From positions 1 through 64,000 of the forward strand of contig JAGBSO010000029.1 of the NCBI GenBank assembly GCA_017631795.1: 64,000 nucleotides of DNA. Reading direction: 5' to 3'. Of the stretch, positions 1 to 64,000 are shown piece after piece. The notes under the pieces were generated by a model. The model ran no database searches. It was given only the letters and a program-made list of their open reading frames with translations, and was not told the origin of the DNA. The number at the start of each line of letters is the position of its first letter. The first letter of the stretch is position 1. This stretch comes from Clostridia bacterium. GTDB lineage: Bacteria > Bacillota > Clostridia > Oscillospirales > Acutalibacteraceae. The position numbers were made by a program, and so were the translations under genes.

Positions 1-58
1 CGAACCGTCGACCTCTAGCGTGACAGGCTAGCGTTCTAACCAACTGAACTACCGGGCC
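1..58 (-). tRNA. tRNA-Asp (GTC), 3' end cut by the window edge
   Basis: Read on the minus strand, a GGCCCGG acceptor arm is followed by TA, a GTTC/GAAC D-stem and the anticodon loop CTGTCAC, giving anticodon GTC. The T-arm and 3' acceptor strand lie outside the window. It sits seven bases downstream of tRNA-Val in the same direction, so the two are probably co-transcribed. Confidence 0.9.
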
Positions 59-64
59 ACCTTT

Positions 65-140
65 TGGTGGGAACAACAGGGCTCGAACCTGTGACCCTCT
101 GCTTGTAAGGCAGATGCTCTCCCAGCTGAGCTATGCTCCC
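65..140 (-). tRNA. tRNA-Val (TAC)
   Basis: A complete cloverleaf on the minus strand: the acceptor arm GGGAGCA pairs with TGTTCCC-type 3' bases, the D-stem is GCTC/GAGC, the anticodon loop is CTTACAA with anticodon TAC, the T-loop is GTTCGAGCC, and CCA is encoded at the 3' end. Confidence 0.93.
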
Positions 141-291
141 ATTACCTTTGCGGCTTCAATAATATCACAAATTCCAAGACAACTGTCAATACCTTTTTTT
201 AATTTTTTTCAATTTTTTTCAGTGTTTTTCAAAACAACTGTATGCAGACGTTTCACTGTTGCTATTTTTTTATTGTATTCAGAAATTGTAT

Positions 292-318
292 AAAAAAAAC
301 AGGAGCCTTAGCTCCTGT
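292..318 (-). terminator. Rho-independent terminator of the 43-residue ORF transcript
   Basis: An 8-bp perfect stem ACAGGAGC/GCTCCTGT (299-306 with 311-318) is followed on the minus strand by a run of eight T (292-299). It closes the short transcript that starts near position 580. Confidence 0.85.
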
Positions 319-334
319 AAAATCCTGTTTTGAG

Positions 335-412
335 GCAACCTTAACGGTTGCTATATGTAAAAGCCCTGACGGGCATATTTTCGAAGTAAGAATCCGGCTC
401 TGCCTTCGCCGG
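335..412 (-). other. Three small hairpins in the 3' untranslated part of a small transcript
   Basis: Between the stop codon at 420 and the terminator at 292-318 there are three separate stem-loops: GCAACC/GGTTGC (335-351), GCCC/GGGC (363-374) and CCGGC/GCCGG (394-412). With the terminator this makes four consecutive hairpins in about 120 nt. The string could be the body of a small RNA; this is inference, and no known RNA family was recognised. Confidence 0.4.
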
Positions 413-419
413 ACGGCAA

Positions 420-551
420 TTATTCACCTAATACGCTGTAGATGCTTGAAAGTTCCATTGCCTTCCAGAGTCTTTTCCAAGAAAAAGCCTTTGATTCTTC
501 CATCTCTCTGAGGATTTTTACTTCACACTGACGGATAAGTTTATCTTTCAT
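420..551 (-). CDS. Small protein of 43 residues, function unknown
   Basis: The ORF begins MKDKLIRQCEVKI and ends SIYSVLGE. The chosen ATG at 551 lies 9 nt after a strong AAGGAG site; an in-frame ATG at 560 directly abuts that site and is less likely. A TTGACA/TATAAT promoter lies just upstream and a terminator just downstream, so this looks like a real single-gene unit. The product is basic and aromatic in its centre (SWKRLWKAME), probably one or two amphipathic helices, with no signal peptide or membrane span. I do not recognise a family. It may be a small soluble protein or a short ORF on a dual-function RNA, given the hairpins that follow. Confidence 0.6.
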   Translation of the reverse strand: MKDKLIRQCEVKILREMEESKAFSWKRLWKAMELSSIYSVLGE

Positions 552-586
552 TTGTTTCATCTCCTTTTTCTCTTGAGTACATCTTT

Positions 587-614
587 ATTATACTCATAAT
601 TTTCCATTTGTCAA
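587..614 (-). promoter_or_regulatory. Sigma-A type promoter of the 43-residue ORF
   Basis: On the minus strand TTGACA (609-614) and TATAAT (587-592) are separated by 16 nt, both perfect consensus hexamers. The next minus-strand ORF starts about 30 nt downstream. Confidence 0.85.
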
Positions 615-820
615 GTGATTTTGCACAAACAAGCCGCTTTATATTTGTGCAACATAAACAAACATGGCGTATATAAAAAGAGATGCAATATTAACATGTT
701 TTTACTGTATCGAAAAACCCTTTTGTGCAATTATTACAAACAACAGCATAATAATTACAGCACAATGACGAAGAGGGTCGTTTTTTTACTGCTGAACATA
801 AAAAAGTTTGTGAAATTTTT
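615..820. other. Intergenic AT-rich stretch with three TTTGTGCAA boxes
   Basis: No convincing gene was found here. The nonamer TTTGTGCAA or its complement appears at 621-629 (inverted), 644-652 and 722-730. No terminator for the downstream rluA-type gene is obvious. The short plus-strand frames have no ribosome binding site. Confidence 0.4.
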
Positions 821-1690
821 TCAGAAATTTTCCGGCAACAGTGCTTTAAAATCATCAGGAAACGGTACTTCAAAATGCAATTCTTCTCCTGTAACGGGAT
901 GAACGAAATCAAGTATACCGCAATGAAGTGCTGCTCTGCCGATTCTTTTGTCATCACTGCCGTACATATCGTCACCGCAAAGTGGTGATCCCTGTGAAGA
1001 GAAATGAACTCTTATCTGATGCGTTCTGCCTGTTTCGAGATTTATTTTAAGCAAGGAGTTGCTTCCGTCTGTCCAGAGTGATTCCCAATGCGTTATGGCA
1101 TAGTCGCCCTCATCACCAGCAGCACGCAGTGTTTTCATGGGGTCAGGTCTGTAAATACATCTGTCAATAGTTCCGTTGCCTTTATACTCCCCTTTTACAA
1201 CAGCAAAATACTGTTTTGTGAAATTGCCGGAGAGTCTTGATGCCGCATATTTATTGAGTGCACACAAAACAAGGCCTGAGGTACTCTTATCAAGTCTTCC
1301 TACCGCTCTGAAAATCACATTCTGCCCTTTTTTCAGAAAATATGCAGCTGCGGCATTTGCAAGCGTATCTCCCTGATGATTATGAGTAGGATGCATTGCA
1401 AGTCCTGCAGGTTTATTTATGACAATTATATCATTATCTTCATAAACCACATCAAGCGGATATTCAACAGGCTCGATTTCATTATTATCTTCAGGAATGT
1501 TGACAGCAAGAATATCACCCTTATGCAACATATCAACAGTCCTGATATGTTCACCGTTGAGTGTTATTCCTTTTTCAATTCTTTTAAGTGAGTTGACGAG
1601 CCTTGCGGAAAGTTTTGCTTCACCACGGAGGTATGCAACTACTTTTTTTCCGTCATAGCTATCATCTATTATAAATTCTATATGTCGCAT
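821..1690 (-). CDS. RluA-family 23S/tRNA pseudouridine synthase
   Basis: This 289-residue protein isomerises uridine to pseudouridine in structured RNA. Residues 1-65 look like a small S4-type RNA-binding module. The catalytic domain follows and contains GRLDKSTSG at 131-139 with the family's catalytic Asp at 134, VINKPAGLAMHP near 90, and the C-terminal ETGRTHQIRVH segment that contacts the substrate. Length fits the RluA/RluD family. It follows ilvE but a terminator lies between them. Which uridine is modified cannot be told from sequence, so no gene symbol is given. Confidence 0.9.
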   Translation of the reverse strand: MRHIEFIIDDSYDGKKVVAYLRGEAKLSARLVNSLKRIEKGITLNGEHIRTVDMLHKGDILAVNIPEDNNEIEPVEYPLDVVYEDNDIIVINKPAGLAMHPTHNHQGDTLANAAAAYFLKKGQNVIFRAVGRLDKSTSGLVLCALNKYAASRLSGNFTKQYFAVVKGEYKGNGTIDRCIYRPDPMKTLRAAGDEGDYAITHWESLWTDGSNSLLKINLETGRTHQIRVHFSSQGSPLCGDDMYGSDDKRIGRAALHCGILDFVHPVTGEELHFEVPFPDDFKALLPENF

Positions 1691-1704
1691 AAAAACTCCG
1701 TAAA

Positions 1705-1734
1705 CAAAAAATTCAGGGCTGCGGAAAACAGCCC
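1705..1734 (-). terminator. Terminator after ilvE
   Basis: A GGGCTG/CAGCCC stem (1716-1721 with 1729-1734) is followed on the minus strand by GAATTTTTTG. It lies 10 nt past the ilvE stop codon and just before the start of the rluA-type gene. Confidence 0.7.
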
Positions 1735-1743
1735 CGTAAAAAA

Positions 1744-2808
1744 TCAGATTTTAACACTCCAGCCTTCGGGACCTTCGATTTTGCCCCACTGGATGCCTGT
1801 AAGTGTATCGTAGAGTTTCTGTGAAACTGCACCGATTTCACCGTTATTGATAGGCATAATCTTATCTCCCCACTTGAGTTCACCGATGGGAGAAATAACT
1901 GCTGCTGTACCGCTGCCGAATGCTTCAAGAAGTCTGCCGTCGTCATAAGCCTGTGCAAGTTCATCAATTGAAAGTCTTCTTTCAGAAACATTCATGCCCC
2001 ATGACTTCATGATTTCGATACATGACATTCTTGTGATACCGCTGAGAATTGCCCCCTGGAAGTCAGGTGTTACAACTTCACCGTCAAGAACAAAGAATAC
2101 GTTCATAGCGCCGACTTCTTCGATATACTTTCTTTCAACACCGTCAAGCCAGAGAACCTGAGCATAACCTGCTTTATCAGCATCGTCCTGAGCTTTGAGA
2201 CCTGCAGCATAGTTACCGCCTGTCTTGGCAGCACCCATACCGCCTTTGACAGCACGGACATAATTATTCTCAACATAGATTTTAACGGGATTGAGCCCCT
2301 GAGGATAATATGCACCTACGGGTGAAAGGATAATAACGAAAAGAAGATGTTTTGCAGCGTGAACACCAAGGTGTGCATCAACAGCAAAAATAAAGGGACG
2401 GATGTAAAGTGATGTGCCTTCTGCAGAAGGAATCCAGTCTTCATCAACTTTTACAAGAGCCTTGATTGCTTCAACTGCAAACTCCTCATCAATCTGAGGA
2501 ATGCAAAGACGTTCATTTGAAATATTAAGTCTTGCCATGTTTCTGTCAGGTCTGAAAAGTCTGATGTCACCGTTTTCACAACGATATGCCTTAAGACCTT
2601 CAAATACTTCCTGACCGTAATGAAGACACATTGCAGCAGGATCAAGTTCAATAGGACCATAGGGTACGATTCTGGGGTCATGCCAACCCTGACCTTCGTC
2701 ATAGTTCATGATAAACATATGATCAGTATAATAATTACCGAAACCGAGTTTGCTTTCGTCAGCAGGCTTCACTTTCGGATTTGTTGTTTTTTCAATTCTT
2801 ATCTCCAT
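1744..2808 (-). CDS. ilvE: Branched-chain amino acid aminotransferase
   Basis: This fold-type IV PLP enzyme interconverts Leu, Ile and Val with their 2-oxo acids, using 2-oxoglutarate/glutamate. The 354-residue product has the class II BCAT layout: GQEVFEGLKAYR near 65, SLYIRPF near 133, and KTGGNYA, whose Lys (about residue 195) should form the Schiff base. The C-terminal half holds SGITRMSCIEI and GSGTAAVISPIG, which bind the cofactor phosphate. The ATG at 2808 is preferred over an in-frame GTG at 2817 because the GTG abuts the AGGAAG ribosome binding site. It is a single-gene unit with its own promoter and terminator. The promoter carries a palindrome, so repression by a dedicated regulator is likely. 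Confidence 0.95.
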   Translation of the reverse strand: MEIRIEKTTNPKVKPADESKLGFGNYYTDHMFIMNYDEGQGWHDPRIVPYGPIELDPAAMCLHYGQEVFEGLKAYRCENGDIRLFRPDRNMARLNISNERLCIPQIDEEFAVEAIKALVKVDEDWIPSAEGTSLYIRPFIFAVDAHLGVHAAKHLLFVIILSPVGAYYPQGLNPVKIYVENNYVRAVKGGMGAAKTGGNYAAGLKAQDDADKAGYAQVLWLDGVERKYIEEVGAMNVFFVLDGEVVTPDFQGAILSGITRMSCIEIMKSWGMNVSERRLSIDELAQAYDDGRLLEAFGSGTAAVISPIGELKWGDKIMPINNGEIGAVSQKLYDTLTGIQWGKIEGPEGWSVKI

Positions 2809-2834
2809 CTGAGACACTTCCTATTCATAAATTA

Positions 2835-2876
2835 AATGCTGATACTAATTTTAGTACCAGCATTGAAAAAAGTCAA
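2835..2876 (-). promoter_or_regulatory. ilvE promoter with a palindromic operator over the -10
   Basis: On the minus strand TTGACT (2871-2876) and TAAAAT (2848-2853) are 17 nt apart. An inverted repeat covers 2835-2864: outer arms AATGCTG/CAGCATT and inner arms TACTAA/TTAGTA around TT. The palindrome overlaps the -10 and start site, the usual position for a repressor. There is no T-run after it, so it is not a terminator. Confidence 0.65.
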
Positions 2877-2889
2877 TATCTGATTAAAA

Positions 2890-3597
2890 TTATTTCTTCT
2901 TCATCACGAAGAAAATTACAATAGCAATAATAACTGCGATTGTTGCCACAGACAATCCCACAAGAACTGCAACTGATGATGAACTCATAGTATCATCTAT
3001 AGGTACAGCAGGAGCTGTTGTTCCGGCTGTTGTGACACCTGCACCGACGATATTTTCAGCAGTTGTTGAACCTGCATCATATGTAGTGGGAGCATTTGTC
3101 ACAGGCATATTTTCCTGAGGAACACCGACAGCAACTGTTGACCCTGCAGGATTTGTGTTCGCAATGATAACATTGGGAGATCCGCCTGCAGAAGGTTTTG
3201 TTGTAGCAGTATTTGAACCGTCTGATGTTCCGAGTCCGCCACCGATTGCATCTTCAATCATACCGACACCGCTTGAAAAAGCATCTGTTACCAGACCGAG
3301 AACACTGTCGAGCGCAAGGTTATCACCCATTCCGCCGAGAAGAGCACCGATATCCATATCACCGATACTGCCGAGGTCAATATCGCCGAGACCGGCTCCT
3401 CCGAGCAATGATGACAACTGATCCTGCATTGATTCCTGTGTTTCAGGATCTGCAGATTCATACTGTTCACCCAGATCGCCGAGCTGTTGTTCGATTCTGT
3501 CCTGAATTGTTTCTGCAAATGCATTTGATGCAAATGCAAACATCAGAATTATGGTAAGCAATACTGCCGAAATTTTTTTAACAGCAGTGATTTTCAT
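2890..3597 (-). CDS. Secreted, C-terminally membrane-anchored protein of unknown function
   Basis: The 235-residue product has a clear signal peptide (residues 1-29, basic start, hydrophobic core, SNAFA cleavage site) and a single C-terminal transmembrane segment (about 208-231) ending in KKK, so it should sit on the outer face of the cell membrane. Between them lie a short acidic helical segment (EQQLGDLGEQYESADPETQE), a glycine/aspartate-rich repeat-like stretch (GDIDLGSIGDMDIGALLGG) and a Thr/Ala/Pro-rich linker typical of extracellular stalks. No LPXTG motif and no catalytic domain were seen. It has its own TTGACA/TAAAAT promoter. Function unknown. Confidence 0.7.
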   Translation of the reverse strand: MKITAVKKISAVLLTIILMFAFASNAFAETIQDRIEQQLGDLGEQYESADPETQESMQDQLSSLLGGAGLGDIDLGSIGDMDIGALLGGMGDNLALDSVLGLVTDAFSSGVGMIEDAIGGGLGTSDGSNTATTKPSAGGSPNVIIANTNPAGSTVAVGVPQENMPVTNAPTTYDAGSTTAENIVGAGVTTAGTTAPAVPIDDTMSSSSVAVLVGLSVATIAVIIAIVIFFVMKKK

Positions 3598-3632
3598 TTT
3601 TTCTTCACCCTTTTAAGAAATATATTCATCTT

Positions 3633-3661
3633 ATTTTACAACATAAAACTAAAAATGTCAA
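3633..3661 (-). promoter_or_regulatory. Promoter of the anchored secreted protein
   Basis: TTGACA (3656-3661) and TAAAAT (3633-3638) on the minus strand with a 17-nt spacer, about 35 nt before an AAGGGTGA ribosome binding site and the ATG at 3597. Confidence 0.8.
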
Positions 3662-3671
3662 ATATATTCTT

Positions 3672-3697
3672 AAAAACAAACCGGAAATTTCTTCCGG
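3672..3697 (-). terminator. Terminator after the LysM/M14 gene
   Basis: CCGGAA/TTCCGG stem (3681-3686 with 3692-3697), followed on the minus strand by TTTGTTTTT. It lies 11 nt past the stop codon at 3709. Confidence 0.7.
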
Positions 3698-3708
3698 AAT
3701 ATCCGAAG

Positions 3709-4623
3709 TCAACAATCTGTTTTACAAGCTGATTTTGCAAGTCCTGCAACGAGTATACCTATGTTATCACGATAGATTTTATCAAACTGTGTTATCGGAT
3801 AGTTCATATTCAGATCTGTTTCCGATATATTTATTTTCCGTCCGTCAGGTAAAATTATTTCTGAAATTTTTTCTGCGGTGTCTTTATAATCAGAATCTGA
3901 AAGGGCACCTGTCACAACATCAACACCGTCAGGATTCACGACAGGCACGGTATAAAGCGTTGTTTCCGAATAAAGACTTGCCGCATCTTCTCCGTTTATT
4001 CTTCCGCCGAACGCATATGCAGAAGCGTATTGCTCCAGAAATTTAAGCAGCAACGGAGTTGTTATCCATTCAGCCGCATGATGTGAAGCATTGTGAACAA
4101 CTTCTCTGCTGCCTGTGCCTGTTTTTATGCAGTAAATATCACTTCCCTTGACACTTTTTCCTGCAACCGACAACTCCATAAAAGGATACCGTGTTATCAG
4201 TCCCTGAACAACAAGTTTTACAAGATATGATGAATACGGAATATCACATGGCACAACATTGAAACCGAAGGGAATATTTATCTTTTGCCCCACTTTTAAA
4301 AAGTTTTCATTGATATCGGGATTTGCAAGCATTATTGCGCTGACGCTTGTTGAGTATTTGTTTGCAAGAAGCCAGTAAGTATCGCCTCTTTTAAGGGAAT
4401 ATCTGAAAAAACCTTTTATATATTTTTCAAGAACACTCCATGTTTCAGCTCCTATCACACCATCAGTATCAAGACGGTTCAGATATTGAAAATATCTCAC
4501 TGACGATTCTGTTTTAATACCGAAAATGCCGTCAAGTGTACCGTTATAAAAACATGCTCTTTTAAGGGCAAGCTGAGCCATACTGACAAGCGAACCGCTG
4601 TTGCCTTTTCTCAGAATTTTCAT
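3709..4623 (-). CDS. Peptidoglycan-binding/LysM M14-type peptidase with an internal deletion
   Basis: The 304-residue product resembles gamma-D-glutamyl-diamino-acid peptidases of family M14. In order: a peptidoglycan-binding domain (about 1-70, NGTLDGIFGIKTESSVRYFQ), a LysM domain (about 75-125) and an M14 domain from about 135. The M14 part has the first zinc ligands (HNASHHAAEW) and the substrate motif PVVNPDGVDVV. After DLNMNYP it jumps to ITQFDKIYRDNIGILV, which looks like the normal last helix. The roughly 100 residues expected between these, holding the third zinc His and catalytic Glu, are missing. The start at 4623 follows CAGGGTGA; the longer frame to 4671 lacks a ribosome binding site. 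Probably inactive as a peptidase but still able to bind wall. Confidence 0.75.
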   Translation of the reverse strand: MKILRKGNSGSLVSMAQLALKRACFYNGTLDGIFGIKTESSVRYFQYLNRLDTDGVIGAETWSVLEKYIKGFFRYSLKRGDTYWLLANKYSTSVSAIMLANPDINENFLKVGQKINIPFGFNVVPCDIPYSSYLVKLVVQGLITRYPFMELSVAGKSVKGSDIYCIKTGTGSREVVHNASHHAAEWITTPLLLKFLEQYASAYAFGGRINGEDAASLYSETTLYTVPVVNPDGVDVVTGALSDSDYKDTAEKISEIILPDGRKINISETDLNMNYPITQFDKIYRDNIGILVAGLAKSACKTDC

Positions 4624-4673
4624 AAAATCACCCTGATCGTTATGTGTTTTTTTGCGCACAACCCTGAACAAAA

Positions 4674-4769
4674 CTATTGACTTTGCAAAAGAATTATGCT
4701 ATACATATATATGTAAGACATACCAGTCAGATATGTCAGTAAAATACGATTTCTTCTAACGTTTTTCAT
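4674..4769 (-). CDS. Possible 31-residue membrane peptide upstream of the M14 gene
   Basis: A short ORF begins MKNVRRNRILLTYLTG and ends SIILLQSQ. A GAAGGAG ribosome binding site lies 8 nt before its ATG, and the next minus-strand gene starts 50 nt after its stop. The basic start followed by about 18 hydrophobic and aromatic residues suggests one membrane-spanning helix. Its 3' end overlaps a good plus-strand promoter for glmS, so part of the sequence is under another constraint. It may be a leader peptide or a small membrane protein; no family was recognised. Confidence 0.4.
   Translation of the reverse strand: MKNVRRNRILLTYLTGMSYIYMYSIILLQSQ
4677..4705 (+). promoter_or_regulatory. Probable glmS promoter
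   Basis: TTGACT (4677-4682) and TATACA (4700-4705) with a 17-nt spacer on the plus strand. It would give a leader of about 165 nt before the glmS start codon. Confidence 0.65.
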
Positions 4770-4784
4770 AATATACTCCTTCAA

Positions 4785-4818
4785 GAAACAGCATCCGGTG
4801 CAAATCGGGTGCTGTTTC
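4785..4818. other. Long hairpin between the 31-residue ORF and glmS
   Basis: A 12-bp stem with one G-T pair: GAAACAGCATCC (4785-4796) against GGGTGCTGTTTC (4807-4818) around a 10-nt loop. There is no T-run on either side. In the glmS leader it ends about 60 nt before the ATG; on the other strand it lies directly before the ribosome binding site of the 31-residue ORF. The conserved core of the glmS ribozyme is not present. Confidence 0.5.
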
Positions 4819-4879
4819 GTGTTAAAAGCAGATATATGGGCATAATCTTTTATGTAACCATCAGAAAAGGAGTTTTGTT

Positions 4880-6703
4880 ATGTGCGGAATTATCGGCTAT
4901 ACAGGAAATGACAATGCAAAAGAAATATTGCTCGACGGTCTGAGCGCACTTGAATACAGAGGATATGATTCTGCCGGAATGAGCTTATTCAAAAACAACG
5001 ACATCATAACTGTAAAAACACAGGGCAGAGTTTCTGAATTAAGCAAAAAAGCATCAGCTCAGTTTTCTGAAAAAACATTCTGCGGAATAGGTCACACACG
5101 CTGGGCAACACACGGAAAACCGTCTGAAACCAATGCACATCCTCACGGCACGGAAAATGTGATGATTGTGCATAACGGAATTATTGAAAACTATAAAGAG
5201 CTTAAAAATGAACTGGGCAATGTCAATTTTTATTCTGACACAGACACAGAAGTTGTTGCAAAAATCATTGATAAAGAATACAGAAAAACCCGTGACCCGA
5301 TAAAATCAATAATAAACACGCACAGACTGCTGAAAGGCTCTTACGCACTTGGAATTATTTTTGCAGATATACCCGACACGGTTTTTGCTCTGAAAAAAGA
5401 CAGTCCGTTACTTATCGGAACCGGCAAAAACGGAATGTTCATAGCATCGGATATTTCGGCATTCCTGAAATATACAGACAGATATATACGTCTCTCTGAC
5501 GGTGATACTGCAATGATAACAAAAGAATGCGTCTGTGTTTTTGCTGCAGACGGAAACAAAAAAACGATATCAGAAGAAAGATCCGTGAAAAATGCAGACG
5601 TAACGGGAAAAGGTAATTTCAATCATTTCATGCTCAAAGAAATATTTGATGAGCCTGATGCAATGAGAAACACTTTCGGCAGTCTGACAAAAGATTTTCT
5701 GCCTGATTTTTCTGCAACAATTCCCGATGATTCGTTTTTTGAGGATATCGGTACAATTCATATTGTCGCCTGCGGGACAGCTCTTCATGCAGGGCTTCAG
5801 GGAAAATATTTCATTGAAAAACTTGCAAAAATTCCCGTGACAACCGAAACTGCAGGGGAATTCCGATATTCAGACCCGATACTCAGAGAAAATGATTTAG
5901 CAATAATTATTTCACAGTCCGGTGAAACAGCGGATTCACTTGCGGCACTGAGAATGCTCAACAAAAAACATATCCGCACATTATCTGTTGTAAACACACC
6001 GGGGTCAACGATTGCAGAAGAATCCGGAAAAGTGGTTTTCACCCTTGCCGGACAGGAAATTGCCGTTGCATCAACAAAAGCATACAATGTTCAATGTGAA
6101 GTGATGCTTTTTCTTGCTCTTAAAACTGCACTTGTAAAAAAGACGCTGACAAGTGCTGAAGTGAAAAATATTCTGCATTCTTTCAGCAGAGTTTTTACAG
6201 ATTCAATCCCGACAATTCTCAGCAACAATACACCATTCAGAAAAGCTGCAGAAATTCTTTCGGGATGTAAAAATGCGTTTTTCATCGGCAGAGGATATGA
6301 TAATTATTCAGGACAGGAAGCATCGCTGAAACTCAAGGAAATATCATACATCCACTCGGAAGCTTATGCCGCAGGTGAGCTGAAACACGGCACAATCTCA
6401 CTCATTGAAGAAGGCACTCCCGTAATATCAATTGCAACGGATAAAAAATTCTATGAAAAAATGAGAAGTAATATTGAAGAAGTCAAATCAAGAGGCGCTG
6501 TGGTCATTTCCGTATGCTGTGAAAATGCTCAGATTATAAAAGAAATTTCAGATTGCGTAATCACCGTGCCGAATGGGACATTTGCAGAAAATCCCTTTAC
6601 GACGGCAACTGCAATACAACTTCTTGCATATTACACAGCCCTTGAAATGAATCGGGATATAGACAAACCGAGAAATCTGGCAAAATCCGTAACTGTGGAA
6701 TAA
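4880..6703 (+). CDS. glmS: Glutamine-fructose-6-phosphate aminotransferase (isomerising)
   Basis: GlmS makes glucosamine-6-phosphate from fructose-6-phosphate and glutamine, the first step to UDP-GlcNAc for peptidoglycan. The 607-residue protein starts MCGIIGY, leaving Cys2 as the N-terminal nucleophile of the class II glutaminase domain (1 to about 220; GHTRWATHG and NAHPH are typical). Two SIS sugar-isomerase domains follow (about 280-420 and 450-590; SQSGETADSLAAL, CGTALHAG, EIAVASTKAY), and it ends KPRNLAKSVTVE like the family. The ATG follows AAGGAG. No glmS ribozyme is visible in the leader, though a strong hairpin is. It is followed by a separately promoted regulator. Confidence 0.97.
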   Translation: MCGIIGYTGNDNAKEILLDGLSALEYRGYDSAGMSLFKNNDIITVKTQGRVSELSKKASAQFSEKTFCGIGHTRWATHGKPSETNAHPHGTENVMIVHNGIIENYKELKNELGNVNFYSDTDTEVVAKIIDKEYRKTRDPIKSIINTHRLLKGSYALGIIFADIPDTVFALKKDSPLLIGTGKNGMFIASDISAFLKYTDRYIRLSDGDTAMITKECVCVFAADGNKKTISEERSVKNADVTGKGNFNHFMLKEIFDEPDAMRNTFGSLTKDFLPDFSATIPDDSFFEDIGTIHIVACGTALHAGLQGKYFIEKLAKIPVTTETAGEFRYSDPILRENDLAIIISQSGETADSLAALRMLNKKHIRTLSVVNTPGSTIAEESGKVVFTLAGQEIAVASTKAYNVQCEVMLFLALKTALVKKTLTSAEVKNILHSFSRVFTDSIPTILSNNTPFRKAAEILSGCKNAFFIGRGYDNYSGQEASLKLKEISYIHSEAYAAGELKHGTISLIEEGTPVISIATDKKFYEKMRSNIEEVKSRGAVVISVCCENAQIIKEISDCVITVPNGTFAENPFTTATAIQLLAYYTALEMNRDIDKPRNLAKSVTVE

Positions 6704-6707
6704 CACC

Positions 6708-6736
6708 TTGAAAAAATGATAAATATATGGTATTAT
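6708..6736 (+). promoter_or_regulatory. Promoter of the MntR-like regulator
   Basis: TTGAAA (6708-6713) and TATTAT (6731-6736) with a 17-nt spacer, a few bases after the glmS stop and 17 nt before the start codon of the regulator, so the leader is very short. Confidence 0.65.
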
Positions 6737-6753
6737 AAATAAAGGTGATTATT

Positions 6754-7119
6754 ATGCATATTCAGGAATCCGGAGAAATGTATCTTGAAACGATTCTGAT
6801 TCTGTCAAAAAAACTTGAACATGTCAGAGCAGTTGATATCGGCGAATATATGGGTTATTCAAAGCCCAGTGTAAGCCGTGCTGTGGGACTTCTCAGAAAC
6901 GGCGGTTTTATTTCTGTTGACGACAACGGACACATCACTCTTACAGAATCCGGAAAAAATCATGCAGACAAGATTTTTGAGCGTCACAGTATTCTGACTT
7001 CAATTCTCACATCCATCGGTGTCAGTGAAGAAACCGCATCGGAAGATGCCTGCAAAATTGAGCATGTTTTAAGTGACGAAACATTTGAAGCAATAAAAAG
7101 AATTCAGACAAAAAAATAA
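6754..7119 (+). CDS. DtxR/MntR-family metal-dependent transcriptional regulator
   Basis: The 121-residue protein has an N-terminal winged helix (about 1-65; recognition helix near YSKPSVSRAVGLLR) and a helical dimerisation domain. Candidate metal ligands match the MntR pattern: acidic residues in ESGEMYLETI near the start, a His in KIFERHSILTSIL, and Glu/His in DACKIEHVLSDETF near the end. The SH3-like FeoA domain of longer DtxR proteins is absent, as in MntR. The ATG at 6754 follows AAAGGTGA; a GTG at 6745 lies inside that site. It likely represses or tunes Mn(II) or Fe(II) uptake elsewhere; no transporter gene is adjacent. A terminator shared with the opposing rlmA follows. Confidence 0.85.
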   Translation: MHIQESGEMYLETILILSKKLEHVRAVDIGEYMGYSKPSVSRAVGLLRNGGFISVDDNGHITLTESGKNHADKIFERHSILTSILTSIGVSEETASEDACKIEHVLSDETFEAIKRIQTKK

Positions 7120-7125
7120 ATAAGA

Positions 7126-7152
7126 GCGATACTGAAAAAGTATCGCTTTTTT
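7126..7152. terminator. Terminator between the convergent mntR-like and rlmA genes
   Basis: GCGATACT/AGTATCGC stem (7126-7133 with 7139-7146), GAAAA loop, then six T. It lies between two convergent stop codons; the T-run favours the plus strand. Confidence 0.85.
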
Positions 7153-7153
7153 A

Positions 7154-7945
7154 TTATTCTGATATTACAAATTTTCTTATCACAAATTCAAGTTCTGTTG
7201 TAAGTGTCTGCAGATTTTCAAGTTTCTGCCTGTCCTTTTCAGATGTTTTATAATAATACGGAGTCATGGCAAAAAGACTCATTATTTCTTCCTGACCCGT
7301 CAGAGTCACTTTTGTGCTGACTGTGATACTGTCAGCTTTTTCAAGGCACTCATACTCTGTCGTGTCTTCATTGTTTTCATAAGGATTTTCATAAAGAATC
7401 TCTTTGAGTCCCCAGAGATGTCTTTTTCCCGGCACAACAGAAAGCAACATTCCGTCTTTTTTCAGAATTCTTGCAAATTCTTTTTCGGAAAACGGCGCAC
7501 AAATCTGCACGGCAACATCTATACTTCTGCTTTCAACAGGGATTCTTGCGATGTTTGCAACAAAAAAACTGACTTCTTTATATTTTTTCGCTGCAAGACG
7601 TATCATTTCCTTTGAGATATCAAAGCCTGACACATCTGCGCCTGTTTTTCTTCTCATATAATCTGTATAGTAACCTTCACCGCATGATATATCAAGAAGT
7701 TTATCATTCTGATTTATATATTTACAAAGCTCATCTGCAAGGAAATCATAGTAGCCTTTTTCAAGAAAAGTACGTCTTGCACGTGCCATATCACGATTAT
7801 CGCCGATAAGCTCCCCTGCTTTATGTTTGCCTGAAAGAAGATTCACATAGCCTTCTTTTGCAGTATCAAAAGAATGTGATTTTTCGCAGATATATGTGCG
7901 TTCATTTTTTATAAGTTTAGCTGAGCACACGGGACAAATAAGCAT
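7154..7945 (-). CDS. 23S rRNA (guanine-N1)-methyltransferase, RlmA type
   Basis: The 263-residue protein resembles RlmA(I)/RlmA(II), which use S-adenosylmethionine to methylate N1 of a guanine in 23S rRNA helix 35. An N-terminal zinc finger is visible (Cys4, Cys7, Cys20, His24) followed by FDTAKEGYVNLL. The methyltransferase domain has LLDISCGEGYYTDYM as the SAM-binding glycine motif and QICAPFSEKEFARILKKDG later. The ATG at 7945 is chosen because AAGGAG stands 8 nt before it; the frame extends further upstream without a start signal. RlmA(I) and RlmA(II) differ in target base (G745 versus G748) and cannot be separated here. Confidence 0.85.
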   Translation of the reverse strand: MLICPVCSAKLIKNERTYICEKSHSFDTAKEGYVNLLSGKHKAGELIGDNRDMARARRTFLEKGYYDFLADELCKYINQNDKLLDISCGEGYYTDYMRRKTGADVSGFDISKEMIRLAAKKYKEVSFFVANIARIPVESRSIDVAVQICAPFSEKEFARILKKDGMLLSVVPGKRHLWGLKEILYENPYENNEDTTEYECLEKADSITVSTKVTLTGQEEIMSLFAMTPYYYKTSEKDRQKLENLQTLTTELEFVIRKFVISE

Positions 7946-8010
7946 TTTTACAGCTCCTTTTTCTGAATAAAATCCAATCAACGGCAAAAACTGTTTATGA
8001 GGTGTTGAAA

Positions 8011-8364
8011 ATGGATTTTCTTAAAGCTTTTCTTGTGGGAGGACTCATATGCGTTGTCGGTCAGATACTTATAGACAACACAAAGCTCACTCCGGGAAAA
8101 ATTCTGGTAGGTTATATTGTTGCGGGAGTTGTCATTTCATCCATCGGACTTTATGAGCCGATAAAAGAATTTGCAGGTGCGGGTGCAACAGTGCCGCTTA
8201 CAGGCTTCGGTTACACTCTTGTTGAAGGCACAAAAAAGGCAATTGAAGAGCAGGGGCTCATCGGCGCACTTACAGGACCGCTGACTTCATGCTCAGCAGG
8301 TGTAACTGCTGCATTACTCTCAGGAGTTACGGTTGCCTTTATGACAAAACCAAAATCTAAATAA
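8011..8364 (+). CDS. spoVAE: Stage V sporulation protein AE, as a lone gene
   Basis: The 117-residue protein is highly hydrophobic with about four membrane segments and matches SpoVAE (SpoVAEb): MDFLKAFLVGGLICVVGQILID at the start and TGFGYTLVEGTKKAIEEQG in the middle. In Bacillus and Clostridium SpoVA proteins form the channel that moves Ca-dipicolinate into and out of the spore. Here it stands alone; the usual partners spoVAC and spoVAD are not in the window. The ATG follows GAGGTG; an in-frame GTG inside that site is less likely. It is divergent from rlmA with only 65 nt between them. Confidence 0.85.
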   Translation: MDFLKAFLVGGLICVVGQILIDNTKLTPGKILVGYIVAGVVISSIGLYEPIKEFAGAGATVPLTGFGYTLVEGTKKAIEEQGLIGALTGPLTSCSAGVTAALLSGVTVAFMTKPKSK

Positions 8365-8413
8365 TATTATACATCAAAAAATCCTACTTTCAAATAATTT
8401 TTGAAAAAAAGTG

Positions 8414-8441
8414 TTGACTTTACCGAATTTTGAGCTATACT
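8414..8441 (+). promoter_or_regulatory. htpG promoter
   Basis: TTGACT (8414-8419) and TATACT (8436-8441) with a 16-nt spacer, immediately upstream of the CIRCE operator. Confidence 0.8.
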
Positions 8442-8445
8442 ATAT

Positions 8446-8472
8446 TTAGCACTCTGTGTGGCAGAGTGCTAA
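8446..8472 (+). promoter_or_regulatory. CIRCE operator (HrcA binding site)
   Basis: A perfect TTAGCACTC (8446-8454), nine-base spacer, GAGTGCTAA (8464-8472). This is the exact CIRCE consensus bound by the heat-shock repressor HrcA. It covers the transcription start region of htpG, so the gene should be induced by heat or protein damage. Confidence 0.97.
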
Positions 8473-8496
8473 TAATTATTTTCAAAGGTGATTTCA

Positions 8497-10371
8497 ATGA
8501 GCAAAAAGCAATTCAAGGCAGAATCCAAAAAATTGCTTGATATGATGATCAATTCAATCTATACACATAAGGAGATTTTCCTCAGAGAGCTTATATCAAA
8601 TGCAAGCGACGCAATTGACAAGCTCTATTTCCGTTCACTTACAGACAATTCTGTAGGTCTTGACAAGAGTGATTTCAGAATCACAATCACACCCGATAAA
8701 GATGCAAGAACTATCACAATCGAAGACAACGGTTGCGGTATGACTGCAGATGAACTTGAAAACAACCTGGGAACAATCGCAAAAAGCGGATCTCTTGATT
8801 TCAAAAAGAACATGGATGAAAAGAGCGATGTGGAAATTATCGGTCAGTTCGGTGTAGGTTTCTATTCTGCATTCATGATCAGCGATAAGGTTACTGTTCT
8901 TTCACGTGCATTCGGTGAAGACAGTGCAAATCTCTGGGTCAGCGAAGGTGCAGAAGGCTACACAATCGAACCTGCACAGAAAGATTCTGCAGGTACAGTA
9001 ATCACTCTTTATGTCAAAGAAGACACAGAAAACGACAAATACGGCGAATTCCTTGATACTTACCGCATTTCTGCAATTATCAGAAAATATTCTGATTATA
9101 TACGCTACCCCATCACAATGGATGTTGAAACTTCTCAGCCCGTTGAAGGTAAAGAAGGCGAATACGAAACAGTTATCGAAACAAGAACTCTCAACAGCAT
9201 GATTCCCCTCTGGAGAAAAAACAAGAACGAAATCACAGCTGATGAATACGATGCATTCTATCAGGATAAATTCTTCGATTTTGAAAAACCTGCAAAGGTT
9301 GTTCACAGCAAAGTTGAAGGTCAGGCAACATACGATGCTCTTCTTTTCATTCCTAAACGTGCACCCTATGATTACTACACAAAGAACTACGAAAAAGGTC
9401 TTCAGCTTTATTCAAACGGTGTTCTTATCATGGACAAATGTCCCGACCTGCTTCCCGACTATTTCAGCTTTGTGAAAGGTCTTGTTGACAGTGCCGACCT
9501 TTCACTCAACATTTCCCGTGAAGTGCTTCAGCACGACCATCAGCTCAAGCTCATTGCAAAAACAATCGAAAAGAAGATAAAGTCTGAGCTTCAGAATATG
9601 CTTAAAAATGACAGAGAAACATATGAAGAATTCTTCAAGTCATTCGGTATGCAGATGAAATTCGGCATCTATGAAAGCTATGGCGCACACAAAGATGCAC
9701 TCAAAGACCTTATCATGTTTGTTTCATCATATGAAGACAAGCTTTCAACACTTTCAGAATATGTTGAAAGAATGAAAGACGGTCAGGATAAGATTTATTA
9801 TGCCTGCGGTGAAACAAAGGCAAAGATTGATATGCTTCCTCAGGTTGAAGCAGTCAAGGACAAGGGTTATGAAATCCTTTATTTCACAGACAATGTTGAT
9901 GAATTCGCAATTCAGATGCTTATGGCTTATGATGACAAGCATTTTGTGAATGTATGCGCAGACAAGCTTGACCTTGATACCGACGCGGAAAAAGAAGAGC
10001 TTAAAAAAGAAAACGAAGATGCAAAGGATATGCTCACAAAGATGAAAGAAGCTCTCGGTGACAGCGTTACTGAAGTGCGTTTCACAAATGCTCTTAAAAA
10101 TCATCCCGCATGTCTCACAAGCGAAGGTATGCTTTCAACAGAAATGGAAAAAGTGCTCAACGCAATGCCGGGTGCAAACGGTGTTAAAGCAGAAACAGTG
10201 CTTGAAATAAATGCATCTCATCCCATTTCGGATAAGCTCAGAAATCTTGATGATGAAACACTTGAAAAATATGCAAAACTGCTTTATATGCAGGCAAGAC
10301 TTATCAGCGGTCTTTCAATTGAAGACCCCGCAGAATTCAGCGCACTCATCAGCGAGCTTATGATCAGATAA
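8497..10371 (+). CDS. htpG: Molecular chaperone HtpG (Hsp90)
   Basis: The 624-residue protein has the three-part Hsp90 build: an N-terminal GHKL ATPase domain (ELISNASDAIDKL with the ATP-site Asn/Asp, DNGCGMT, GQFGVGFYSAFM), a middle domain with the catalytic Arg region (NISREVLQHD), and a C-terminal dimerisation domain. Length is normal for bacterial HtpG. The ATG at 8497 follows AAAGGTGA. A CIRCE operator precedes it, so HrcA control is expected; in B. subtilis htpG is not in the CIRCE regulon. Codon choice is even and well optimised, as expected for an abundant protein. A bidirectional terminator follows. Confidence 0.98.
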   Translation: MSKKQFKAESKKLLDMMINSIYTHKEIFLRELISNASDAIDKLYFRSLTDNSVGLDKSDFRITITPDKDARTITIEDNGCGMTADELENNLGTIAKSGSLDFKKNMDEKSDVEIIGQFGVGFYSAFMISDKVTVLSRAFGEDSANLWVSEGAEGYTIEPAQKDSAGTVITLYVKEDTENDKYGEFLDTYRISAIIRKYSDYIRYPITMDVETSQPVEGKEGEYETVIETRTLNSMIPLWRKNKNEITADEYDAFYQDKFFDFEKPAKVVHSKVEGQATYDALLFIPKRAPYDYYTKNYEKGLQLYSNGVLIMDKCPDLLPDYFSFVKGLVDSADLSLNISREVLQHDHQLKLIAKTIEKKIKSELQNMLKNDRETYEEFFKSFGMQMKFGIYESYGAHKDALKDLIMFVSSYEDKLSTLSEYVERMKDGQDKIYYACGETKAKIDMLPQVEAVKDKGYEILYFTDNVDEFAIQMLMAYDDKHFVNVCADKLDLDTDAEKEELKKENEDAKDMLTKMKEALGDSVTEVRFTNALKNHPACLTSEGMLSTEMEKVLNAMPGANGVKAETVLEINASHPISDKLRNLDDETLEKYAKLLYMQARLISGLSIEDPAEFSALISELMIR

Positions 10372-10380
10372 CGAAAAAAT

Positions 10381-10412
10381 CAGCAGAGAGAAAAACTCTC
10401 TGCTGTATTTTT
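10381..10412. terminator. Bidirectional terminator between htpG and spoVM
   Basis: Ten-bp stem CAGCAGAGAG/CTCTCTGCTG (10381-10390 with 10396-10405). TATTTTTTT follows on the plus strand and ATTTTTTC on the minus strand, so it can stop both convergent transcripts. Confidence 0.9.
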
Positions 10413-10426
10413 TACCTTAATATATT

Positions 10427-10513
10427 TTATATTTCATCTGTTTTTTTCAGTCTGAACATCATCCGAAGTATTCCTTTCAGGAATTTCGGACTTTCGATTA
10501 CAAGAATTTTCAT
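10427..10513 (-). CDS. spoVM: Stage V sporulation protein M, 28 residues
   Basis: SpoVM is a very short amphipathic peptide that binds the convex forespore membrane and anchors the coat protein SpoIVA. This 28-residue ORF (start MKILVIESPKFLKGILRMMF) lines up without gaps with the 26-residue B. subtilis protein as I recall it: MK at 1-2, I6, the helix-shaping P9, K10, F11, L12, G14, I15, R17, M19 and a charged tail are shared. Differences include Glu7 for Lys and Ser8 for Leu. The ATG follows GAGGGGG. Its place downstream of rsgA, prkC and prpC matches the B. subtilis locus, which strongly supports the call. The preceding gene's stop codon overlaps its ribosome binding site. Confidence 0.85.
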   Translation of the reverse strand: MKILVIESPKFLKGILRMMFRLKKTDEI

Positions 10514-10525
10514 TCAATTTCCCCC

Positions 10526-10684
10526 TCACCGATTTATAAGCATTATTCCCACAACAACCAACATTATTGCGGAAATCACGACAATCCATTTAGAGGGAAA
10601 TATAATAGCTGAAACAATTCCTACACCAAACGCAACCACAATAATTCCGACGTTACATTTTTTCTTATTACTGTTACGCTTCAA
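10526..10684 (-). CDS. Small two-span membrane protein next to spoVM (52 residues)
   Basis: The product starts with a basic segment (KRNSNKKKC) and has two membrane helices (about 13-28 and 32-50) joined by a short FPSKW turn, ending MLINR. The start is taken as the TTG at 10684, 8 nt after a GGGGAGG site; the longer frame has no ribosome binding site. Its stop codon overlaps the ribosome binding site of spoVM, so the two are translated from one message. This suggests, by context only, a role in spore formation. A CTCCCCGTA/TACGGGGAG inverted repeat (about 10696-10730) includes the ribosome binding site region. No family name is offered. Confidence 0.65.
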   Translation of the reverse strand: MKRNSNKKKCNVGIIVVAFGVGIVSAIIFPSKWIVVISAIMLVVVGIMLINR

Positions 10685-10784
10685 AAAAAATACCTCCCCG
10701 TAATGAATGTTCATCACATTATACGGGGAGTTTTTTATATTGGTGCAAGTACAAACAACAATTTATTGACGAGTTAGGAGTTAG

Positions 10785-10887
10785 AAGTGTCGGAAGCACT
10801 TCGTGCTTGCTCCGCTTCGCTCTATTCATTTTCAACTTTCAATTTTCAATTTTCCACTACAATAATTTAGCACCGCTAAATTATTGT
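10785..10887 (-). repeat. Dispersed intergenic element, copy 1
   Basis: About 100 bases matching the region at 44821-44924 in opposite orientation with roughly 90 per cent identity by eye. In the orientation of the other copy it starts with a 13-3-13 palindrome (ACAATAATTTAGC/GCTAAATTATTGT, 10859-10887), then GTGGAAAATTGAAA-type A/T runs, GAGCGAAGCGG, and a small hairpin AAGCAC-GAA-GTGCTT. The palindrome directly abuts the rsgA stop codon. It has no coding capacity. Confidence 0.85.
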
Positions 10888-11769
10888 TTAATGTTCCCAT
10901 TCCTTATAATCCTTCACTTCGTCGTACATCATCTTATAGCTTTCATGACGGCTTTCGGGGATTTCACCGTTTTTCACGGCTTCGCAGATTCTGCATCCTT
11001 TCTCACCTATATGAGCACAGGATACAAATTTACACTGCCCTATGTACTTATCAAATTCAGGAAAACAGAACTGAAGATTTTCTTTGAGAATGATTTCAAT
11101 GTTTTCAAAATCAAGGGAAGAAAAACCGGGAGTATCAGCAATATATCCGCCGAAAAGTTCATAAAGCTCCACAGTTCTTGTTGTGTGTCTGCCTCTGCCC
11201 AGCTTATTGCTGATGTGTGCTGTCGCAAGTGCAAGGTCAGGGTCAACCGCATTGAGAATTGACGATTTGCCGACTCCTGTATTACCTGTAAGCGCACAGA
11301 CAGAAGATTCAAAAATATTTCTGAATTTCTCTATCCCCTCGCCTGTTTTTGACGATACTGCAAATGACTCTATACCTGCTTTCTGATAGATATCAACATA
11401 GCCTGATGCATCGCTGAGATCTGATTTTGAAAAAACCACAACAGGCTCGATATTTTTATCAACCGCCATGGCTGTCAGCTTATCAATTATCGGAAGATTG
11501 GGAGCAGGCTCTGCAACAGATGAAATAATGATGAGCTTATCAAGATTTGCCACGGGAGGACGGATAAGAGAGTTTTTACGCTCATAAATATCCGTAACCG
11601 TACCGCGTGTTTCATCTGTTTCAATCGAAACTTTATCACCGACAAGAGGTGTGATTTTCTGTTTTCTGAAAACACCTCTTGCACGGCATTCTGTTATTTC
11701 ACCGTCTTCACTGCGGACATAGTAAAAGCCCGCAGTTGACTTCATTATAATGCAATTCTCTTTTATCAT
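10888..11769 (-). CDS. rsgA: Ribosome small-subunit-dependent GTPase RsgA
   Basis: RsgA is a circularly permuted GTPase that checks late 30S subunit assembly. The 293-residue protein has an OB-fold N-terminus (1-70), then the permuted G motifs: FSKSD (G4) before GNTGVGKSSILN (G1) and DTPGFSSLDF (G3). A C-terminal zinc site is formed by the CKFVSCAHIGEKGC cluster. Length is normal. It follows prkC with one base between stop and start, as in the B. subtilis prpC-prkC-cpgA cluster, where PrkC phosphorylates CpgA/RsgA. The stop codon touches a dispersed repeat. Confidence 0.96.
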   Translation of the reverse strand: MIKENCIIMKSTAGFYYVRSEDGEITECRARGVFRKQKITPLVGDKVSIETDETRGTVTDIYERKNSLIRPPVANLDKLIIISSVAEPAPNLPIIDKLTAMAVDKNIEPVVVFSKSDLSDASGYVDIYQKAGIESFAVSSKTGEGIEKFRNIFESSVCALTGNTGVGKSSILNAVDPDLALATAHISNKLGRGRHTTRTVELYELFGGYIADTPGFSSLDFENIEIILKENLQFCFPEFDKYIGQCKFVSCAHIGEKGCRICEAVKNGEIPESRHESYKMMYDEVKDYKEWEH

Positions 11770-11770
11770 A

Positions 11771-14071
11771 TTATTCTGTTGCCGGTCCGGTACTTACATA
11801 CACTTTGATAGGTGCTTCAAGAAGTTCATCCTTGCTGAATTCTGATTTTTCAGCAGATACAGCAATAATAAGTCCTTTGGAAACAGTATCTGAAGCTCTG
11901 TCAATCTGTTCGATATTATCGAAACCGATGTTTATCAGCTCTATATAATAATCATAGTATGTCTTATTTGAATAATCAGGGAGTTTATATACGCTGGGTT
12001 CAATTTCGACAGGCTGTGTTGTTGTGGGAGCAGTGGTCTGCGCTGTCACCTGATACTGTGTAACCTGCTTGTCTGTAACTTCAGGTGAAGCTGCAGTAAA
12101 GTCTACCTTACCTGAACATACTTCCTGATCACCGATAAGAACACGGAATGTTGTATTTGCAGATCCTCCGATTTCAACAGTATGAGAAGAACCGTCAAGC
12201 TTGACACTGTTATAAGTTTTATAAAGTGAACCGCCTACATAAACGTATACCGTTTCATGATAATTTTCATAATCCTGAAGATCGGGAAGTGTGATTGTAA
12301 CAGATGTTGTCTTGGTTGATGTTGTTCCGACAAAGATAGTAATCACTGTATTTTCAGCCATTACGGTTGTATCGGGAGCAACAGACTGTTCTATAACGAG
12401 ACCTGCATCACCGCCGTGAGACTCTTTATATCTTACCTCAACCTTGAAGCCGAGACCTTCGAGTTCTTCTTTTGCAACAGAAAGTCTTTCACCGATAACA
12501 CTGGGAACAGCAATCTTACCTTCATTATCAATTGCATAATAAACAGTAACAGTTGAGCCATATGCAACACTCTGTCCTGATGCGGGATCAACTCTTATAA
12601 CTGTACTTTCAGGAACTTTGTTATCAACAACTGCTTTACTCTTTATCTTGAAGCCCAATTTCTGAAGAACACTTTTTGCATCCTGCAGTTTTGTTCCCTC
12701 AGGGAATTCAGGCACAGTCATCGATTCGCTTGTATATGCAATATTAAGTTTTATAATTGTTGAAGTTGTGGAAGAAATCTGCAACTTTTTACCTGCTTCT
12801 TCACTCTGATAGAAAATATATCCTTCGTCATATTCTTTTGTATAAACAAGATTTTCTTCTATCAGTCCGTGTTCAAAGAAATATTTATATTCACTGTCAT
12901 CTCTGATTTCTTCGATATATTTTCCTTCGAATTCAGGAACAACCACTTCGTCAGTATTTGTAAATATAAACCATGCGATGCCGATTATAACAACGATGAG
13001 AACAAAAATTATACCTACAAGAATCGGGAATGTATAATTCTTTTTTGCAATCAGTTCGTTTTCATAATCATCCTCATCAGGTTCCGGAGTTATAACTGTT
13101 GTCTTTGTGTATGCCTGTTCAGGAGCAACCTGAGTATTTACAGGTGTACCTGACGCATAATTATTATTTCTGCCGGCAGGGGGGATGAATCTTGTAGGGT
13201 CATTATCAACAAAACAACTGTGATCAAATTTTGTATTAGGATTGCGTCTGAATTCATCAAGATCAAGAAGCATTTCAGCAGCAGACTGATATCTGTCTCT
13301 GGGTGATTTCTTCATTGCACGCATTGTAATCTGTTCAAGACCTACGGGGATTGAAGGATTGATACTTCTGGGGTTTACCGCTTCTTTCTGAAGCTGCATA
13401 AGTGCAACAGACACAGCACTGTCTGACTGGAAAGGCACACGACCTGTGAGCATTTCGTAGAAAACAACACCTGCTGAATAAATATCAGTCTTATTGTCAA
13501 CAACCTCACCTTTTGCCTGTTCGGGACTGATATAATGAACAGAACCGATTGCGCCGTCTGTCATTGTTTTTGTGTCACCTTTGTTTGAAAAACGTGCAAT
13601 TCCGAAATCTGCAACCTTGATAGTTTTATTATCGTTAAGAAGCATGATGTTCTGAGGCTTGATATCACGATGAATAACACCTTTTTCATGAGCATGCTGC
13701 AAAGCTCTTAAAATCTGAGTACCGAAAAGCACAACTTCTCTCAAAGAAAGTGCGCCTTTCTGCTGGATGTACTGTTTAAGAGTTATGCCCTCGATATATT
13801 CCATTACAATATACTGAATCTGTTCGCCGAAGCTGACATCATAGACTTTGACGATATTTTTATGTGAAAGCACTGCTACCGCTTTTGACTCATTCTTGAA
13901 TCTTCTGCGGAAGTCATCATTTTTACTGTATTCTTCTTTAAGTATTTTTACGGCAACGGTTTTATTGTCAACAGTATCCACAGCTTTATAAACAACAGCC
14001 ATTCCGCCGACACCGATTACATTTTCAAGCTGATATCTGTCGCCCAATAATCTTCCGGTATAATTATCCAT
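11771..14071 (-). CDS. prkC: PASTA-domain Ser/Thr protein kinase PrkC
   Basis: A 766-residue membrane kinase that senses peptidoglycan fragments outside and phosphorylates proteins inside. The kinase domain spans 1 to about 275: GVGGMAVVYK loop (20-29), Lys42, HRDIKPQN (134-141), DFG (155-157). One membrane helix lies at about 346-371. Three PASTA repeats follow (about 377-590). Then comes an Ig-like segment (about 595-665), a Thr-rich linker (TTAPTTTQPVE) and a last PASTA-like repeat, so the extracellular part is longer than in B. subtilis PrkC (648 residues). It is paired with its phosphatase PrpC upstream. In spore formers PrkC triggers germination by muropeptides. Confidence 0.96.
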   Translation of the reverse strand: MDNYTGRLLGDRYQLENVIGVGGMAVVYKAVDTVDNKTVAVKILKEEYSKNDDFRRRFKNESKAVAVLSHKNIVKVYDVSFGEQIQYIVMEYIEGITLKQYIQQKGALSLREVVLFGTQILRALQHAHEKGVIHRDIKPQNIMLLNDNKTIKVADFGIARFSNKGDTKTMTDGAIGSVHYISPEQAKGEVVDNKTDIYSAGVVFYEMLTGRVPFQSDSAVSVALMQLQKEAVNPRSINPSIPVGLEQITMRAMKKSPRDRYQSAAEMLLDLDEFRRNPNTKFDHSCFVDNDPTRFIPPAGRNNNYASGTPVNTQVAPEQAYTKTTVITPEPDEDDYENELIAKKNYTFPILVGIIFVLIVVIIGIAWFIFTNTDEVVVPEFEGKYIEEIRDDSEYKYFFEHGLIEENLVYTKEYDEGYIFYQSEEAGKKLQISSTTSTIIKLNIAYTSESMTVPEFPEGTKLQDAKSVLQKLGFKIKSKAVVDNKVPESTVIRVDPASGQSVAYGSTVTVYYAIDNEGKIAVPSVIGERLSVAKEELEGLGFKVEVRYKESHGGDAGLVIEQSVAPDTTVMAENTVITIFVGTTSTKTTSVTITLPDLQDYENYHETVYVYVGGSLYKTYNSVKLDGSSHTVEIGGSANTTFRVLIGDQEVCSGKVDFTAASPEVTDKQVTQYQVTAQTTAPTTTQPVEIEPSVYKLPDYSNKTYYDYYIELINIGFDNIEQIDRASDTVSKGLIIAVSAEKSEFSKDELLEAPIKVYVSTGPATE

Positions 14072-14085
14072 ATTATCCTCCTGTT

Positions 14086-14814
14086 TTAACCGACCATCAC
14101 AACTGCGGTGATATTGTCTGTACCGCCTTTTTCGTTTGCAAGTTTTACAAGTCTGTCGGCATAATTGAAAATTTCATCATCACAGGTACAATTTATTATT
14201 TCCTCATTACTTACATGATTTGTCAATCCGTCAGAGCAAAGAAGGAGCATATCGCCTTTTTCAATACTGACATCATAAAAATCAACAAGGACATCATCTT
14301 TCAGACCTACTGATCTTGTAATAACATTTCTCATGGGATGAGTTGCTGCTTCTTCCGGTGTAATCACTCCCGAATCAACAAGCTCCTGCACCAGAGAGTG
14401 ATCTTTTGTGACCTGAACAATTTCCCGGTCTCTGATATGATAGCATCTGCTGTCACCGACAGATGCAACCACACATTCACCATTCACACAGACGGCAACA
14501 ACTGCTGTTGTTCCCATCCCCTGAAGCGATTCATCCTTTGATGCACGTTCAAAAATATCTGCACTTGCGCAGATGATTGCAGATTCAAGCATATTTTTGA
14601 TTGAGAAATTACGCATTCTCCGATGATAATTAGTCTTTATTCTTTCTGAGATTCTCTCAACGGCCATTTCACTGGCAACATTACCGCCTGCATGACCACC
14701 CATTCCGTCACAGACAACTGCCCATGCACCAACCTCGGGAATCTCTCCTATTGCATAGCTGTCCTGATTTGACGCTCTGCACATCCCCACATCTGTTTTT
14801 GCAGAAATTTTCAT
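14086..14814 (-). CDS. prpC: PP2C-family Ser/Thr phosphatase PrpC
   Basis: The 242-residue protein removes phosphate from proteins modified by PrkC. The PP2C metal-binding motifs are all visible: NQDSY near 17, VVCDGMGGHAGG near 34, SVGDSRCY near 117, LLLCSDGLTNHV near 190 and GGTDNITAVVM near the end. Length matches B. subtilis PrpC (254). It lies 15 nt upstream of prkC in the same direction, forming the usual kinase-phosphatase pair, and follows rlmN closely. Confidence 0.96.
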   Translation of the reverse strand: MKISAKTDVGMCRASNQDSYAIGEIPEVGAWAVVCDGMGGHAGGNVASEMAVERISERIKTNYHRRMRNFSIKNMLESAIICASADIFERASKDESLQGMGTTAVVAVCVNGECVVASVGDSRCYHIRDREIVQVTKDHSLVQELVDSGVITPEEAATHPMRNVITRSVGLKDDVLVDFYDVSIEKGDMLLLCSDGLTNHVSNEEIINCTCDDEIFNYADRLVKLANEKGGTDNITAVVMVG

Positions 14815-14848
14815 TCTAACACCTCCGGCATTAAAATTATTCGTGTAT

Positions 14849-15883
14849 TCATACTTTTTTGCTGTTTCTTCTCAGCTGTCCGCATGAAGCGTTGATATCC
14901 GAGCCGAGTTTTCTTCTTACCGTTACAGCAAAACCGCTTTTTTCAAGTATTGCAGAAAAAGCCTCTATTCTTTCCCTGCTGCTCTTTTTACAGCCTGTTT
15001 CTTTAACTTCGTTTACGGGAATCAGATTCACATGACAAAGGATGCCTTTGAGCTTCTTTGCAAGAAGACGGGCACATTCGTCTGAATCATTTGTACCGCT
15101 CACCATTGCATATTCAAAAGAAATGCGTCTGTGAGTTTTATCGGTATATTTTCTGCAGGCTGTCAGAAGCTCATCAACACCCCATTTTCTGTTTACGGGC
15201 ATCATTGCACTTCTTATTTCATCGCTCGGTGCATGAAGCGACACAGACAGAGTAAGCTGAAGATTCTTTTCCATAAGGTCATAGATTTTCGGCACGACTC
15301 CGCAGGTTGAAAGGGAAATATGACGCATGGACATATTCTGACCTTTTTCGTCTGTTATAAGTTCAAGAAAACGCATGACATTATCGTAATTATCAAGCGG
15401 TTCCCCCATTCCCATAAGCACCACATGGGAAATTTTTATATCATTATCACGCTGAGCTTCATAAATCTGAGAAAGGATTTCCGACGCTGTAAGGTTTCTT
15501 ACAACACCGTCAAGGGTTGATGCACAGAATTTACATCCCATACGGCAACCGACCTGTGTTGAAACACAAAGAGTATAGCCGTATTTATACTTCATCAGTA
15601 CAGATTCTATAAATTCACCGTCATGAAGCCTGAAAAGATATTTCTGAGTATCATCATACTCCGAAACCAACTTTTTTTCAATAGATACGCCAAATATGAC
15701 AAAATTGTCATCAAGTTTCTGCCTTAAAGTTTTTGAAATATTTGTCATTTCATCAAATGTTGTGACACAGAATGAATGAAGCCATGAGTAAATCTGTTTT
15801 GCTCTGAAAGCAGGCTCATTAATCTCTTTAAGTGCGGCAGAAAGCTCCTCAAGGGACATTGAAAGTATATCTCTTTTTTCCAT
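14849..15883 (-). CDS. rlmN: Dual-specificity RNA methyltransferase RlmN
   Basis: RlmN is a radical SAM enzyme that methylates C2 of A2503 in 23S rRNA and A37 in some tRNAs. The 344-residue protein carries the radical SAM cysteine cluster in GCRMGCKFC near residue 115, the SAM glycine motif MGMGEPLDNYDN, and the second catalytic Cys in INASCGQLRR close to the C-terminus, needed for methyl transfer. The N-terminal helical domain (1-90) is typical. It is packed between rsmB and prpC as in Bacillus. Confidence 0.97.
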   Translation of the reverse strand: MEKRDILSMSLEELSAALKEINEPAFRAKQIYSWLHSFCVTTFDEMTNISKTLRQKLDDNFVIFGVSIEKKLVSEYDDTQKYLFRLHDGEFIESVLMKYKYGYTLCVSTQVGCRMGCKFCASTLDGVVRNLTASEILSQIYEAQRDNDIKISHVVLMGMGEPLDNYDNVMRFLELITDEKGQNMSMRHISLSTCGVVPKIYDLMEKNLQLTLSVSLHAPSDEIRSAMMPVNRKWGVDELLTACRKYTDKTHRRISFEYAMVSGTNDSDECARLLAKKLKGILCHVNLIPVNEVKETGCKKSSRERIEAFSAILEKSGFAVTVRRKLGSDINASCGQLRRNSKKV

Positions 15884-15886
15884 AAT

Positions 15887-17176
15887 TTACTCAGTCCTTT
15901 CAAATGCCGCTATAAAGAAGCCGTCACAATCATAATCACAGGGCAGAACGTTCAGGGTTTCACCGTCACGGCTGCCTTTTATTTCATCATCAATATGAAC
16001 AGGTCTGAAATCCGCTCTTTCTTCAAGGAATTTTCTGCACACTTCAACATTCTCTTCGGGAAGAAGTGTACAGGTGGAATACACAAGTCTTCCGCCTTTT
16101 TTCAGATACTGTGCTGAATTGAGAAGAATCTCAAGCTGCAATGCGGGAAGAGACTCGATTTCATCCTGATTTTTATATTTGATTTCGGGTTTTTTACCCG
16201 TTACACCGAAGCCTGAGCAAGGAACATCGCAAAGAATTTTATCAGCTTCAGGTAAAACAGCTGTTTTATCTGTACCGTTACGAAGACAGGTTTCAACAAT
16301 ATTAATCCCAAGTCTTTCAGCGGTGTCTTTTATAAGTTTAAGTTTGTGCTCATGTATATCACATGAGATGATTTTGCCGTCATTTTCCATCATCTGAGCC
16401 ATTGTCATGGTCTTTCCGCCCGGTGCAGAGCAGACATCTATGACAGTTTCACCTTTTTCAGGTGACAGGACACGGCAGCAAAGCTGTGATGATAAATCCT
16501 GGACATGGAAAAGTCCGTTTATGAATTCAGGCAGTTTTGAGATATCCCCTGAATTTTTTATTATATAACAATTTTCGGGAAACTCTGTTTTTTCACATTC
16601 AAAAGAGAATTCTTCATTTCTGAGTGTGTTTTTTCGTATGTAGATATTCCCCTCATCCAATGAACTCGCCATGATTTTTTCTGCAGTTTCTTTTCCGAAA
16701 TAGGAAACAAACTTTTCGCAGATGTATTCGGGAAATGAATATTTTATGCTTAAAAATCTGACACTTGAGTCATCTTCGGGAAGAGTGAGTCCCTTTGCCG
16801 AAACTTTGCGCAACACTGCATTGATAAGTCCCGATGCAAACGCACAACCGTTCTTTTTTGAAAGCTTTACACTTTCGTTGATTGCGGCTGAAGGCGGAAT
16901 CTTATCCATAAACAGAAGCTGGCTTGCACCCATACGGAGAATTGTGAGCACCTGCGGTTTAAGCTTTTTAAGAGGCTGTGTCAGATAAAGTGAAAGATTA
17001 TAGTCAATTGTGATTTTTCTTTCAAGAACGGTTTTTACAATTCTGTATGCAAGAAGCATATCACGACGGGAAATATCCTCTGCAGCCGCAATTTCGGGCA
17101 ACAGAAGATTGGAATATGCGTTATCTCTCTCCATCTTTGAAAGAGCATGGAAAGCAGTCTGTCTTGCATCTGTCAT
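15887..17176 (-). CDS. rsmB: 16S rRNA (cytosine-967-C5)-methyltransferase RsmB
   Basis: The 429-residue protein joins an N-terminal NusB-like RNA-binding domain (about 1-140, ARQTAFHALSKMER) to a Rossmann-type m5C methyltransferase. Motifs seen: DVCSAPGGKTMTMAQ (SAM binding), DVPCSGFGVTGKKPEI with the PC motif, and YSTCTLLPEENVEVC with the catalytic Cys in TC. Length agrees with B. subtilis RsmB (447). It starts shortly after a YugP-like peptidase gene, which is inserted between fmt and rsmB compared with Bacillus, and stops just before rlmN. Confidence 0.96.
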   Translation of the reverse strand: MTDARQTAFHALSKMERDNAYSNLLLPEIAAAEDISRRDMLLAYRIVKTVLERKITIDYNLSLYLTQPLKKLKPQVLTILRMGASQLLFMDKIPPSAAINESVKLSKKNGCAFASGLINAVLRKVSAKGLTLPEDDSSVRFLSIKYSFPEYICEKFVSYFGKETAEKIMASSLDEGNIYIRKNTLRNEEFSFECEKTEFPENCYIIKNSGDISKLPEFINGLFHVQDLSSQLCCRVLSPEKGETVIDVCSAPGGKTMTMAQMMENDGKIISCDIHEHKLKLIKDTAERLGINIVETCLRNGTDKTAVLPEADKILCDVPCSGFGVTGKKPEIKYKNQDEIESLPALQLEILLNSAQYLKKGGRLVYSTCTLLPEENVEVCRKFLEERADFRPVHIDDEIKGSRDGETLNVLPCDYDCDGFFIAAFERTE

Positions 17177-17202
17177 AAAAAAATATCCGTCCTTAATGTA
17201 TC

Positions 17203-17913
17203 TTAATTATTTCTTTTGCCTCGTCCAAGGAAAAGAAGTGCAAATCTTAAAAGGTTTGCCAGCGTTACCATCAATGCCGCAACATAAGTCATTGCCGCTG
17301 CAGCAAGCACTTTTTTAGCGCCTGAAATTTCTTCTTCACTTCTGAAAAGACCTGTTTCATCAATAACTCTTACAGCTCTTGCACTTGCATTGAATTCAAC
17401 GGGAAGTGTTACAAGCTGAAAAACTGCAATAAGTGAATAAAGCCCGAGTCCCACAAGAATAAGCGGTTCAAAACCAAAGAAATATCCTGCAAAAGCAAGA
17501 GGGATGCCGATATATGAACCTATATTACAGGCAGGAATAATTGCGTTTCTTACCTTTATGGGCATATAACCCTGAGCATGCTGTGCCGCATGACCTGCTT
17601 CGTGGCAGGCAATTCCCACTGCAGCAATACTGTTACCGTAATAAACTTCGCGTGAAAGTCGGATAACTTTATGTCTCGGGTCAAAATGGTCCGAAAGTTT
17701 ACCTCGTGTTTCTTCAATTCTTACGTCCATAATACCGTAATGACGAAGCACAGCGGCAGCTGCCTGAGCACCTGTATAACCGCTTATGTTTCTTATTTTT
17801 GCCATTTTTGAATAAGTTCTTTTGACTTTTATCTGAGCAATAAGCGAAATTATAAACGCAGGAAGAACAAGGATAAAATACAACCATGTGCTTTCCATGT
17901 AATAACCGAACAT
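17203..17913 (-). CDS. YugP-like zinc metallopeptidase, membrane-bound
   Basis: The 236-residue protein belongs to the neutral zinc metallopeptidase (DUF2269/YugP, Pfam Zn_peptidase_2) group. The zinc motif HEAGHAAQHA (near 104) is intact, and three to four hydrophobic segments place it in the cell membrane (about 8-24, 128-150, 150-170, 205-228). Its substrate is unknown. It sits between fmt and rsmB, co-directional, with 14 nt to fmt and 26 nt to rsmB, so it belongs to the translation operon; in many clostridia the gene occupies the same place. Function beyond proteolysis cannot be inferred. Confidence 0.85.
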   Translation of the reverse strand: MFGYYMESTWLYFILVLPAFIISLIAQIKVKRTYSKMAKIRNISGYTGAQAAAAVLRHYGIMDVRIEETRGKLSDHFDPRHKVIRLSREVYYGNSIAAVGIACHEAGHAAQHAQGYMPIKVRNAIIPACNIGSYIGIPLAFAGYFFGFEPLILVGLGLYSLIAVFQLVTLPVEFNASARAVRVIDETGLFRSEEEISGAKKVLAAAAMTYVAALMVTLANLLRFALLFLGRGKRNN

Positions 17914-17927
17914 TCAAATCACCCTTC

Positions 17928-18863
17928 TTAGAGTTCAAATTTACATTCTGAAGTTATGGGATGACCTGCAAGAAACTGCTTTGCTTCAAGTCTTTTTCCG
18001 CCTTCAAGCTGTAATGATACAATTTCAAGAAGTTTTCCGTCACCGCAGGATACAAGAATTCTGTTTTTATCTTCTTTAAGTTTGCCCGCAGGAAGTGATG
18101 TTTTTTCATCTGTCAAACAAGAGGTAAAAATTTTTAATTTTTTACCCTTGTATCCTGTATATGCAACAGGCCAGGGTGCCATTCCTCTGACGGTGTTATG
18201 AATTTCAAGAGCTGTTTTATTCCAGTCAACAACAGCTTCTTCCTTTGAGAGCATTGCCGCATGAGTAGCTTCTTCTTCATTCTGCTTTTCGGGAACAATT
18301 TCACCTTTTGTGAATTTTTCGATTGTTTCAATAAGCAGATCGGGTGCAGAAAGTGCAAGTGCATCAAAAACTTCGCCCGATGTGGCATTTATATCAATTT
18401 TATATTCGCTTTTAAGAAGCATATCGCCTGTATCAAGACCTTCACCCATGAGCATTGTTGTGATACCTGTTACGGAATCACCTGCAAGGACACTTCTCTG
18501 TATGGGTGCAGCCCCTCTGTATTTAGGCAGAAGTGAACCGTGAACATTGATACATGCGTATTTCGGCAGATCAAGAATATTCTTGGGCAGAATTTTTCCG
18601 TATGCCGCAACTATGATGTAATCAGGTTCAAATTTGCTGAGATATTCGTATGCTTCCTGCGTTCTGAGTGTCTGCGGCTGATAAACTTCTATACCGTGTT
18701 CCATAGCACAGACTTTCACTTCGGAAGGTGTCATCTCCTGTTTTCTTCCACGGGGTTTGTCAGGCTGTGTAACAACGCACACAACATCATAATTTTCTTC
18801 TTTTACAAGTCTTTCAAGACAGGGAACGGCAAAGTCGGGTGTTCCCATATAAATAACTTTCAT
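17928..18863 (-). CDS. fmt: Methionyl-tRNA formyltransferase
   Basis: Fmt transfers a formyl group from 10-formyl-THF to initiator Met-tRNA. The 311-residue protein opens with KVIYMGTPDFAVPCLERL, has the catalytic Asn/His/Asp set in NVHGSLLPKYRGAAPIQ and GDMLL, and a C-terminal OB-like tRNA-binding domain (about 205-311). Normal length. It is placed right after def, which removes the formyl group after translation, in the order def-fmt as in Bacillus. Confidence 0.97.
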   Translation of the reverse strand: MKVIYMGTPDFAVPCLERLVKEENYDVVCVVTQPDKPRGRKQEMTPSEVKVCAMEHGIEVYQPQTLRTQEAYEYLSKFEPDYIIVAAYGKILPKNILDLPKYACINVHGSLLPKYRGAAPIQRSVLAGDSVTGITTMLMGEGLDTGDMLLKSEYKIDINATSGEVFDALALSAPDLLIETIEKFTKGEIVPEKQNEEEATHAAMLSKEEAVVDWNKTALEIHNTVRGMAPWPVAYTGYKGKKLKIFTSCLTDEKTSLPAGKLKEDKNRILVSCGDGKLLEIVSLQLEGGKRLEAKQFLAGHPITSECKFEL

Positions 18864-18872
18864 GTTTTTTCC

Positions 18873-19340
18873 TCAATCTCTTTGTACTCTTTCACCGGGT
18901 GCGAGTCTTTCGGTGAACACATGACCGTCAAGATGGTCAAATTCGTGACATACGCATCTTGCGAAAAGTCCTTCGCCCTCAGCTTCAAACCAGTTTCCGT
19001 ATCTGTCCTGAGCCTTGAATTTAACATACATGGGGCGTAAAGTTTTGCCGAATTTTCCGGGAAGAGACAGACAGCCTTCGCTTTCTCTCTGTTCACCGCG
19101 TCTTTCAATGATTTCACCGTTGATAGCTTCAATAAAACCGTGTTCATCGCCCACATCAATAAGTACAACTCTGCGCAGAATGCCTATCTGCACTGCTGCA
19201 AGTCCGACACCGTCCGCTTTTATAAGTGTATCTTTCATATCTCCGAGAAGAAGATGAAGTTTTGCATCAAAAGATACAACGGGTTTGCTGACTTTCTGTA
19301 ATACGGGATCTTCTTCTGTTCTGATTTTTCTGAGTGCCAT
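18873..19340 (-). CDS. def: Peptide deformylase
   Basis: Def removes the N-formyl group from new proteins. In the 155-residue product all three motifs are seen: GVGLAAVQIG (44-53), EGCLSLPG (88-95, Cys metal ligand) and HEFDHLDG (132-139, two His ligands and the catalytic Glu). The short length and C-terminus fit type 1 enzymes. The gene lies 12 nt downstream of priA and 10 nt upstream of fmt. Confidence 0.97.
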   Translation of the reverse strand: MALRKIRTEEDPVLQKVSKPVVSFDAKLHLLLGDMKDTLIKADGVGLAAVQIGILRRVVLIDVGDEHGFIEAINGEIIERRGEQRESEGCLSLPGKFGKTLRPMYVKFKAQDRYGNWFEAEGEGLFARCVCHEFDHLDGHVFTERLAPGERVQRD

Positions 19341-19351
19341 ATCTTTTCACC

Positions 19352-21829
19352 TCAATACAAGCTGTCGGGATTGATATCCGCATAAGCTGTAACCTTTTCT
19401 GAATAATATTTATTTGTTGCAAATGCCCTGAGACATTCCGAAATCAGATTTCTGAAATGGGATGAATTGCGGCATTTTATAATCAGTCTTTCTCTGAAAC
19501 TGTTGTTTATTTTTGCAAGTTTCGGTGCAACAGGACCGAGAACTATCACTTTTTCGTCGGGATATTTCTCCTGCAGTTTTTCCTTGAACATTCTGAAAAA
19601 ATATCCTGCCGCTGTTTTTACCATATTTTCTGACGGAGCAGAAAAACCGACAACACATATATCGCAGAACGGAGGATAGACAAGTGCTTTTCTTATTGCT
19701 ATTTCCGTTTTGTAAAATTCGGTATAATCCTGTTCTGCAGCAAGTTCAATCACTGCATTTTCAGGTGCAAGAGTCTGAATAACTGCTCTGCCCGATTTTT
19801 CACCTCTGCCTGACCTGCCCACAACCTGCGTCAGCAGATCAAAAGTTCTTTCTGTGCTTCGGAAATCATCGTTATAAAGCTGCTGATCAACGGAAATTAC
19901 ACCGACAAGTGTTACATCGGGGAAATCAAGCCCTTTTGCAACCATCTGCGTACCGACCATTATATCATATTCACCCTGCGCAAAAAGTCTGAAACTTTTT
20001 TCGTGGGAATTTTTTGCAGAAGTTGTATCGGCATCCATACGCAGAATTCTTGCATCGGGAAACAGCACTTCAAGCTCCTGTTCAACCTTCTGCGTACCGA
20101 ATCCTGAAAATCTCATTGTATCAGCACCGCATTCATTACAGGTTGTCCGCACACTTTCGGAATATCCGCAGTAGTGACACATAAGTCTGTCATTTGCAGA
20201 GTGATATGTAAGAGAAATGCTGCAATTCGGACAGCTTGCAATACTTTTACATTTTGTACATGCCACAAAAGTGTTGTAACCTCTTCTGTTTATAAGAAGA
20301 ATTGTCTGCTGATTATTTTCAAGATTGAATCTTATTTCATCAGCAAGCGGAGCACTGATTGTCTGCAGACCGTTCATGTTGTCTTTTTCCGAAACATCAA
20401 CAGTCACAACAGATGGCAGACCTGTTTTTGAATAACGCTCAGTAAGTTCAATAAGCTCATATCTTCCGTTCTGTGCATAGGCAAAGCTTTCAACAGACGG
20501 TGTTGCAGAAGCAAGCAGTAACAGAGCATTATTGTATGCACATCTGAACCGTGCCACATCACGTGCATGATACCGTGGTGTCATTTCTGATTTATATGAG
20601 CCTTCCTGCTCTTCGTCAATTATAATCATGGAGAGATTTTTTACAGGTGCAAATGAAGCACTGCGTGTGCCCACTGCAATTGTTGCCTCTCCGTTTGCTA
20701 TTCTTTTCCATTCATCGAGCCTTTCACCCTGCGAAAGACCGCTGTGGATTACGGCAACTTTCTCTCCGTATCTTGCATAAAACATTGAAAGAAGCTGAGG
20801 AGTGAGTGCAATTTCAGGAACAAGGACGATAACACCTTTGTCCTGACCTGCAACATCATCAATCAGTTTCATATATACCTTTGTTTTTCCGCTGCCTGTG
20901 ACACCGTAAAGCAATGCCGCCGCAGCTTCGTCTTTATCACGCAGACTGCAAAGTCTTTCGTATGCTTTGTTCTGCATTTCGGACAACACAATCGGATCTG
21001 TGTTCCGGGGAGTATTACGCATTGCAGAAGGTGTTCTGTATACGGGCATATCATCATAAACCAGTACGCCTTTTTTGTGCAGATTTTCAATTACAGCCTG
21101 TGCAACACCTGTATAATAGGAAATTTCCTTTGATGTGGCTGAGCCTATATTCCGCAACAGATCAATAACAAGTTTCTGCTTGGGAGTAGGCTTGAAAGGC
21201 AGATTTTCTTCCTGCTGCAATTCTTCCGCAAGAGAAACGATTTTCACCTTTGCATCGTTTATACGTCTGAATGTGTCAACATTCTTTATGAGAATCCCCT
21301 TTTCATAAAGCTTTTTTGTGAGCTTTGTTTCGGGTGAAAGTCCCAGATCCTTATATATTTTTTCTTCGCTTGTCAGCTTGTCTTTTTTTCTTAACAGACT
21401 TACAATCTGCTGTTCTTCGGGACTGATATCATCGGGCTCAGCATCCGAATATTCGGGTGCGAGCATGAATGTCTCTGCCACACGCAGATATATTCCCGAA
21501 GGCAGAATTGCCTTTGCCGCATCAAAATACGTACAGAATGTTCTGTCTGCAAGAAATGAAGCAATTTTCAGCATTTCATCTGTCAGAAGCGGTTTTTCAT
21601 CAAGCACTTCCGAGATTTTTTTCAGTTTTACATTCCCTGTTTCCTGAGAATCAGACACACCGAAAACAATACCCTGACGCTTTTGAGAACCGCGTCCGAA
21701 ACTGACTAAAACCCTACACCCCGGTACGACCTTGCCGGTCAGAGCCTCGGGTATAAGGTAATCAAAAAGTTTATCAAAACTGTATGCCGTATTTTCAACG
21801 GCAACGGAAGCTGTCAACAGATGCGCCAA
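19352..21829 (-). CDS. priA: Primosomal replication restart helicase PriA
   Basis: PriA reloads the replisome at stalled forks. The 825-residue protein has an N-terminal DNA-binding domain (1-110), a winged-helix region, then an SF2 helicase core with GVTGSGKTKVY (Walker A), IIDEEQEGSYKSE (Walker B, DEEQ) and VGRSGRG (motif VI). Two CxxC zinc-finger pairs lie between (CTKCKSIASCPNC, CHYCGYSE, CNECG). Length is normal. coaBC, which lies between rpoZ and priA in Bacillus, is absent here. Confidence 0.97.
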   Translation of the reverse strand: MAHLLTASVAVENTAYSFDKLFDYLIPEALTGKVVPGCRVLVSFGRGSQKRQGIVFGVSDSQETGNVKLKKISEVLDEKPLLTDEMLKIASFLADRTFCTYFDAAKAILPSGIYLRVAETFMLAPEYSDAEPDDISPEEQQIVSLLRKKDKLTSEEKIYKDLGLSPETKLTKKLYEKGILIKNVDTFRRINDAKVKIVSLAEELQQEENLPFKPTPKQKLVIDLLRNIGSATSKEISYYTGVAQAVIENLHKKGVLVYDDMPVYRTPSAMRNTPRNTDPIVLSEMQNKAYERLCSLRDKDEAAAALLYGVTGSGKTKVYMKLIDDVAGQDKGVIVLVPEIALTPQLLSMFYARYGEKVAVIHSGLSQGERLDEWKRIANGEATIAVGTRSASFAPVKNLSMIIIDEEQEGSYKSEMTPRYHARDVARFRCAYNNALLLLASATPSVESFAYAQNGRYELIELTERYSKTGLPSVVTVDVSEKDNMNGLQTISAPLADEIRFNLENNQQTILLINRRGYNTFVACTKCKSIASCPNCSISLTYHSANDRLMCHYCGYSESVRTTCNECGADTMRFSGFGTQKVEQELEVLFPDARILRMDADTTSAKNSHEKSFRLFAQGEYDIMVGTQMVAKGLDFPDVTLVGVISVDQQLYNDDFRSTERTFDLLTQVVGRSGRGEKSGRAVIQTLAPENAVIELAAEQDYTEFYKTEIAIRKALVYPPFCDICVVGFSAPSENMVKTAAGYFFRMFKEKLQEKYPDEKVIVLGPVAPKLAKINNSFRERLIIKCRNSSHFRNLISECLRAFATNKYYSEKVTAYADINPDSLY

Positions 21830-21850
21830 ATTGCTTCACCTCTGAACGAA

Positions 21851-22045
21851 TCAGCCTTCCTTACGGACACTCCAAGTGCCTTCCTGAAGTTCTTTTACTG
21901 CAATACTTACAGGTTTTTCAATAATAACCATCTTACCGTTTACAGCTTCATCAACAATCATTCTTGCTCTTTTTGCTGTAGCGGAAACAAGCTCATAACG
22001 GCTGATACCGCCCTTCATAAGCTTCTGAAGATCAACATTAAGCAT
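21851..22045 (-). CDS. rpoZ: RNA polymerase omega subunit
   Basis: The 64-residue protein begins MLNVDLQKLMKGGISRYELVSATAKRAR, which carries the omega motif (RYELV...AKRAR), and then VNGKMVIIEKPVSIAVKEL. Omega stabilises the beta' subunit. The gene lies directly downstream of gmk and upstream of priA, the standard position in Firmicutes. Confidence 0.93.
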   Translation of the reverse strand: MLNVDLQKLMKGGISRYELVSATAKRARMIVDEAVNGKMVIIEKPVSIAVKELQEGTWSVRKEG

Positions 22046-22061
22046 AAACTATACCCTTCCT

Positions 22062-22628
22062 TTATTTGTTGTGATTTTTTATTATGTTATAAGCGTCATT
22101 TACAGCATCTTCAAGTGCGTCATTGACAACAGTGAAGTCATAATCAACACTTTTTTTCATTTCTTCTGCTGCAATGCCGAGTCTTTTCTGAATATCTGCT
22201 TCAGACTCTGTCTTTCTGCCTCTCAGACGGTTTTCAAGCACTTCCAATGACGGAGGCATAATGAAAATTGACAGAGACTGGGGGTACATTTTTTTGATAT
22301 TTGCAGCACCCTGAACCTCGATAACAAGCACGACTGTTTTTCCGTCTGCAAGTCTTTCTTCAACGTCGGATTTAAGTGTGCCGTAATAATTTGAACCATA
22401 CTGAGCATGCTCTATAAATCCATCGTTTTCAGCTTTTGCAAGGAAATCTTCAACAGAAAGGAAGTAATACTCTACTCCGTTCTGTTCGCTTCCTCTGGGT
22501 GCTCTTGTTGTTGCAGACACTGAAAGAGAAATATCACTGTCTTTTTCAAGAAGTTTTGCAACAACGGTATCTTTACCCGCACCTGACGGGCCTGATACAA
22601 CAACAAGTTTGGAATACAAATCAGACAT
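22062..22628 (-). CDS. gmk: Guanylate kinase
   Basis: Gmk phosphorylates GMP to GDP with ATP. The 188-residue protein has the P-loop [10 protein letters not shown], the GMP-binding stretch [19 protein letters not shown], and the lid region [17 protein letters not shown]. The ATG at 22628 follows AGGAGG; it overlaps the 3' end of remA by eight bases, so the two are translationally coupled. Typical length. Confidence 0.97.
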
Positions 22629-22881
22629 CAATTACATCCTCCTGTGAATCATCATTGAAACGCTCTCCCAGCTTTTCTGCCTGGAGATATGACAATATGA
22701 TATGATCACTGTCTGCAATAATAACAGACCTTGTTTTTCTGCCGTGAGTGGCATCTATAAGCATTCCCTTTTCTTTTGAATCGAGAATCATTCTTTTGAT
22801 CGGAGCTGATTCGGGGCTGACAATTGCAATGACTCTTGCAGAATTTATCATATTGCCGAATCCTATATTAACAAGTTTCAT
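22621..22881 (-). CDS. remA: RemA-like extracellular matrix regulator (DUF370)
   Basis: The 86-residue protein starts [30 protein letters not shown], the hallmark of the RemA/YlzA family. In B. subtilis RemA is a DNA-binding, ring-forming regulator that switches on biofilm matrix and osmolyte genes. The core [25 protein letters not shown] is conserved. It lies between yicC and gmk exactly as in Bacillus. Whether it regulates matrix genes in this organism is unknown. The C-terminal tail ([10 protein letters not shown]) overlaps the start of gmk. Confidence 0.93.
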
Positions 22882-22890
22882 AATAAATCC

Positions 22891-23769
22891 TTATTCTATA
22901 TTCTGAATCTGTTCTCTTATCTTTTCAACTTCAGCCTTGATATCAATAACAGTTCTTGCGATTTCGATATCGTTTGCCTTTGAACCGATTGTATTGGCTT
23001 CCCTGTTGATTTCCTGAACAAGAAAATCAAGCTTTCTGCCGATGGGTTCATCGAGATCCATGAATGAATGAAGCTGTTCAATATGACTGCGAAGTCTTAC
23101 TGTTTCTTCAGCCACAGCAACCTTATCTGCAAAAATTGCAGCTTCTGTGAGAAGTCTCTGTTCATCCACATTGGCATCACCGAGAAGATCTTTCATTCTG
23201 CCGAGAAGTTTTTCATTATATTCTTTTACTGTTTCGGGTGAACGCTGTTCAACCTTTTCAACATAAGAAATAATTGTATCTGCTCTTGAAAGAATGTCTT
23301 CCTTGAGTTTTGCACCTTCAATTTCACGCATTGCGATGAATGATTTTGTTGCTTCGTCAAGGACTTTCATAACAGCTTCCCAGATTTTGTCTTCATCTGC
23401 AGGTGCTTTTCTTATTGCAAAAATATCACCGTGTCTTGCAAGATTTGAAACTTTGTAATCATTTTCAAGACCGAATTTTTCGCAGAGTGTATTTATGGCA
23501 GCTATGTAGCCTGATGCAAGTGATTCATTGAGCTGAACCACAACATCGTCTGTTTCAAGGGCGTCAATCTGAACATTGCATTCAACCTTACCTCTTGAAA
23601 TAAGCTGACGCACATAAGTCTTGAGCTTGTCCTCAAGAAATGAATAATTCTTATATACTCTTGATGAAAATTCAAGATAACGGCTGTTTACACTCTTGAG
23701 TTCAACGGTTATATTCATTCCGTCGATAAGCTCACAGGCTCTGCCGTATCCTGTCATACTCTTTATCAT
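22891..23769 (-). CDS. YicC/YloC family endoribonuclease
   Basis: The 292-residue protein starts MIKSMTGYGRA, the family signature, and keeps ELKSVNSRYLE and the C-terminal KLDFLVQEINREANTIGSKAND plus DIKAEVEKIREQIQNIE. YicC proteins are RNases that take part in RNA turnover. It is the first gene of the remA-gmk-rpoZ-priA-def-fmt chain and has a consensus promoter directly in front, so it probably heads this operon. Confidence 0.92.
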   Translation of the reverse strand: MIKSMTGYGRACELIDGMNITVELKSVNSRYLEFSSRVYKNYSFLEDKLKTYVRQLISRGKVECNVQIDALETDDVVVQLNESLASGYIAAINTLCEKFGLENDYKVSNLARHGDIFAIRKAPADEDKIWEAVMKVLDEATKSFIAMREIEGAKLKEDILSRADTIISYVEKVEQRSPETVKEYNEKLLGRMKDLLGDANVDEQRLLTEAAIFADKVAVAEETVRLRSHIEQLHSFMDLDEPIGRKLDFLVQEINREANTIGSKANDIEIARTVIDIKAEVEKIREQIQNIE

Positions 23770-23799
23770 TGAGGTTTCTCCTTATAATGTTATTAGAAT

Positions 23800-23828
23800 A
23801 TTATATAATATAAAGCAATTATTGTCAA
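23800..23828 (-). promoter_or_regulatory. Strong promoter of the yicC-remA-gmk operon
   Basis: On the minus strand a perfect TTGACA (23823-23828) and perfect TATAAT (23800-23805) are 17 nt apart, 30 nt before the yicC start codon. Confidence 0.9.
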
Positions 23829-23840
23829 CTTGTGTAAAAG

Positions 23841-24611
23841 TCAGTTCTTTCTGCTTTTTTTGTTTTCGTTTGCAGATTTTGCTTTCTGTGCAGCTCGCTT
23901 AAGTGCAGAAACTTCTTCTTTTCTCAGCTCTCTGTATGTGCCGACAGAAAGATTTCCGAGTTTCAATGAACCCATTGAAATCCTCTTGAGTCGAACTGTT
24001 TCAAGGCCTACTGCCTCACACATCTTTCTTATCTGTCTGTTTCTGCCTTCATGTATGGTTATCTGAAGCACACTTCTTTCAGCATCATCACCCATAACCT
24101 GAACAGATGCGGGCATTGTCTTCTTTCCGTCAATCACAACACCTGATGAAAGAGCAACAAGCTGCTCTTCATCCGCAGCGGGTTTTACTGTTACTCTGTA
24201 AGTTTTTGAAATATGCATAGACGGATGAGTCATCATGTTTGCAAATTCACCGTCATTTGTAAACAGAAGCAGACCTTCTGAATCCTTATCAAGTCTTCCT
24301 ACGGGGAAGATTCTTTCTTCAATATCAGCAACCAGCTCTGCAACACATTTTCTTCCCATTTCATCACTCATGGTTGTGACATATCCTCTGGGTTTGTTAA
24401 GCATTATATAAACATTTCCTGATGAAACAGGAACAACTCTTTCACCCGAAACTGTTACAAGATCTTTTTTAGGGTCAACTTTATCACCGAGAGATGCAGG
24501 ATGACCGTTTACACGGACTTTGCCTCTTTCGATAAGCTCTTCTGATTTTCTTCTTGATGCTACGCCGTTTTCTGCAAGAAATTTCTGCAGACGGATTTTA
24601 TTATCAGCCAT
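23841..24611 (-). CDS. rluB: RsuA/RluB-family pseudouridine synthase
   Basis: The 256-residue protein has an N-terminal S4 RNA-binding domain (about 3-60; RLQKFLAENGVASRRKSEELI) and a catalytic domain with VGRLDKDSEGLLLFTNDG, which contains the catalytic Asp, plus YRVTVK and EGRNRQIRKMCEAVG. This fits RluB, which modifies U2605 of 23S rRNA. The ATG at 24611 follows GGTGA and overlaps neither neighbour; a longer frame into dacF is less likely. In Bacillus rluB also lies by scpA/scpB, dacB and spmA/B. The C-terminal tail is lysine rich. Confidence 0.9.
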   Translation of the reverse strand: MADNKIRLQKFLAENGVASRRKSEELIERGKVRVNGHPASLGDKVDPKKDLVTVSGERVVPVSSGNVYIMLNKPRGYVTTMSDEMGRKCVAELVADIEERIFPVGRLDKDSEGLLLFTNDGEFANMMTHPSMHISKTYRVTVKPAADEEQLVALSSGVVIDGKKTMPASVQVMGDDAERSVLQITIHEGRNRQIRKMCEAVGLETVRLKRISMGSLKLGNLSVGTYRELRKEEVSALKRAAQKAKSANENKKSRKN

Positions 24612-24615
24612 TTTT

Positions 24616-25755
24616 TCACCAACTGTCAAACAGACTCAGAAGTCTGTCCAATATATTTTCTTTTTCCTCTTTTTCCTCTTTTTCCTTGGCAGCAACATCC
24701 GTTTCTGCTGTCAACGGAACTGTTTTTATGAGTTTTTCACCGTTATAATACTCGGCAAACCCGATTTTTTCACCTTTTTTTACAGGTGCATATAAAAATT
24801 TTTCAAGATATACTTTTCTTGTGATATTGCAGTCTTCGTCTTTAAGAAAATTTACGGAAACAGTATTACTTTCAACACCAACCAGATTTTCAGTACCACC
24901 GACAACTCTTACACTGTAACGGGAATAGTCATCGTCTGCACGGATTGAATCAACGCATGAAAAACCGTAATCGAGCATTTTTCTGTGGTCATTCCAGTCA
25001 TCACCCGCATTAAGAGTGACTGCAATCAGTATTATACCGTTTCTTTCAGCAGCACTGACAAGACATCTGCCGCTTTTCTTTGTAAAGCCTGTTTTAATTC
25101 CGATACAGCCGTCATACTCACTGAGAAGCCTGTTATGATTATAAAGTGTTACACTTTTGTCCGTATCGATGAATGATATTTTCCTGCTTGTTTCTTTACT
25201 GACAGAATAAAAATCCCTGTCAAGAAGAGCTTCTGACGCAAGTAATGCCATGTCATAAGCTGTTGTGTAATGATTTTCGTCATCAAGTCCTGACGGAGTC
25301 ACAAATGACGTATTTTTCATGCCGATTTCAGCGGCTCTTTTATTCATCATTTCTGCAAAACCTTCAAAACTTCCGCCAAGTGCAATTGCAACGGAATTTG
25401 CTGCATCGTTACCCGATTCGAGCATCATGCAGTAAACAAGGTCACGCAGAGTGACTTTATCGCCTTCACAAAGACCAGAAGAAGACCCCTCAACATTCAC
25501 CATTTCTGCTGTTATTTCAACAACTCTGTCGGGAGTGCATTCTTCCAGTGCGATTAGAGATGTCATGATTTTTGTGGTACTTGCCATTGAAAGCTGCGAT
25601 GTCGGATTTTTTCCGAACAATACAGTTTCATATTCGGGATAATACAATACTGCACTAACAGCAGACAAGTCACCGCTTTCAAGACAAAATGCCTGAAAAC
25701 CTGACAGCACTGTCATTACTGCGACTGATATAAATATAATTATTCTTTTCAGCAT
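24616..25755 (-). CDS. D-alanyl-D-alanine carboxypeptidase (DacF-like PBP)
   Basis: A secreted penicillin-binding protein that trims the terminal D-Ala of peptidoglycan stem peptides. The 379-residue product has a signal peptide (1-25), the SxxK active site STTK near 60, SGN near 118 in MMLESGNDAANS, and KTG in IGIKTGFTKKSGRC. A PBP5-type C-terminal domain follows (about 275-350), ending in an acidic/lysine-rich linker and an amphipathic RLLSLFDSW helix that likely ties it to the membrane. It lies between ytfJ and rluB, near sporulation genes, so DacF or DacB function is possible. A hairpin covers the region before its start. Confidence 0.92.
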   Translation of the reverse strand: MLKRIIIFISVAVMTVLSGFQAFCLESGDLSAVSAVLYYPEYETVLFGKNPTSQLSMASTTKIMTSLIALEECTPDRVVEITAEMVNVEGSSSGLCEGDKVTLRDLVYCMMLESGNDAANSVAIALGGSFEGFAEMMNKRAAEIGMKNTSFVTPSGLDDENHYTTAYDMALLASEALLDRDFYSVSKETSRKISFIDTDKSVTLYNHNRLLSEYDGCIGIKTGFTKKSGRCLVSAAERNGIILIAVTLNAGDDWNDHRKMLDYGFSCVDSIRADDDYSRYSVRVVGGTENLVGVESNTVSVNFLKDEDCNITRKVYLEKFLYAPVKKGEKIGFAEYYNGEKLIKTVPLTAETDVAAKEKEEKEEKENILDRLLSLFDSW

Positions 25756-25763
25756 ACCAACCA

Positions 25764-25790
25764 CCGCCTACATAAAACTTATGTAAGCGG
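25764..25790 (-). promoter_or_regulatory. Hairpin over the dacF-like gene's translation start region
   Basis: A 12-base inverted repeat with one mismatch, CCGCCTACATAA (25764-25775) and TTATGTAAGCGG (25779-25790), around AAC. On the message its 3' arm includes the GGCGG that serves as ribosome binding site 9 nt before the ATG, so it could mask it. There is no T-run, so it is a poor terminator for ytfJ. Confidence 0.5.
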
Positions 25791-25821
25791 CGATGTGTTT
25801 TAGTACAGGTAATATACTGAA

Positions 25822-26244
25822 TTATTCTGTTTCTACGATTGTTTCAACAGCAGGTTCTGCATTGCTTGCTGCAGCCTGTTTCTGTCTGTCAACAAAGTTA
25901 GTAACTTTATCAAACATTTCAGGAATAAGGTTGACAGCTCTTTCAGCAGCATTATCTGATGCTGTGATGTGCTTGATTGTAACTTCACCCTTGTTGCATA
26001 CAAGGAATGCAACGGGGTTGATTGTGATACCGGCACCACCGCCGCCACCGAAAAGTTCAACGTTATTCTTTGACGGGAAATCTGAACCGCCTGATGCAAA
26101 ACCGTATGTAACCTTTGAAATGGGAATGATTGTGATGTCTGCACTTACCTGAATAGGCTCACCTACGATTGTGCTGACGTCTACAAGGTCACGTACTCTT
26201 TCGATTGTTGTTGCAAGAATTTTTTCTGCTGACTGATTTTTCAT
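25822..26244 (-). CDS. ytfJ: Sporulation protein YtfJ/GerW family
   Basis: The 140-residue protein matches GerW (YtfJ), needed in Bacillus for spore germination by some nutrients. Typical features: EKILATTIERVRDLVDVSTIVGEPI at the start, ITIIPISKVTYGFASGG, a glycine run (ELFGGGGGAGITINPVAFLV) and a C-terminal Ala/Glu tail. It overlaps by one base with the DUF2953 gene upstream, the same pairing as ytfI-ytfJ in B. subtilis. Confidence 0.93.
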   Translation of the reverse strand: MKNQSAEKILATTIERVRDLVDVSTIVGEPIQVSADITIIPISKVTYGFASGGSDFPSKNNVELFGGGGGAGITINPVAFLVCNKGEVTIKHITASDNAAERAVNLIPEMFDKVTNFVDRQKQAAASNAEPAVETIVETE

Positions 26245-26981
26245 TATTGTGCACCACTCTCTATAGTATTTGTTTCGTTTATTTTTTCTGTTTCCTGCTG
26301 ATTACCGTCTGTATTCTGTGAATCAGAAGGATTCTTAGATTTCATACCTTTTATTACCCTGATACCAACGCCGAATATTGCACCGAATGCAAACATCAGC
26401 ACTGCATTTATCAGTTTCCTCGGATTCAGAGAAATTTCCATTGAAAAAGCCAATCTGGTTCCGGGATTTGCGATAAAGTCAGGTTCAACATTTATGCTGT
26501 ATTTTTTTACATTGCAATTTGCACACACAGCACCTGTTACAGGAAAAACCCTGCGACACATTTTTCCGTATTCCTCTGCAGTCTGAGCTGCATCTGCTTT
26601 TGTAACCTCAACATCAAGAAACATTTCATCAATAACAAAAGAATTTACAAAACGACGTCCGAATTTATCAATGATGGCAAGAAGTTTGCCGAGGATTTCA
26701 AGAATACCCTTAAGCTGTTCGTTTTCATACAACGTTGCCAACGGATTCGGTCCTTTTTGCTTCTGTGTTTCTTCTTTTTCAGGAGTTTCTTCCTTTTCGG
26801 GAGGCTTTTCCTTTTTCGGTTTAGGTTTCTTTTCGGGAGCAGGAAGTATGGGGATTTTTACAAAAGCCCATTTTGCATAAGCTGTCAATTCCTTTTCATA
26901 TTCAACATGAATATGTGCTCTTATGTTCAGAATAAGTGCAAACAGAAGCACTATTCCAATTAATATGTAAAGAACAATCAA
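26244..26981 (-). CDS. DUF2953 protein (YtfI-like)
   Basis: The 245-residue protein has one N-terminal membrane helix (about 2-20), then a stretch rich in Lys, Pro and Glu (EKKPKPKKEKPPEKEETPEKEE), and a domain like DUF2953 (about 95-215) with EVTKADAAQTAEEYGKM and a second hydrophobic segment (about 196-214). In Bacillus ytfI precedes ytfJ and is expressed for sporulation; the same pair occurs here. The biochemical role is unknown. Confidence 0.8.
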   Translation of the reverse strand: MIVLYILIGIVLLFALILNIRAHIHVEYEKELTAYAKWAFVKIPILPAPEKKPKPKKEKPPEKEETPEKEETQKQKGPNPLATLYENEQLKGILEILGKLLAIIDKFGRRFVNSFVIDEMFLDVEVTKADAAQTAEEYGKMCRRVFPVTGAVCANCNVKKYSINVEPDFIANPGTRLAFSMEISLNPRKLINAVLMFAFGAIFGVGIRVIKGMKSKNPSDSQNTDGNQQETEKINETNTIESGAQ

Positions 26982-27010
26982 AGCATCGCCTCCTTATATT
27001 TTATACAATA

Positions 27011-27586
27011 TTAAATAAGTGACATCTGACCGTCTACTTCTTCGCTGTCACTTGTGCCGGCACTTCCTGTCTTTTCCGGAAGTTCAGGCAACTCATCGAG
27101 AGATGAAATCTCAAAGCATCTGAGAAAATTATCCGTTGTACAGTATAGCAGAGGTCTGCCGGGCAAGTCAAGTCTTCCGTGCTCTTCTATCAGATTTCTC
27201 TGACAAAGTGTTGCGATAACACCTGAGCAGTCAACACCTCGTACCTGTTCGATAAAAGCTTTTGTTACGGGCTGATTGTAAGCCACAATAGCAAGAACTT
27301 CAAATGCCGCTGAAGACAACGGTGTATTTTTTTTCATACTCAGAACAGCTCTGATTTCAGGAGCAAATTCCTCTTTTGTTGCAAACTGATACTTTCCTGC
27401 AAGATTCAGAAGCTCAATACCGTGGGTATCTTTTTTATATTCTTCCATCATCTCGGAAAGACAGTTTTCTATCGATTCCTTATCAACCAGAAGCGTTTTT
27501 GCAGTTTTTTCTATATCGAGAGGTTCTCCCGATGCAAACAGAACAGCTTCCAGGACTGATTTCAATTTCTGCTTATCCGTTTTCAT
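27011..27586 (-). CDS. scpB: Segregation and condensation protein ScpB
   Basis: ScpB is the winged-helix (kite) subunit of the SMC-ScpAB condensin. The 191-residue protein has KSVLEAVLFASGEPLDIEKTAK, ALSMKKNTPLSSAAFEVLAIVAYNQPVTKAFIEQVRGVDCSGVI and GRPLLYCTTDNFLRCFEISSLDELPEL, all typical. The ATG at 27586 follows GAGGAGG and lies inside the scpA 3' end (14-base overlap), so the two subunits are co-translated. The longer frame further into scpA is unlikely. Confidence 0.96.
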   Translation of the reverse strand: MKTDKQKLKSVLEAVLFASGEPLDIEKTAKTLLVDKESIENCLSEMMEEYKKDTHGIELLNLAGKYQFATKEEFAPEIRAVLSMKKNTPLSSAAFEVLAIVAYNQPVTKAFIEQVRGVDCSGVIATLCQRNLIEEHGRLDLPGRPLLYCTTDNFLRCFEISSLDELPELPEKTGSAGTSDSEEVDGQMSLI

Positions 27587-28304
27587 CAGCCTCCTCTTCT
27601 TCATTAAAATCAATTTCTATACTTAAGTTTTCAAGTTCTCCCGTAAGCAGGATTCTCTTATTTTTAGCCATTTCAAGAATCGCAAGAAACGATGCAACAA
27701 GCTCACTTCTGCTTTTTGCCATTGAGAAAATATCAAAAACTTTTATTTTTCCCGTTTTCATAACTACGGAATAGATATTATCTATCTTAACAGACACTGA
27801 AACTACGGCTTTTTCAACAATTTCCTTGAATGAATCCTCAGGCGGAGGTAAATTCTTAAGCTTTTTACCTGCCGCATTTATATATGCCGTGTAAAGTTCA
27901 AGTGCATCATGAAGTCTTGAATATGTAAGATCTGCTTCAACTTCTGTGGGCAGACGGACAATTTTATCCGCACCGCCTGATTGATCAGAAAGCTTTTTTG
28001 CCATGATCTTACAGGTCTGATACTCTATGAGTTCTCCCGTAAGCTCTTTTTTCAGATTCTCAGCTTCTTCATACACAGGCAGAAGCGACACTGTTTTTAT
28101 ATAAACAAGTCTTGCTGCCATTTCAAGAAATTCGCTGGCAATTTCCATGTTTTCTTCCTGCATCATCTGAACGTATGCAATATACTGTTCCACAAGCTCA
28201 AAAATCGGAATATCGTTGATATTGAGCTTATGCTTTGAAATCAGATGCAGAAGTAAATCAAGAGGTCCTTCAAAAACCTCGGTTTTATATTGCGGTTTTT
28301 CCAT
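27573..28304 (-). CDS. scpA: Segregation and condensation protein ScpA
   Basis: ScpA is the kleisin that bridges SMC heads. The 243-residue protein begins with the family signature YKTEVFEGPLDLLLHLISKHKLNINDIPI and holds EFLEMAARLVYIKTVSLLP; the C-terminal winged helix (about 165-235) binds the SMC cap. It overlaps scpB. The M50 protease gene precedes it by two bases. Confidence 0.97.
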   Translation of the reverse strand: MEKPQYKTEVFEGPLDLLLHLISKHKLNINDIPIFELVEQYIAYVQMMQEENMEIASEFLEMAARLVYIKTVSLLPVYEEAENLKKELTGELIEYQTCKIMAKKLSDQSGGADKIVRLPTEVEADLTYSRLHDALELYTAYINAAGKKLKNLPPPEDSFKEIVEKAVVSVSVKIDNIYSVVMKTGKIKVFDIFSMAKSRSELVASFLAILEMAKNKRILLTGELENLSIEIDFNEEEEADENG

Positions 28305-28306
28305 AA

Positions 28307-29005
28307 TTAAATCAATCCCAGAAGTGTGAACGGTAATTTTGCGATAAAGTCAAAGCCCACTGTCACGAGTCCTGCAAGAAGTGACAAAGGTTTTGAAAGA
28401 ATGCCTGTCCAGAGAAGTACAAACATACCGATCATGATATATCTTTCATATTTCATGATTGTAAAATAATACTTTGACGGAATGAGCAGACTTGCTATTC
28501 TTGATCCGTCAAGAGGCGGAATGGGAAGAAGATTGAACACCGCCAGAGATATATTGATACTTGCTGCAAAACTGAAGAAACTTGCAAGCACTGTATAAAC
28601 ATTAGCAGGCATACTCACATTGACAGCAATAACATAAATAACTGTTTTCAGAAATGTGAAGATCAATGCCATTATAAGATTGGACACAGGACCTGCAAAT
28701 GCAACAAGTGCAAAGCTTTTTCTACCGTTTTTAAGATTACGCATGTTGACAGGAACGGGTCTTGCGTAACCGAAACCGACAAGAAGAATCATCAGTGCAC
28801 CTATAGGGTCTATATGTGCCATAGGTCTTAATGTAAGTCTTCCTGAAAGTCTGGGTGTATCGTCACCGAGTTTTACAGCCATCCATGCATGAGCATATTC
28901 ATGGATAGGTAATGTACAAAAAATTACGAACAGAATTGATGCAAGATTAATCATAAGAAGGGCATATTCACCTTCACGGATGTAATCCATAATATCAAAT
29001 AACAT
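28307..29005 (-). CDS. Site-2-protease-like M50 zinc metallopeptidase
   Basis: The 232-residue membrane protein has five to six hydrophobic segments, the zinc motif HEYAHAW (about 35-41) and the second metal motif NLLPIPPLDGSRI with the Asp ligand (about 164), as in the short site-2 protease family found next to scpA in many Firmicutes. The substrate is unknown. The ATG follows AAAGGAGG and overlaps the prmC 3' end by eleven bases. Confidence 0.92.
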   Translation of the reverse strand: MLFDIMDYIREGEYALLMINLASILFVIFCTLPIHEYAHAWMAVKLGDDTPRLSGRLTLRPMAHIDPIGALMILLVGFGYARPVPVNMRNLKNGRKSFALVAFAGPVSNLIMALIFTFLKTVIYVIAVNVSMPANVYTVLASFFSFAASINISLAVFNLLPIPPLDGSRIASLLIPSKYYFTIMKYERYIMIGMFVLLWTGILSKPLSLLAGLVTVGFDFIAKLPFTLLGLI

Positions 29006-29855
29006 CAGTTTTTCCTCCTTTTACAAAACGGCACACACCGTAAATATCATCACAACACTCTGTATAAAAAACAGAATCTGCAGAGTTATTTATAATTTCT
29101 GCTATTTTTTCAGGCTGACCTTCACCGCTCTCAAACATAAAGAAACCGCGGTCATTGAGATACGGAAGCCACTTTTCAGCAAGACAACGGTAAAAATCAA
29201 GTCCGTCACCTTCGCATACTATGGCATTTTCAGGCTCATAAAATATTTCAGTCTGCAGAGTTTCGAATTCTTCCCTTGTAACATAAGGCGGATTGCAAAG
29301 AATCACATCGGGTCTCGGAAGACTGCTTTTTTCAAAGCCGTCAAATATATTGAAAGGTACGATTTTTGCATTATCGGGCGCAATAATCTTTCTGTTACGA
29401 TCGGAACACTCAAGTGCATAAACCGAAATATCAGCAAGATACACTTTACAATCAGGATTATTGGCTGCAACTGAAAGTCCTATGCAACCGCTGCCTGCAC
29501 ATAAGTCAAAAACTACCTTATCTTTCTTGCCTTTGAGAAATCTGCAGGCTTCATCTGCAATCTGCTCTGTTTCATTTCTCGGAATCAGAACACCTTCACG
29601 GACAATGAACCTGAATCCGTAGAAATCCCATTCACCCAGTATGTACTGCAAAGGATAACCCGTTGATCTTTTTTCAATCAGTGATGAAAATTCGTTCAGT
29701 TTCTTTTCGCTGATTTCTGCACAGGGATTCATCAGAATATCCGTTCTGCCAAGACCTGTGACAAATTTAAAAATCTCATAGGCATCAACATCGGGAGCAT
29801 CTGATGTGACAAGTTTTTTTTCAGCTTCTTTCAGAAGTTTTTTTATATCAGTCAC
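28995..29855 (-). CDS. prmC: Release-factor glutamine methyltransferase PrmC
   Basis: PrmC methylates the GGQ glutamine of RF1 and RF2. The 286-residue enzyme has the N-terminal helical domain (YILGEWDFYGFRF, PRNETEQIAD) and the SAM site VFDLCAGSGCIGLSVA, with the active motif CNPPYV (NPPY). The start is taken as the GTG at 29855, which has GGAG nine bases upstream and overlaps the yqhQ stop; the longer frame lies in yqhQ. prmC normally follows prfA and yqhQ-like DUF1385 genes, which agrees with the context. Confidence 0.95.
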   Translation of the reverse strand: MTDIKKLLKEAEKKLVTSDAPDVDAYEIFKFVTGLGRTDILMNPCAEISEKKLNEFSSLIEKRSTGYPLQYILGEWDFYGFRFIVREGVLIPRNETEQIADEACRFLKGKKDKVVFDLCAGSGCIGLSVAANNPDCKVYLADISVYALECSDRNRKIIAPDNAKIVPFNIFDGFEKSSLPRPDVILCNPPYVTREEFETLQTEIFYEPENAIVCEGDGLDFYRCLAEKWLPYLNDRGFFMFESGEGQPEKIAEIINNSADSVFYTECCDDIYGVCRFVKGGKTDVI

Positions 29856-30888
29856 TCTGTGTTTCTCCGTCTGCCTGATTTTCGGGCATTCCCTCAGTAA
29901 CAGCCTTGAGAGCTGTGATACCGACTTCAATCATGCTGTCATCAGGCTCTTTTGTTGTGAGTCTCTGCATCCAGAGACCGGGAGCTGTAAGCACACGCAT
30001 GATTTTGTTGTCATGTTTGCCTGAGAATTTGAGAATTTCATAACCTATACCCATAACAAAAGGCATAATAAGGATTTTTATAATTGACCATGCCCATGCA
30101 ACATTGAGAATATGAACATCACCGATTTTAAGTTCGGGGAACATATTAAGAATGACTGCAAGAGCTGATGATGCAAGGATGCTTATAATAAGTATAATAA
30201 ACATGAAGCTTGTGCCACATCTGGGATGAAAACGTGAATATTTTCTGACATTTTCAACAGTGAGTTCTTCTCCTGCTTCATAACAGAAGATTGTTTTATG
30301 TTCTGCACCGTGATACATGAAAACGCGTTTTATATCTTTCATATTCGTAACGGCTGCAAGATAACCGATAAAGATTGCAATTCTGATGATGCCTTCAAAA
30401 AGCGGTCTCATTGCATGATTAAGCATAAATTCACCCAGTACATGAGTATCAAAAAGTGCAACGACCTTTGACGGTGCATATACAAACAATCCGAATGAAA
30501 GCACAATACCAAGCACCATTGCAAGTCCTGATATAAAAGACATCATTTTGGGACCGAAGTGGTCAACAAGCCACTTATCAAGCTTTGACATCTCTTCTTC
30601 TGACTCTTCAAGCTCAAGCTGACCTGAAAGCTCAGCAGACTCCATAAGACACTTATAGCCGAGAATCATTGATTCGATAAAATTAACAATACCTCTGACA
30701 ACGGGAATACCGAGAATTTTCACCTTATCACGGGCATGTTTGAATTCTTTGGGAACGGTTATGATTGTACCGTCTGTTTTTCTTACAGACATCGCTGCAC
30801 CTTCAGGTCCGTTCATCATTATACCTTCCATAAGAGCCTGACCGCCGGCTTTACCGAGTCTGGGATTTATTTCTTTATTTTCTGCCAT
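29848..30888 (-). CDS. DUF1385 membrane protein (YqhQ-like)
   Basis: The 346-residue protein begins with a hydrophilic part containing GKAGGQALMEGIMMNGPEGAAMSVRK, the DUF1385 signature, and has about five membrane helices (near 115-140, 145-200, 225-285). MYHGAEHKTIFCYEAGEELTVENVRKYSRFHPRCGTSF is also conserved in this family. Its role is unknown. It is the usual upstream neighbour of prmC in clostridia. Overlap with prmC points to a common message. Confidence 0.9.
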   Translation of the reverse strand: MAENKEINPRLGKAGGQALMEGIMMNGPEGAAMSVRKTDGTIITVPKEFKHARDKVKILGIPVVRGIVNFIESMILGYKCLMESAELSGQLELEESEEEMSKLDKWLVDHFGPKMMSFISGLAMVLGIVLSFGLFVYAPSKVVALFDTHVLGEFMLNHAMRPLFEGIIRIAIFIGYLAAVTNMKDIKRVFMYHGAEHKTIFCYEAGEELTVENVRKYSRFHPRCGTSFMFIILIISILASSALAVILNMFPELKIGDVHILNVAWAWSIIKILIMPFVMGIGYEILKFSGKHDNKIMRVLTAPGLWMQRLTTKEPDDSMIEVGITALKAVTEGMPENQADGETQSD

Positions 30889-30908
30889 CTTAAATCATAA
30901 TCCTTTCA

Positions 30909-32330
30909 TTATATATTAATTGTATCATCAATGGGTAAAAAGATTGTGACAACAGTTCCTTTACCCTGTGTACTTGCTATGTCAAGTTTACCGTTATGCA
31001 GTTTGATAATTTCATCAACAACTGCAAGACCGATTCCCGAACCTCTTACAGACATATTTGCCTTATAGAATTTTTCGGTTATATGAGGGAGATCCTCTTT
31101 TGAAATTCCGCAGCCTGTATCTGCTATGGAAACGACCAGATCACCGCCGCATCTTTCTGCAAATATTGCTACTCTTCCGCCGCTCTGGGTGTATTTGAAT
31201 GCATTGTCAAGAATATTTGCAAAAACCTGTTTGATAAGATTTCTGTCTGCAGACATCGGAGCTGTGATATCAGGAATGCTGTATACAAGAGTTATTCCTT
31301 CTCGTTTTGCACGGTCTCTGAACACCTCAACTGCAGAATCAAGCTCGTGAACAATATCGACAGGCTCTGCACGCATAGTCATTCTGCCGCTCTGCATTTT
31401 TGAAAAATCAAGAAGATCTTCAACGATATTGTAAAGTCTGTCAGTTTCACTGATTATAACATCAATGCCTTTTGCCGTCATTTCAGCATCATCAAAATCC
31501 CTTATTGTTTCTGCCCAGCCTTTTATTGCAGTAAGAGGAGTTCTGAGCTCATGAGATACTGTAGAAATAAAGTCATTTTTGACTTTATCAGATCTTGCAA
31601 TCTCTTCAGACATATAGTTGACTGTATCACAAAGTTCGCTTATTTCATCGTTGCTGTTACTGCTTTCAACTCTTGCGTTAAAATCACCTTTTGCAATCAG
31701 TTTTGCCGTTTCATTTATCCTGCCCACAGGACGGACGATTGAACGGACAAAGAACAGACCTGAAACTGCAACAAGTGCAAGAGCTATAATACACAGGAAC
31801 ATTATAAATAATGTATATACAACATGCTGTCTGTCAAGGTCTTCAAGAGAAACTATCAGTCTGACAGCACCTGCCAAAGAACCGTCTGAATCAGTAATAA
31901 TAAATGCTTTTGCAAGTATTTTTTCACCACGACTGTTACGGCCTGTCCATGTACCCGTACCTGTTTCTGCAACCTTTGCACTGTCAAAATCAGGCATTAC
32001 AGTAGAATCATCAACAGAGAAACCTGCCGATGAAACAAGCACATTTCCGCCTTTATCCACAACCCAGACATCCATCAGATAGCTGTATCCGAAGCTTTCT
32101 GCAAATTCTCTTGCACCTTCAGCAAACAGGTTACTGTCTGAATTGACATAATTATTGAAAAAAGTCTGAACGGCTGTTTTCTGCACCTTTGAATCTATTG
32201 TGGATTCAGCCATTTCGTAATAATAGCTTTTGATAAATACGGACGCACTGACATTGACAACAACAAGGATAATCAGAATAACACTCAGTGTGTTCATTAT
32301 CCATCGTCTTGTTATACCGCCCGTACGCAT
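30909..32330 (-). CDS. Membrane sensor histidine kinase
   Basis: A 473-residue kinase with two membrane helices (about 13-33 and 178-200) bracketing an extracellular sensor region of about 145 residues, a HAMP domain (about 198-250), a HisKA dimerisation domain with VSHELRTPLTAIKGW (His the phosphorylated residue, about 266) and an HATPase domain with NAFKYTQ, DTGCGI and SGIGLAVV. It follows the response regulator gene by 25 bases and surely partners it. The signal is unknown. The architecture is close to PhoR/ResE-type kinases. Confidence 0.92.
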   Translation of the reverse strand: MRTGGITRRWIMNTLSVILIILVVVNVSASVFIKSYYYEMAESTIDSKVQKTAVQTFFNNYVNSDSNLFAEGAREFAESFGYSYLMDVWVVDKGGNVLVSSAGFSVDDSTVMPDFDSAKVAETGTGTWTGRNSRGEKILAKAFIITDSDGSLAGAVRLIVSLEDLDRQHVVYTLFIMFLCIIALALVAVSGLFFVRSIVRPVGRINETAKLIAKGDFNARVESSNSNDEISELCDTVNYMSEEIARSDKVKNDFISTVSHELRTPLTAIKGWAETIRDFDDAEMTAKGIDVIISETDRLYNIVEDLLDFSKMQSGRMTMRAEPVDIVHELDSAVEVFRDRAKREGITLVYSIPDITAPMSADRNLIKQVFANILDNAFKYTQSGGRVAIFAERCGGDLVVSIADTGCGISKEDLPHITEKFYKANMSVRGSGIGLAVVDEIIKLHNGKLDIASTQGKGTVVTIFLPIDDTINI

Positions 32331-32354
32331 ACCGTATTCCTCCTTTTTATTCTT

Positions 32355-33062
32355 TTAAGGGATCCATTTATAACCCATTCCCCAGACAGTTGTAAGATGT
32401 TCGGGGTTTGAAGAATCATCTTCAATCTTCATTCTGAGACGTCTTATATTAACGTCAACAACTTTTTCATCACCAAAATACGCATCGCCCCAAACATAAC
32501 TGAGGATATCCAATCTTGACAACGATGCACCGGGATTGCTCATAAAATATTCCATTATCTGGAATTCAACCTGTGTAAGCTCAATGTTTTCATCATTCTT
32601 AAGAAGTGTTCTGTTCCTGAGATTCAGAGAAAACTCTCCGCTTACCACAACATCACCGGTATTATTCTTCTGGTCTGCAAGTTCTTTATTTACAGACACA
32701 CGTCTGTAAACAGCATCAACACGCGCCATAAGCTCTGATGGTGAAAACGGTTTGATAACATAGTCATCAGCACCCACAAGCAGACCTGTTACTTTATCCA
32801 TTTCCTGAGACTTTGCAGTCAGCATGATAATTCCTATTGTGCTGCTCTTTTGTCTTAAATATTTACACACTTCAAGACCATCCATCTCAGGCATCATTAT
32901 ATCAAGCAGAGCAATATCAAAATCGCCTGCACATTCATCATATTTTTCAACAGCTTCCCTGCCGTTGCATGCTTCTGTGACATCATATCCGCTGCGTTTA
33001 AGATTGATAACAATAAACTCTCTGATTGCGGTTTCATCTTCAGCAATCAAAATTCGTTTCAT
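32355..33062 (-). CDS. OmpR/PhoB-family response regulator
   Basis: The 235-residue protein has a receiver domain (1-120; acidic pocket EDE near 8, phospho-acceptor Asp in LLDIMMPEMDG at about 54, Lys in VIKPF) and a winged-helix DNA-binding domain (about 140-233) with VDVNIRRLRMKIED and TVWGMGYKWIP. It lies directly between the sensor kinase and a secreted lipoprotein gene. Targets are unknown. Confidence 0.94.
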   Translation of the reverse strand: MKRILIAEDETAIREFIVINLKRSGYDVTEACNGREAVEKYDECAGDFDIALLDIMMPEMDGLEVCKYLRQKSSTIGIIMLTAKSQEMDKVTGLLVGADDYVIKPFSPSELMARVDAVYRRVSVNKELADQKNNTGDVVVSGEFSLNLRNRTLLKNDENIELTQVEFQIMEYFMSNPGASLSRLDILSYVWGDAYFGDEKVVDVNIRRLRMKIEDDSSNPEHLTTVWGMGYKWIP

Positions 33063-33077
33063 TCAAAAAACTCCCTG

Positions 33078-34469
33078 TTATTCCGAAATTGAGAAAAACG
33101 ACAAAATTTCACTTCGTGTTATGCCGTATTCTTCGCCTGTTTCAGTAATTTTATAAGCATATTGATAATTTTTTCCTGTTGCAAGAAGTGTCGATTCACT
33201 GATAGTTTCTGTCACATCCACGGCACTTATTGTAAACAGAAGTACAGACTCATTATCAGCATCCGGATTTTCTGTATTATTGCGAAGGAAAAACTGAGAC
33301 ATTCCTTCATCCGGATAAAATCTGACGCACCAGTCACTCATTCTGTCTTCATCATATTTTATAATGAATCCGTCATCTTCGTTTTTTATATAACTGTCAG
33401 CAATTGTGAAATTGCCGTCATTAAATTTTTTCCAATGTGTAATATACACATTTTCGGTAATGGTAATAACTTCTGTACCCTGTGTTTTTTTTCTTACAAT
33501 GCTGCTGTCCTGCAAAAGAGTTGTAACAGGAATCTCTATTTCATCATCCCTGTCAATATTTCTGCACAACAAAGGCAGCGAACGGCTTGTGGGACTGCTT
33601 GCAACCGAAATTACATCAAAAGTTATTGCTGATGCAAGCGTATTGTTTTCACGATCCCAATAAAGCATTTCCGTAAGATAAGCATCGCCTGCAACTTCAT
33701 CAACGTACAGATATCGTGTTCCGTCAGCTCTGCCTGCTGTTATTGACATTATTGAAGTTGTTCCTGAAAACAGACTTACCTGACCGACTGCACTTATCTG
33801 ATATCCCGAATTATCGGATTCCGACATTTTAAGAAGTCTGGCTTCGGTGGTATATGTGTCAGAAGTAGAATTGATGAGAGCCAGCAGAATTTCTTTTTCG
33901 CTGTCATAATCAAGATCTGTAATATACATTGCCGTATATGATTCAATTGCAAGAATATTGTAATTGAGCTCCTGTGAGTTTTTCTGGGAACAAAAAACGG
34001 AAAGCTTTTTATTTGCCTTGGAATCAATTGAACTCCAACCGACAAATATTTCATCAATACCGTCACTGTTCAGGTCACAGAATTCTATCGAATATACGTC
34101 ATTTCCCTCTCCGGGTGTATCCGACACGGGAATCCATTCATCCCCTGCATAATCCAACATATACATATGAACAAGCATTTCTTCTGTTTTAAGCGAATAA
34201 AAAACAAATGCTTCATCATTTCCGTCATTATCACAGTCATATCTGATATATGCTGAACGGTATTCACCTGCCGAGGGATATTTTAGAATATATTCACCTT
34301 TTTCGCTGACTGCTTTTTCAAAAGCCTCCTGTAATTTACCGTCTTCACCTGAAAGTTTAGGCGGTCTTACAAGATTTTCGGGAGAATTGAGGGTCAATGC
34401 TTCACAACCGCTCAGAAATATCACAAATGCAATCAATATCGCAAAAACCGAAACTGTTCTTTTTTTCAT
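33078..34469 (-). CDS. Lipoprotein with FG-GAP/EF-hand-like repeats
   Basis: The 463-residue product starts with a lipoprotein signal (FLSGC, Cys22 lipidated). At least four short acidic loops are spaced through the protein: YDCDNDGNDEAFVFY, DLNSDGIDEIFVGW, DLDYDSEKEILLAL and NIDRDDEIEIPV. They resemble the Ca-binding turns of FG-GAP/VCBS beta-propellers. No enzymatic motif was seen. It lies directly upstream of a two-component system (16 nt), so it might be an extracellular partner of the sensor; this is inference. Confidence 0.75.
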   Translation of the reverse strand: MKKRTVSVFAILIAFVIFLSGCEALTLNSPENLVRPPKLSGEDGKLQEAFEKAVSEKGEYILKYPSAGEYRSAYIRYDCDNDGNDEAFVFYSLKTEEMLVHMYMLDYAGDEWIPVSDTPGEGNDVYSIEFCDLNSDGIDEIFVGWSSIDSKANKKLSVFCSQKNSQELNYNILAIESYTAMYITDLDYDSEKEILLALINSTSDTYTTEARLLKMSESDNSGYQISAVGQVSLFSGTTSIMSITAGRADGTRYLYVDEVAGDAYLTEMLYWDRENNTLASAITFDVISVASSPTSRSLPLLCRNIDRDDEIEIPVTTLLQDSSIVRKKTQGTEVITITENVYITHWKKFNDGNFTIADSYIKNEDDGFIIKYDEDRMSDWCVRFYPDEGMSQFFLRNNTENPDADNESVLLFTISAVDVTETISESTLLATGKNYQYAYKITETGEEYGITRSEILSFFSISE

Positions 34470-34487
34470 TGTCCCTCACTCCAATCA

Positions 34488-35522
34488 TCAGTTTTCTGCG
34501 TCTGCAGGACTGAATGTAATTTTTATATTGAAAGTAAATATACTTTCTGAAATATCTATACCGTCAGGCAATTCGATTTCTGAAGATTCAACATAATAAA
34601 CATTTACTCCTTCAGAAAGTTCGGAATAATCTACTGTAAGTACAGGGATAGTTTCCTTGTCATACCCGGATCCGGTATCTATTTTTGCAGGAATTGTATC
34701 GATGCTGAATGACACATTGGTTTCTCCTGTTTTTTCGCCGGTAAACACAACTTCAGGAATCAGCTCTGCAATTTTATCAATATTGATCTTTACAAAGAAT
34801 TCCTGAGAATCAACAATCTCAACATATTTATTGACTGAAACCGTTTCAGATGCATTTGCGCCTTCAAGACTCAATGCAACAGGAAGTGTTATTGTTTCAA
34901 AAAGAAGATCTTCGGGGTAATTCGGATCAGCAATAACGTTTACAATTTTATTCATTTCAGTCTCGGGACCTTTTATTGTAACAGATGAAACTGTAAGGTC
35001 TGCTGAGTTCAACTGATAACCGTCTGCTATTTTTTCAGATATAAGCGTCGGATCCAGCTGAATATCAAATTTTTTCTCAAGCTCAGTATCAAAATAAATA
35101 TCAACATATGTTTTTGACTGTGCTGAAATTGTTATATCCTGACTGTTTTCCTTTAAGGATACTTTCAATGCAAGCTGTGAAACACCTGCAGAGTCAACAG
35201 TATTGAGGTTTGCCGAAACAAGAATATCATCAGGTGTAAGTGATGTTATAAGATATCTTGGTCCTGTTACCGTTACATCTATTTTTTCAGAACTCTGCCA
35301 GAAATTCTTATAACCTTTCTGAGCAACAAGACTGTTTTCTGTGTTTACGGTAATTGGCACATTATAAATCGTGTATGATTCTTCAGGACTTGCATACATC
35401 GCAACAGCAACCCAGATAAGAAATGCTATAACGAGTGAAAGAAACAGAACGAACTTATTACTGTTCATAAGATCATTGAGTGTCTTTATTTTATGTCCTT
35501 TTTTTACGGGAGCATTACTCAT
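34488..35522 (-). CDS. cdaR: YbbR-domain protein, CdaA regulator CdaR
   Basis: The 344-residue protein has one N-terminal membrane helix (about 26-46) and an extracellular part made of about four YbbR repeats (for example VPITVNTEN, ITVSSVTIKGPETEMNKI, IVDSQEFFVKINIDKI). CdaR binds and tunes the diadenylate cyclase CdaA. It overlaps the cdaA stop by four bases, as in the cdaA-cdaR-glmM operon of other Firmicutes. glmM is not next to it here. Confidence 0.92.
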   Translation of the reverse strand: MSNAPVKKGHKIKTLNDLMNSNKFVLFLSLVIAFLIWVAVAMYASPEESYTIYNVPITVNTENSLVAQKGYKNFWQSSEKIDVTVTGPRYLITSLTPDDILVSANLNTVDSAGVSQLALKVSLKENSQDITISAQSKTYVDIYFDTELEKKFDIQLDPTLISEKIADGYQLNSADLTVSSVTIKGPETEMNKIVNVIADPNYPEDLLFETITLPVALSLEGANASETVSVNKYVEIVDSQEFFVKINIDKIAELIPEVVFTGEKTGETNVSFSIDTIPAKIDTGSGYDKETIPVLTVDYSELSEGVNVYYVESSEIELPDGIDISESIFTFNIKITFSPADAEN

Positions 35523-36424
35523 TTTGTTCTGTCCCCCTTTGATTTTCTGAATGAAAACTTTTTCTTTCCGGATTCGTTTTCATCATTATCAGAACCGATA
35601 AGAAGTTCTGCAAGGATTTCTCGAAGCTCAGCATCAGAAAGACCTCTCTGCAGTTTTCCGTCCTTTGCAACAGAAATAATACCGGTTTCTTCACTTGTAA
35701 CTACAGCTATCGCATCAGAACGCAGTGAAACTTCCATTGCAGCTCTGTGACGGGTACCGACATGCTCTGTAACCTCTTTTTCATTCTTGAGAGGAACAAC
35801 ACATCTTGCAGCAACGATTCTGCCGTCTTTTATGACAATTGCGCCGTCATGAAGTGCTGCTTTCGGATAAAATATACTCAGGAGCATTTCTGTTGTGACG
35901 CATGAATCAATGGGCACACTCTGTCTTGTTATATCACCGAGCAAAGACTTACGCTGAAAAACAATGAGTGAACCTGTCTTGCTTTCACTCATCTGAGCAC
36001 ATGCACGGCAGACATTATTGATAACATCATAAGTTTCTTCATTGTTGCCCTTTGAACTGAAAAGTGACAAAAATGCAAAATTACGTTTCTGCCCCATTCT
36101 TTCAAGAGCCTGTCGTATTTCACCGCTGAAGACAATTGCAAATATTATAAGCAAGTCACTGATAACGTTACTGAATATGAATTTACTTGCATTCATTTCC
36201 AGCAGGTTTACCACAAGGTAAAGCACTGCAACAAGCGCAACACCTTTGATAATCTGAATTGACTGGGTTTTTCTCATCTGAATTATCAGTGCATATACAA
36301 TGATTGCAACAAAAAGTATATCAAATACATCTTTGATTGAATTCAGACTCATTACTGCTCCGGCAAATTTATCCCATGTGGAAGCAAGGGTGTCCGAAAT
36401 TGAGAGTAAACCGAAAAAATTCAA
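35519..36424 (-). CDS. cdaA: Diadenylate cyclase CdaA
   Basis: CdaA makes the second messenger c-di-AMP from two ATP. The 301-residue membrane protein has three N-terminal helices (about 32-100), then a DAC domain with the catalytic DGAIVIKDGRIVAARC and GTRHRAAMEVS motifs. The C-terminal tail is charged. Its partner cdaR follows. In Firmicutes c-di-AMP controls potassium and osmolyte balance and cell wall synthesis, in line with the nearby wall genes in the window. Confidence 0.97.
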   Translation of the reverse strand: MNFFGLLSISDTLASTWDKFAGAVMSLNSIKDVFDILFVAIIVYALIIQMRKTQSIQIIKGVALVAVLYLVVNLLEMNASKFIFSNVISDLLIIFAIVFSGEIRQALERMGQKRNFAFLSLFSSKGNNEETYDVINNVCRACAQMSESKTGSLIVFQRKSLLGDITRQSVPIDSCVTTEMLLSIFYPKAALHDGAIVIKDGRIVAARCVVPLKNEKEVTEHVGTRHRAAMEVSLRSDAIAVVTSEETGIISVAKDGKLQRGLSDAELREILAELLIGSDNDENESGKKKFSFRKSKGDRTK

Positions 36425-36457
36425 TTAAATCACCACCTGTGAAGATTTGTTTCTGAT

Positions 36458-36934
36458 TTAAATTGATTCTATAAGGCAGACAGCATGAGAAGAAATACCC
36501 TCAAGTCTGCCTGTGAAACCGAGATTTTCCTCGGTTGTTGCCTTTACATTGATTCTGTCTGCATCAACACCGCAGGCAGCAGCTATATTCTCTGCCATCT
36601 GTTGTGTGAATCTGCCGATTTTAGGTTTCTGTGCTATCACGGTTGCATCAACATTGACAACCGCATAGCCCTTTTCTTTAAGCAAAGCCACAACATGTCT
36701 TAAAAGTATCATGCTGTCGATGCCTTTGTATTTTTCATCACTGTCGGGAAAATGTTTTCCGATGTCACCGAGTGCTGCAGCACCTAAAAGCGCGTCGCTG
36801 ACTGCATGAAGAAGTACATCTGCATCGGAATGACCTAAAAGTCCCATTTCGTAATCGATTTTTACACCGCCTAAAAACAAATCTCTGTTTTCAGCAAAAC
36901 GGTGCACATCATAACCGTGACCGACCCTTATCAT
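36458..36934 (-). CDS. ispF: 2-C-methyl-D-erythritol 2,4-cyclodiphosphate synthase
   Basis: IspF makes the cyclic diphosphate in the MEP route to isoprenoids. The 158-residue protein begins [13 protein letters not shown], with the zinc ligands Asp and His of DVH, and has [30 protein letters not shown] and [16 protein letters not shown]. The ATG at 36934 overlaps the stop of the aminotransferase gene (ATGA), so the frame's 13 extra N-terminal residues are not used. ispD, often its neighbour, is absent. Confidence 0.96.
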
Positions 36935-38202
36935 GACAATGCCTCTGCTGCTGCCAGCTTGACAGCGATGCAAAGAAGCTCTGCAGCCTTTTCAAGCTCT
37001 TCAACTGAAGGATAAGAGGGTGCGATTCTGATGTTCTTGTCATCGGGGTCATTCTTGTAGGGGAATGTTGCGCCTACACCTGTGAGTGTGAGACCTGCAT
37101 CCTTGCAAAGCTGACCTGCATATTTTGCACTGCCTGTGTCAACATTGAGTGAAACAAAATATCCGCCGCCGGGTTTGTGCCATGATGCAATACCAAGACC
37201 GCCCAGTTCTTTTTCAAGCATACCGAGAACAGCATCAAACTTGGGACGCATGATTGCAGCATGTTTTTTCATAACTTCTTTGAGCGCATCAACTGTGGGA
37301 TACATCTTTGCATGACGAAGCTGATTCATCTTGTCATAGCTGATGATCTGGATTGTAAGTCTGCCGAGGATTTCTTTGATATTTGCATCAGATGCTGCGA
37401 TTGCGGAAATACCTGCACCGGGGAATGTTACCTTTGAAGTTGAGCAGAACTCAACAAAATTATCTTCTGTGCCGTATTTCTTTGCATAATCGAAGATGTT
37501 TGCAAGTTCGTCGCCTTCTTCATAAATCTCATGGATAATATATGCGTTATCCCAGATTACTCTGAAATCAGGTGCTGCAGGTTTCATCTTTGCAAGACGG
37601 TCAATTGTTTCTTCTGAATATGTAAATCCGTCGGGATTTGAATACTTGGGAACACAGAACATACCCTTTACTGAAGGATCTTTTACAAGTTCTTCAACCA
37701 GATCCATGTCGGGACCTGTTACACTGATGGGTACATTGACCATCCTGATGCCGAAATATTCAGCAATACCGAAATGACGGTCATAACCGGGAACAACAGC
37801 GATGAATTTCACATCTTCCTGCTGACTCCAGGGTTTGCATCCGCCGATACCGTGACTCCAGCACTGTGAAATAAAGCTGAACATCAGTTCAAGACTTGCG
37901 TTACCGCCGATGATGATATTTTTTGTTTCAACACCGAGAAGTTCAACAAAAAGTTCCTTTGCTTCTGCAATACCGTCAAGAAGACCGTAGTTTCTGCAGT
38001 CAAAACCAGTTTTGCTTGTGTAATCTGTAATTTCAAAAGCCTTTTTAAAATCTTCAAAAGCCATATCAAGCTGTACGGGTGAGGGCTTACCTCTTGACAT
38101 ATCAATTGCAAGTCCCTGAGCCTTGACAGCATCATAACGCTTCTGGTTTTCAGCAACAAATGCCGCAAGTTCATCTTTTGTAAATTCTCTTAAAGTTTTC
38201 AT
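36931..38202 (-). CDS. Aspartate aminotransferase, MocR-like subgroup (class Ic)
   Basis: A 423-residue PLP aminotransferase of the Aminotran_MocR family (Pfam PF12897), whose studied members are aspartate aminotransferases. It has [15 protein letters not shown] near the start, [40 protein letters not shown], and [13 protein letters not shown], in which the Lys should bind PLP. There is no DNA-binding domain, so it is an enzyme and not a MocR regulator. It heads the chain ispF-cdaA-cdaR and has a palindromic promoter. Confidence 0.85.
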
Positions 38203-38260
38203 CTTTTTCTCCTGTTCTATAATGCATACTTTTCTTTAAATAATTATTGAATATAATATT

Positions 38261-38306
38261 CTATAATAAATCAATTTATTATAGCACACTCATATTCACA
38301 GCACAA
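38261..38306 (-). promoter_or_regulatory. Promoter with an 11-2-11 palindrome before the aspartate aminotransferase
   Basis: On the minus strand TTGTGC (38301-38306) and TATAAT (38278-38283) are 17 nt apart. A perfect inverted repeat with 11-base arms (38261-38271 and 38274-38284; arm CTATAATAAAT) covers the -10 and start region. The rest of the intergenic stretch to 38470 is AT-rich with no gene. Confidence 0.6.
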
Positions 38307-38474
38307 GTGTTTTTATTAAAAAATTATATATATAATAAAATAAATTATTAGTTAAAGTACTGAATCTATATACATATGACCCGGACAGTGGTGATGTATA
38401 ACAGAGAAAAATCTTTCAAAAAAATCCCTGTGAAAAAAAAATAAAAAAAATTGAAAAAATTTTTAAAAAAAGTG

Positions 38475-38503
38475 TTGACATTTGTGTTTTGATGTGTTAT
38501 ATT
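38475..38503 (+). promoter_or_regulatory. Promoter of the Thr-Tyr tRNA pair
   Basis: TTGACA (38475-38480) and TATATT (38498-38503), 17-nt spacer, 20 nt before tRNA-Thr. Confidence 0.85.
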
Positions 38504-38523
38504 ATGTCTCGCGTTAGAGAGTT

Positions 38524-38599
38524 GCTGGTGTAGCTCAGTTGGTAGAGCAGCTGATTTGTAATCAGCAGGTCGGGGGTTCGAGTCCGTCCACCAGCTCCA
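38524..38599 (+). tRNA. tRNA-Thr (TGT)
   Basis: Acceptor GCTGGTG pairs with CACCAGC; D-stem GCTC/GAGC; anticodon loop TTTGTAA with anticodon TGT; T-loop GTTCGAGTC; CCA encoded. Confidence 0.95.
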
Positions 38600-38633
38600 T
38601 TTTTTATGCTCTTTTAACGAAAAAAAATAAGAT

Positions 38634-38718
<85 letters not shown>

Positions 38719-38724
38719 GAAAGA

Positions 38725-38750
38725 AGCATCGCAAAAGCGGTGCTTTTTTC
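38725..38750 (+). terminator. Terminator of the tRNA operon
   Basis: AGCATCGC/GCGGTGCT stem with an AAAA loop and a run of T, seven bases after tRNA-Tyr. Confidence 0.85.
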
Positions 38751-38804
38751 ATTTTGTCTCACAGATATCATTTTTATAGACACATACATTTCAACAAAAA
38801 AATA

Positions 38805-38834
38805 TTGACTTTTTTTACAACTGTGTCATATAAT
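38805..38834 (+). promoter_or_regulatory. Promoter of the 85-residue acidic protein
   Basis: TTGACT (38805-38810) and TATAAT (38829-38834), 18-nt spacer, 31 nt before the start codon, with CAGGAGG as ribosome binding site. Confidence 0.75.
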
Positions 38835-38865
38835 ATTTACAAATAATTTTCAGGAGGCACAAATC

Positions 38866-39123
38866 ATGAAAAAAGAAAGACGAAATGATATTTATGAAGA
38901 ATTGAGAAATTTTTTAGAAATGCAGGCCGGAATTCCTGAAGAATGGGAAGCAGAAATTCAGGCAATCACTCCTGATGATTCATTTGACGGTCTGGATGTT
39001 ATTGTCGGTCACATGTGCGATGAATGGGGCACAGGTGACACACGTGAATGCTTATCCATGATTGGTGCAGATGAAGATGAAATTGAAAAATTAATAGAAG
39101 ACAATTTTGATTCATGTTTCTGA
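38866..39123 (+). CDS. Small acidic protein of unknown function (85 residues)
   Basis: The protein starts MKKERRNDIYEELRNFLEMQAG and is then strongly acidic (WEAEIQAITPDDSFDGLDVI, GADEDEIEKLIEDN). It is predicted to be soluble and mostly helical. Three Cys (CDEW, ECLS, DSCF) could be of interest. It is a single-gene unit with its own strong promoter, optimal ribosome binding site and a terminator. No family was recognised. Confidence 0.75.
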   Translation: MKKERRNDIYEELRNFLEMQAGIPEEWEAEIQAITPDDSFDGLDVIVGHMCDEWGTGDTRECLSMIGADEDEIEKLIEDNFDSCF

Positions 39124-39150
39124 TATAAAAGACTTATCGTATTTCCAGAT

Positions 39151-39181
39151 AAAAAAAGCACTTCCGAAGAAGTGCTTTTTT
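39151..39181. terminator. Bidirectional terminator
   Basis: GCACTTC/GAAGTGC stem with CGAA loop, flanked by seven A on the left and T on the right. It ends both the 85-residue gene and the converging oxidoreductase gene. Confidence 0.88.
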
Positions 39182-39186
39182 ATATC

Positions 39187-40170
39187 TTAGTCCTGCGGAT
39201 AGACTATTCCTGTTATTTTTCTGATTTCATCCATCTGACGGGTTATGAACAAAGTCTGTTCATGAGTCACAACAGGGCTTTCTTTCAGACCGTCAGAAAC
39301 ACACTCACAGAAGTGTGCAATCTGCTCTTCAAAACCGTTCCCCGCATAAGGTGTGGGGATTTTTTCATGTCTGCCGTCATTGAAAAACAGCTCGATTTCC
39401 TGCGGTGCATAAAATCTTTTAAGGTATGCGTAGCCCTTTGTGCCATAAAGATATCCTTCGTTGGGTTTTCTGAGAAGTGTTGCACTTGAAACATCTGCAA
39501 TTGCACCGTTTTTATATTTTAGAATTGCACATGTGTGGCTGTCCGTACCGTTATAAAAATCGCACTGTGCATTGATTTTTTCAACTTCCCTGCCAAGATA
39601 CCAGCTTGCGAAATTCAGTCCGTACACACCCACATCAAGAAGTGAACCGCCGCCGTTTTCCACTTTAAAAACATGATGTCCCATTTCATCTTCATCCATT
39701 GTGTAACAGAATTTTCCCTCTGCACCGCGGATTTCTCCGAGAATGCCGTCATTGACGATTTCAAGCATTTTTATTGTGCCGGGCACAAGTCTTGCCCACA
39801 TAGCTTCCATAAGAAGAACATTATTTTTCTCGGCACAGCGGAACATATCCTCCGCTTCACGGCTGTTGACCGCCATGGGTTTTTCGCACAGAACATGCTT
39901 ACCGTTGTTCATCATAAGGCATGAACAGGAAAGATGTCCCGAATGCGGCACTGCAATATATGCGGCATCGATCACATCTGAAACTGCCATTTTCTCATAG
40001 CTTTCAAAACGCACGGGAATCCCGAATTCATCACCGAATTTTTCCGCATTTTCCTTTGTTCTTGACGCAACGGCAACAAGCTCTGCACCCTGAACATTTT
40101 TTATCGCTTCGGCAAAACGATGTGCAATCGTACCTGTTCCCACAATTCCGAATCTTACTTTTTCAGCCAT
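39187..40170 (-). CDS. Gfo/Idh/MocA-family oxidoreductase
   Basis: A 327-residue NAD(P)-dependent dehydrogenase. The N-terminal Rossmann fold (VRFGIVGTGTIAHRFAEAI) is followed by HVLCEKPMAVNSREAEDM, with the catalytic Lys in EKPMA, and a C-terminal substrate domain with DVGVYGLNFASWYLG. Substrates in this family are sugars, inositols or trans-dihydrodiols and cannot be assigned. The ATG at 40170 is preferred; a five-residue longer frame has no better signal. It stands alone. Confidence 0.9.
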   Translation of the reverse strand: MAEKVRFGIVGTGTIAHRFAEAIKNVQGAELVAVASRTKENAEKFGDEFGIPVRFESYEKMAVSDVIDAAYIAVPHSGHLSCSCLMMNNGKHVLCEKPMAVNSREAEDMFRCAEKNNVLLMEAMWARLVPGTIKMLEIVNDGILGEIRGAEGKFCYTMDEDEMGHHVFKVENGGGSLLDVGVYGLNFASWYLGREVEKINAQCDFYNGTDSHTCAILKYKNGAIADVSSATLLRKPNEGYLYGTKGYAYLKRFYAPQEIELFFNDGRHEKIPTPYAGNGFEEQIAHFCECVSDGLKESPVVTHEQTLFITRQMDEIRKITGIVYPQD

Positions 40171-40245
40171 GATAAAACCCCACATTCCTGATTTATTTAT
40201 TTCATTCTATCACATTCTTCGCTGCAATTCAACGTACACTTTTTA

Positions 40246-40274
40246 TTGAATTTTATCATTTCTCATGCTATAAT
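40246..40274 (+). promoter_or_regulatory. Promoter of the PstS-like three-gene unit
   Basis: TTGAAT (40246-40251) and TATAAT (40269-40274), 17-nt spacer, about 30 nt before the first start codon, which has AAGGAGGG. Confidence 0.8.
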
Positions 40275-40304
40275 TTAATTACAGAATTATAAGGAGGGTT
40301 CATT

Positions 40305-40553
40305 ATGATGTTTGATTTTACCACATTTTCATTTTACGCTATTCCCGTTGCATCAGTTATATTTTTGGTTGTAAGCATTGTACGTTACATCGTTGCGAAA
40401 AACAAAAACAAAAAGATACCCGACACTTACAGCGAGAGCCAGATAAAAAGCCGTAAAACTTTTCTGATAATTTCAGCGGCAATTGCAGGTGTACTGGCTG
40501 CTGTTATTGTTTGTTTTTACTTCCTGTTGCTTCTTATGGCAAACAGCATGTAA
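40305..40553 (+). CDS. Small membrane protein 1 of the PstS-like unit (82 residues)
   Basis: It has two membrane helices (about 10-30 and 50-78) joined by a basic loop (AKNKNKKIPDTYSESQIKSRK). AAGGAGGG lies 8 nt before the start. It is followed at 11 nt by another small membrane protein and a PstS-like binding protein, probably one operon. Function unknown. Confidence 0.75.
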   Translation: MMFDFTTFSFYAIPVASVIFLVVSIVRYIVAKNKNKKIPDTYSESQIKSRKTFLIISAAIAGVLAAVIVCFYFLLLLMANSM

Positions 40554-40564
40554 GGGTAACTACG

Positions 40565-40705
40565 ATGAAAACAAAAACTTTCACAAAAATTCTAATTACT
40601 GTTATAATCCTGTGTCTTCTTTTCACTCTGGCACATCTCATTTACACAATTTTTGCATACCAGAACTGCTCCGTTATTTATTTCATCTCAAAGGAGCTGT
40701 GGTGA
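40565..40705 (+). CDS. Small membrane protein 2 of the PstS-like unit (46 residues)
   Basis: Starts MKTKTFTKILITVIILCLL, so one N-terminal helix (about 8-30) and then a short tail YQNCSVIYFISKELW. The ribosome binding site is AAGGG. Its stop lies one base before the next ATG, and its last codons contain the AAGGAG of the PstS-like gene, so the two are translationally coupled. Confidence 0.65.
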   Translation: MKTKTFTKILITVIILCLLFTLAHLIYTIFAYQNCSVIYFISKELW

Positions 40706-40706
40706 C

Positions 40707-41693
40707 ATGAAACTGTTTAAACAGATACTTTCGATACTGCTGACAGTGGCAGTTTTTGCTACTTTCAACGGCAGTATGTATCTTCTTATGACACGCAGAC
40801 TCGGAAACAATTTCAGTAATGCCACACAAATAAAAATGATTGATGTGGCAAAGTTTCTGCCCCATGAAGAAGATTCCGAGCTTGTGCGTATTGATTCATC
40901 GCTGAAACTTACCGGAAATCTTCCTGTGCTTGACGGAGCAACTGCACTTGTGCCTGTTTATGCGGCATTTATTGATGCAGTTTACCCCGAAGGCAGTGTT
41001 ACTTTTGAAGGCGGAAGTTTTTCAGATGACAACTACTACGGTGAAAATTTTGCACCCGACAGCAAAATGCAGTACAAAAACTCCGTCCGTGGCTTTACTG
41101 CACTTGTTGACGGTGAAACGGATATTTTCTTCTGCGCTAAACCTTCAGCAGAGCAACAGCAATATGCCGATGAAAAGGGCGTTGAGCTTGTTTACATTCC
41201 GATAGGTCTCGAAGCTTTTGTATTTTTTGTAAATGCAGACAATCCCGTTGACGGGCTTACAACCGAGCAGATACGTGGTATTTACGCAGGTGATTACACA
41301 AACTGGACTGATGTGGGCGGTGTAAACCGTGCCATAAATCCGGTTACAAGACCGCCCGGCAGCGGAAGTCAATCTGCAATGGATTCATTTATGGGTGAAA
41401 GAGAAATCGCTACAAAATCACCTTTCGCTGTTGTGGGAGCTTCAATCGGCTACTCATTCCGTTACTATATGGACGGTGTTGTGGGCAATGATTCGGTAAA
41501 AATGCTTTCTCTGAACGGTGTTTATCCCGATGCAGAGAACATTAAAAACGGCACATATCCCGTCATTGCACAGTTTTATGCAGCCTACCGTGCCGACAAT
41601 ACAAATAAAAATATACCCCTTCTCATTGACTGGATTCTCTCCGATGAAGGTCAGACAATCATCGAAAAAAGCGGGTATGTGAGAATAAAATAG
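40707..41693 (+). CDS. Membrane-anchored PstS-like substrate-binding protein
   Basis: The 328-residue protein has an uncleaved-looking N-terminal helix (about 5-27) and a periplasmic-binding-type domain of the phosphate PstS kind (Pfam PBP_like_2). The anion-binding loop GSGSQSAMDSF (about 225) is like the GSGT motif of PstS, and FFCAKPSAEQQQY and IRGIYAGDYTNWTDVGG are typical of this group. PstC, PstA and PstB are not in the window, so this may be a sensor or a scavenger protein. The ATG at 40707 follows AAGGAG; the longer frame is in the previous gene. Confidence 0.85.
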   Translation: MKLFKQILSILLTVAVFATFNGSMYLLMTRRLGNNFSNATQIKMIDVAKFLPHEEDSELVRIDSSLKLTGNLPVLDGATALVPVYAAFIDAVYPEGSVTFEGGSFSDDNYYGENFAPDSKMQYKNSVRGFTALVDGETDIFFCAKPSAEQQQYADEKGVELVYIPIGLEAFVFFVNADNPVDGLTTEQIRGIYAGDYTNWTDVGGVNRAINPVTRPPGSGSQSAMDSFMGEREIATKSPFAVVGASIGYSFRYYMDGVVGNDSVKMLSLNGVYPDAENIKNGTYPVIAQFYAAYRADNTNKNIPLLIDWILSDEGQTIIEKSGYVRIK

Positions 41694-41720
41694 AACCACC
41701 AGCCGGTGGTTCTATTTTTA
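41692..41720. terminator. Bidirectional terminator between the PstS-like and MATE genes
   Basis: AGAACCACC/GGTGGTTCT stem (41692-41700 with 41705-41713), then ATTTTTAT on plus and ATTTTATT on minus. Confidence 0.85.
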
Positions 41721-43097
41721 TACTATGATTCTCTTAATCCATTTGCCCTTTTTGACAAAATATCCGCCCAGAATATCTTTGAGGAAATTCGTACACTGAC
41801 AGATTGCGTATATAGGTACAATTGCAAGAGGTGTGAAGTTACACAGCACAAATGCCGTCGCTGCACTGACAACCCAGATAAATACCGAGTCAAATATTAT
41901 TGTTATCATTGCTTCACCGCCTGAACGCAAGGTAAAATAACAGGCATTTGCAACAGCATCAAAAGGCATTGTAAGTGCGCAGATAATCATCATGCTTGTG
42001 GCAAGTGTTTTGACACTGTCCTCGATATTATAGAACTCAGGAATAAACTTTGCACTGATTGCAAAAAGCACGGCAACGCAAATGCTTATCAGAACCGAAA
42101 ATGTAATCAGTTTAACAGATGAATCTTTTGCTTCCTTTTCTTTGCCTGCACCGAGAAGCTGACCGAGAATTATGCCAATCGCAGAACCCAGCGAAAGGAA
42201 TGCAACGGAAAATACATTGAAAAATGTCTGCACGATGTTGTATGCCGCAACAACTTCCAGCCCTTTACCCGAATAACACTGATTGACAAACGCAACACCT
42301 GCTGCCCAAAGAGTTTCGTTCACCATAAGGGGTACACCCTTTGAGAAGATTTTTTTAACAAGAATCATCGGCACATGAAGACTTCTGTAAGCACCGACAA
42401 TGAATTTATTCTTCTCACGGTTGATTTCTGTACCAACGGCTACAATGATAAGTTCAACAAATCTTGAAATAACAGTTGCGATTGCGGCACCCTTTACACC
42501 CATTGCAGGTGCACCGAAATGACCGAAGATCAGCACATAATTCAGAACAAGATTCACAATAACTGCGGCAATTCCGGATACCATCGGAAGCACCGTCTGA
42601 CCTGTTTCCCTGAGAGTACTTGCATAGCATTGAGCAATCGCTGCGGGAATAAGACCGATAAGCATAATGTCAAGATACTCCCTACCTGCAGCAAGTGAAG
42701 CTGCCGCATCAGCAGCAGAGCCTTCACCTTTGAGATAAATTCCGATAAGGTTATTTCCAAAGAAATAAAAAGCACCGATAGCAAGAACAGTAATGGCAGT
42801 ACAGAAAATCATTTTAAAACGGAATGTATCCCGCAAACCTTTATGGTCATTGTTTCCGAAAAACTGAGCACCGAAAATGCCGGCTCCCGAAACAGCTCCG
42901 AAAATACACAGATTATAAACAAAAATAAGCTGATTTACTACAGAAACTCCAATCATTTCAATCTGCCCCACCTGACCGACCATCAGGCTGTCAAGCATAT
43001 TTACAAAATTTGTGATTCCGTTCTGTATCATAATCGGAAGCATCAGCACTACCACATTCTTATAAAATGTTCTGTTCCCGAAAAATCTCCTTAACAC
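41718..43097 (-). CDS. MATE-family efflux transporter
   Basis: The 459-residue protein has about 12 membrane segments and the MATE signatures: VMLPIMIQNGITNFVNMLDSLMVGQVG at the start and NACYFTLRSGGEAMITIIFD in the C-terminal half. Such proteins export drugs or cationic compounds with Na+ or H+. The start is taken as GTG at 43097, seven bases after AAGGAG; the frame is open upstream, but without a start signal. It is alone on the minus strand, divergent from a bile-salt-hydrolase-like gene with 133 nt between them. Confidence 0.92.
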   Translation of the reverse strand: MLRRFFGNRTFYKNVVVLMLPIMIQNGITNFVNMLDSLMVGQVGQIEMIGVSVVNQLIFVYNLCIFGAVSGAGIFGAQFFGNNDHKGLRDTFRFKMIFCTAITVLAIGAFYFFGNNLIGIYLKGEGSAADAAASLAAGREYLDIMLIGLIPAAIAQCYASTLRETGQTVLPMVSGIAAVIVNLVLNYVLIFGHFGAPAMGVKGAAIATVISRFVELIIVAVGTEINREKNKFIVGAYRSLHVPMILVKKIFSKGVPLMVNETLWAAGVAFVNQCYSGKGLEVVAAYNIVQTFFNVFSVAFLSLGSAIGIILGQLLGAGKEKEAKDSSVKLITFSVLISICVAVLFAISAKFIPEFYNIEDSVKTLATSMMIICALTMPFDAVANACYFTLRSGGEAMITIIFDSVFIWVVSAATAFVLCNFTPLAIVPIYAICQCTNFLKDILGGYFVKKGKWIKRIIV

Positions 43098-43230
43098 TCT
43101 ATCACTCCTTAAACAAACAGATTCTATCACATCTGTGTTTGTTAATCAAGAGTTTGTTTATTACTCCGAATTTTACGAATAACACTGAAAAAATACGGTT
43201 AAAATAATGACAAAAAAACGGGGTGATTTT

Positions 43231-44205
43231 ATGTGTACGGCAGTGACATACAAAACACGGGACTTTTATTTCGGCAGGACTCTTGATTACGATTTTTCTT
43301 ACTATGAAGAAGTGACGGTAACACCGAGAAATTTTCCTCTTATTTTCAGAAATGCAGACACAATAAATAAGCATTATGCAATTATCGGCATGGCACATGT
43401 TGCCGAAAACTACCCTCTTTATTACGATGCTGTAAACGAAAAAGGGTTATGTATTGCAGGGTTGAATTTCGTCGGTAATGCGCACTATAACAAGGTAAAA
43501 CCGCATTCGGACAATATTGCTCAGTTTGAACTTATTCCCCGGATTCTGGCTCAATGTGTATCGGTAAAAGAAGCAAAAGACCTTCTTGAAAAAATCAATA
43601 TTACAGACACAGCTTTCAGCGACAATCTGCCGGTAGCACAGCTTCACTGGATGATTGCAGATAAAAATGAAGCAATAACGGTTGAAGCGGTAAAAGAAGG
43701 GTTAAGGATTTATAAAAACCCCATGGGTGTGCTGACAAATAATCCGCCCTTTGATGAACAAGTTTTTCAGCTGAATAATTACATGAATTTATCTGCAAAA
43801 GAGCCTGAAAACCGCTTTTCGGAAAAGCTTTCACTCTCTGTTTACAGCAGAGGAATGGGGGCGTTGGGACTTCCCGGAGATTTATCTTCGCAGTCAAGAT
43901 TTGTCAGGGCATCATTTGTAAAAATGAACTCTGTTTCAGGTGATTCGGAAGAAGAAAGTGTGAGTCAGTTTTTTCATATAATGAATTCGGTTGACCAGCA
44001 ACGGGGATGCTGTGCGGTTGACAAAAATCAATACGAAATCACAATTTACACAAGCTGTTGCAATGCAGACAAAGGAATTTACTACTACACGACCTATGAC
44101 AATCATCAGATTACCGCGGTGAATATGTACGGCACATCCCCGGACGGTTCTGAACTCATGCGTTTTCCCCTTATAAAAGCAGAACAGATCAGGATGCAGA
44201 ATTAA
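43231..44205 (+). CDS. Choloylglycine hydrolase-family (bile salt hydrolase/penicillin acylase) protein
   Basis: A 324-residue Ntn hydrolase. After Met removal Cys2 (MCTAV) is the nucleophile. The family signs are FGRTLDYDFSY (Arg16, Asp19), NEKGLCIAGLNF, VLTNNPPFDEQ (Asn) and LPGDLSSQSRFVRA with the active-site Arg. This matches bile salt hydrolases of gut Gram-positives, which split glycine or taurine from bile acids; penicillin V acylases share the same motifs, so the substrate is not certain. The ATG at 43231 follows GGGGTGA. Its presence suggests an animal gut habitat. Confidence 0.9.
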   Translation: MCTAVTYKTRDFYFGRTLDYDFSYYEEVTVTPRNFPLIFRNADTINKHYAIIGMAHVAENYPLYYDAVNEKGLCIAGLNFVGNAHYNKVKPHSDNIAQFELIPRILAQCVSVKEAKDLLEKINITDTAFSDNLPVAQLHWMIADKNEAITVEAVKEGLRIYKNPMGVLTNNPPFDEQVFQLNNYMNLSAKEPENRFSEKLSLSVYSRGMGALGLPGDLSSQSRFVRASFVKMNSVSGDSEEESVSQFFHIMNSVDQQRGCCAVDKNQYEITIYTSCCNADKGIYYYTTYDNHQITAVNMYGTSPDGSELMRFPLIKAEQIRMQN

Positions 44206-44215
44206 TCCGGCAATA

Positions 44216-44244
44216 TTGACTTGAATCATTCGTGGTGCTATAAT
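44216..44244 (+). promoter_or_regulatory. Promoter of the YgjV-like gene
   Basis: TTGACT (44216-44221) and TATAAT (44239-44244), 17-nt spacer, 37 nt before the start codon. Confidence 0.75.
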
Positions 44245-44281
44245 TTCAGCATAAATTCAAAGAAAAGCAAGGTCAGATTTT

Positions 44282-44827
44282 ATGACAACAACAGAAATTA
44301 TCGCACAGGTCATCGGCATATTTGCCATGATATTCAATCTGCTTTCATATCAGCAGAAAACACGCAACAAAGCTATTATTTTTCAGCTTTTCGGCACAAC
44401 TCTTTTCACCGTGAATTTTCTTATGCTCGGTGCAATGGTAGGCGGTCTGCTGAATCTTGTGGGTGCAATCAGAGCAATAATATTCATCAACAAAGAAAAA
44501 CTCCGTGCAGACCATATCGCATGGCAGATAGGCTTTGTGGCTGTCTATTTTGCTTCATACATACTCACATTCACAGTTTTCGGAAAAGAGCCGACTCCGT
44601 TCAATTTCATTATTGAATTTCTGCCTCTCATCGGCATGATTGCAACAACAATCAGTTACCGTTTTACCGATGCAAAAGCTATCCGCAGATTCGGACTCAT
44701 AAGCTCCCCTGCATGGCTTGTTTACAATATCGCAAATCTGTCCGTTGGTGCAATTCTTTGCGAAGTGCTCAGTCTCGGATCAATCATCATCGGCATTATA
44801 AGACTTGACAGAAAAGATAAACAATAA
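44282..44827 (+). CDS. YgjV-family inner membrane protein
   Basis: The 181-residue protein is composed of about six membrane helices. It starts IAQVIGIFAMIFNLLSYQQKTRNKAIIFQLFGTTLFTVNF, typical for the YgjV family (Pfam Imp-YgjV), and has LSSPAWLVYN-like residues later (ISSPAWLVYNIANLSVGAIL). The role is unknown; SWEET/PQ-loop-like transport has been proposed for similar folds. Its last codons (CAA TAA) fall inside a dispersed repeat, which has therefore settled at, or replaced, the very end of the gene. Confidence 0.85.
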   Translation: MTTTEIIAQVIGIFAMIFNLLSYQQKTRNKAIIFQLFGTTLFTVNFLMLGAMVGGLLNLVGAIRAIIFINKEKLRADHIAWQIGFVAVYFASYILTFTVFGKEPTPFNFIIEFLPLIGMIATTISYRFTDAKAIRRFGLISSPAWLVYNIANLSVGAILCEVLSLGSIIIGIIRLDRKDKQ

Positions 44828-44924
44828 TTTAGCTGTGCTAAATTATTGTAGTGGAAAATTGAAAGTTGAAAGTTGAAAATGAATAGAGCGAAGCGGAATC
44901 AAGTGCGAAGCACTTCCGAAACTT
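44821..44924 (+). repeat. Dispersed intergenic element, copy 2
   Basis: It starts with a perfect 13-3-13 palindrome (arm ACAATAATTTAGC, 44821-44849), then GTGGAAAATTGAAAGTTG-type tracts, GAGCGAAGCGG and a small hairpin AAGTGC-GAA-GCACTT (44901-44915). It matches 10785-10887 inverted. Beyond the match, to 44975, similar short words recur (TTTCCATTTTCCATTC, GAGCGAAGCG, TAAATTATTGTTTACG), so the local element may extend further. Confidence 0.85.
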
Positions 44925-44992
44925 TCCATTTTCCATTCTCAACTTTCCATTTGAGCGAAGCGATAAATTATTGTTTACGAAAGGATTTGACT

Positions 44993-46714
44993 ATGAATTT
45001 CAGAATTTCAGGCGGAAACAAATCTGCCGACATCAGACTCACAGAAAACAGAATCGGTGACATTCTTTATCTCACCGTCAACATGACATTACCCACTCCC
45101 GAAATCCCTGAAACATTCAGCATCAAATGGAATTTCAGCGCAAGCGATGTACATTCAACATGGAATCCGTCACTGCTTGATATTCACGGTCTGGCTTTTG
45201 AATGGGGTATGCTCAAATTGCAGTCCCGTCTTGCATCATGGATGCCCGTGCAGTCTCTCATTTCCCAGAACGGCACAAACAAGCTGTGCATTGCTGTTTC
45301 CGATGTTGACACTCCCATCAACATAAAAACAGGTCTTCGTGAAGAAGATGCAACATTTGCCTGTGAAATCGAATTTTTCACAAAGCCCACATCTCCCGTA
45401 AGCTCATATAATGCAACCGTGCGTTTTGATATGCGTTCAATCCCCTATTATGACAGCATCTATGACACTTCAGACTGGTGGGAAAACGACTGCGGTTATA
45501 AACCCGCACATGTACCTGATGCGGCAAAAATGCCTATGGATTCACTCTGGTACAGTTTCCATCAGATGCTTGACAAGGATGAAATCATCAAGGAATGCAA
45601 AGCATCAAAAGAATTGGGACTTGAAACCGTCATAATTGATGACGGATGGCAGACAGACGACAACAACCGTGGTTATGCTTACTGCGGCGACTGGCTTGTT
45701 GCTCCGAAAAAAATGGGCGATATGGCTGAGCTTGTCGGTGAATTACATAAGATAGATATGAAAGTCATGCTCTGGTACTCTGTACCGTTTATGGGCAAAT
45801 ATACTTCAAAATACGAAGAATTCAAGGATATGTTCCTTGAAGGCTCAGGTAATGACATTGACTTTTTCGGTCTTGATCCCAGATACAAAAAAGTACGTGA
45901 TTACCTTGTGAATATTTATAAGAATGCTGTTTCCGAATGGAAGCTTGACGGTCTGAAGCTTGATTTTATCGATTCTTTTGTTCTCAGGGGGAAATCTCTG
46001 GAATACGATTCAAAACGTGATTATCAGTCACTTGAAGATGCAATTCATGCACTTATGACAGAAGTTAAAACAGCACTTACAAAAATAAACCCCGATATAC
46101 TTATTGAATTCCGTCAGTCTTATGTCGGTCCGTCAATCAGAAAATACGGAAATATGCTCCGTGTGGGTGACTGCCCTTGCGATACTCTCAAAAACAGAGT
46201 GGGTGTTATCAATCTGCGTATGACATCAGGCAGAACTGCTGTTCATTCAGATATGATAATGTGGAACGTGAATGATACTGTTGAAAATGCAGCACTTCAG
46301 TTTGCAAGCATTCTTTACGGCGTGCCTCAGGTTTCCGTACGAGCAGATAAAATCCCCGAAGATCAATACAGAATGCTCAGATACTATATTTCTTTCTGGA
46401 AAGAATGGAAAGATGTACTTCTTGACGGAAAACTCACAGCAGAAAATCCCGAATGCAATTACAGCTCTGCTTGCAGTACACTCGGTGACAAATCAGTAAT
46501 CACTTCATTTACAAATCCCGTTATCTGCGTAAAAACAAAGGATGCAGTTGCTGTCAACGCTTCAATGTACAATTCACTTATCATAAAAGGTGCAAAAGAC
46601 AAAAATTATGCCGTTGTCAATTGCATGGGTGATGAACTTGCAAAAGGGGTTGTTGCAACAGATATTGAAGAAATCAATGTTCCCGTTGCAGGTATGATCT
46701 TTATTACCGGATAA
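44993..46714 (+). CDS. Alpha-galactosidase-like glycoside hydrolase (GH36/clan D)
   Basis: The 573-residue protein has an N-terminal beta-sandwich (about 1-150) and a TIM-barrel of clan GH-D. The nucleophile motif LKLDFID gives Asp324, and the acid/base motif RVGDCPCD gives Asp393. Also seen: TVIIDDGWQTDDNNRGY and MKVMLWYSVPFMG. It lacks a signal peptide, so it should act on raffinose- or melibiose-type sugars inside the cell. The ATG at 44993 follows GAAAGGA; the frame reads back into the dispersed repeat but that part is not coding. The gene has no sugar transporter beside it. Confidence 0.88.
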   Translation: MNFRISGGNKSADIRLTENRIGDILYLTVNMTLPTPEIPETFSIKWNFSASDVHSTWNPSLLDIHGLAFEWGMLKLQSRLASWMPVQSLISQNGTNKLCIAVSDVDTPINIKTGLREEDATFACEIEFFTKPTSPVSSYNATVRFDMRSIPYYDSIYDTSDWWENDCGYKPAHVPDAAKMPMDSLWYSFHQMLDKDEIIKECKASKELGLETVIIDDGWQTDDNNRGYAYCGDWLVAPKKMGDMAELVGELHKIDMKVMLWYSVPFMGKYTSKYEEFKDMFLEGSGNDIDFFGLDPRYKKVRDYLVNIYKNAVSEWKLDGLKLDFIDSFVLRGKSLEYDSKRDYQSLEDAIHALMTEVKTALTKINPDILIEFRQSYVGPSIRKYGNMLRVGDCPCDTLKNRVGVINLRMTSGRTAVHSDMIMWNVNDTVENAALQFASILYGVPQVSVRADKIPEDQYRMLRYYISFWKEWKDVLLDGKLTAENPECNYSSACSTLGDKSVITSFTNPVICVKTKDAVAVNASMYNSLIIKGAKDKNYAVVNCMGDELAKGVVATDIEEINVPVAGMIFITG

Positions 46715-46726
46715 GCGAAAATTTAC

Positions 46727-46755
46727 TTGAAAAAAAACCTCCTGTTTGATATATT
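46727..46755 (+). promoter_or_regulatory. Promoter of the 204-residue lipoprotein
   Basis: TTGAAA (46727-46732) and TATATT (46750-46755), 17-nt spacer. It lies inside an inverted repeat AACCTCCT/AGGAGGTT (46736-46743 and 46762-46769), the right arm of which is the ribosome binding site. Confidence 0.65.
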
Positions 46756-46776
46756 GAAAATAGGAGGTTGATTTTT

Positions 46777-47391
46777 ATGAAAAAACTTTGTTGTTGGCTT
46801 TTAATTATTATCGTTATTACATTATGCGGCTGTTCTGTTTCAAAACAGGATGAAGAAACAACAGAAGTTGTATCACTAACGGAAACTTCTTCCTATACAA
46901 GTGAAATTATTGATGAAAGTGATTATTATAAAGTCATATACAACGGTGATTTTACTTACAGTTATGAGATTCGTGACAAATCAGGAAACATTCTTTTATC
47001 AGATAATTCCGAAAAAGAAGAACCGCATATAGACATGCTGAATGATAATACCGTTAAGTTAATGATTCAAAGAGGTACAGGACTTGCTACTCAAGTCACT
47101 ACTTATTGCAATATAGAACAAGGCACCGTATCAGATAAATTTTCATATGTACTGACTGAGTTTGATAAAAATACAGTTTATATTCAATACCGAGATAATG
47201 TGCACTATATTATTATTCAAAATATTTTTGACAAAAATGAATTTTACCAAGAATCTAAAATAAGTGATGCATCACCGATTGCTGATGCCATTACAAATGC
47301 TGAAATTTCCGAAGACGGTAAAATTCTTACAGTAACATATCACACAGGAGAAGATTGTTTGGAAACAAAAATGCTAATTGCACTGAAATAA
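46777..47391 (+). CDS. Small lipoprotein of unknown function (204 residues)
   Basis: It has a typical lipoprotein signal (KKLCCWLLIIIVITLCGC; lipidated Cys about residue 19), then a Glu/Thr-rich linker and a predominantly beta domain (VIYNGDFTYSYEIRDKSGNILL; VHYIIIQNIFDKNEFY). The ATG at 46777 has AGGAGG nine bases upstream. Codon usage is more AT-rich than in the neighbouring core genes, as often seen in accessory genes. It resembles no family that I recognise. It has its own promoter and terminator. Confidence 0.75.
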   Translation: MKKLCCWLLIIIVITLCGCSVSKQDEETTEVVSLTETSSYTSEIIDESDYYKVIYNGDFTYSYEIRDKSGNILLSDNSEKEEPHIDMLNDNTVKLMIQRGTGLATQVTTYCNIEQGTVSDKFSYVLTEFDKNTVYIQYRDNVHYIIIQNIFDKNEFYQESKISDASPIADAITNAEISEDGKILTVTYHTGEDCLETKMLIALK

Positions 47392-47394
47392 GCA

Positions 47395-47420
47395 AAAAAC
47401 CACGCAAATGCGTGGTTTTT
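47395..47420. terminator. Bidirectional terminator
   Basis: AAAAACCACGC/GCGTGGTTTTT hairpin with AAAT loop. It sits between the converging lipoprotein and EamA genes. Confidence 0.88.
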
Positions 47421-47421
47421 C

Positions 47422-48306
47422 TTATTCTTTGATTTTCTTGAAATTTATTTCGCTTACAAATGCACTTCCGAGAATAAGCACTGCACCGATTATTCCGTAA
47501 ATATCCATTTCTTCTTTAAGAACAAATGCTGAAAGAAGAATTGCAACTGCCGGATCTATATAACTGAAAATCGCAACAGTCTGTGCTTTCAGTTCTTTCA
47601 TGGAGTTGAAATAGAATGCATACGCAATACCTGTATGAACAATTCCCACAACCAGAAGCAGTATCACGGACTGTGTTGTGAATGTTATTGAAGACATATC
47701 TTCCGTAATGAATATATACGGCAAAACAACGATTGCGGCTGTGCCCAGCTGCATTATTGTTTTTTCATATGCAGAAATTTCTCCGAGTTTTTTATTCAGA
47801 ACGATTACTGTTGCATAAAGAATTGCAGCACCCAGGCCGAAAAGAATACCCTTGATTTCTGACAATTCAGGGATTCCGTTTTTTATCATTCCCGAAACAA
47901 AAACCATGCCCACAAGTGCTCCGATGAGGCAGATAAACTGCTTTAATGTAAGTTTTTCTTTCAGGAAAAACGGCGATGCAAGCATTACAAAAAACGGGGC
48001 AAGATAATATGTAAGTGTTGCTGTTGCCACTGTTGTATAATTATATGCTTCAAACAGCAAAATCCAATTGAAGCCTATTGCTGCGCCCGAAAGAACAAGT
48101 ATAAGCAGGTTCTTTTTTATGTTTTCAGGCGAAAGCTTGTTTTTTGTTACAAGCACCACAAGCAATAAAAAAATCATACCTGTGAGCCCTCTTGCGCAAG
48201 CAATCACGCTTGAGGGCATCGGTATGTATTTTACAAATATTCCGATGCTGCTGAAAACAAGCATCGATGCTGTGAGCTGTAACTTTGAACTTACAGCAGA
48301 TTTCAT
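47422..48306 (-). CDS. EamA/DMT-family transporter
   Basis: The 294-residue protein has ten membrane helices in two repeated EamA halves (TASMLVFSSIGIFVKYIPMP and, in the second half, LIGALVGMVFVSGM to EMDIYGIIGAVLILGSAF). Such proteins usually export amino acids or other metabolites. The ATG at 48306 is one base from the mscL stop, with GAGG in the last codons of mscL as ribosome binding site, so translation is coupled. Substrate unknown. Confidence 0.88.
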   Translation of the reverse strand: MKSAVSSKLQLTASMLVFSSIGIFVKYIPMPSSVIACARGLTGMIFLLLVVLVTKNKLSPENIKKNLLILVLSGAAIGFNWILLFEAYNYTTVATATLTYYLAPFFVMLASPFFLKEKLTLKQFICLIGALVGMVFVSGMIKNGIPELSEIKGILFGLGAAILYATVIVLNKKLGEISAYEKTIMQLGTAAIVVLPYIFITEDMSSITFTTQSVILLLVVGIVHTGIAYAFYFNSMKELKAQTVAIFSYIDPAVAILLSAFVLKEEMDIYGIIGAVLILGSAFVSEINFKKIKE

Positions 48307-48307
48307 A

Positions 48308-48727
48308 TTAAACGGCAGCCTCTTCCTTTTCTTCTTCAATTACAGAAGTACAGTGAGGACAACGTGTTGCTTCAATAGCAATGTCGCTCATACAGAAAGG
48401 ACACTTCTTTGTTGTGGGAGCTGCAGGTGCTTCTTCCTTCTTGCCCATTGTCATAAGCTTGTTGATAAACTTGACAATACAGAAGAGAATGAAAGCCATA
48501 ATGATAAAGTTGATAACCGCAGTGATGAAGTTTGACGCATAAACACCGATTTCAGCTTTTTCGATGGGGTCGCCTGCTGTGATAAGCTGAAGAATGGGGT
48601 TGATGAAGTTGTCTGTAAGTGATGTTACGATATCTTTGAAAGCAGCACCGATAATAACACCTACAGCAAGGTCAAGCACATTACCTTTGAGAGCAAACTC
48701 TTTGAATTCTTTAAAAAACTTTTTCAT
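48308..48727 (-). CDS. mscL: Large-conductance mechanosensitive channel with C-terminal zinc ribbon
   Basis: MscL opens under membrane tension to release solutes. The 139-residue protein has the N-terminal amphipathic helix and first membrane helix (MKKFFKEFKEFALKGNVLDLAVGVIIGAAF), a short periplasmic loop, the second membrane helix (FITAVINFIIMAFILFCIVKF) and then, instead of a plain helical bundle, a zinc ribbon with two CxxC pairs (CPFCMSDIAIEATRCPHC, about 109-126) and an acidic tail. Similar ribbons occur in other clostridial MscL proteins. It overlaps functionally with the following EamA gene through the shared ribosome binding region. Confidence 0.95.
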   Translation of the reverse strand: MKKFFKEFKEFALKGNVLDLAVGVIIGAAFKDIVTSLTDNFINPILQLITAGDPIEKAEIGVYASNFITAVINFIIMAFILFCIVKFINKLMTMGKKEEAPAAPTTKKCPFCMSDIAIEATRCPHCTSVIEEEKEEAAV

Positions 48728-48760
48728 GATTCCATCATCCTTTTTTTATTTTTACATTCC

Positions 48761-50230
48761 TCAGTTGGAATGATAATTTGGCTCACAAGTGAGATTTACG
48801 CCGAGTCTTTTGAAAACCTTTTCGTCAATCTGTGAAAGCATTACCGTTGAATGAACTTCGCATCCGCGAAGGTTTCCGAGCTGTTCCATAGCTTTTTCCG
48901 CATCGGGATTTGTTACCGCACAGATTGAAAGAGCAATGAGCACTTCGTCTGTATGAAGTCTCGGGTTTCTGTTGCCCAGATGGTCAACTTTGAGATGCTG
49001 TATTGGCTGGATTGTTTCGGGAGAAATCAGATGCAGTTCATCATCAAGTCCTGCAAGTGCTTTGAGTGCATTAAGAAGCAGTGCAGAGGATGAACCGAGA
49101 AGTTCTGATGTCTTTCCTGTAAGAATTCTGCCGTCATTGAGCTCAATTGCCGCTGCGGGAAGCCCCGTAAGCTCAGCTTTCTGAAGTGCAGGTGAAATAA
49201 CTTTTCTTTCGTTTGGTGTAACACCTGCTTTTTTCATAAGAAGCTCTAGTTTATAAACGGTTTCATCTGCAGTTTTTCCTTTACGATGATCGCAAAGAGC
49301 AGTATAATAACGACGGATTATTTCGTCACATGATGCTTTTTTTACTGCATCATTGTCAAAAATACAGTTACCAGCCATGTTTACACCCATATCTGTGGGT
49401 GATTTATAGGGACATTCACCGTAAATTGTTTCAAGCATAGCCTTAACAACAGGGAAAATCTCCACATCACGGTTATAATTGACTGTTGTTTCACCGTAAG
49501 CATCAAGATGGAACGGGTCAATCATATTGACATCGTTAAGGTCAGCGGTTGCAGCTTCATATGCAAGGTTGACGGGATGATTGAGTGACAGATTCCATAT
49601 GGGGAATGTTTCAAACTTCGCATAACCTGATGCTATACCCTTTTTATGCTCATGGTAAAGCTGTGAAAGGCAGGTTGCCATTTTTCCGCTTCCGGGACCC
49701 GGAGCAGTAACAACAACAAGCTGACGGGATGTTTCGATATACTCATTCATTCCGTAGCCTTCATCACTTACAACTTTTGCAACATTTGACGGATAGCCTT
49801 CGATTGCATAGTGCATATACACCTTTATGCCGAGACCTTCAAGTCTTTTCTTGAAAGCCTTTGCCTGAGGCTGTCCTGCATAACAGGTCATTACAACACT
49901 TCCGACATAAAGACCGATGCTTCTGAATATATCAATAATGCGAAGCGTGTCGATATCATAAGTGATACCAAGGTCACCACGGAGCTTGTTTTTTTCAATA
50001 TGCGCAGCATTGATGGCAATAACTATTTCAACCTGTTCTTTCATCTGCAGAAGCATACGCAGCTTACTGTCAGGCTTGAAACCGGGAAGAACTCTTGATG
50101 CATGGAAATCATCATAAAGCTTTCCGCCGAATTCAAGATAAAGCTTTCCGCCGAACTTTTCTATACGCTGACGTATATGCTCGGACTGCATTTTAAGATA
50201 TTTTTCGTTGTCAAATCCTGTTTTTATCAT
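48761..50230 (-). CDS. DUF1846 (UPF0371) protein
   Basis: The 489-residue protein starts [49 protein letters not shown], the unmistakable start of DUF1846. Other family parts are [22 protein letters not shown], like a nucleotide-binding loop, and [18 protein letters not shown]. The family is common in Firmicutes and actinobacteria; structure suggests an NTP-binding enzyme but the reaction is unknown. It is divergent from the corA leader region. Confidence 0.93.
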
Positions 50231-50355
50231 ATCATGTCGCCTCTCAGCTCATTCTAAAACAGTATATATTATAGCACACAAAGAAAAGCTTTTCAACAAT
50301 AATAAAAATTTTCTGTTTATTTTTAATTTTTCCTTAAAGGTTTAACTTTATAATC

Positions 50356-50384
50356 TTGACAAATCAGATTCAAAGTTATAGAAT
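50356..50384 (+). promoter_or_regulatory. corA promoter
   Basis: TTGACA (50356-50361) and TAGAAT (50379-50384), 17-nt spacer. It gives a leader of about 175 nt before the corA start codon. Confidence 0.8.
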
Positions 50385-50408
50385 AATAAAAGAGTTTTTA
50401 TGCTCATA

Positions 50409-50553
50409 TTTTATTTATTCAAAGGACGTGATTCTTAATGGTTCCTGACGCGTGTGCGGAAACCGGAATACCCCCCAAACGAAGAATCGCTGAATAAAAC
50501 AAAACCTTGAACCTTTAGCTTTTCACGGCTTTGTTTTGTTCGGCCGTGAAAGG
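50409..50553 (+). promoter_or_regulatory. Structured corA leader, candidate riboswitch
   Basis: The leader folds into stacked helices: P1 TTTATTCA/TGAATAAA (50414-50421, 50491-50498), P2 GATTCTT/AAGAATC (50430-50436, 50482-50488), P3 GGTTCC/GGAAACC (50440-50445, 50458-50464), with asymmetric internal loops. A second domain, CTTTTCACGGC/GCCGTGAAAGG (50519-50529, 50543-50553), traps the AAAGG ribosome binding site. The loop of this hairpin (GTTTTGTT, 50533-50540) is exactly complementary to AACAAAAC (50498-50505). This looks like an aptamer plus a translational switch. It does not fit the M-box or yybP-ykoY motifs as I know them. Confidence 0.65.
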
Positions 50554-50564
50554 ATTTGATAATA

Positions 50565-51500
50565 ATGACCAACTGTTACATCACAAGAAACAATTACCTT
50601 GAGGAATTAACAGGACCCGAACCCGGTTGCTGGGTCAACCTTGTTGCACCCACAGATTCGGAAATCAATCGTATTTCAAACAAATACAATCTCGATATTG
50701 ATGCGCTTAAAGCTGCTCTTGACGCCGATGAGCGTTCACGTATCGAACTTGAAGACAACTACACAATGATCCTTGTAAATATCCCCACAATCGAAACTGA
50801 AATCGAGACTGAGCTTTACAGCACAATCCCCCTTTCAATCATTGTTGTTGACGATGCTGTTATTACAGTATGCAGTGAGGATACTCCCATTCTCAAACAG
50901 TTTTCAAACGGCAAAGTAAAAGATTTTTACAGCAACATGAAATCACGTTTCATTCTGCAGATACTTTACAAGACATCATCACTTTTCCTGACTTATCTTC
51001 GTCATATCGACAGAAAAAGTGAAAATGTTGAAAACGAACTTCACAAATCACAGAGAAACAAAGAGCTTATTGAGCTTCTGAAACTCGAAAAGTCACTTGT
51101 TTACTTCACAACATCGCTCCGTTCAAACGAAGCAATACTTGAAAAAATGCTCCGTCTTGAAATTATCAAGAAATATCCTGAAGATATCGACCTGCTTGAA
51201 GACGTTATCGTTGAAAACAAACAGGCTATCGAAATGGCAAACATCTACTCAGGTATTTTAAGCGGTACAATGGATGCTTTCGCATCAGTTATTTCAAACA
51301 ACCTCAACATCGTAATGAAAGTGCTTTCAGTTATCACAATCGTGCTTTCAATCCCCACATTGATATTCAGCGCATTCGGTATGAATCTCAATCTTCCCTT
51401 TGCAGAAAATCCGTTGGGCTTCCTTATAGTTGTTGTAGGTGCACTTGTCATCTCAGTCACTGCGATGATTGTTTTCATGAAAAGTAAAATGCTGAAATAA
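50565..51500 (+). CDS. corA: CorA-family magnesium/divalent metal transporter
   Basis: The 311-residue protein has a large N-terminal cytoplasmic funnel domain, a long helix (about 130-240) and two C-terminal membrane helices (about 248-268 and 284-305) with the selectivity motif GMN in SAFGMNLNLPFAENP. CorA brings Mg(II) (or Co(II), Ni(II)) into the cell. The ATG at 50565 is preferred over an upstream TTG; its ribosome binding site lies in a hairpin of the leader, so translation control is probable. A terminator follows. Confidence 0.95.
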   Translation: MTNCYITRNNYLEELTGPEPGCWVNLVAPTDSEINRISNKYNLDIDALKAALDADERSRIELEDNYTMILVNIPTIETEIETELYSTIPLSIIVVDDAVITVCSEDTPILKQFSNGKVKDFYSNMKSRFILQILYKTSSLFLTYLRHIDRKSENVENELHKSQRNKELIELLKLEKSLVYFTTSLRSNEAILEKMLRLEIIKKYPEDIDLLEDVIVENKQAIEMANIYSGILSGTMDAFASVISNNLNIVMKVLSVITIVLSIPTLIFSAFGMNLNLPFAENPLGFLIVVVGALVISVTAMIVFMKSKMLK

Positions 51501-51509
51501 AGCCAAAAA

Positions 51510-51537
51510 AAGAACCTCGCTGATGCGAGGTTCTTTC
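51510..51537. terminator. Terminator after corA
   Basis: AAAGAACCTCGC/GCGAGGTTCTTT hairpin with TGAT loop, A-run before and T-rich after; it can serve both corA and the converging dockerin-like gene. Confidence 0.88.
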
Positions 51538-51554
51538 TTTGTTTTTATCTAAGA

Positions 51555-52802
51555 TTAATATTGCTGATGATCAGCATTGTTGCTTGTGAAGTATGTGACT
51601 GTTCTGGTGTTCATTTCATTTGAAATATCCATTGAGCCGTTTACTTTGAGAAGCTTACCGCCGTTCTGAAGTGTAAGCAATGTTATCAATGCCTGAATCA
51701 GAGCATCATCACCTGCAAGGCTTTTTGCAGAAATATCAATATCCATTTTCATTGTCATGCTCATGACATAATGAAGGTTATGAACTGATCCCATGGGAAC
51801 ACCTGTTTCGGGATCAAAATATACTGTGATATAGCAGCCTTTGTAATTAAGACTCTTGGGAGTGATGCTGATATCACACTTACCGAGGTCTTCCATTCCT
51901 TCGATTGCACCGATGGATGAATTTGTTTCAATCAGTTCTTCAAGATCTTCTTCGCTGAGGATATCGAATGCCTTACCTGTTTTAAGGTTGTCAAAAATAC
52001 CGTTGGTATTACCGGTAAGTGAAACATTCTCGGATTTGATGTAAACAGTAATAGAATCAAGACCTGTTACTGTTTCTTCATATGCTGTCTTATATTCATC
52101 TGAGCCGACCTGTTTTCTGAGTCTTGTGAAAGTAAAAGACTGATTTGTTTTGTATTCAACCTTTTCAATATCATCAAGAGTTGCGAAACAAGAAAGTTCG
52201 TTTTCTTTTACGGGATAGTTGTTTTCAGTTATAATCTGTGTATTTGCCATACGGTAGCTAAATGTCTTATCACCTTCAGAAGCCCTAAGCTCCTTGGCAA
52301 AATCATAACCCTTCATTGATTCGTCGTATGATGAATAAAGATCAAGCTGTTTGTTCATCTGGCCTACAACATCATTATAATCGACATAATCAACTTTCTC
52401 AATCTCTTCAGCTACTGATTCATAGAATTTAGAGCCTGAGGGTTTTACACTGTTTATGATTGCGCAGAAATAATCATATTTTACATCATTATAATAATTA
52501 TTCAGATTATCAAGCTTTGCTGCAATTCTGAGATGGATTCGTGCATCAATAGCTGTGATTTTTCCGTCTTCATCAATGTCAAATAAATCATTGTTTGCGT
52601 TATCTGTTTTCAATCCTGCTGAAGTAAGCAGAACATCTCTTGCATCACCTGCTGTGATGTTTCTTCCAAAAACACTTTCAAACAATTCTTTTTGCGCAAC
52701 AACTGCAGAATCTGCATCTTCTTTTGTCAGTGCAAAAGCAGAAACAGACACAGATGTAATCAAAAGCACAACTGCACAAATTGCAGCGATAATCTTTTTC
52801 AT
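51555..52802 (-). CDS. Secreted protein with an N-terminal dockerin-like domain
   Basis: The 415-residue protein has a signal peptide (1-24, SVSAFA) directly followed by a dockerin-type pair of F-hand repeats (about 45-100). The second loop, DIDEDGKITAIDARIHLRIAAKLD, fits the calcium loop DxDxDGxIxxxD; the first (NITAGDARDVLLTSAGL) has lost most acidic ligands. The rest (about 110-415) is a domain rich in beta strands with conserved-looking DPETGVPMGSVHNLHYVMSMTMKMDIDI near the end, no catalytic motif recognised. Dockerins are usually C-terminal; here it is N-terminal. The ATG at 52802 follows AGGAGA. The true role (attachment to a cohesin or intramolecular use) is not known. Confidence 0.75.
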   Translation of the reverse strand: MKKIIAAICAVVLLITSVSVSAFALTKEDADSAVVAQKELFESVFGRNITAGDARDVLLTSAGLKTDNANNDLFDIDEDGKITAIDARIHLRIAAKLDNLNNYYNDVKYDYFCAIINSVKPSGSKFYESVAEEIEKVDYVDYNDVVGQMNKQLDLYSSYDESMKGYDFAKELRASEGDKTFSYRMANTQIITENNYPVKENELSCFATLDDIEKVEYKTNQSFTFTRLRKQVGSDEYKTAYEETVTGLDSITVYIKSENVSLTGNTNGIFDNLKTGKAFDILSEEDLEELIETNSSIGAIEGMEDLGKCDISITPKSLNYKGCYITVYFDPETGVPMGSVHNLHYVMSMTMKMDIDISAKSLAGDDALIQALITLLTLQNGGKLLKVNGSMDISNEMNTRTVTYFTSNNADHQQY

Positions 52803-52890
52803 AATCAAAATCTCCTGTTCATAATTTATTACTTATACATATTAACACAAATTTTTTCGTTTGTAAACACCGATATTTATATTTTTACTA

Positions 52891-52919
52891 TTGATATTCC
52901 GATATTTTTTATGTATAAT
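52891..52919 (+). promoter_or_regulatory. Promoter of the NifU-like/GGGtGRT operon
   Basis: TTGATA (52891-52896) and TATAAT (52914-52919) with a 17-nt spacer. The word CCGATATTT occurs twice, at 52870-52878 and 52899-52907, once before and once within the promoter spacer; this direct repeat could be a regulator site. Confidence 0.7.
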
Positions 52920-52971
52920 AATTAGGTGATAATTTTTATCGGATGTTAAAAACCGAAAGGAGATAATCAAA

Positions 52972-53664
52972 ATGACTTATTCACACGAAGTATTAGAAAT
53001 GTGCAAAGTCAACAAAGGACCCAACCACGGTCCCGCACCCATCCCCGAAGAAGGCAAATGGGTTAAGGCTTATGACGTAAAGGACATTTCAGGTTTCACA
53101 CACGGTATCGGCTGGTGTGCTCCTCAGCAGGGTGCTTGCAAGCTTTCTCTTAACGTTAAAGAAGGCGTTATTGAAGAAGCTCTTGTTGAAACAATCGGCT
53201 GCTCAGGTATGACTCACTCTGCAGCTATGGCAAGTGAAATCCTCCCCGGCAAAACAATTCTCGAAGCTCTCAACACAGACCTTGTTTGTGACGCTATCAA
53301 CACAGCTATGCGTGAGCTTTTCCTTCAGATCGTTTACGGCAGAACACAGTCTGCTTTCTCAGAAGACGGTCTTACAGTAGGCGCAGGTCTTGAAGACCTC
53401 GGTAAAGGCCTCCGTTCACAGGTTGGTACAATGTACGGCACAAACGCTAAGGGCGTTCGTTACCTTGAAATGGCTGAAGGCTACGTTACAAGAATGGCTC
53501 TTGACGAAAATGACCAGGTTATCGGTTACGAGTTCGTTTCTCTCGGCAAGATGACAGACTTCATCAAGAAGGGCGATGATCCCACAACAGCTTACAACAA
53601 AGCTATGGGCACTTACGGCAGATTCGCAGATGCTGCTAAGTACATCGATCCCCGTAAGGAATAA
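52972..53664 (+). CDS. NifU/IscU-like iron-sulfur scaffold-type protein
   Basis: The 230-residue protein contains a NifU_N-like core (about 35-110) with GWCAPQQGACKLSLNVKEGVIEEALVETIGCSGMTHSAAMASEIL. Cys residues sit where the first two cluster ligands would be, but the usual third HCSxL motif is missing; the C-terminal half is family specific. It is directly followed, at 14 nt and with GGAGG, by the GGGtGRT gene, a pairing that is common in clostridia. Codons ending in C or in the most efficient T are strongly preferred, implying very high expression. The role is not known; iron-sulfur work is an inference from the fold. Confidence 0.85.
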   Translation: MTYSHEVLEMCKVNKGPNHGPAPIPEEGKWVKAYDVKDISGFTHGIGWCAPQQGACKLSLNVKEGVIEEALVETIGCSGMTHSAAMASEILPGKTILEALNTDLVCDAINTAMRELFLQIVYGRTQSAFSEDGLTVGAGLEDLGKGLRSQVGTMYGTNAKGVRYLEMAEGYVTRMALDENDQVIGYEFVSLGKMTDFIKKGDDPTTAYNKAMGTYGRFADAAKYIDPRKE

Positions 53665-53678
53665 GGAGGTACACGAAC

Positions 53679-54677
53679 ATGGCATTATTTGAAAACTACG
53701 AAAGAAGAGAAGCTAAAATTCTCGCTGTTCTTAAAGAATACGGCATCAACTCAATCGAAGAGTGTAAAGAAATCACTCTTGCAAAGGGTATCGATTGCGA
53801 CAAGATCGTAAGAGAAACTCAGCCCATCTGCTTCGAAAACGCTGTCTGGGCATACACAGTAGGTTGCGCAATCGCTCTCAAGAAGGGCTGCACAAAGGCT
53901 GCTGACGCTGCTGCTGCTATCGGTGAAGGCCTTCAGGCTTTCTGTATCCCCGGTTCAGTTGCTGACAACCGTCAGGTTGGTCTTGGCCACGGTAACCTCG
54001 GCAAAATGCTCCTTTCAGAAGAAACAGAATGTTTCTGCTTCCTTGCAGGTCACGAATCATTCGCTGCTGCTGAAGGTGCTATCAAAATCGCTCTTAACGC
54101 AAACAAAGTAAGAGTTCAGCCCCTCCGTGTTATCCTTAACGGTCTCGGCAAGGACGCTGCTATGATCATCTCAAGAATCAACGGTTTCACATACGTTCAG
54201 ACTGAATTTGATCCCTATTCAGAAACAGTTAAGATCGTTAACGAAACAGCTTACTCAACAGGTGACAGAGCTAAGGTTCGTTGCTACGGTTCAGACAATG
54301 TACCCGAAGGTGTTGCTATCATGAGACTTGAAAACGTTGGTGTTTCAATCACAGGTAACTCAACTAACCCCACTCGTTTCCAGCATCCCGTTGCAGGCAC
54401 ATACAAGAAATGGTGTGTTGAAAACGGCGTAAGCTACTTCTCAGTTGCTTCAGGTGGCGGTACAGGCCGTACACTTCATCCCGATAACATGGCTGCAGGC
54501 CCCGCTTCATACGGTATGACAGATACAATGGGCCGTATGCACTCAGACGCTCAGTTCGCCGGTTCTTCATCAGTTCCCGCTCACGTTGAAATGATGGGTC
54601 TTATCGGTGCAGGTAACAACCCCATGGTTGGTATGACTGTTGCATGTGCAGTTGCTATCGAAGAAGCTTGTAAGTAA
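53679..54677 (+). CDS. GGGtGRT protein (conserved, unknown function)
   Basis: The 332-residue protein carries the motif that gives the family its name, SVASGGGTGRTLHPDNMAAGPASYG (about 256-280; GGGTGRT). It has no signal peptide, no clear membrane helix, and about ten cysteines, several in well-conserved places (VGCAIALKKGC, FCIPGS, VACAVAIEEACK). It is co-transcribed with the NifU-like gene, and codon use is strongly biased, as in ribosomal protein genes. The family is restricted to anaerobes as far as I know. Function unknown. Confidence 0.9.
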   Translation: MALFENYERREAKILAVLKEYGINSIEECKEITLAKGIDCDKIVRETQPICFENAVWAYTVGCAIALKKGCTKAADAAAAIGEGLQAFCIPGSVADNRQVGLGHGNLGKMLLSEETECFCFLAGHESFAAAEGAIKIALNANKVRVQPLRVILNGLGKDAAMIISRINGFTYVQTEFDPYSETVKIVNETAYSTGDRAKVRCYGSDNVPEGVAIMRLENVGVSITGNSTNPTRFQHPVAGTYKKWCVENGVSYFSVASGGGTGRTLHPDNMAAGPASYGMTDTMGRMHSDAQFAGSSSVPAHVEMMGLIGAGNNPMVGMTVACAVAIEEACK

Positions 54678-54696
54678 TCTTCTTTAACTTAACTTC

Positions 54697-54726
54697 CCTA
54701 CCTCATATGAGGTGGGGATTTTTTTA
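54697..54726 (+). terminator. Terminator of the NifU-like/GGGtGRT operon
   Basis: CCCTACCTC/GAGGTGGGG stem (54697-54705 with 54710-54718), ATAT loop, then ATTTTTTT. Confidence 0.88.
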
Positions 54727-54892
54727 TATAACTATCATACATAAAACATACACTGTACTTGAAATTATAGTGCATTCATGCTATAGTGATGTTGTCACAA
54801 GAACTGAATATTGTGAATCATAATTTTCATTTATGTTTTTCAACAGGTTCAATCTTCGGTTTACGCTCTTTTTTATTTACGGAGGTACAAAA

Positions 54893-55873
54893 ATGAAAAA
54901 AACACTGTCTCTGATTCTGGCACTTATCATTTGTCTGTCGTTTTGTTCATGTGCAGATGTATCGCCTGCTGAGGAAACAACAACTGCTCTTACGGTTTTT
55001 GAAAAAATTCAGCAAGCAGACACTGTACGGGAATTATACCAATACAGAAGAACACAATATTCTGACGAAAACCAAAAAATTGCTGTACTTGCAAGATGGA
55101 AAGAACTGTTTTTAAATACATTCAGCGGATACTATTACAATCGTGAGCCTATCACTCCAAATCTTAATTCTCAGATGAAAAACGGAAAAACATTCAAATT
55201 GTCAGACGATCGTGCTTTATACATCAAAAGTGAAGAAGAAATATATTTCATGCCTGTTTCTGAAGCTGACATGAAAGCAGCAGGTCTTACACTTGAAGAT
55301 ATTTCGGATATGGAAAACAGTGAAAAATACTGTTACAGGGTTATAGAATATACCGATAGTTTTTCAGTCAAATTTATAAATAAGTATTATGAAAATACTG
55401 AAACTTACAATAGTTTCAAGGAACTGAAAATCTGGTGCAATCTTGAGAAGGGCAGCTTTTATTTCACAGGTGCACTTGCAGAGGAAACAGTAAAAACCCC
55501 GTACGGCTTTGCAACTGCTGCTGATGGCGAAACCACCGATAAAGATGCAATCAGAAAAGCGGAAGCAGAAAAAATTGAAATGGTACCTGCAGGTTGCAAC
55601 AGAGATTACTATACTGACGAAGAAACTGCATTAGCCAAAAAGAATGCATATGAAGAAGAAAAAGCAGCCGAAGAACAAGCAGAAAATGCATTGAAAAATT
55701 CTATACCTAAAGTAGGTATGACAGCTGCACAGGTAAAGAAGACAAAATGGGGATATCCCGACAAGATAAATAAAGATACATATGCAGACTATGTAAAAGA
55801 ACAATGGGTATACGATTCTTATGGATATGTTTACTTAACAGATGGTATCGTTACGTCTGTTTCAGAGAGATAA
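54893..55873 (+). CDS. Lipoprotein with a C-terminal BamE/SmpA-like domain
   Basis: The 326-residue product has a lipoprotein signal (LSLILALIICLSFCSC). A long middle domain of unknown type (about 40-200) is followed by a helical Glu/Ala/Lys-rich linker (YEEEKAAEEQAENALK) and a C-terminal domain IPKVGMTAAQVKKTKWGYPDKINKD...EQWVYDSYGYVYLTDGIVTSV, which fits the SmpA/OmlA (BamE-like) pattern. The ATG at 54893 follows GGAGG; the longer frame has no start signal. It has a separate terminator. Confidence 0.8.
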   Translation: MKKTLSLILALIICLSFCSCADVSPAEETTTALTVFEKIQQADTVRELYQYRRTQYSDENQKIAVLARWKELFLNTFSGYYYNREPITPNLNSQMKNGKTFKLSDDRALYIKSEEEIYFMPVSEADMKAAGLTLEDISDMENSEKYCYRVIEYTDSFSVKFINKYYENTETYNSFKELKIWCNLEKGSFYFTGALAEETVKTPYGFATAADGETTDKDAIRKAEAEKIEMVPAGCNRDYYTDEETALAKKNAYEEEKAAEEQAENALKNSIPKVGMTAAQVKKTKWGYPDKINKDTYADYVKEQWVYDSYGYVYLTDGIVTSVSER

Positions 55874-55907
55874 TCTCCTCATAAACTTTCAAATAACATA
55901 ATTATTA

Positions 55908-55955
55908 AAACAGACACATTATTCAGAATTTTTTCAGTGATGTGTCTGTTTTTTA
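55908..55955 (+). terminator. Terminator after the BamE-like lipoprotein gene
   Basis: A 12-bp stem AAACAGACACAT (55908-55919) with ATGTGTCTGTTT (55940-55951), a 20-nt loop and further T. Confidence 0.8.
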
Positions 55956-56019
55956 TTCTGAAAATAAAAATTACTCAATTTCTGACATTCATGGTATAAT
56001 AAGTTTACGAGGTGATCAA

Positions 56020-56439
56020 ATGGATATCAATTCTTTGAACAGATTTATTGAAGCACAGGACAGAATGTATCAGACTGCACTCAGTGAAATAAAAAGCGGA
56101 CGCAAATATTCGCATTGGATATGGTTTATCTTCCCCCAACTCCGTGGTCTTGGCAGAAGCAATATGTCTTATACTTACGGAATCAGCGGAATCAAAGAAG
56201 CTGAAGAATATCTTGCTCATCCGATACTGTCTGCAAGACTGATTGAAATTACAGAAGCTCTGCTTACTCATAAAGGAAAAAATATTTATGCTATTATGGG
56301 TGATACAGACGCAATGAAATTAAAATCATCAATGACATTATTCGCCCACATAAGCGAAGAAGGCTCTGTTTTCCATCAGGTGCTTGATTGTTTCTATAAC
56401 AACACTGCAGACTCATATACTCTCAGCCTTATACGATAA
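56020..56439 (+). CDS. DUF1810 family protein
   Basis: The 139-residue protein has the DUF1810 signature: LNRFIEAQDRMYQTALSEIKSGRKYSHWIWFIFPQLRGLGRSNMSYTYGI, then EAEEYLAHPILSARLIEI and DAMKLKSSMTLFAHI. Members are found across bacteria; their function is unknown though a link with ADP-ribose/macro-domain proteins has been suggested from gene neighbourhoods. The ATG at 56020 follows GAGGTGAT. The 26 residues further upstream in the frame are noncoding. Confidence 0.9.
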   Translation: MDINSLNRFIEAQDRMYQTALSEIKSGRKYSHWIWFIFPQLRGLGRSNMSYTYGISGIKEAEEYLAHPILSARLIEITEALLTHKGKNIYAIMGDTDAMKLKSSMTLFAHISEEGSVFHQVLDCFYNNTADSYTLSLIR

Positions 56440-56507
56440 AACAATCCCCAGACAGATTGAATGCGTCTTTTTTATCGGAAGTTTTAATACACACAGAAAT
56501 GTTTGAA

Positions 56508-56536
56508 TTGACATTTCAACTATTTTCCGATATACT
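56508..56536 (+). promoter_or_regulatory. Promoter of the two-repeat membrane protein
   Basis: TTGACA (56508-56513) and TATACT (56531-56536), 17-nt spacer, 30 nt before the start codon, which is preceded by AAGGAG. Confidence 0.8.
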
Positions 56537-56566
56537 CAAGTTACGACAAAAAAAGGAGCGTGCGAT

Positions 56567-57487
56567 ATGAAGAAAAACAAAAAAATTATTTTAATTGCAG
56601 TTGCAGTTGTGATAATTTTATCGGCAGCTGTACTTTTGAGTATCGTACTTATAAAAAAACAGCCAAACACCACCAATGAAGATACAAGCGAAACCGACAT
56701 TGTTACCACAGAAGCAGAAATTATCCCGGATGAAAATGATCTGAGTGTATATTTCGGTTGCCCTGTTGAGAATATTTTATCAGCATTCCCCGATATGGTA
56801 GCGGATCAGAATAACAATAAATATTATTATAATGATGAAATCAGCGTAAATCTTGACCTTGACGGAAATGTGCTTTCAATTTCATTGGATGACAATGGTG
56901 AAAAGAATATTTTCGGCGTAAGATGCGGCATGACAGAAGAACAGGCAAAAGAGATATTGGAAAAATGCAGCAGGTACAATGAAGATCCGACTGCGACTGT
57001 CACATATTTGTGCGATCCGGATATTAAGGTGGTTGAGCTGTGGGGAATTTTCGGGTCAGCAGATGATCCCGAAGATTCGTTTTCAACAGAAGGTTACATA
57101 TCTACAGACGGTGAACTGAGCAGTATACTTGGCGGAACAAAAGAGCAATTGTTGCAATATTATCCTAAAGCACTTGCAATCAAATCTGAAAACGGTTATG
57201 ATTATTATTACGCAGGAACAACTTTTTATTTTGACGAAAACGGCAGACTCTATAAAGAAGTTTTTGGTAAAGACAGTAGATTTCTTATTGCCGGAATAGC
57301 TGTCGGAATGCCCTATTCTGAAGTATGTTCAACATTTGATTTTGCTCAGGCTGAATATCGTGTTGAGGGCAATAAAATAATACGCGATGACTATTATTGG
57401 GGCACCTGTATGATTATTGAGTTTGCAGATGATCAGACTGTTGATAATATAGTTAATATCAGGCAGGATTACGATGTATCACCCTGA
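56567..57487 (+). CDS. Membrane-anchored protein with two BamE-like repeats
   Basis: A 306-residue protein with one N-terminal membrane helix (about 8-29) and an extracellular part made of two related halves. Half 1 (about 60-135) reads LSVYFGCPVENILSAFPDM...VNLDLDGNVLSISL...GVRCGMTEEQAKEIL; half 2 (about 190-270) reads LSSILGGTKEQLLQYYPKA...FYFDENGRLYKEVF...GIAVGMPYSEVCSTF. The repeated G(x)xxGMxxxxv motif resembles SmpA/BamE. So the gene arose by internal duplication of a domain also present in the lipoprotein 1.7 kb upstream. nadE follows 47 nt later, perhaps co-transcribed. Function unknown. Confidence 0.75.
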   Translation: MKKNKKIILIAVAVVIILSAAVLLSIVLIKKQPNTTNEDTSETDIVTTEAEIIPDENDLSVYFGCPVENILSAFPDMVADQNNNKYYYNDEISVNLDLDGNVLSISLDDNGEKNIFGVRCGMTEEQAKEILEKCSRYNEDPTATVTYLCDPDIKVVELWGIFGSADDPEDSFSTEGYISTDGELSSILGGTKEQLLQYYPKALAIKSENGYDYYYAGTTFYFDENGRLYKEVFGKDSRFLIAGIAVGMPYSEVCSTFDFAQAEYRVEGNKIIRDDYYWGTCMIIEFADDQTVDNIVNIRQDYDVSP

Positions 57488-57534
57488 TACTGTAAAAAAG
57501 AGCTCATAAAAAGACTTAACGGAGGTAATTTCTG

Positions 57535-58266
57535 ATGTTTGATGCATTAAAAATTAAAAACGAATGCGTACAGTGGATTCGTGATTTTTTTGAAAATAAC
57601 GGCAAAGGATGCAATGCTGTTCTTGGCATATCAGGCGGTAAAGACAGCTCTATTGCAGCTGCATTATGCGTTGAAGCACTCGGCAAGGACCGTGTTATCG
57701 GTGTTCTGATGCCTCAGGGCGAACAGCATGATATTGATAAGGCATATATGCTTGTAAACCATCTGGGTATCAGACATTATGAAGTAAATATCAAAGATGC
57801 AGTTGACGGTATACTCAACAATCTGCCCGATGATCTTGCAGTGTCTGATATGACAAAAATAAATCTTCCTCCCAGAATCAGAATGTCCACACTCTATGCT
57901 GTTTCACAAAGCTGCAACGGCAGAGTCTGCAACACATGTAATCTTTCTGAAGACTGGGTTGGTTATTCTACCCGTTACGGTGACTCAGTAGGTGACTTTT
58001 CACCGATGTCTTTCCTGACAGTAACAGAAGTTAAAGCTATCGGACATTTACTCGGACTTCCGAATGAATTGGTTGAAAAAACACCGATTGACGGTCTTTG
58101 CGGAAAAACTGACGAAGAAAATCTTGGATTCACTTATGCAGAACTTGACGTATATATCCGTACAGGAGAAATTGCTGACCCTGACAAAAAGGCTTTAATT
58201 GACAGAAAACACGAAAGCAATCTCTTCAAGCTTCAGTTTATGCCTTGTTTCAAACCTGAAATATAA
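57535..58266 (+). CDS. nadE: Ammonia-dependent NAD+ synthase
   Basis: NadE amidates nicotinic acid adenine dinucleotide to NAD+ using ATP and ammonia. The 243-residue protein has the PP-loop GISGGKDSSIAAAL (about 34-47), RMSTLYAVSQ and the SPMSFLTVTEVKAIG region; no glutaminase domain is present, so free ammonia (or another protein's glutaminase) is needed. The ATG follows GGAGG. A short CNGRVCNTC cluster may bind a metal. A strong terminator follows. Confidence 0.93.
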   Translation: MFDALKIKNECVQWIRDFFENNGKGCNAVLGISGGKDSSIAAALCVEALGKDRVIGVLMPQGEQHDIDKAYMLVNHLGIRHYEVNIKDAVDGILNNLPDDLAVSDMTKINLPPRIRMSTLYAVSQSCNGRVCNTCNLSEDWVGYSTRYGDSVGDFSPMSFLTVTEVKAIGHLLGLPNELVEKTPIDGLCGKTDEENLGFTYAELDVYIRTGEIADPDKKALIDRKHESNLFKLQFMPCFKPEI

Positions 58267-58314
58267 AGAAAGTCATATCTGAATTTACAGAAATACACTA
58301 CAAACAAACACGAA

Positions 58315-58346
58315 TCGCCCCGGAAAAAATCCGGGGCGACTTTTTT
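58315..58346 (+). terminator. Terminator after nadE
   Basis: Ten-bp GC-rich stem TCGCCCCGGA/TCCGGGGCGA, AAAAA loop, then CTTTTTT. Confidence 0.92.
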
Positions 58347-58384
58347 CAATATAGGTAGTAAAACGATAATGATTCACTTCAATT

Positions 58385-60013
58385 TCAGTCAAAAATTACC
58401 ATTATCTCATGGATTATTGTCTGGAATACATTTTTAATGAGTCTTACAAGTTTTTCGATTGCTGTTTCACCTTTGTATTCAGCATTTACACCGTTTCCGC
58501 CGTAACAACCGATGTTATTGCTTGTTATCTCATTGCCGAAAAAGTCTGTTGTCAGACCGTCATCAACCTTTTCACCCTTACCGATAAGAGGAGATTTCTC
58601 TGACAGCACATAGCTCATGATATCTGCTGTGTCATCACCTGCAAAACCGGGTACTGTATTCATTGCAAGAATATCAACAAAAGGTGTCATAACATTATAA
58701 TAACAGTTATTCTTATATGTGTTGCCTCTTGAAGCATCAACATCATATGCAAATGTTGCACCGTCTTCCATAACGAAAACGTTGTTTGCAATATATGAAT
58801 TATACAGATTCTTGAACTGGAATTCGCCTGAGTTTATGATTGTGTTGTTATAGAAACTGAATTCATGCTCACCTGCTGAACCGACTGCGGTTGTGCTTCT
58901 TGCACCGTTATCATTGACAGACAGGCAGTAACGCACAGTATTGCCGTGATGACCCGAATAATTGGGATTGTTACACATGAATCTCATGTTGTCGTGAGAA
59001 TAGATATACTGATAAGTGCAGTTGTGTGTATATGAGTCGAAGTCAACAGCCATACCGTCGCCCACATTCTTCTGACCTGCGATTTCGCAATACTGGATAG
59101 TGCTGTTCACACTGCCCCAGAACCACATTGCAGCGGTAAAGAAAAGGATTTCGCCGTTTTCATCCACACCTTCACCCTGACAGCAGTTGATTGCACGGCA
59201 ATCTGTAACAAGAGCACCGTCACACATGCCGATAACAACAGCTTCAGCATCCATATCGTGCAGATAGCAATTCTTTATGAGCAGACCTTCGTTGAAAACG
59301 GGATCAATTTCTTCTTCTGTTGCACACCAGGGATTTTCTGATTCATTCCATGAACCCCAGATAAGGAATCCGTTTGCAACATCATAAACTTCACAATCTG
59401 AAATAGTGAGATTGTTTACGGGGAATCTTGATGTGCCGGGAAAAGATTTTACCATAACAGCAGCTCTTGCACGTGCAGCACCTGCACTTGTGTCTGCTCT
59501 GCTTGTCACTTTTCCGTTTGGCATATCATAAAAATATACATCATCGATTGTAATACCTTCGGAAGTCTTTGTCTTTGTATTTATCCAGATACCGCCGCCG
59601 TTGGGAGCAGTAATTGCAAGATCCGAAACGGTTATGTATGAACAATCGTTAAAGATAAAAACTTCTCTTGCTTCGTTTGTATAGAGAACAGCCTTTTCAC
59701 CTTCACCGTAAGATGAAATAACAACGGGATTTTCCTTTGTGCCGCTCACATCGTTGAAATCAACAGCACATTCGTATCTTCCGCCGTTTCTGAAAAGAAA
59801 TGTTGTACCTGCTGTGATTTCGCCGATTTTAAGACCTGCAATTGTTCTGACTGCTTCATCTTCACTAAGACCGCTGTTTGCATCATCGCCGTCAATTGAG
59901 TCGATGTAATAAACATCCTGTCCGACAATTTCAGCAAAGACAGAAACACCGAATCCTGAGAGAAAAACTGCAACCGCAAGAAGAACTGATAAAACTTTTT
60001 TTGTCACTTTCAT
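58385..60013 (-). CDS. Secreted right-handed beta-helix protein
   Basis: The 542-residue protein has a signal peptide (about 1-27, VSVFA), a start like many polysaccharide-active beta-helix proteins (VYYIDSIDGDDANSGLSEDEAVRTI), and a long series of parallel beta-helix turns (for example ISDCEVYDVANGFLIWG, IKNCYLHDMDAEAVVIG, IQYCEIAGQKNVGDGMAVDF, VRYCLSVNDNGARS). It ends in an amphipathic helix (LVRLIKNVFQTIIHEIMVIF). This could be a polysaccharide lyase or hydrolase, but catalytic residues cannot be assigned. The ATG at 60013 has AAGGAG seven bases upstream. Confidence 0.8.
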   Translation of the reverse strand: MKVTKKVLSVLLAVAVFLSGFGVSVFAEIVGQDVYYIDSIDGDDANSGLSEDEAVRTIAGLKIGEITAGTTFLFRNGGRYECAVDFNDVSGTKENPVVISSYGEGEKAVLYTNEAREVFIFNDCSYITVSDLAITAPNGGGIWINTKTKTSEGITIDDVYFYDMPNGKVTSRADTSAGAARARAAVMVKSFPGTSRFPVNNLTISDCEVYDVANGFLIWGSWNESENPWCATEEEIDPVFNEGLLIKNCYLHDMDAEAVVIGMCDGALVTDCRAINCCQGEGVDENGEILFFTAAMWFWGSVNSTIQYCEIAGQKNVGDGMAVDFDSYTHNCTYQYIYSHDNMRFMCNNPNYSGHHGNTVRYCLSVNDNGARSTTAVGSAGEHEFSFYNNTIINSGEFQFKNLYNSYIANNVFVMEDGATFAYDVDASRGNTYKNNCYYNVMTPFVDILAMNTVPGFAGDDTADIMSYVLSEKSPLIGKGEKVDDGLTTDFFGNEITSNNIGCYGGNGVNAEYKGETAIEKLVRLIKNVFQTIIHEIMVIFD

Positions 60014-60057
60014 ATACATTCTCCTTAAAACTATTTTACGGAAAACTGACCATTTCC

Positions 60058-60086
60058 ATTCTAACACCAATTTGCATAATATTCAA
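60058..60086 (-). promoter_or_regulatory. Promoter of the beta-helix protein
   Basis: TTGAAT (60081-60086) and TAGAAT (60058-60063) on the minus strand, 17-nt spacer, 44 nt before the start codon. Confidence 0.6.
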
Positions 60087-60107
60087 TAGAGAATACAATT
60101 TGTTTGC

Positions 60108-60144
60108 AAAAAATCGGATACCCTTTCGGGCATCCGATTTTTTT
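60108..60144 (-). terminator. Terminator after the acetyltransferase gene
   Basis: Stem TCGGAT.CCC/GGG.ATCCGA (60114-60123 with 60128-60137), flanked by A and T runs, overlapping the stop codon of the gene. It is almost identical to the hairpin at 60947-60970. Confidence 0.8.
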
Positions 60145-60886
60145 ATAATTCCTTTGAAAAATGAACAAGTCTTGACACTTCATTGAAACCCGAAGCTCTA
60201 TGAAGTTTTATGCTCATATCATTAGAAACTTCACAATCACTTGCAAATTCTTTACAACCCTTTGATTTTGCCCAGTTTTCACAACAGGTTATAAGCTCCG
60301 TAGCAAAACCGAGATTGCGCCATTCTTCTCTGACATAAACACCTTCGAGATAACCTACGGGAGTGCTGTGTGTCCCTTCAACATAATCATTACGTACAGA
60401 ACAATGAGCAAAAGCAATCATTTCACCGTAGCAATAAAGAGTAAAAATCATATCATTTTCACTTGCAATGATTTCTTTGATTTCCTCGCACATTTCATCA
60501 AAGTTATGATGCGGCCATAGTTCACAGGCAAGCTGAGATATTTTATAAAAATCTTTTTCTCGGGCAGTATAAACATTCCAACATTTTCGCCACACCCATG
60601 TATGAGAGCTGACACAATTTATGGTAAAAAAATCAACATTATCCCAAAGCTCACACATTGATTTACCGTCAAAAACCTTTGCATTGAGAACTTCATCAGC
60701 TGTTTTATAAAAATATTCCGTATCAATAACAGCGAGCCAATAGCCGTCATTGTCCACATTGCATCCCATCCAGCAATTCTGAAAATCTTCAAGCCCCAAA
60801 ATGCTGAAATTGATTTCCCATACAGAGTCTCTGTTAATCAGTCTTTCTCTGAAATATTCATATCTTATCGGAAAATTTTCTCTCAT
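60143..60886 (-). CDS. GNAT acetyltransferase, AAC(6')-like, with an extra N-terminal domain
   Basis: The C-terminal 145 residues (from about 103, NVYTAREKDFYKISQLACELWP) resemble aminoglycoside 6'-N-acetyltransferases: GYLEGVYVREEWRNLGFATELITCCENWAKSKGCKEFASDCEVSN, with the acetyl-CoA loop in REEWRNLGFA, and HRASGFNEVSRLVHFSK at the end. The N-terminal 100 residues are of another kind, rich in Trp and acidic residues (SVWEINFSILGLEDFQNCWMGC), and not recognised. So it may be a two-domain enzyme. The substrate could be an aminoglycoside or another amine. The ATG follows AGGGTGA. It lies between two near-identical terminators. Confidence 0.8.
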   Translation of the reverse strand: MRENFPIRYEYFRERLINRDSVWEINFSILGLEDFQNCWMGCNVDNDGYWLAVIDTEYFYKTADEVLNAKVFDGKSMCELWDNVDFFTINCVSSHTWVWRKCWNVYTAREKDFYKISQLACELWPHHNFDEMCEEIKEIIASENDMIFTLYCYGEMIAFAHCSVRNDYVEGTHSTPVGYLEGVYVREEWRNLGFATELITCCENWAKSKGCKEFASDCEVSNDMSIKLHRASGFNEVSRLVHFSKEL

Positions 60887-60942
60887 AAAATCACCCTGAA
60901 ATCAGTTTAACACAAGTCAATGCAAATTGCAATAAAATCACA

Positions 60943-60970
60943 AAATTCGGATGCCCTTTCGGACATCCGA
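60943..60970 (-). terminator. Terminator of the lost rubrerythrin gene
   Basis: Stem TCGGATG.CC/GG.CATCCGA (60947-60956 with 60961-60970), followed on the minus strand by AATTTTG. It lies 19 nt past the stop of a rubrerythrin remnant. Confidence 0.65.
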
Positions 60971-60988
60971 TGATTTTTTTAAATTGAA

Positions 60989-61048
60989 TTAACCGAAATA
61001 TCTCTTAAGAAGACCTTCGAGAGCCTTACCGTGTCTTGCTTCGTCACG
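60989..61048 (-). pseudogene. 3' remnant of a rubrerythrin gene
   Basis: On the minus strand, 19 codons and a stop read RDEARHGKALEGLLKRYFG. This matches the C-terminal helix of the rubrerythrin diiron domain as known from the family (DEARHG carries metal ligands). The frame is closed by a stop just upstream (TAA at about 61054), there is no start codon, and no further rubrerythrin sequence lies upstream. So all but the last helix is gone. The original terminator is still present downstream. The 155 bases from 61049 to 61203 hold no gene. Confidence 0.75.
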
Positions 61049-61203
61049 TATTTACACGCAGTATAGCCATTCTTTAGCATAAACACGTTGACAAACACAC
61101 TATTTTATTTAAATAAAAACATGTATCAGACGGGACATAAAAAAACTTCTTGACAAAATCACAAACGAATCCATTTATGATTTCATTTTACAGCATTATG
61201 AAG

Positions 61204-63042
61204 TTAATTCATTTTTATTTCTGCCATATTATCTGCAGAAATATCATCTGCCTCGGAAATTATTTTTCCTATATCAACAGGAATTTCCCCGTTAAGTGAC
61301 TCAGGAGCTGCAAAGTTCAGGTCACCCTTATAATCTGCGGGAACATAGCCTTCTTGGGCAAGTTCAGCACGCTGCACAAGGACTTTCATAACGTAATCAT
61401 GCTGTTTATTGTTATATTTCCAGAAACTGAACGGAATCATCATAAACAGGTGACCCACAAGGTCAATGGCAAGAGGAATTGCAAGAAGTCTGAATCTTGC
61501 CGTATCAATAAAGAATACGTCCCAGTTTGAGTTAAAACCGCTTGTAAGCAGCATAATGGGAATCATAAGACCGACTATTGTTGTGATAGGTGAAGTGAAC
61601 CAGCCGAACACGCCGCCGAAATTCTCAAGTCTTTCACCGGAGAGATACATCTGATAGTCGCCCATTCTTCTGTTCATATCACTTTCTGCCATCTTGACAA
61701 CTTCTTCAAGGAAACCTCTTATCCACATTACAGTGAAAAGAACAATCGCACAAAGCTTGACATTTTCTCCCGCAAAAGCAAGAACGGCAATGATTATAGA
61801 AATTGAAATCACATAAAGCGACTGTCTGAAAAGTTTTAATGTTCTGTATGAAAATCTTTTCAGGAAATAGGGCGCAATAAAATTGGGGATTGTACCTCTG
61901 AAGGTATAAAGAGTGGTAAGAAGACTATACTCAAGACCGCTCAGACGCATTGAATAAAGATAAACGATTGTCATTATGTCAATCATACCGTTACCGAGAG
62001 AGTCGATAAGTCCTGCTGTTGTATTAATCCAGTTATATTTATTCCGCATAACTTCGGAAATTCCGTACCAGAAAGAAATTTCCTGTTTCTTTTCAAGAGG
62101 CGGCTGAGGAATTCGCTCCTTAACCTTTCCTGCAAACACAAGTGTAAGTGCGGCAATGGGGATAAAAAATCCGGGGAGCACGTAGCGATAGAAATTTATA
62201 TCTTCAAAGCTGCCGAGAAGAGGGATAACCATTGCGACGACAGAATTGAGAAGATGTGAGATTTTGACAGGGTATGTCCTGATTTTTATACGCTCTTCAA
62301 TATTCGGACTTGCAAGGAATGCACATTGCTCCATCTTGTCATCAAATGTATACATATTGTAGAATGAGAACAGAAGATATGCAATCCAGAAACGCTCATT
62401 CACATCAGGAATATTGTAAACGGGAAGCCAACCGATAAGAATAATTGATATTGCTTTCTGAATAACATCACTGTAAAGTCTGTATTTGTATCTGCCGAAT
62501 TTCGGAACAAGTTTCTTTCGCCAGAAAATATCTCTCAGGCCGCCGAAACCGCCGAAAAGAAGCTGTATACCGAGAATTTTAAACACACTCTTTGCAGAAA
62601 TACCTGCTAAACTGTTAAGAGAATCAATAATGGCACTGTCAGCAGGGAAAAGTTTTGATGAATCAAAAACAATCATCAACAGACCGATAAGAAAAGCCGA
62701 GATATAAAAAATATTTACATGACGTGCTGTTTTCTTCGGCATAAATCCCAGATTATCCGAAACAATCCATCCGACAATGCTCCAGATATAACCCAGCGGC
62801 AGACCGATAAGACCGACCACAGAGAATGCCAGATACGGAAGATTGTAGTGATACATTATCAGGTAGCAGGATGCACCGAATCCGATATAAGCAAGAGGTG
62901 TACCCGCCGCATAGTTGAATGTTATTCCAAGGAAGATATGCAGATATTCTTTAAAAGGAACATAGTTACCTTTTGAACGGTCAGGCTCATGCCAATGTTC
63001 TTTTACATCTTTAAAAAAAGCCTTAACTTTACCGTCTGCCAT
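61204..63042 (-). CDS. MFS-type transporter (GPH/MFS_2-like), substrate unknown
   Basis: The 612-residue protein has 11-12 membrane helices, a cytoplasmic N-terminal segment of about 35 residues and a 70-residue hydrophilic C-terminal tail. Sequence features such as FLGITFNYAAGTPLAYIGFGASCYLIM and NWINTTAGLIDSLGNGMIDIM fit sugar-cation symporter-like MFS proteins, but only loosely. The gene overlaps the end of the leucine-rich-repeat gene upstream region by a couple of bases, so both are probably on one message. Substrate not assignable. Confidence 0.75.
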   Translation of the reverse strand: MADGKVKAFFKDVKEHWHEPDRSKGNYVPFKEYLHIFLGITFNYAAGTPLAYIGFGASCYLIMYHYNLPYLAFSVVGLIGLPLGYIWSIVGWIVSDNLGFMPKKTARHVNIFYISAFLIGLLMIVFDSSKLFPADSAIIDSLNSLAGISAKSVFKILGIQLLFGGFGGLRDIFWRKKLVPKFGRYKYRLYSDVIQKAISIILIGWLPVYNIPDVNERFWIAYLLFSFYNMYTFDDKMEQCAFLASPNIEERIKIRTYPVKISHLLNSVVAMVIPLLGSFEDINFYRYVLPGFFIPIAALTLVFAGKVKERIPQPPLEKKQEISFWYGISEVMRNKYNWINTTAGLIDSLGNGMIDIMTIVYLYSMRLSGLEYSLLTTLYTFRGTIPNFIAPYFLKRFSYRTLKLFRQSLYVISISIIIAVLAFAGENVKLCAIVLFTVMWIRGFLEEVVKMAESDMNRRMGDYQMYLSGERLENFGGVFGWFTSPITTIVGLMIPIMLLTSGFNSNWDVFFIDTARFRLLAIPLAIDLVGHLFMMIPFSFWKYNNKQHDYVMKVLVQRAELAQEGYVPADYKGDLNFAAPESLNGEIPVDIGKIISEADDISADNMAEIKMN

Positions 63043-63043
63043 A

Positions 63044-64000
63044 TCACTTATCCTCCTTTACCTGATTATAAAGAACGGGAACACGGGTCATAAAGACATT
63101 TCTTTTTTCAGGCGCCCAGTCATCGCCAAGCTTAACCTTTTCTCTTACTTCTTCCTCTGAAAGCTCCATATTTACCTGTTCAGCACCACAGGAATAAAAA
63201 GCATGATGTCCGATTTCAACAACATTTCGCGGAATGAAGATATATTTCAGTTCACCGCAATAACTGAGTGCATCAGAACCGATTTTCTGAACTGTTGACG
63301 GAAAATCAATCTTTTCCATCTGCCAACAACGGAACATTGCCATTTCTTCAATTTCTTCAAGTCCTTCGGGAAGTACAAGCTCCTTAAGCTTTTCATTATA
63401 TGCAAAGGAAAGCTGACCTAATACTTTGACAGTATCGGGAAGTGTGACCGAATAACGGAATTCCTCGTAAGCATTGTTGATTTCTTCGGCATTTTCTTCG
63501 CAGTATTTCAGGAAAGCATCAACATCATCGGGAGAAACAGGAAGCTTTGCGCCCAGAGACTCTGCAACAAGAGCATATCCTCTTTTCTGCGGAGAAAGAA
63601 CAGATTTTATCGGCTTGCCGTTTTCAGTTTCATAAAGAACGCCGTCAATTACGCTGTAATGTTCATTTCCTTCTTCCACAAAAATACCGTAAAGGTTATT
63701 GACGGTAAAGAATGATGTGTTTTCAATTTTTTCAACATTTTCCGATATGTAAATATATCTGAGTGTTTCGTTACAGTTGACAGCATACTCCCTGACTACC
63801 GTAACAGGCTTTGATGTGTCGGGATTCTGTCCGTTTTCATCTCTCAGATAATCAACAAACAGAATTTTATCGTCTTCTCTGCCTGAAAACTGATGAAGAA
63901 TTATCCCCTCATCGGTTTCTTTATAGACATATCTGTCACGCTCAAGAGAATAAAAGCTGACCCAGATTGAAGCAACAACAGATACCACAATGAAGGCAAT
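63044..64000 (-). CDS. BspA-type leucine-rich-repeat protein, N-terminus beyond the window
   Basis: At least 318 residues are visible. The frame is open to the window edge (IAFIVVSVVASIWVSFYSLE), so the gene starts outside. A membrane helix lies at the visible N-terminus and the remainder should be outside the cell. LRR_5 repeats of the BspA type are seen: TLPDTVKVLGQLSFAYNEKL, LVLPEGLEEIEEMAMFRCWQM, DFPSTVQKIGSDALSYCGEL, FIPRNVVEIGHHAFYSCG. Such proteins are often involved in surface binding. It is followed directly by the MFS gene. Confidence 0.85.
   Translation of the reverse strand: MAFIVVSVVASIWVSFYSLERDRYVYKETDEGIILHQFSGREDDKILFVDYLRDENGQNPDTSKPVTVVREYAVNCNETLRYIYISENVEKIENTSFFTVNNLYGIFVEEGNEHYSVIDGVLYETENGKPIKSVLSPQKRGYALVAESLGAKLPVSPDDVDAFLKYCEENAEEINNAYEEFRYSVTLPDTVKVLGQLSFAYNEKLKELVLPEGLEEIEEMAMFRCWQMEKIDFPSTVQKIGSDALSYCGELKYIFIPRNVVEIGHHAFYSCGAEQVNMELSEEEVREKVKLGDDWAPEKRNVFMTRVPVLYNQVKEDK

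Follow-up and report, generated by a model that had tools for sequence, protein, structure and literature searches.

What might sense a metal, and what might execute a switch, in the leader of a clostridial corA gene? The gene belongs to a gut bacterium and lies in the 64,000-nucleotide stretch of DNA analysed here (the window), and its product was identified by profile search (Pfam CorA, E = 3e-55). The leader measures about 175 nt from promoter to corA, and hexamers similar to those of the promoter are visible in the sequences of related species. A DUF1846 gene lies upstream on the opposite strand. The leader sequence is present as a single copy in its own genome, and was recovered from each of the nine congeneric genomes with an identified CorA. 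No intrinsic-terminator-like site was found in the leader, which favours translational control. An initial annotation had proposed a metal-related riboswitch at this position, and it was right to see a regulatory, metal-related switch that conceals the corA ribosome binding site and has a competing pairing. Its view of the sensor fared less well.

The proposed sensor was an RNA aptamer built as a compact three-helix domain. When the leaders of nine congeneric species were compared, the outer helix was paired in only 35% of cells and the whole domain in 63%. Two-sided changes were absent, and the model did not outperform column shuffles. The covariation check on homologous leaders that the initial annotation itself had suggested thus found none in the aptamer helices. 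The internal loops that it had singled out as conserved are indeed conserved, but they have another identity: the ‘AAGGACGT loop’ is a Shine-Dalgarno (SD) sequence, and ‘ACCCCCCAAACG’ comprises the codons for I-P-P-K-R of a short open reading frame (ORF) that had been overlooked. The second helix of the model is fairly well kept (86%), and pairs the start region of this ORF with its codons 15–17, so it could modulate initiation at the upstream ORF (uORF). A search with 4227 Rfam models gave no match for the leader at gathering score, and raising the threshold to E = 10 returned chance matches only, which agrees with the earlier judgement that the sequence is not an M-box, yybP-ykoY, NiCo or fluoride motif. 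A further 20 corA loci gave no Rfam match either. A riboswitch that binds Mg2+, Co2+ or Ni2+ directly, with the ORF merely incidental, would suit the gene context, the alternative structures described below and the folding of the leader relative to shuffles (z = −2.35), but with unconserved aptamer helices, conservation that tracks codons and a peptide motif that other clades share even though their leader RNA sequence differs, we consider it very improbable. A leader peptide translated from this region is the most likely sensor.

The sequence AAGGACGTGATTCTTA-ATG opens a 19-codon frame with its stop codon at 50495–50497, which in the window genus lies 67 nt upstream of corA, so that an SD-preceded short ORF stands between promoter and Mg2+ transporter gene, as in leaders of the MgtL type. 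Among nine congeneric species the ORF has zero indels, an invariant stop and a pooled pN/pS of 0.40. Residues M1, P3, D4, P12, P13, R16, A18 and E19 are invariant, and synonymous changes are seen at the invariant Pro and Asp codons (CCT/CCC; GAC/GAT; CCC/CCT/CCG/CCA). This codon-type conservation shows that the supposed aptamer region is a short coding ORF, although part of the nucleotide conservation at its 3′ end is due to arm a (Table 1) and not to the peptide. The N-terminus is rich in acidic residues and proline in the genus: P3 and D4 never vary, and E or D occupies position 2 in five of the nine species. Related congeners encode MEPDSYP...PPKRR, with leader peptides such as MEPDSYPGTNVPPKRRNAE and MEPDSYPEPGLPPKRRIAE. 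The window copy and its three closest relatives instead carry V2 and A5, which makes the destabilising motif weaker in these peptides.

Table 1 Features of the corA locus in the window.
Feature	Position	Strand	Description
Sigma-70-like promoter of corA	50356..50384	+	TTGACA at 50356, 17 nt spacer, TAGAAT at 50379–50384; 11 of 12 consensus matches
Shine-Dalgarno AAGGA of leader ORF	50422..50426	+	Invariant in 9/9 congeners; lies in the ‘AAGGACGT loop’ of the initial annotation
Leader-peptide ORF	50438..50497	+	19 codons, MVPDACAETGIPPKRRIAE; stop and length identical across 9 species; pN/pS 0.40
Pro12-Pro13 codons	50471..50476	+	Conserved in genus; possible EF-P-dependent pause
Arm a	50489..50503	+	Covers the two final sense codons, the stop and 6 nt of the ORF region (GCTGAATAAAACAAA); partner of arm c
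Arm b, anti-Shine-Dalgarno strand	50519..50529	+	CTTTTCACGGC; pairs with arm d
Arm c	50530..50544	+	Loop of anti-SD hairpin plus the start of its 3′ strand; partner of arm a
Arm d	50543..50553	+	3′ strand of hairpin closing the corA SD; pairs with arm b
corA Shine-Dalgarno AAAGGA	50549..50554	+	About 10 nt before ATG; invariant in 9/9 congeners
corA	50565..51500	+	ATG at 50565, stop at 51500; sole CorA-family gene found in genome; no MgtE found

Two helices in the leader are conserved among the nine congeners. The hairpin that had been placed over the corA ribosome binding site is confirmed as helix b:d, which is paired in 99% of cells; five of its pairs vary, on one side only. The complementarity noted between the loop of this hairpin and the bases following the first domain also holds, and extends from 8 bp to the 15 bp of helix a:c, paired in 98.5% of cells. 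In a control where the partners were slid by 1–3 bases, pairing fell to 33–58%. Covariation is limited to a single pair of a:c with a two-sided change (A-U to U-G, in two species), the changes in b:d being one-sided only. Helix a:c takes in the stop codon of the ORF and draws on the loop of b:d. The two helices compete, and it is b:d that closes the corA SD.

The influence of translation on this competition was modelled by masked folding, in which leaders were folded with the ribosome footprint kept unpaired, and 200 dinucleotide shuffles served as the null. With a ribosome placed near codon 4, the corA SD was predicted to be mostly open in seven of nine species (0.52–0.78), while a ribosome at the stop codon left it closed in all nine (0.00–0.26). 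The difference between open and closed states exceeded that of at least 96% of the shuffles in 7/9 species, the exceptions being one leader with no switch (L007) and one with a weak switch (L009). These modelled states imply that corA should be off when the ORF is translated to its end and on when it is not; in about seven of nine congeners, completion is predicted to close the corA SD and early drop-off to open it. The direction of the switch in the window genus is thus a prediction of the folding model.

Our best reading of the locus is a leader peptide resembling MgtL, CorL and MgtQ, and novel for Clostridia, on which ribosomes would abort at low Mg2+ and thereby induce corA. We assign a probability of roughly 0.6 to the leader being such an attenuator, acting on corA translation with induction at low Mg2+. 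A ribosome would initiate at position 50438 and, with ample Mg2+, would reach the stop codon and cover arm a, leaving b to fold with d so that the corA SD is closed and the gene is off. At low intracellular Mg2+, the early Pro and Asp (or Glu) residues of the nascent peptide would destabilise the ribosome, or it might pause at Pro-Pro; with the stop not reached, arm a would be free to pair with c, the anti-SD hairpin would be broken and corA would be translated. We infer the abort or pause in response to Mg2+, as well as switching in vivo.

This scheme has parallels in enterobacteria. In E. coli MgtL, an EPDP stretch destabilises ribosomes at low Mg2+ and so induces mgtA, and when Glu2 was changed to Gln and Asp4 to Asn, expression of an mgtA fusion was not detected (PMC11282234). 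The output of mgtL is Rho-dependent termination (PMC11282234, PMC11552253). Like the clostridial leader, mgtL (the mgtA leader of E. coli and Salmonella) is a short ORF with an SD of its own, placed ahead of a gene for Mg2+ transport, its peptide begins M-[DE]-P-D and continues with Pro and an Arg-rich stretch (compare the congener peptide MEPDSYPGTNVPPKRRNAE), and ribosome progress decides between alternative RNA structures. It differs in that it precedes a P-type ATPase gene, whereas the gene here is a clostridial CorA, and in using Rho where SD sequestration is predicted here; no Rfam match links the mgtL RNA to the clostridial leader. The corL ORF of E. coli and Salmonella precedes the same gene, corA, and in E. 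coli its translation is inversely related to corA expression in a Mg2+-responsive manner, but unlike the clostridial peptide it conserves just one Pro, contains few acidic residues and acts through Rho (PMC11552253). The closest match to the output predicted here is Salmonella mgtQ, an ORF between mgtC and mgtB, where translation of a tiny ORF is cut short by Asp/Glu codons, mutually exclusive stem-loops swap and the SD in front of a Mg2+ transporter gene is exposed (PMC8092293). That ORF differs in having 8 codons, in lying within an operon, in not needing its Pro codon (no acid-Pro signature is required) and in belonging to another phylum. The leader probably works like mgtQ and mgtL, an assignment by function and not by descent. 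The ‘corA motif’ of the Breaker group was reported only in Gammaproteobacteria (PMC6429828). Within the literature searched, which was limited to non-subscription papers, a readout of Mg2+ through ribosomes destabilised on an acid-Pro leader peptide is described for enterobacterial mgtL, mgtQ and possibly corL, and no clostridial precedent for such a leader peptide was found there.

The acid-Pro signature extends well beyond the window genus. We compiled 193 non-redundant clostridial corA loci, among which related loci are not independent, and scored uORFs that were SD-preceded, 7–60 codons long and within 260 nt, the strict pattern being an M..[DE]P start. This strict pattern (M-x-x-[D/E]-P) was found at 92 of the 193 corA loci, compared with 0.9 expected from dinucleotide shuffles and none among 141 control genes. 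These controls, taken from the window and 20 other stretches, form a small set that includes some genes at contig ends. A looser acid/proline pattern was found at 129 loci, compared with 2.8 in shuffles and 1/141 control genes. The patterns had been shaped on early loci, so 60 loci fetched after they were set serve as a check, and these gave 50 loose and 47 strict matches. Positive loci occur in 13 of the 16 families sampled within the clostridial order. Half of a mixed genome-contig set that includes Blautia and Anaerocolumna was positive, as were 8 of the 29 best-matching loci of a phylum-wide sample. In the loose-pattern set the uORFs have a median length of 24 codons and most frequently start with GTG (72/129), and the wider consensus reads M-[S/E/D/N/K]-[P/A/S/G]-[D/E/G]-P(93%)-[G/S/L/C]-[S/G/P]-R-R. 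As all four CCN codons are used for the position-5 Pro and the peptides number 128 distinct sequences, it is the peptide on which selection acts.

An unbiased DNA pattern, GGAGG-RTG-x-[PA]-[DE]-P, was also applied to 295 genomes, but was rejected as too degenerate, with control matches in many genomes; among the loci inspected from that scan, the convincing uORFs were those before corA.

The same data bear on what is sensed. In the genus, Pro-Pro at residues 12–13 is followed by K/E-R/Q-R; both prolines are genus-invariant, but the pair is not characteristic of the wider set. It is a possible second, EF-P-linked input. In masked folding, a ribosome paused there likewise left arm a free, with the SD predicted to be open in most congeners. 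A switch that responds to proline or arginine tRNA charging, or to EF-P-dependent pausing at Pro-Pro, with corA as the target since translation rate and Mg2+ demand are linked, would therefore account for these prolines, for the early Pro5 and for the Arg-rich residues 8–9 of the wider set. Yet what the wider set shares is the acid-Pro motif and not Pro-Pro, corA encodes a Mg2+ transporter, and the mgtE genes of the same order are without such leaders (1/33 matching the looser pattern), which argues against a generic device. We regard an input other than Mg2+ as unlikely, and favour a response to low Mg2+.

Alternative RNA structures coupled to translation of the ORF, as in MgtL-type leaders, were found in the genus but are not general in the wider class. 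Masked folding of 76 wider loci with the uORF end clear of the SD gave no trend, 17 loci pointing one way and 15 the opposite way, similar to shuffles, and an SD switch common to all clostridial corA uORFs is thus unsupported. In the wider set, 52 of 128 loci have a uORF that terminates at or close to the corA SD, and nine uORFs overlap corA. These arrangements would be expected if the uORF merely delivered ribosomes to corA or kept the leader open, with no sensing at all. Such constitutive coupling leaves the acid-Pro N-terminus, and its absence before mgtE, unexplained, and in the genus the distance of the stop from corA and the predicted closure of the SD by finished translation both speak against it; we judge it improbable. 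The output in the wider set may be coupling, occlusion, Rho or another step. At L013, L027, L028, L037, L149, L172, L179 and similar loci, the acid-Pro uORF extends beyond the start codon of corA in a different frame and would terminate inside corA, so a different output mechanism is likely.

That the acid-Pro N-terminus recurs before corA across 13 families of a single clostridial order, and in other Clostridia as well, suggests a general bacterial readout of Mg2+. We put at even odds the broader proposal that Clostridia sense Mg2+ for corA via widespread acid-Pro leader peptides, M-[S/D/E/N/K]-[P/A/S/G]-[D/E/G]-P-x-x-R-R, in which intrinsic ribosome destabilisation would be the sensor and outputs would be lineage-specific. 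Such peptides could be of ancient origin or could have reinvented MgtL independently, and would take the place of the M-box in genomes that rely mainly on CorA for Mg2+ import. The approximately 130 natural variants are available for testing which residues matter, and the locus is an example of a leader peptide masquerading as a candidate riboswitch.

The M-box (ykoK, RF00380) was found in 0/11 congeneric genomes, and none was found in the corA leader. Nine of these genomes have CorA without MgtE and two (G002 and G010) have MgtE without CorA, the latter pair being incomplete assemblies (86% and 70%). CorA and MgtE appear mutually exclusive in the window genus. Among the 33 mgtE loci, no acid-Pro leader peptides were found save one possible case, at the mgtE of G002 (L299), where a GTG-start, SD-preceded ORF encoding MDDPWRRDASGDLAEADEDPGSCPVFTS runs from about 224 to 137 nt upstream of the gene. 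Finally, at L048, L059, L063, L071, L076 and other Lachnospiraceae-type loci, corA has no uORF and a promoter-like TTGACA...TATAAT lies near the gene, an arrangement that would fit loss of the leader.
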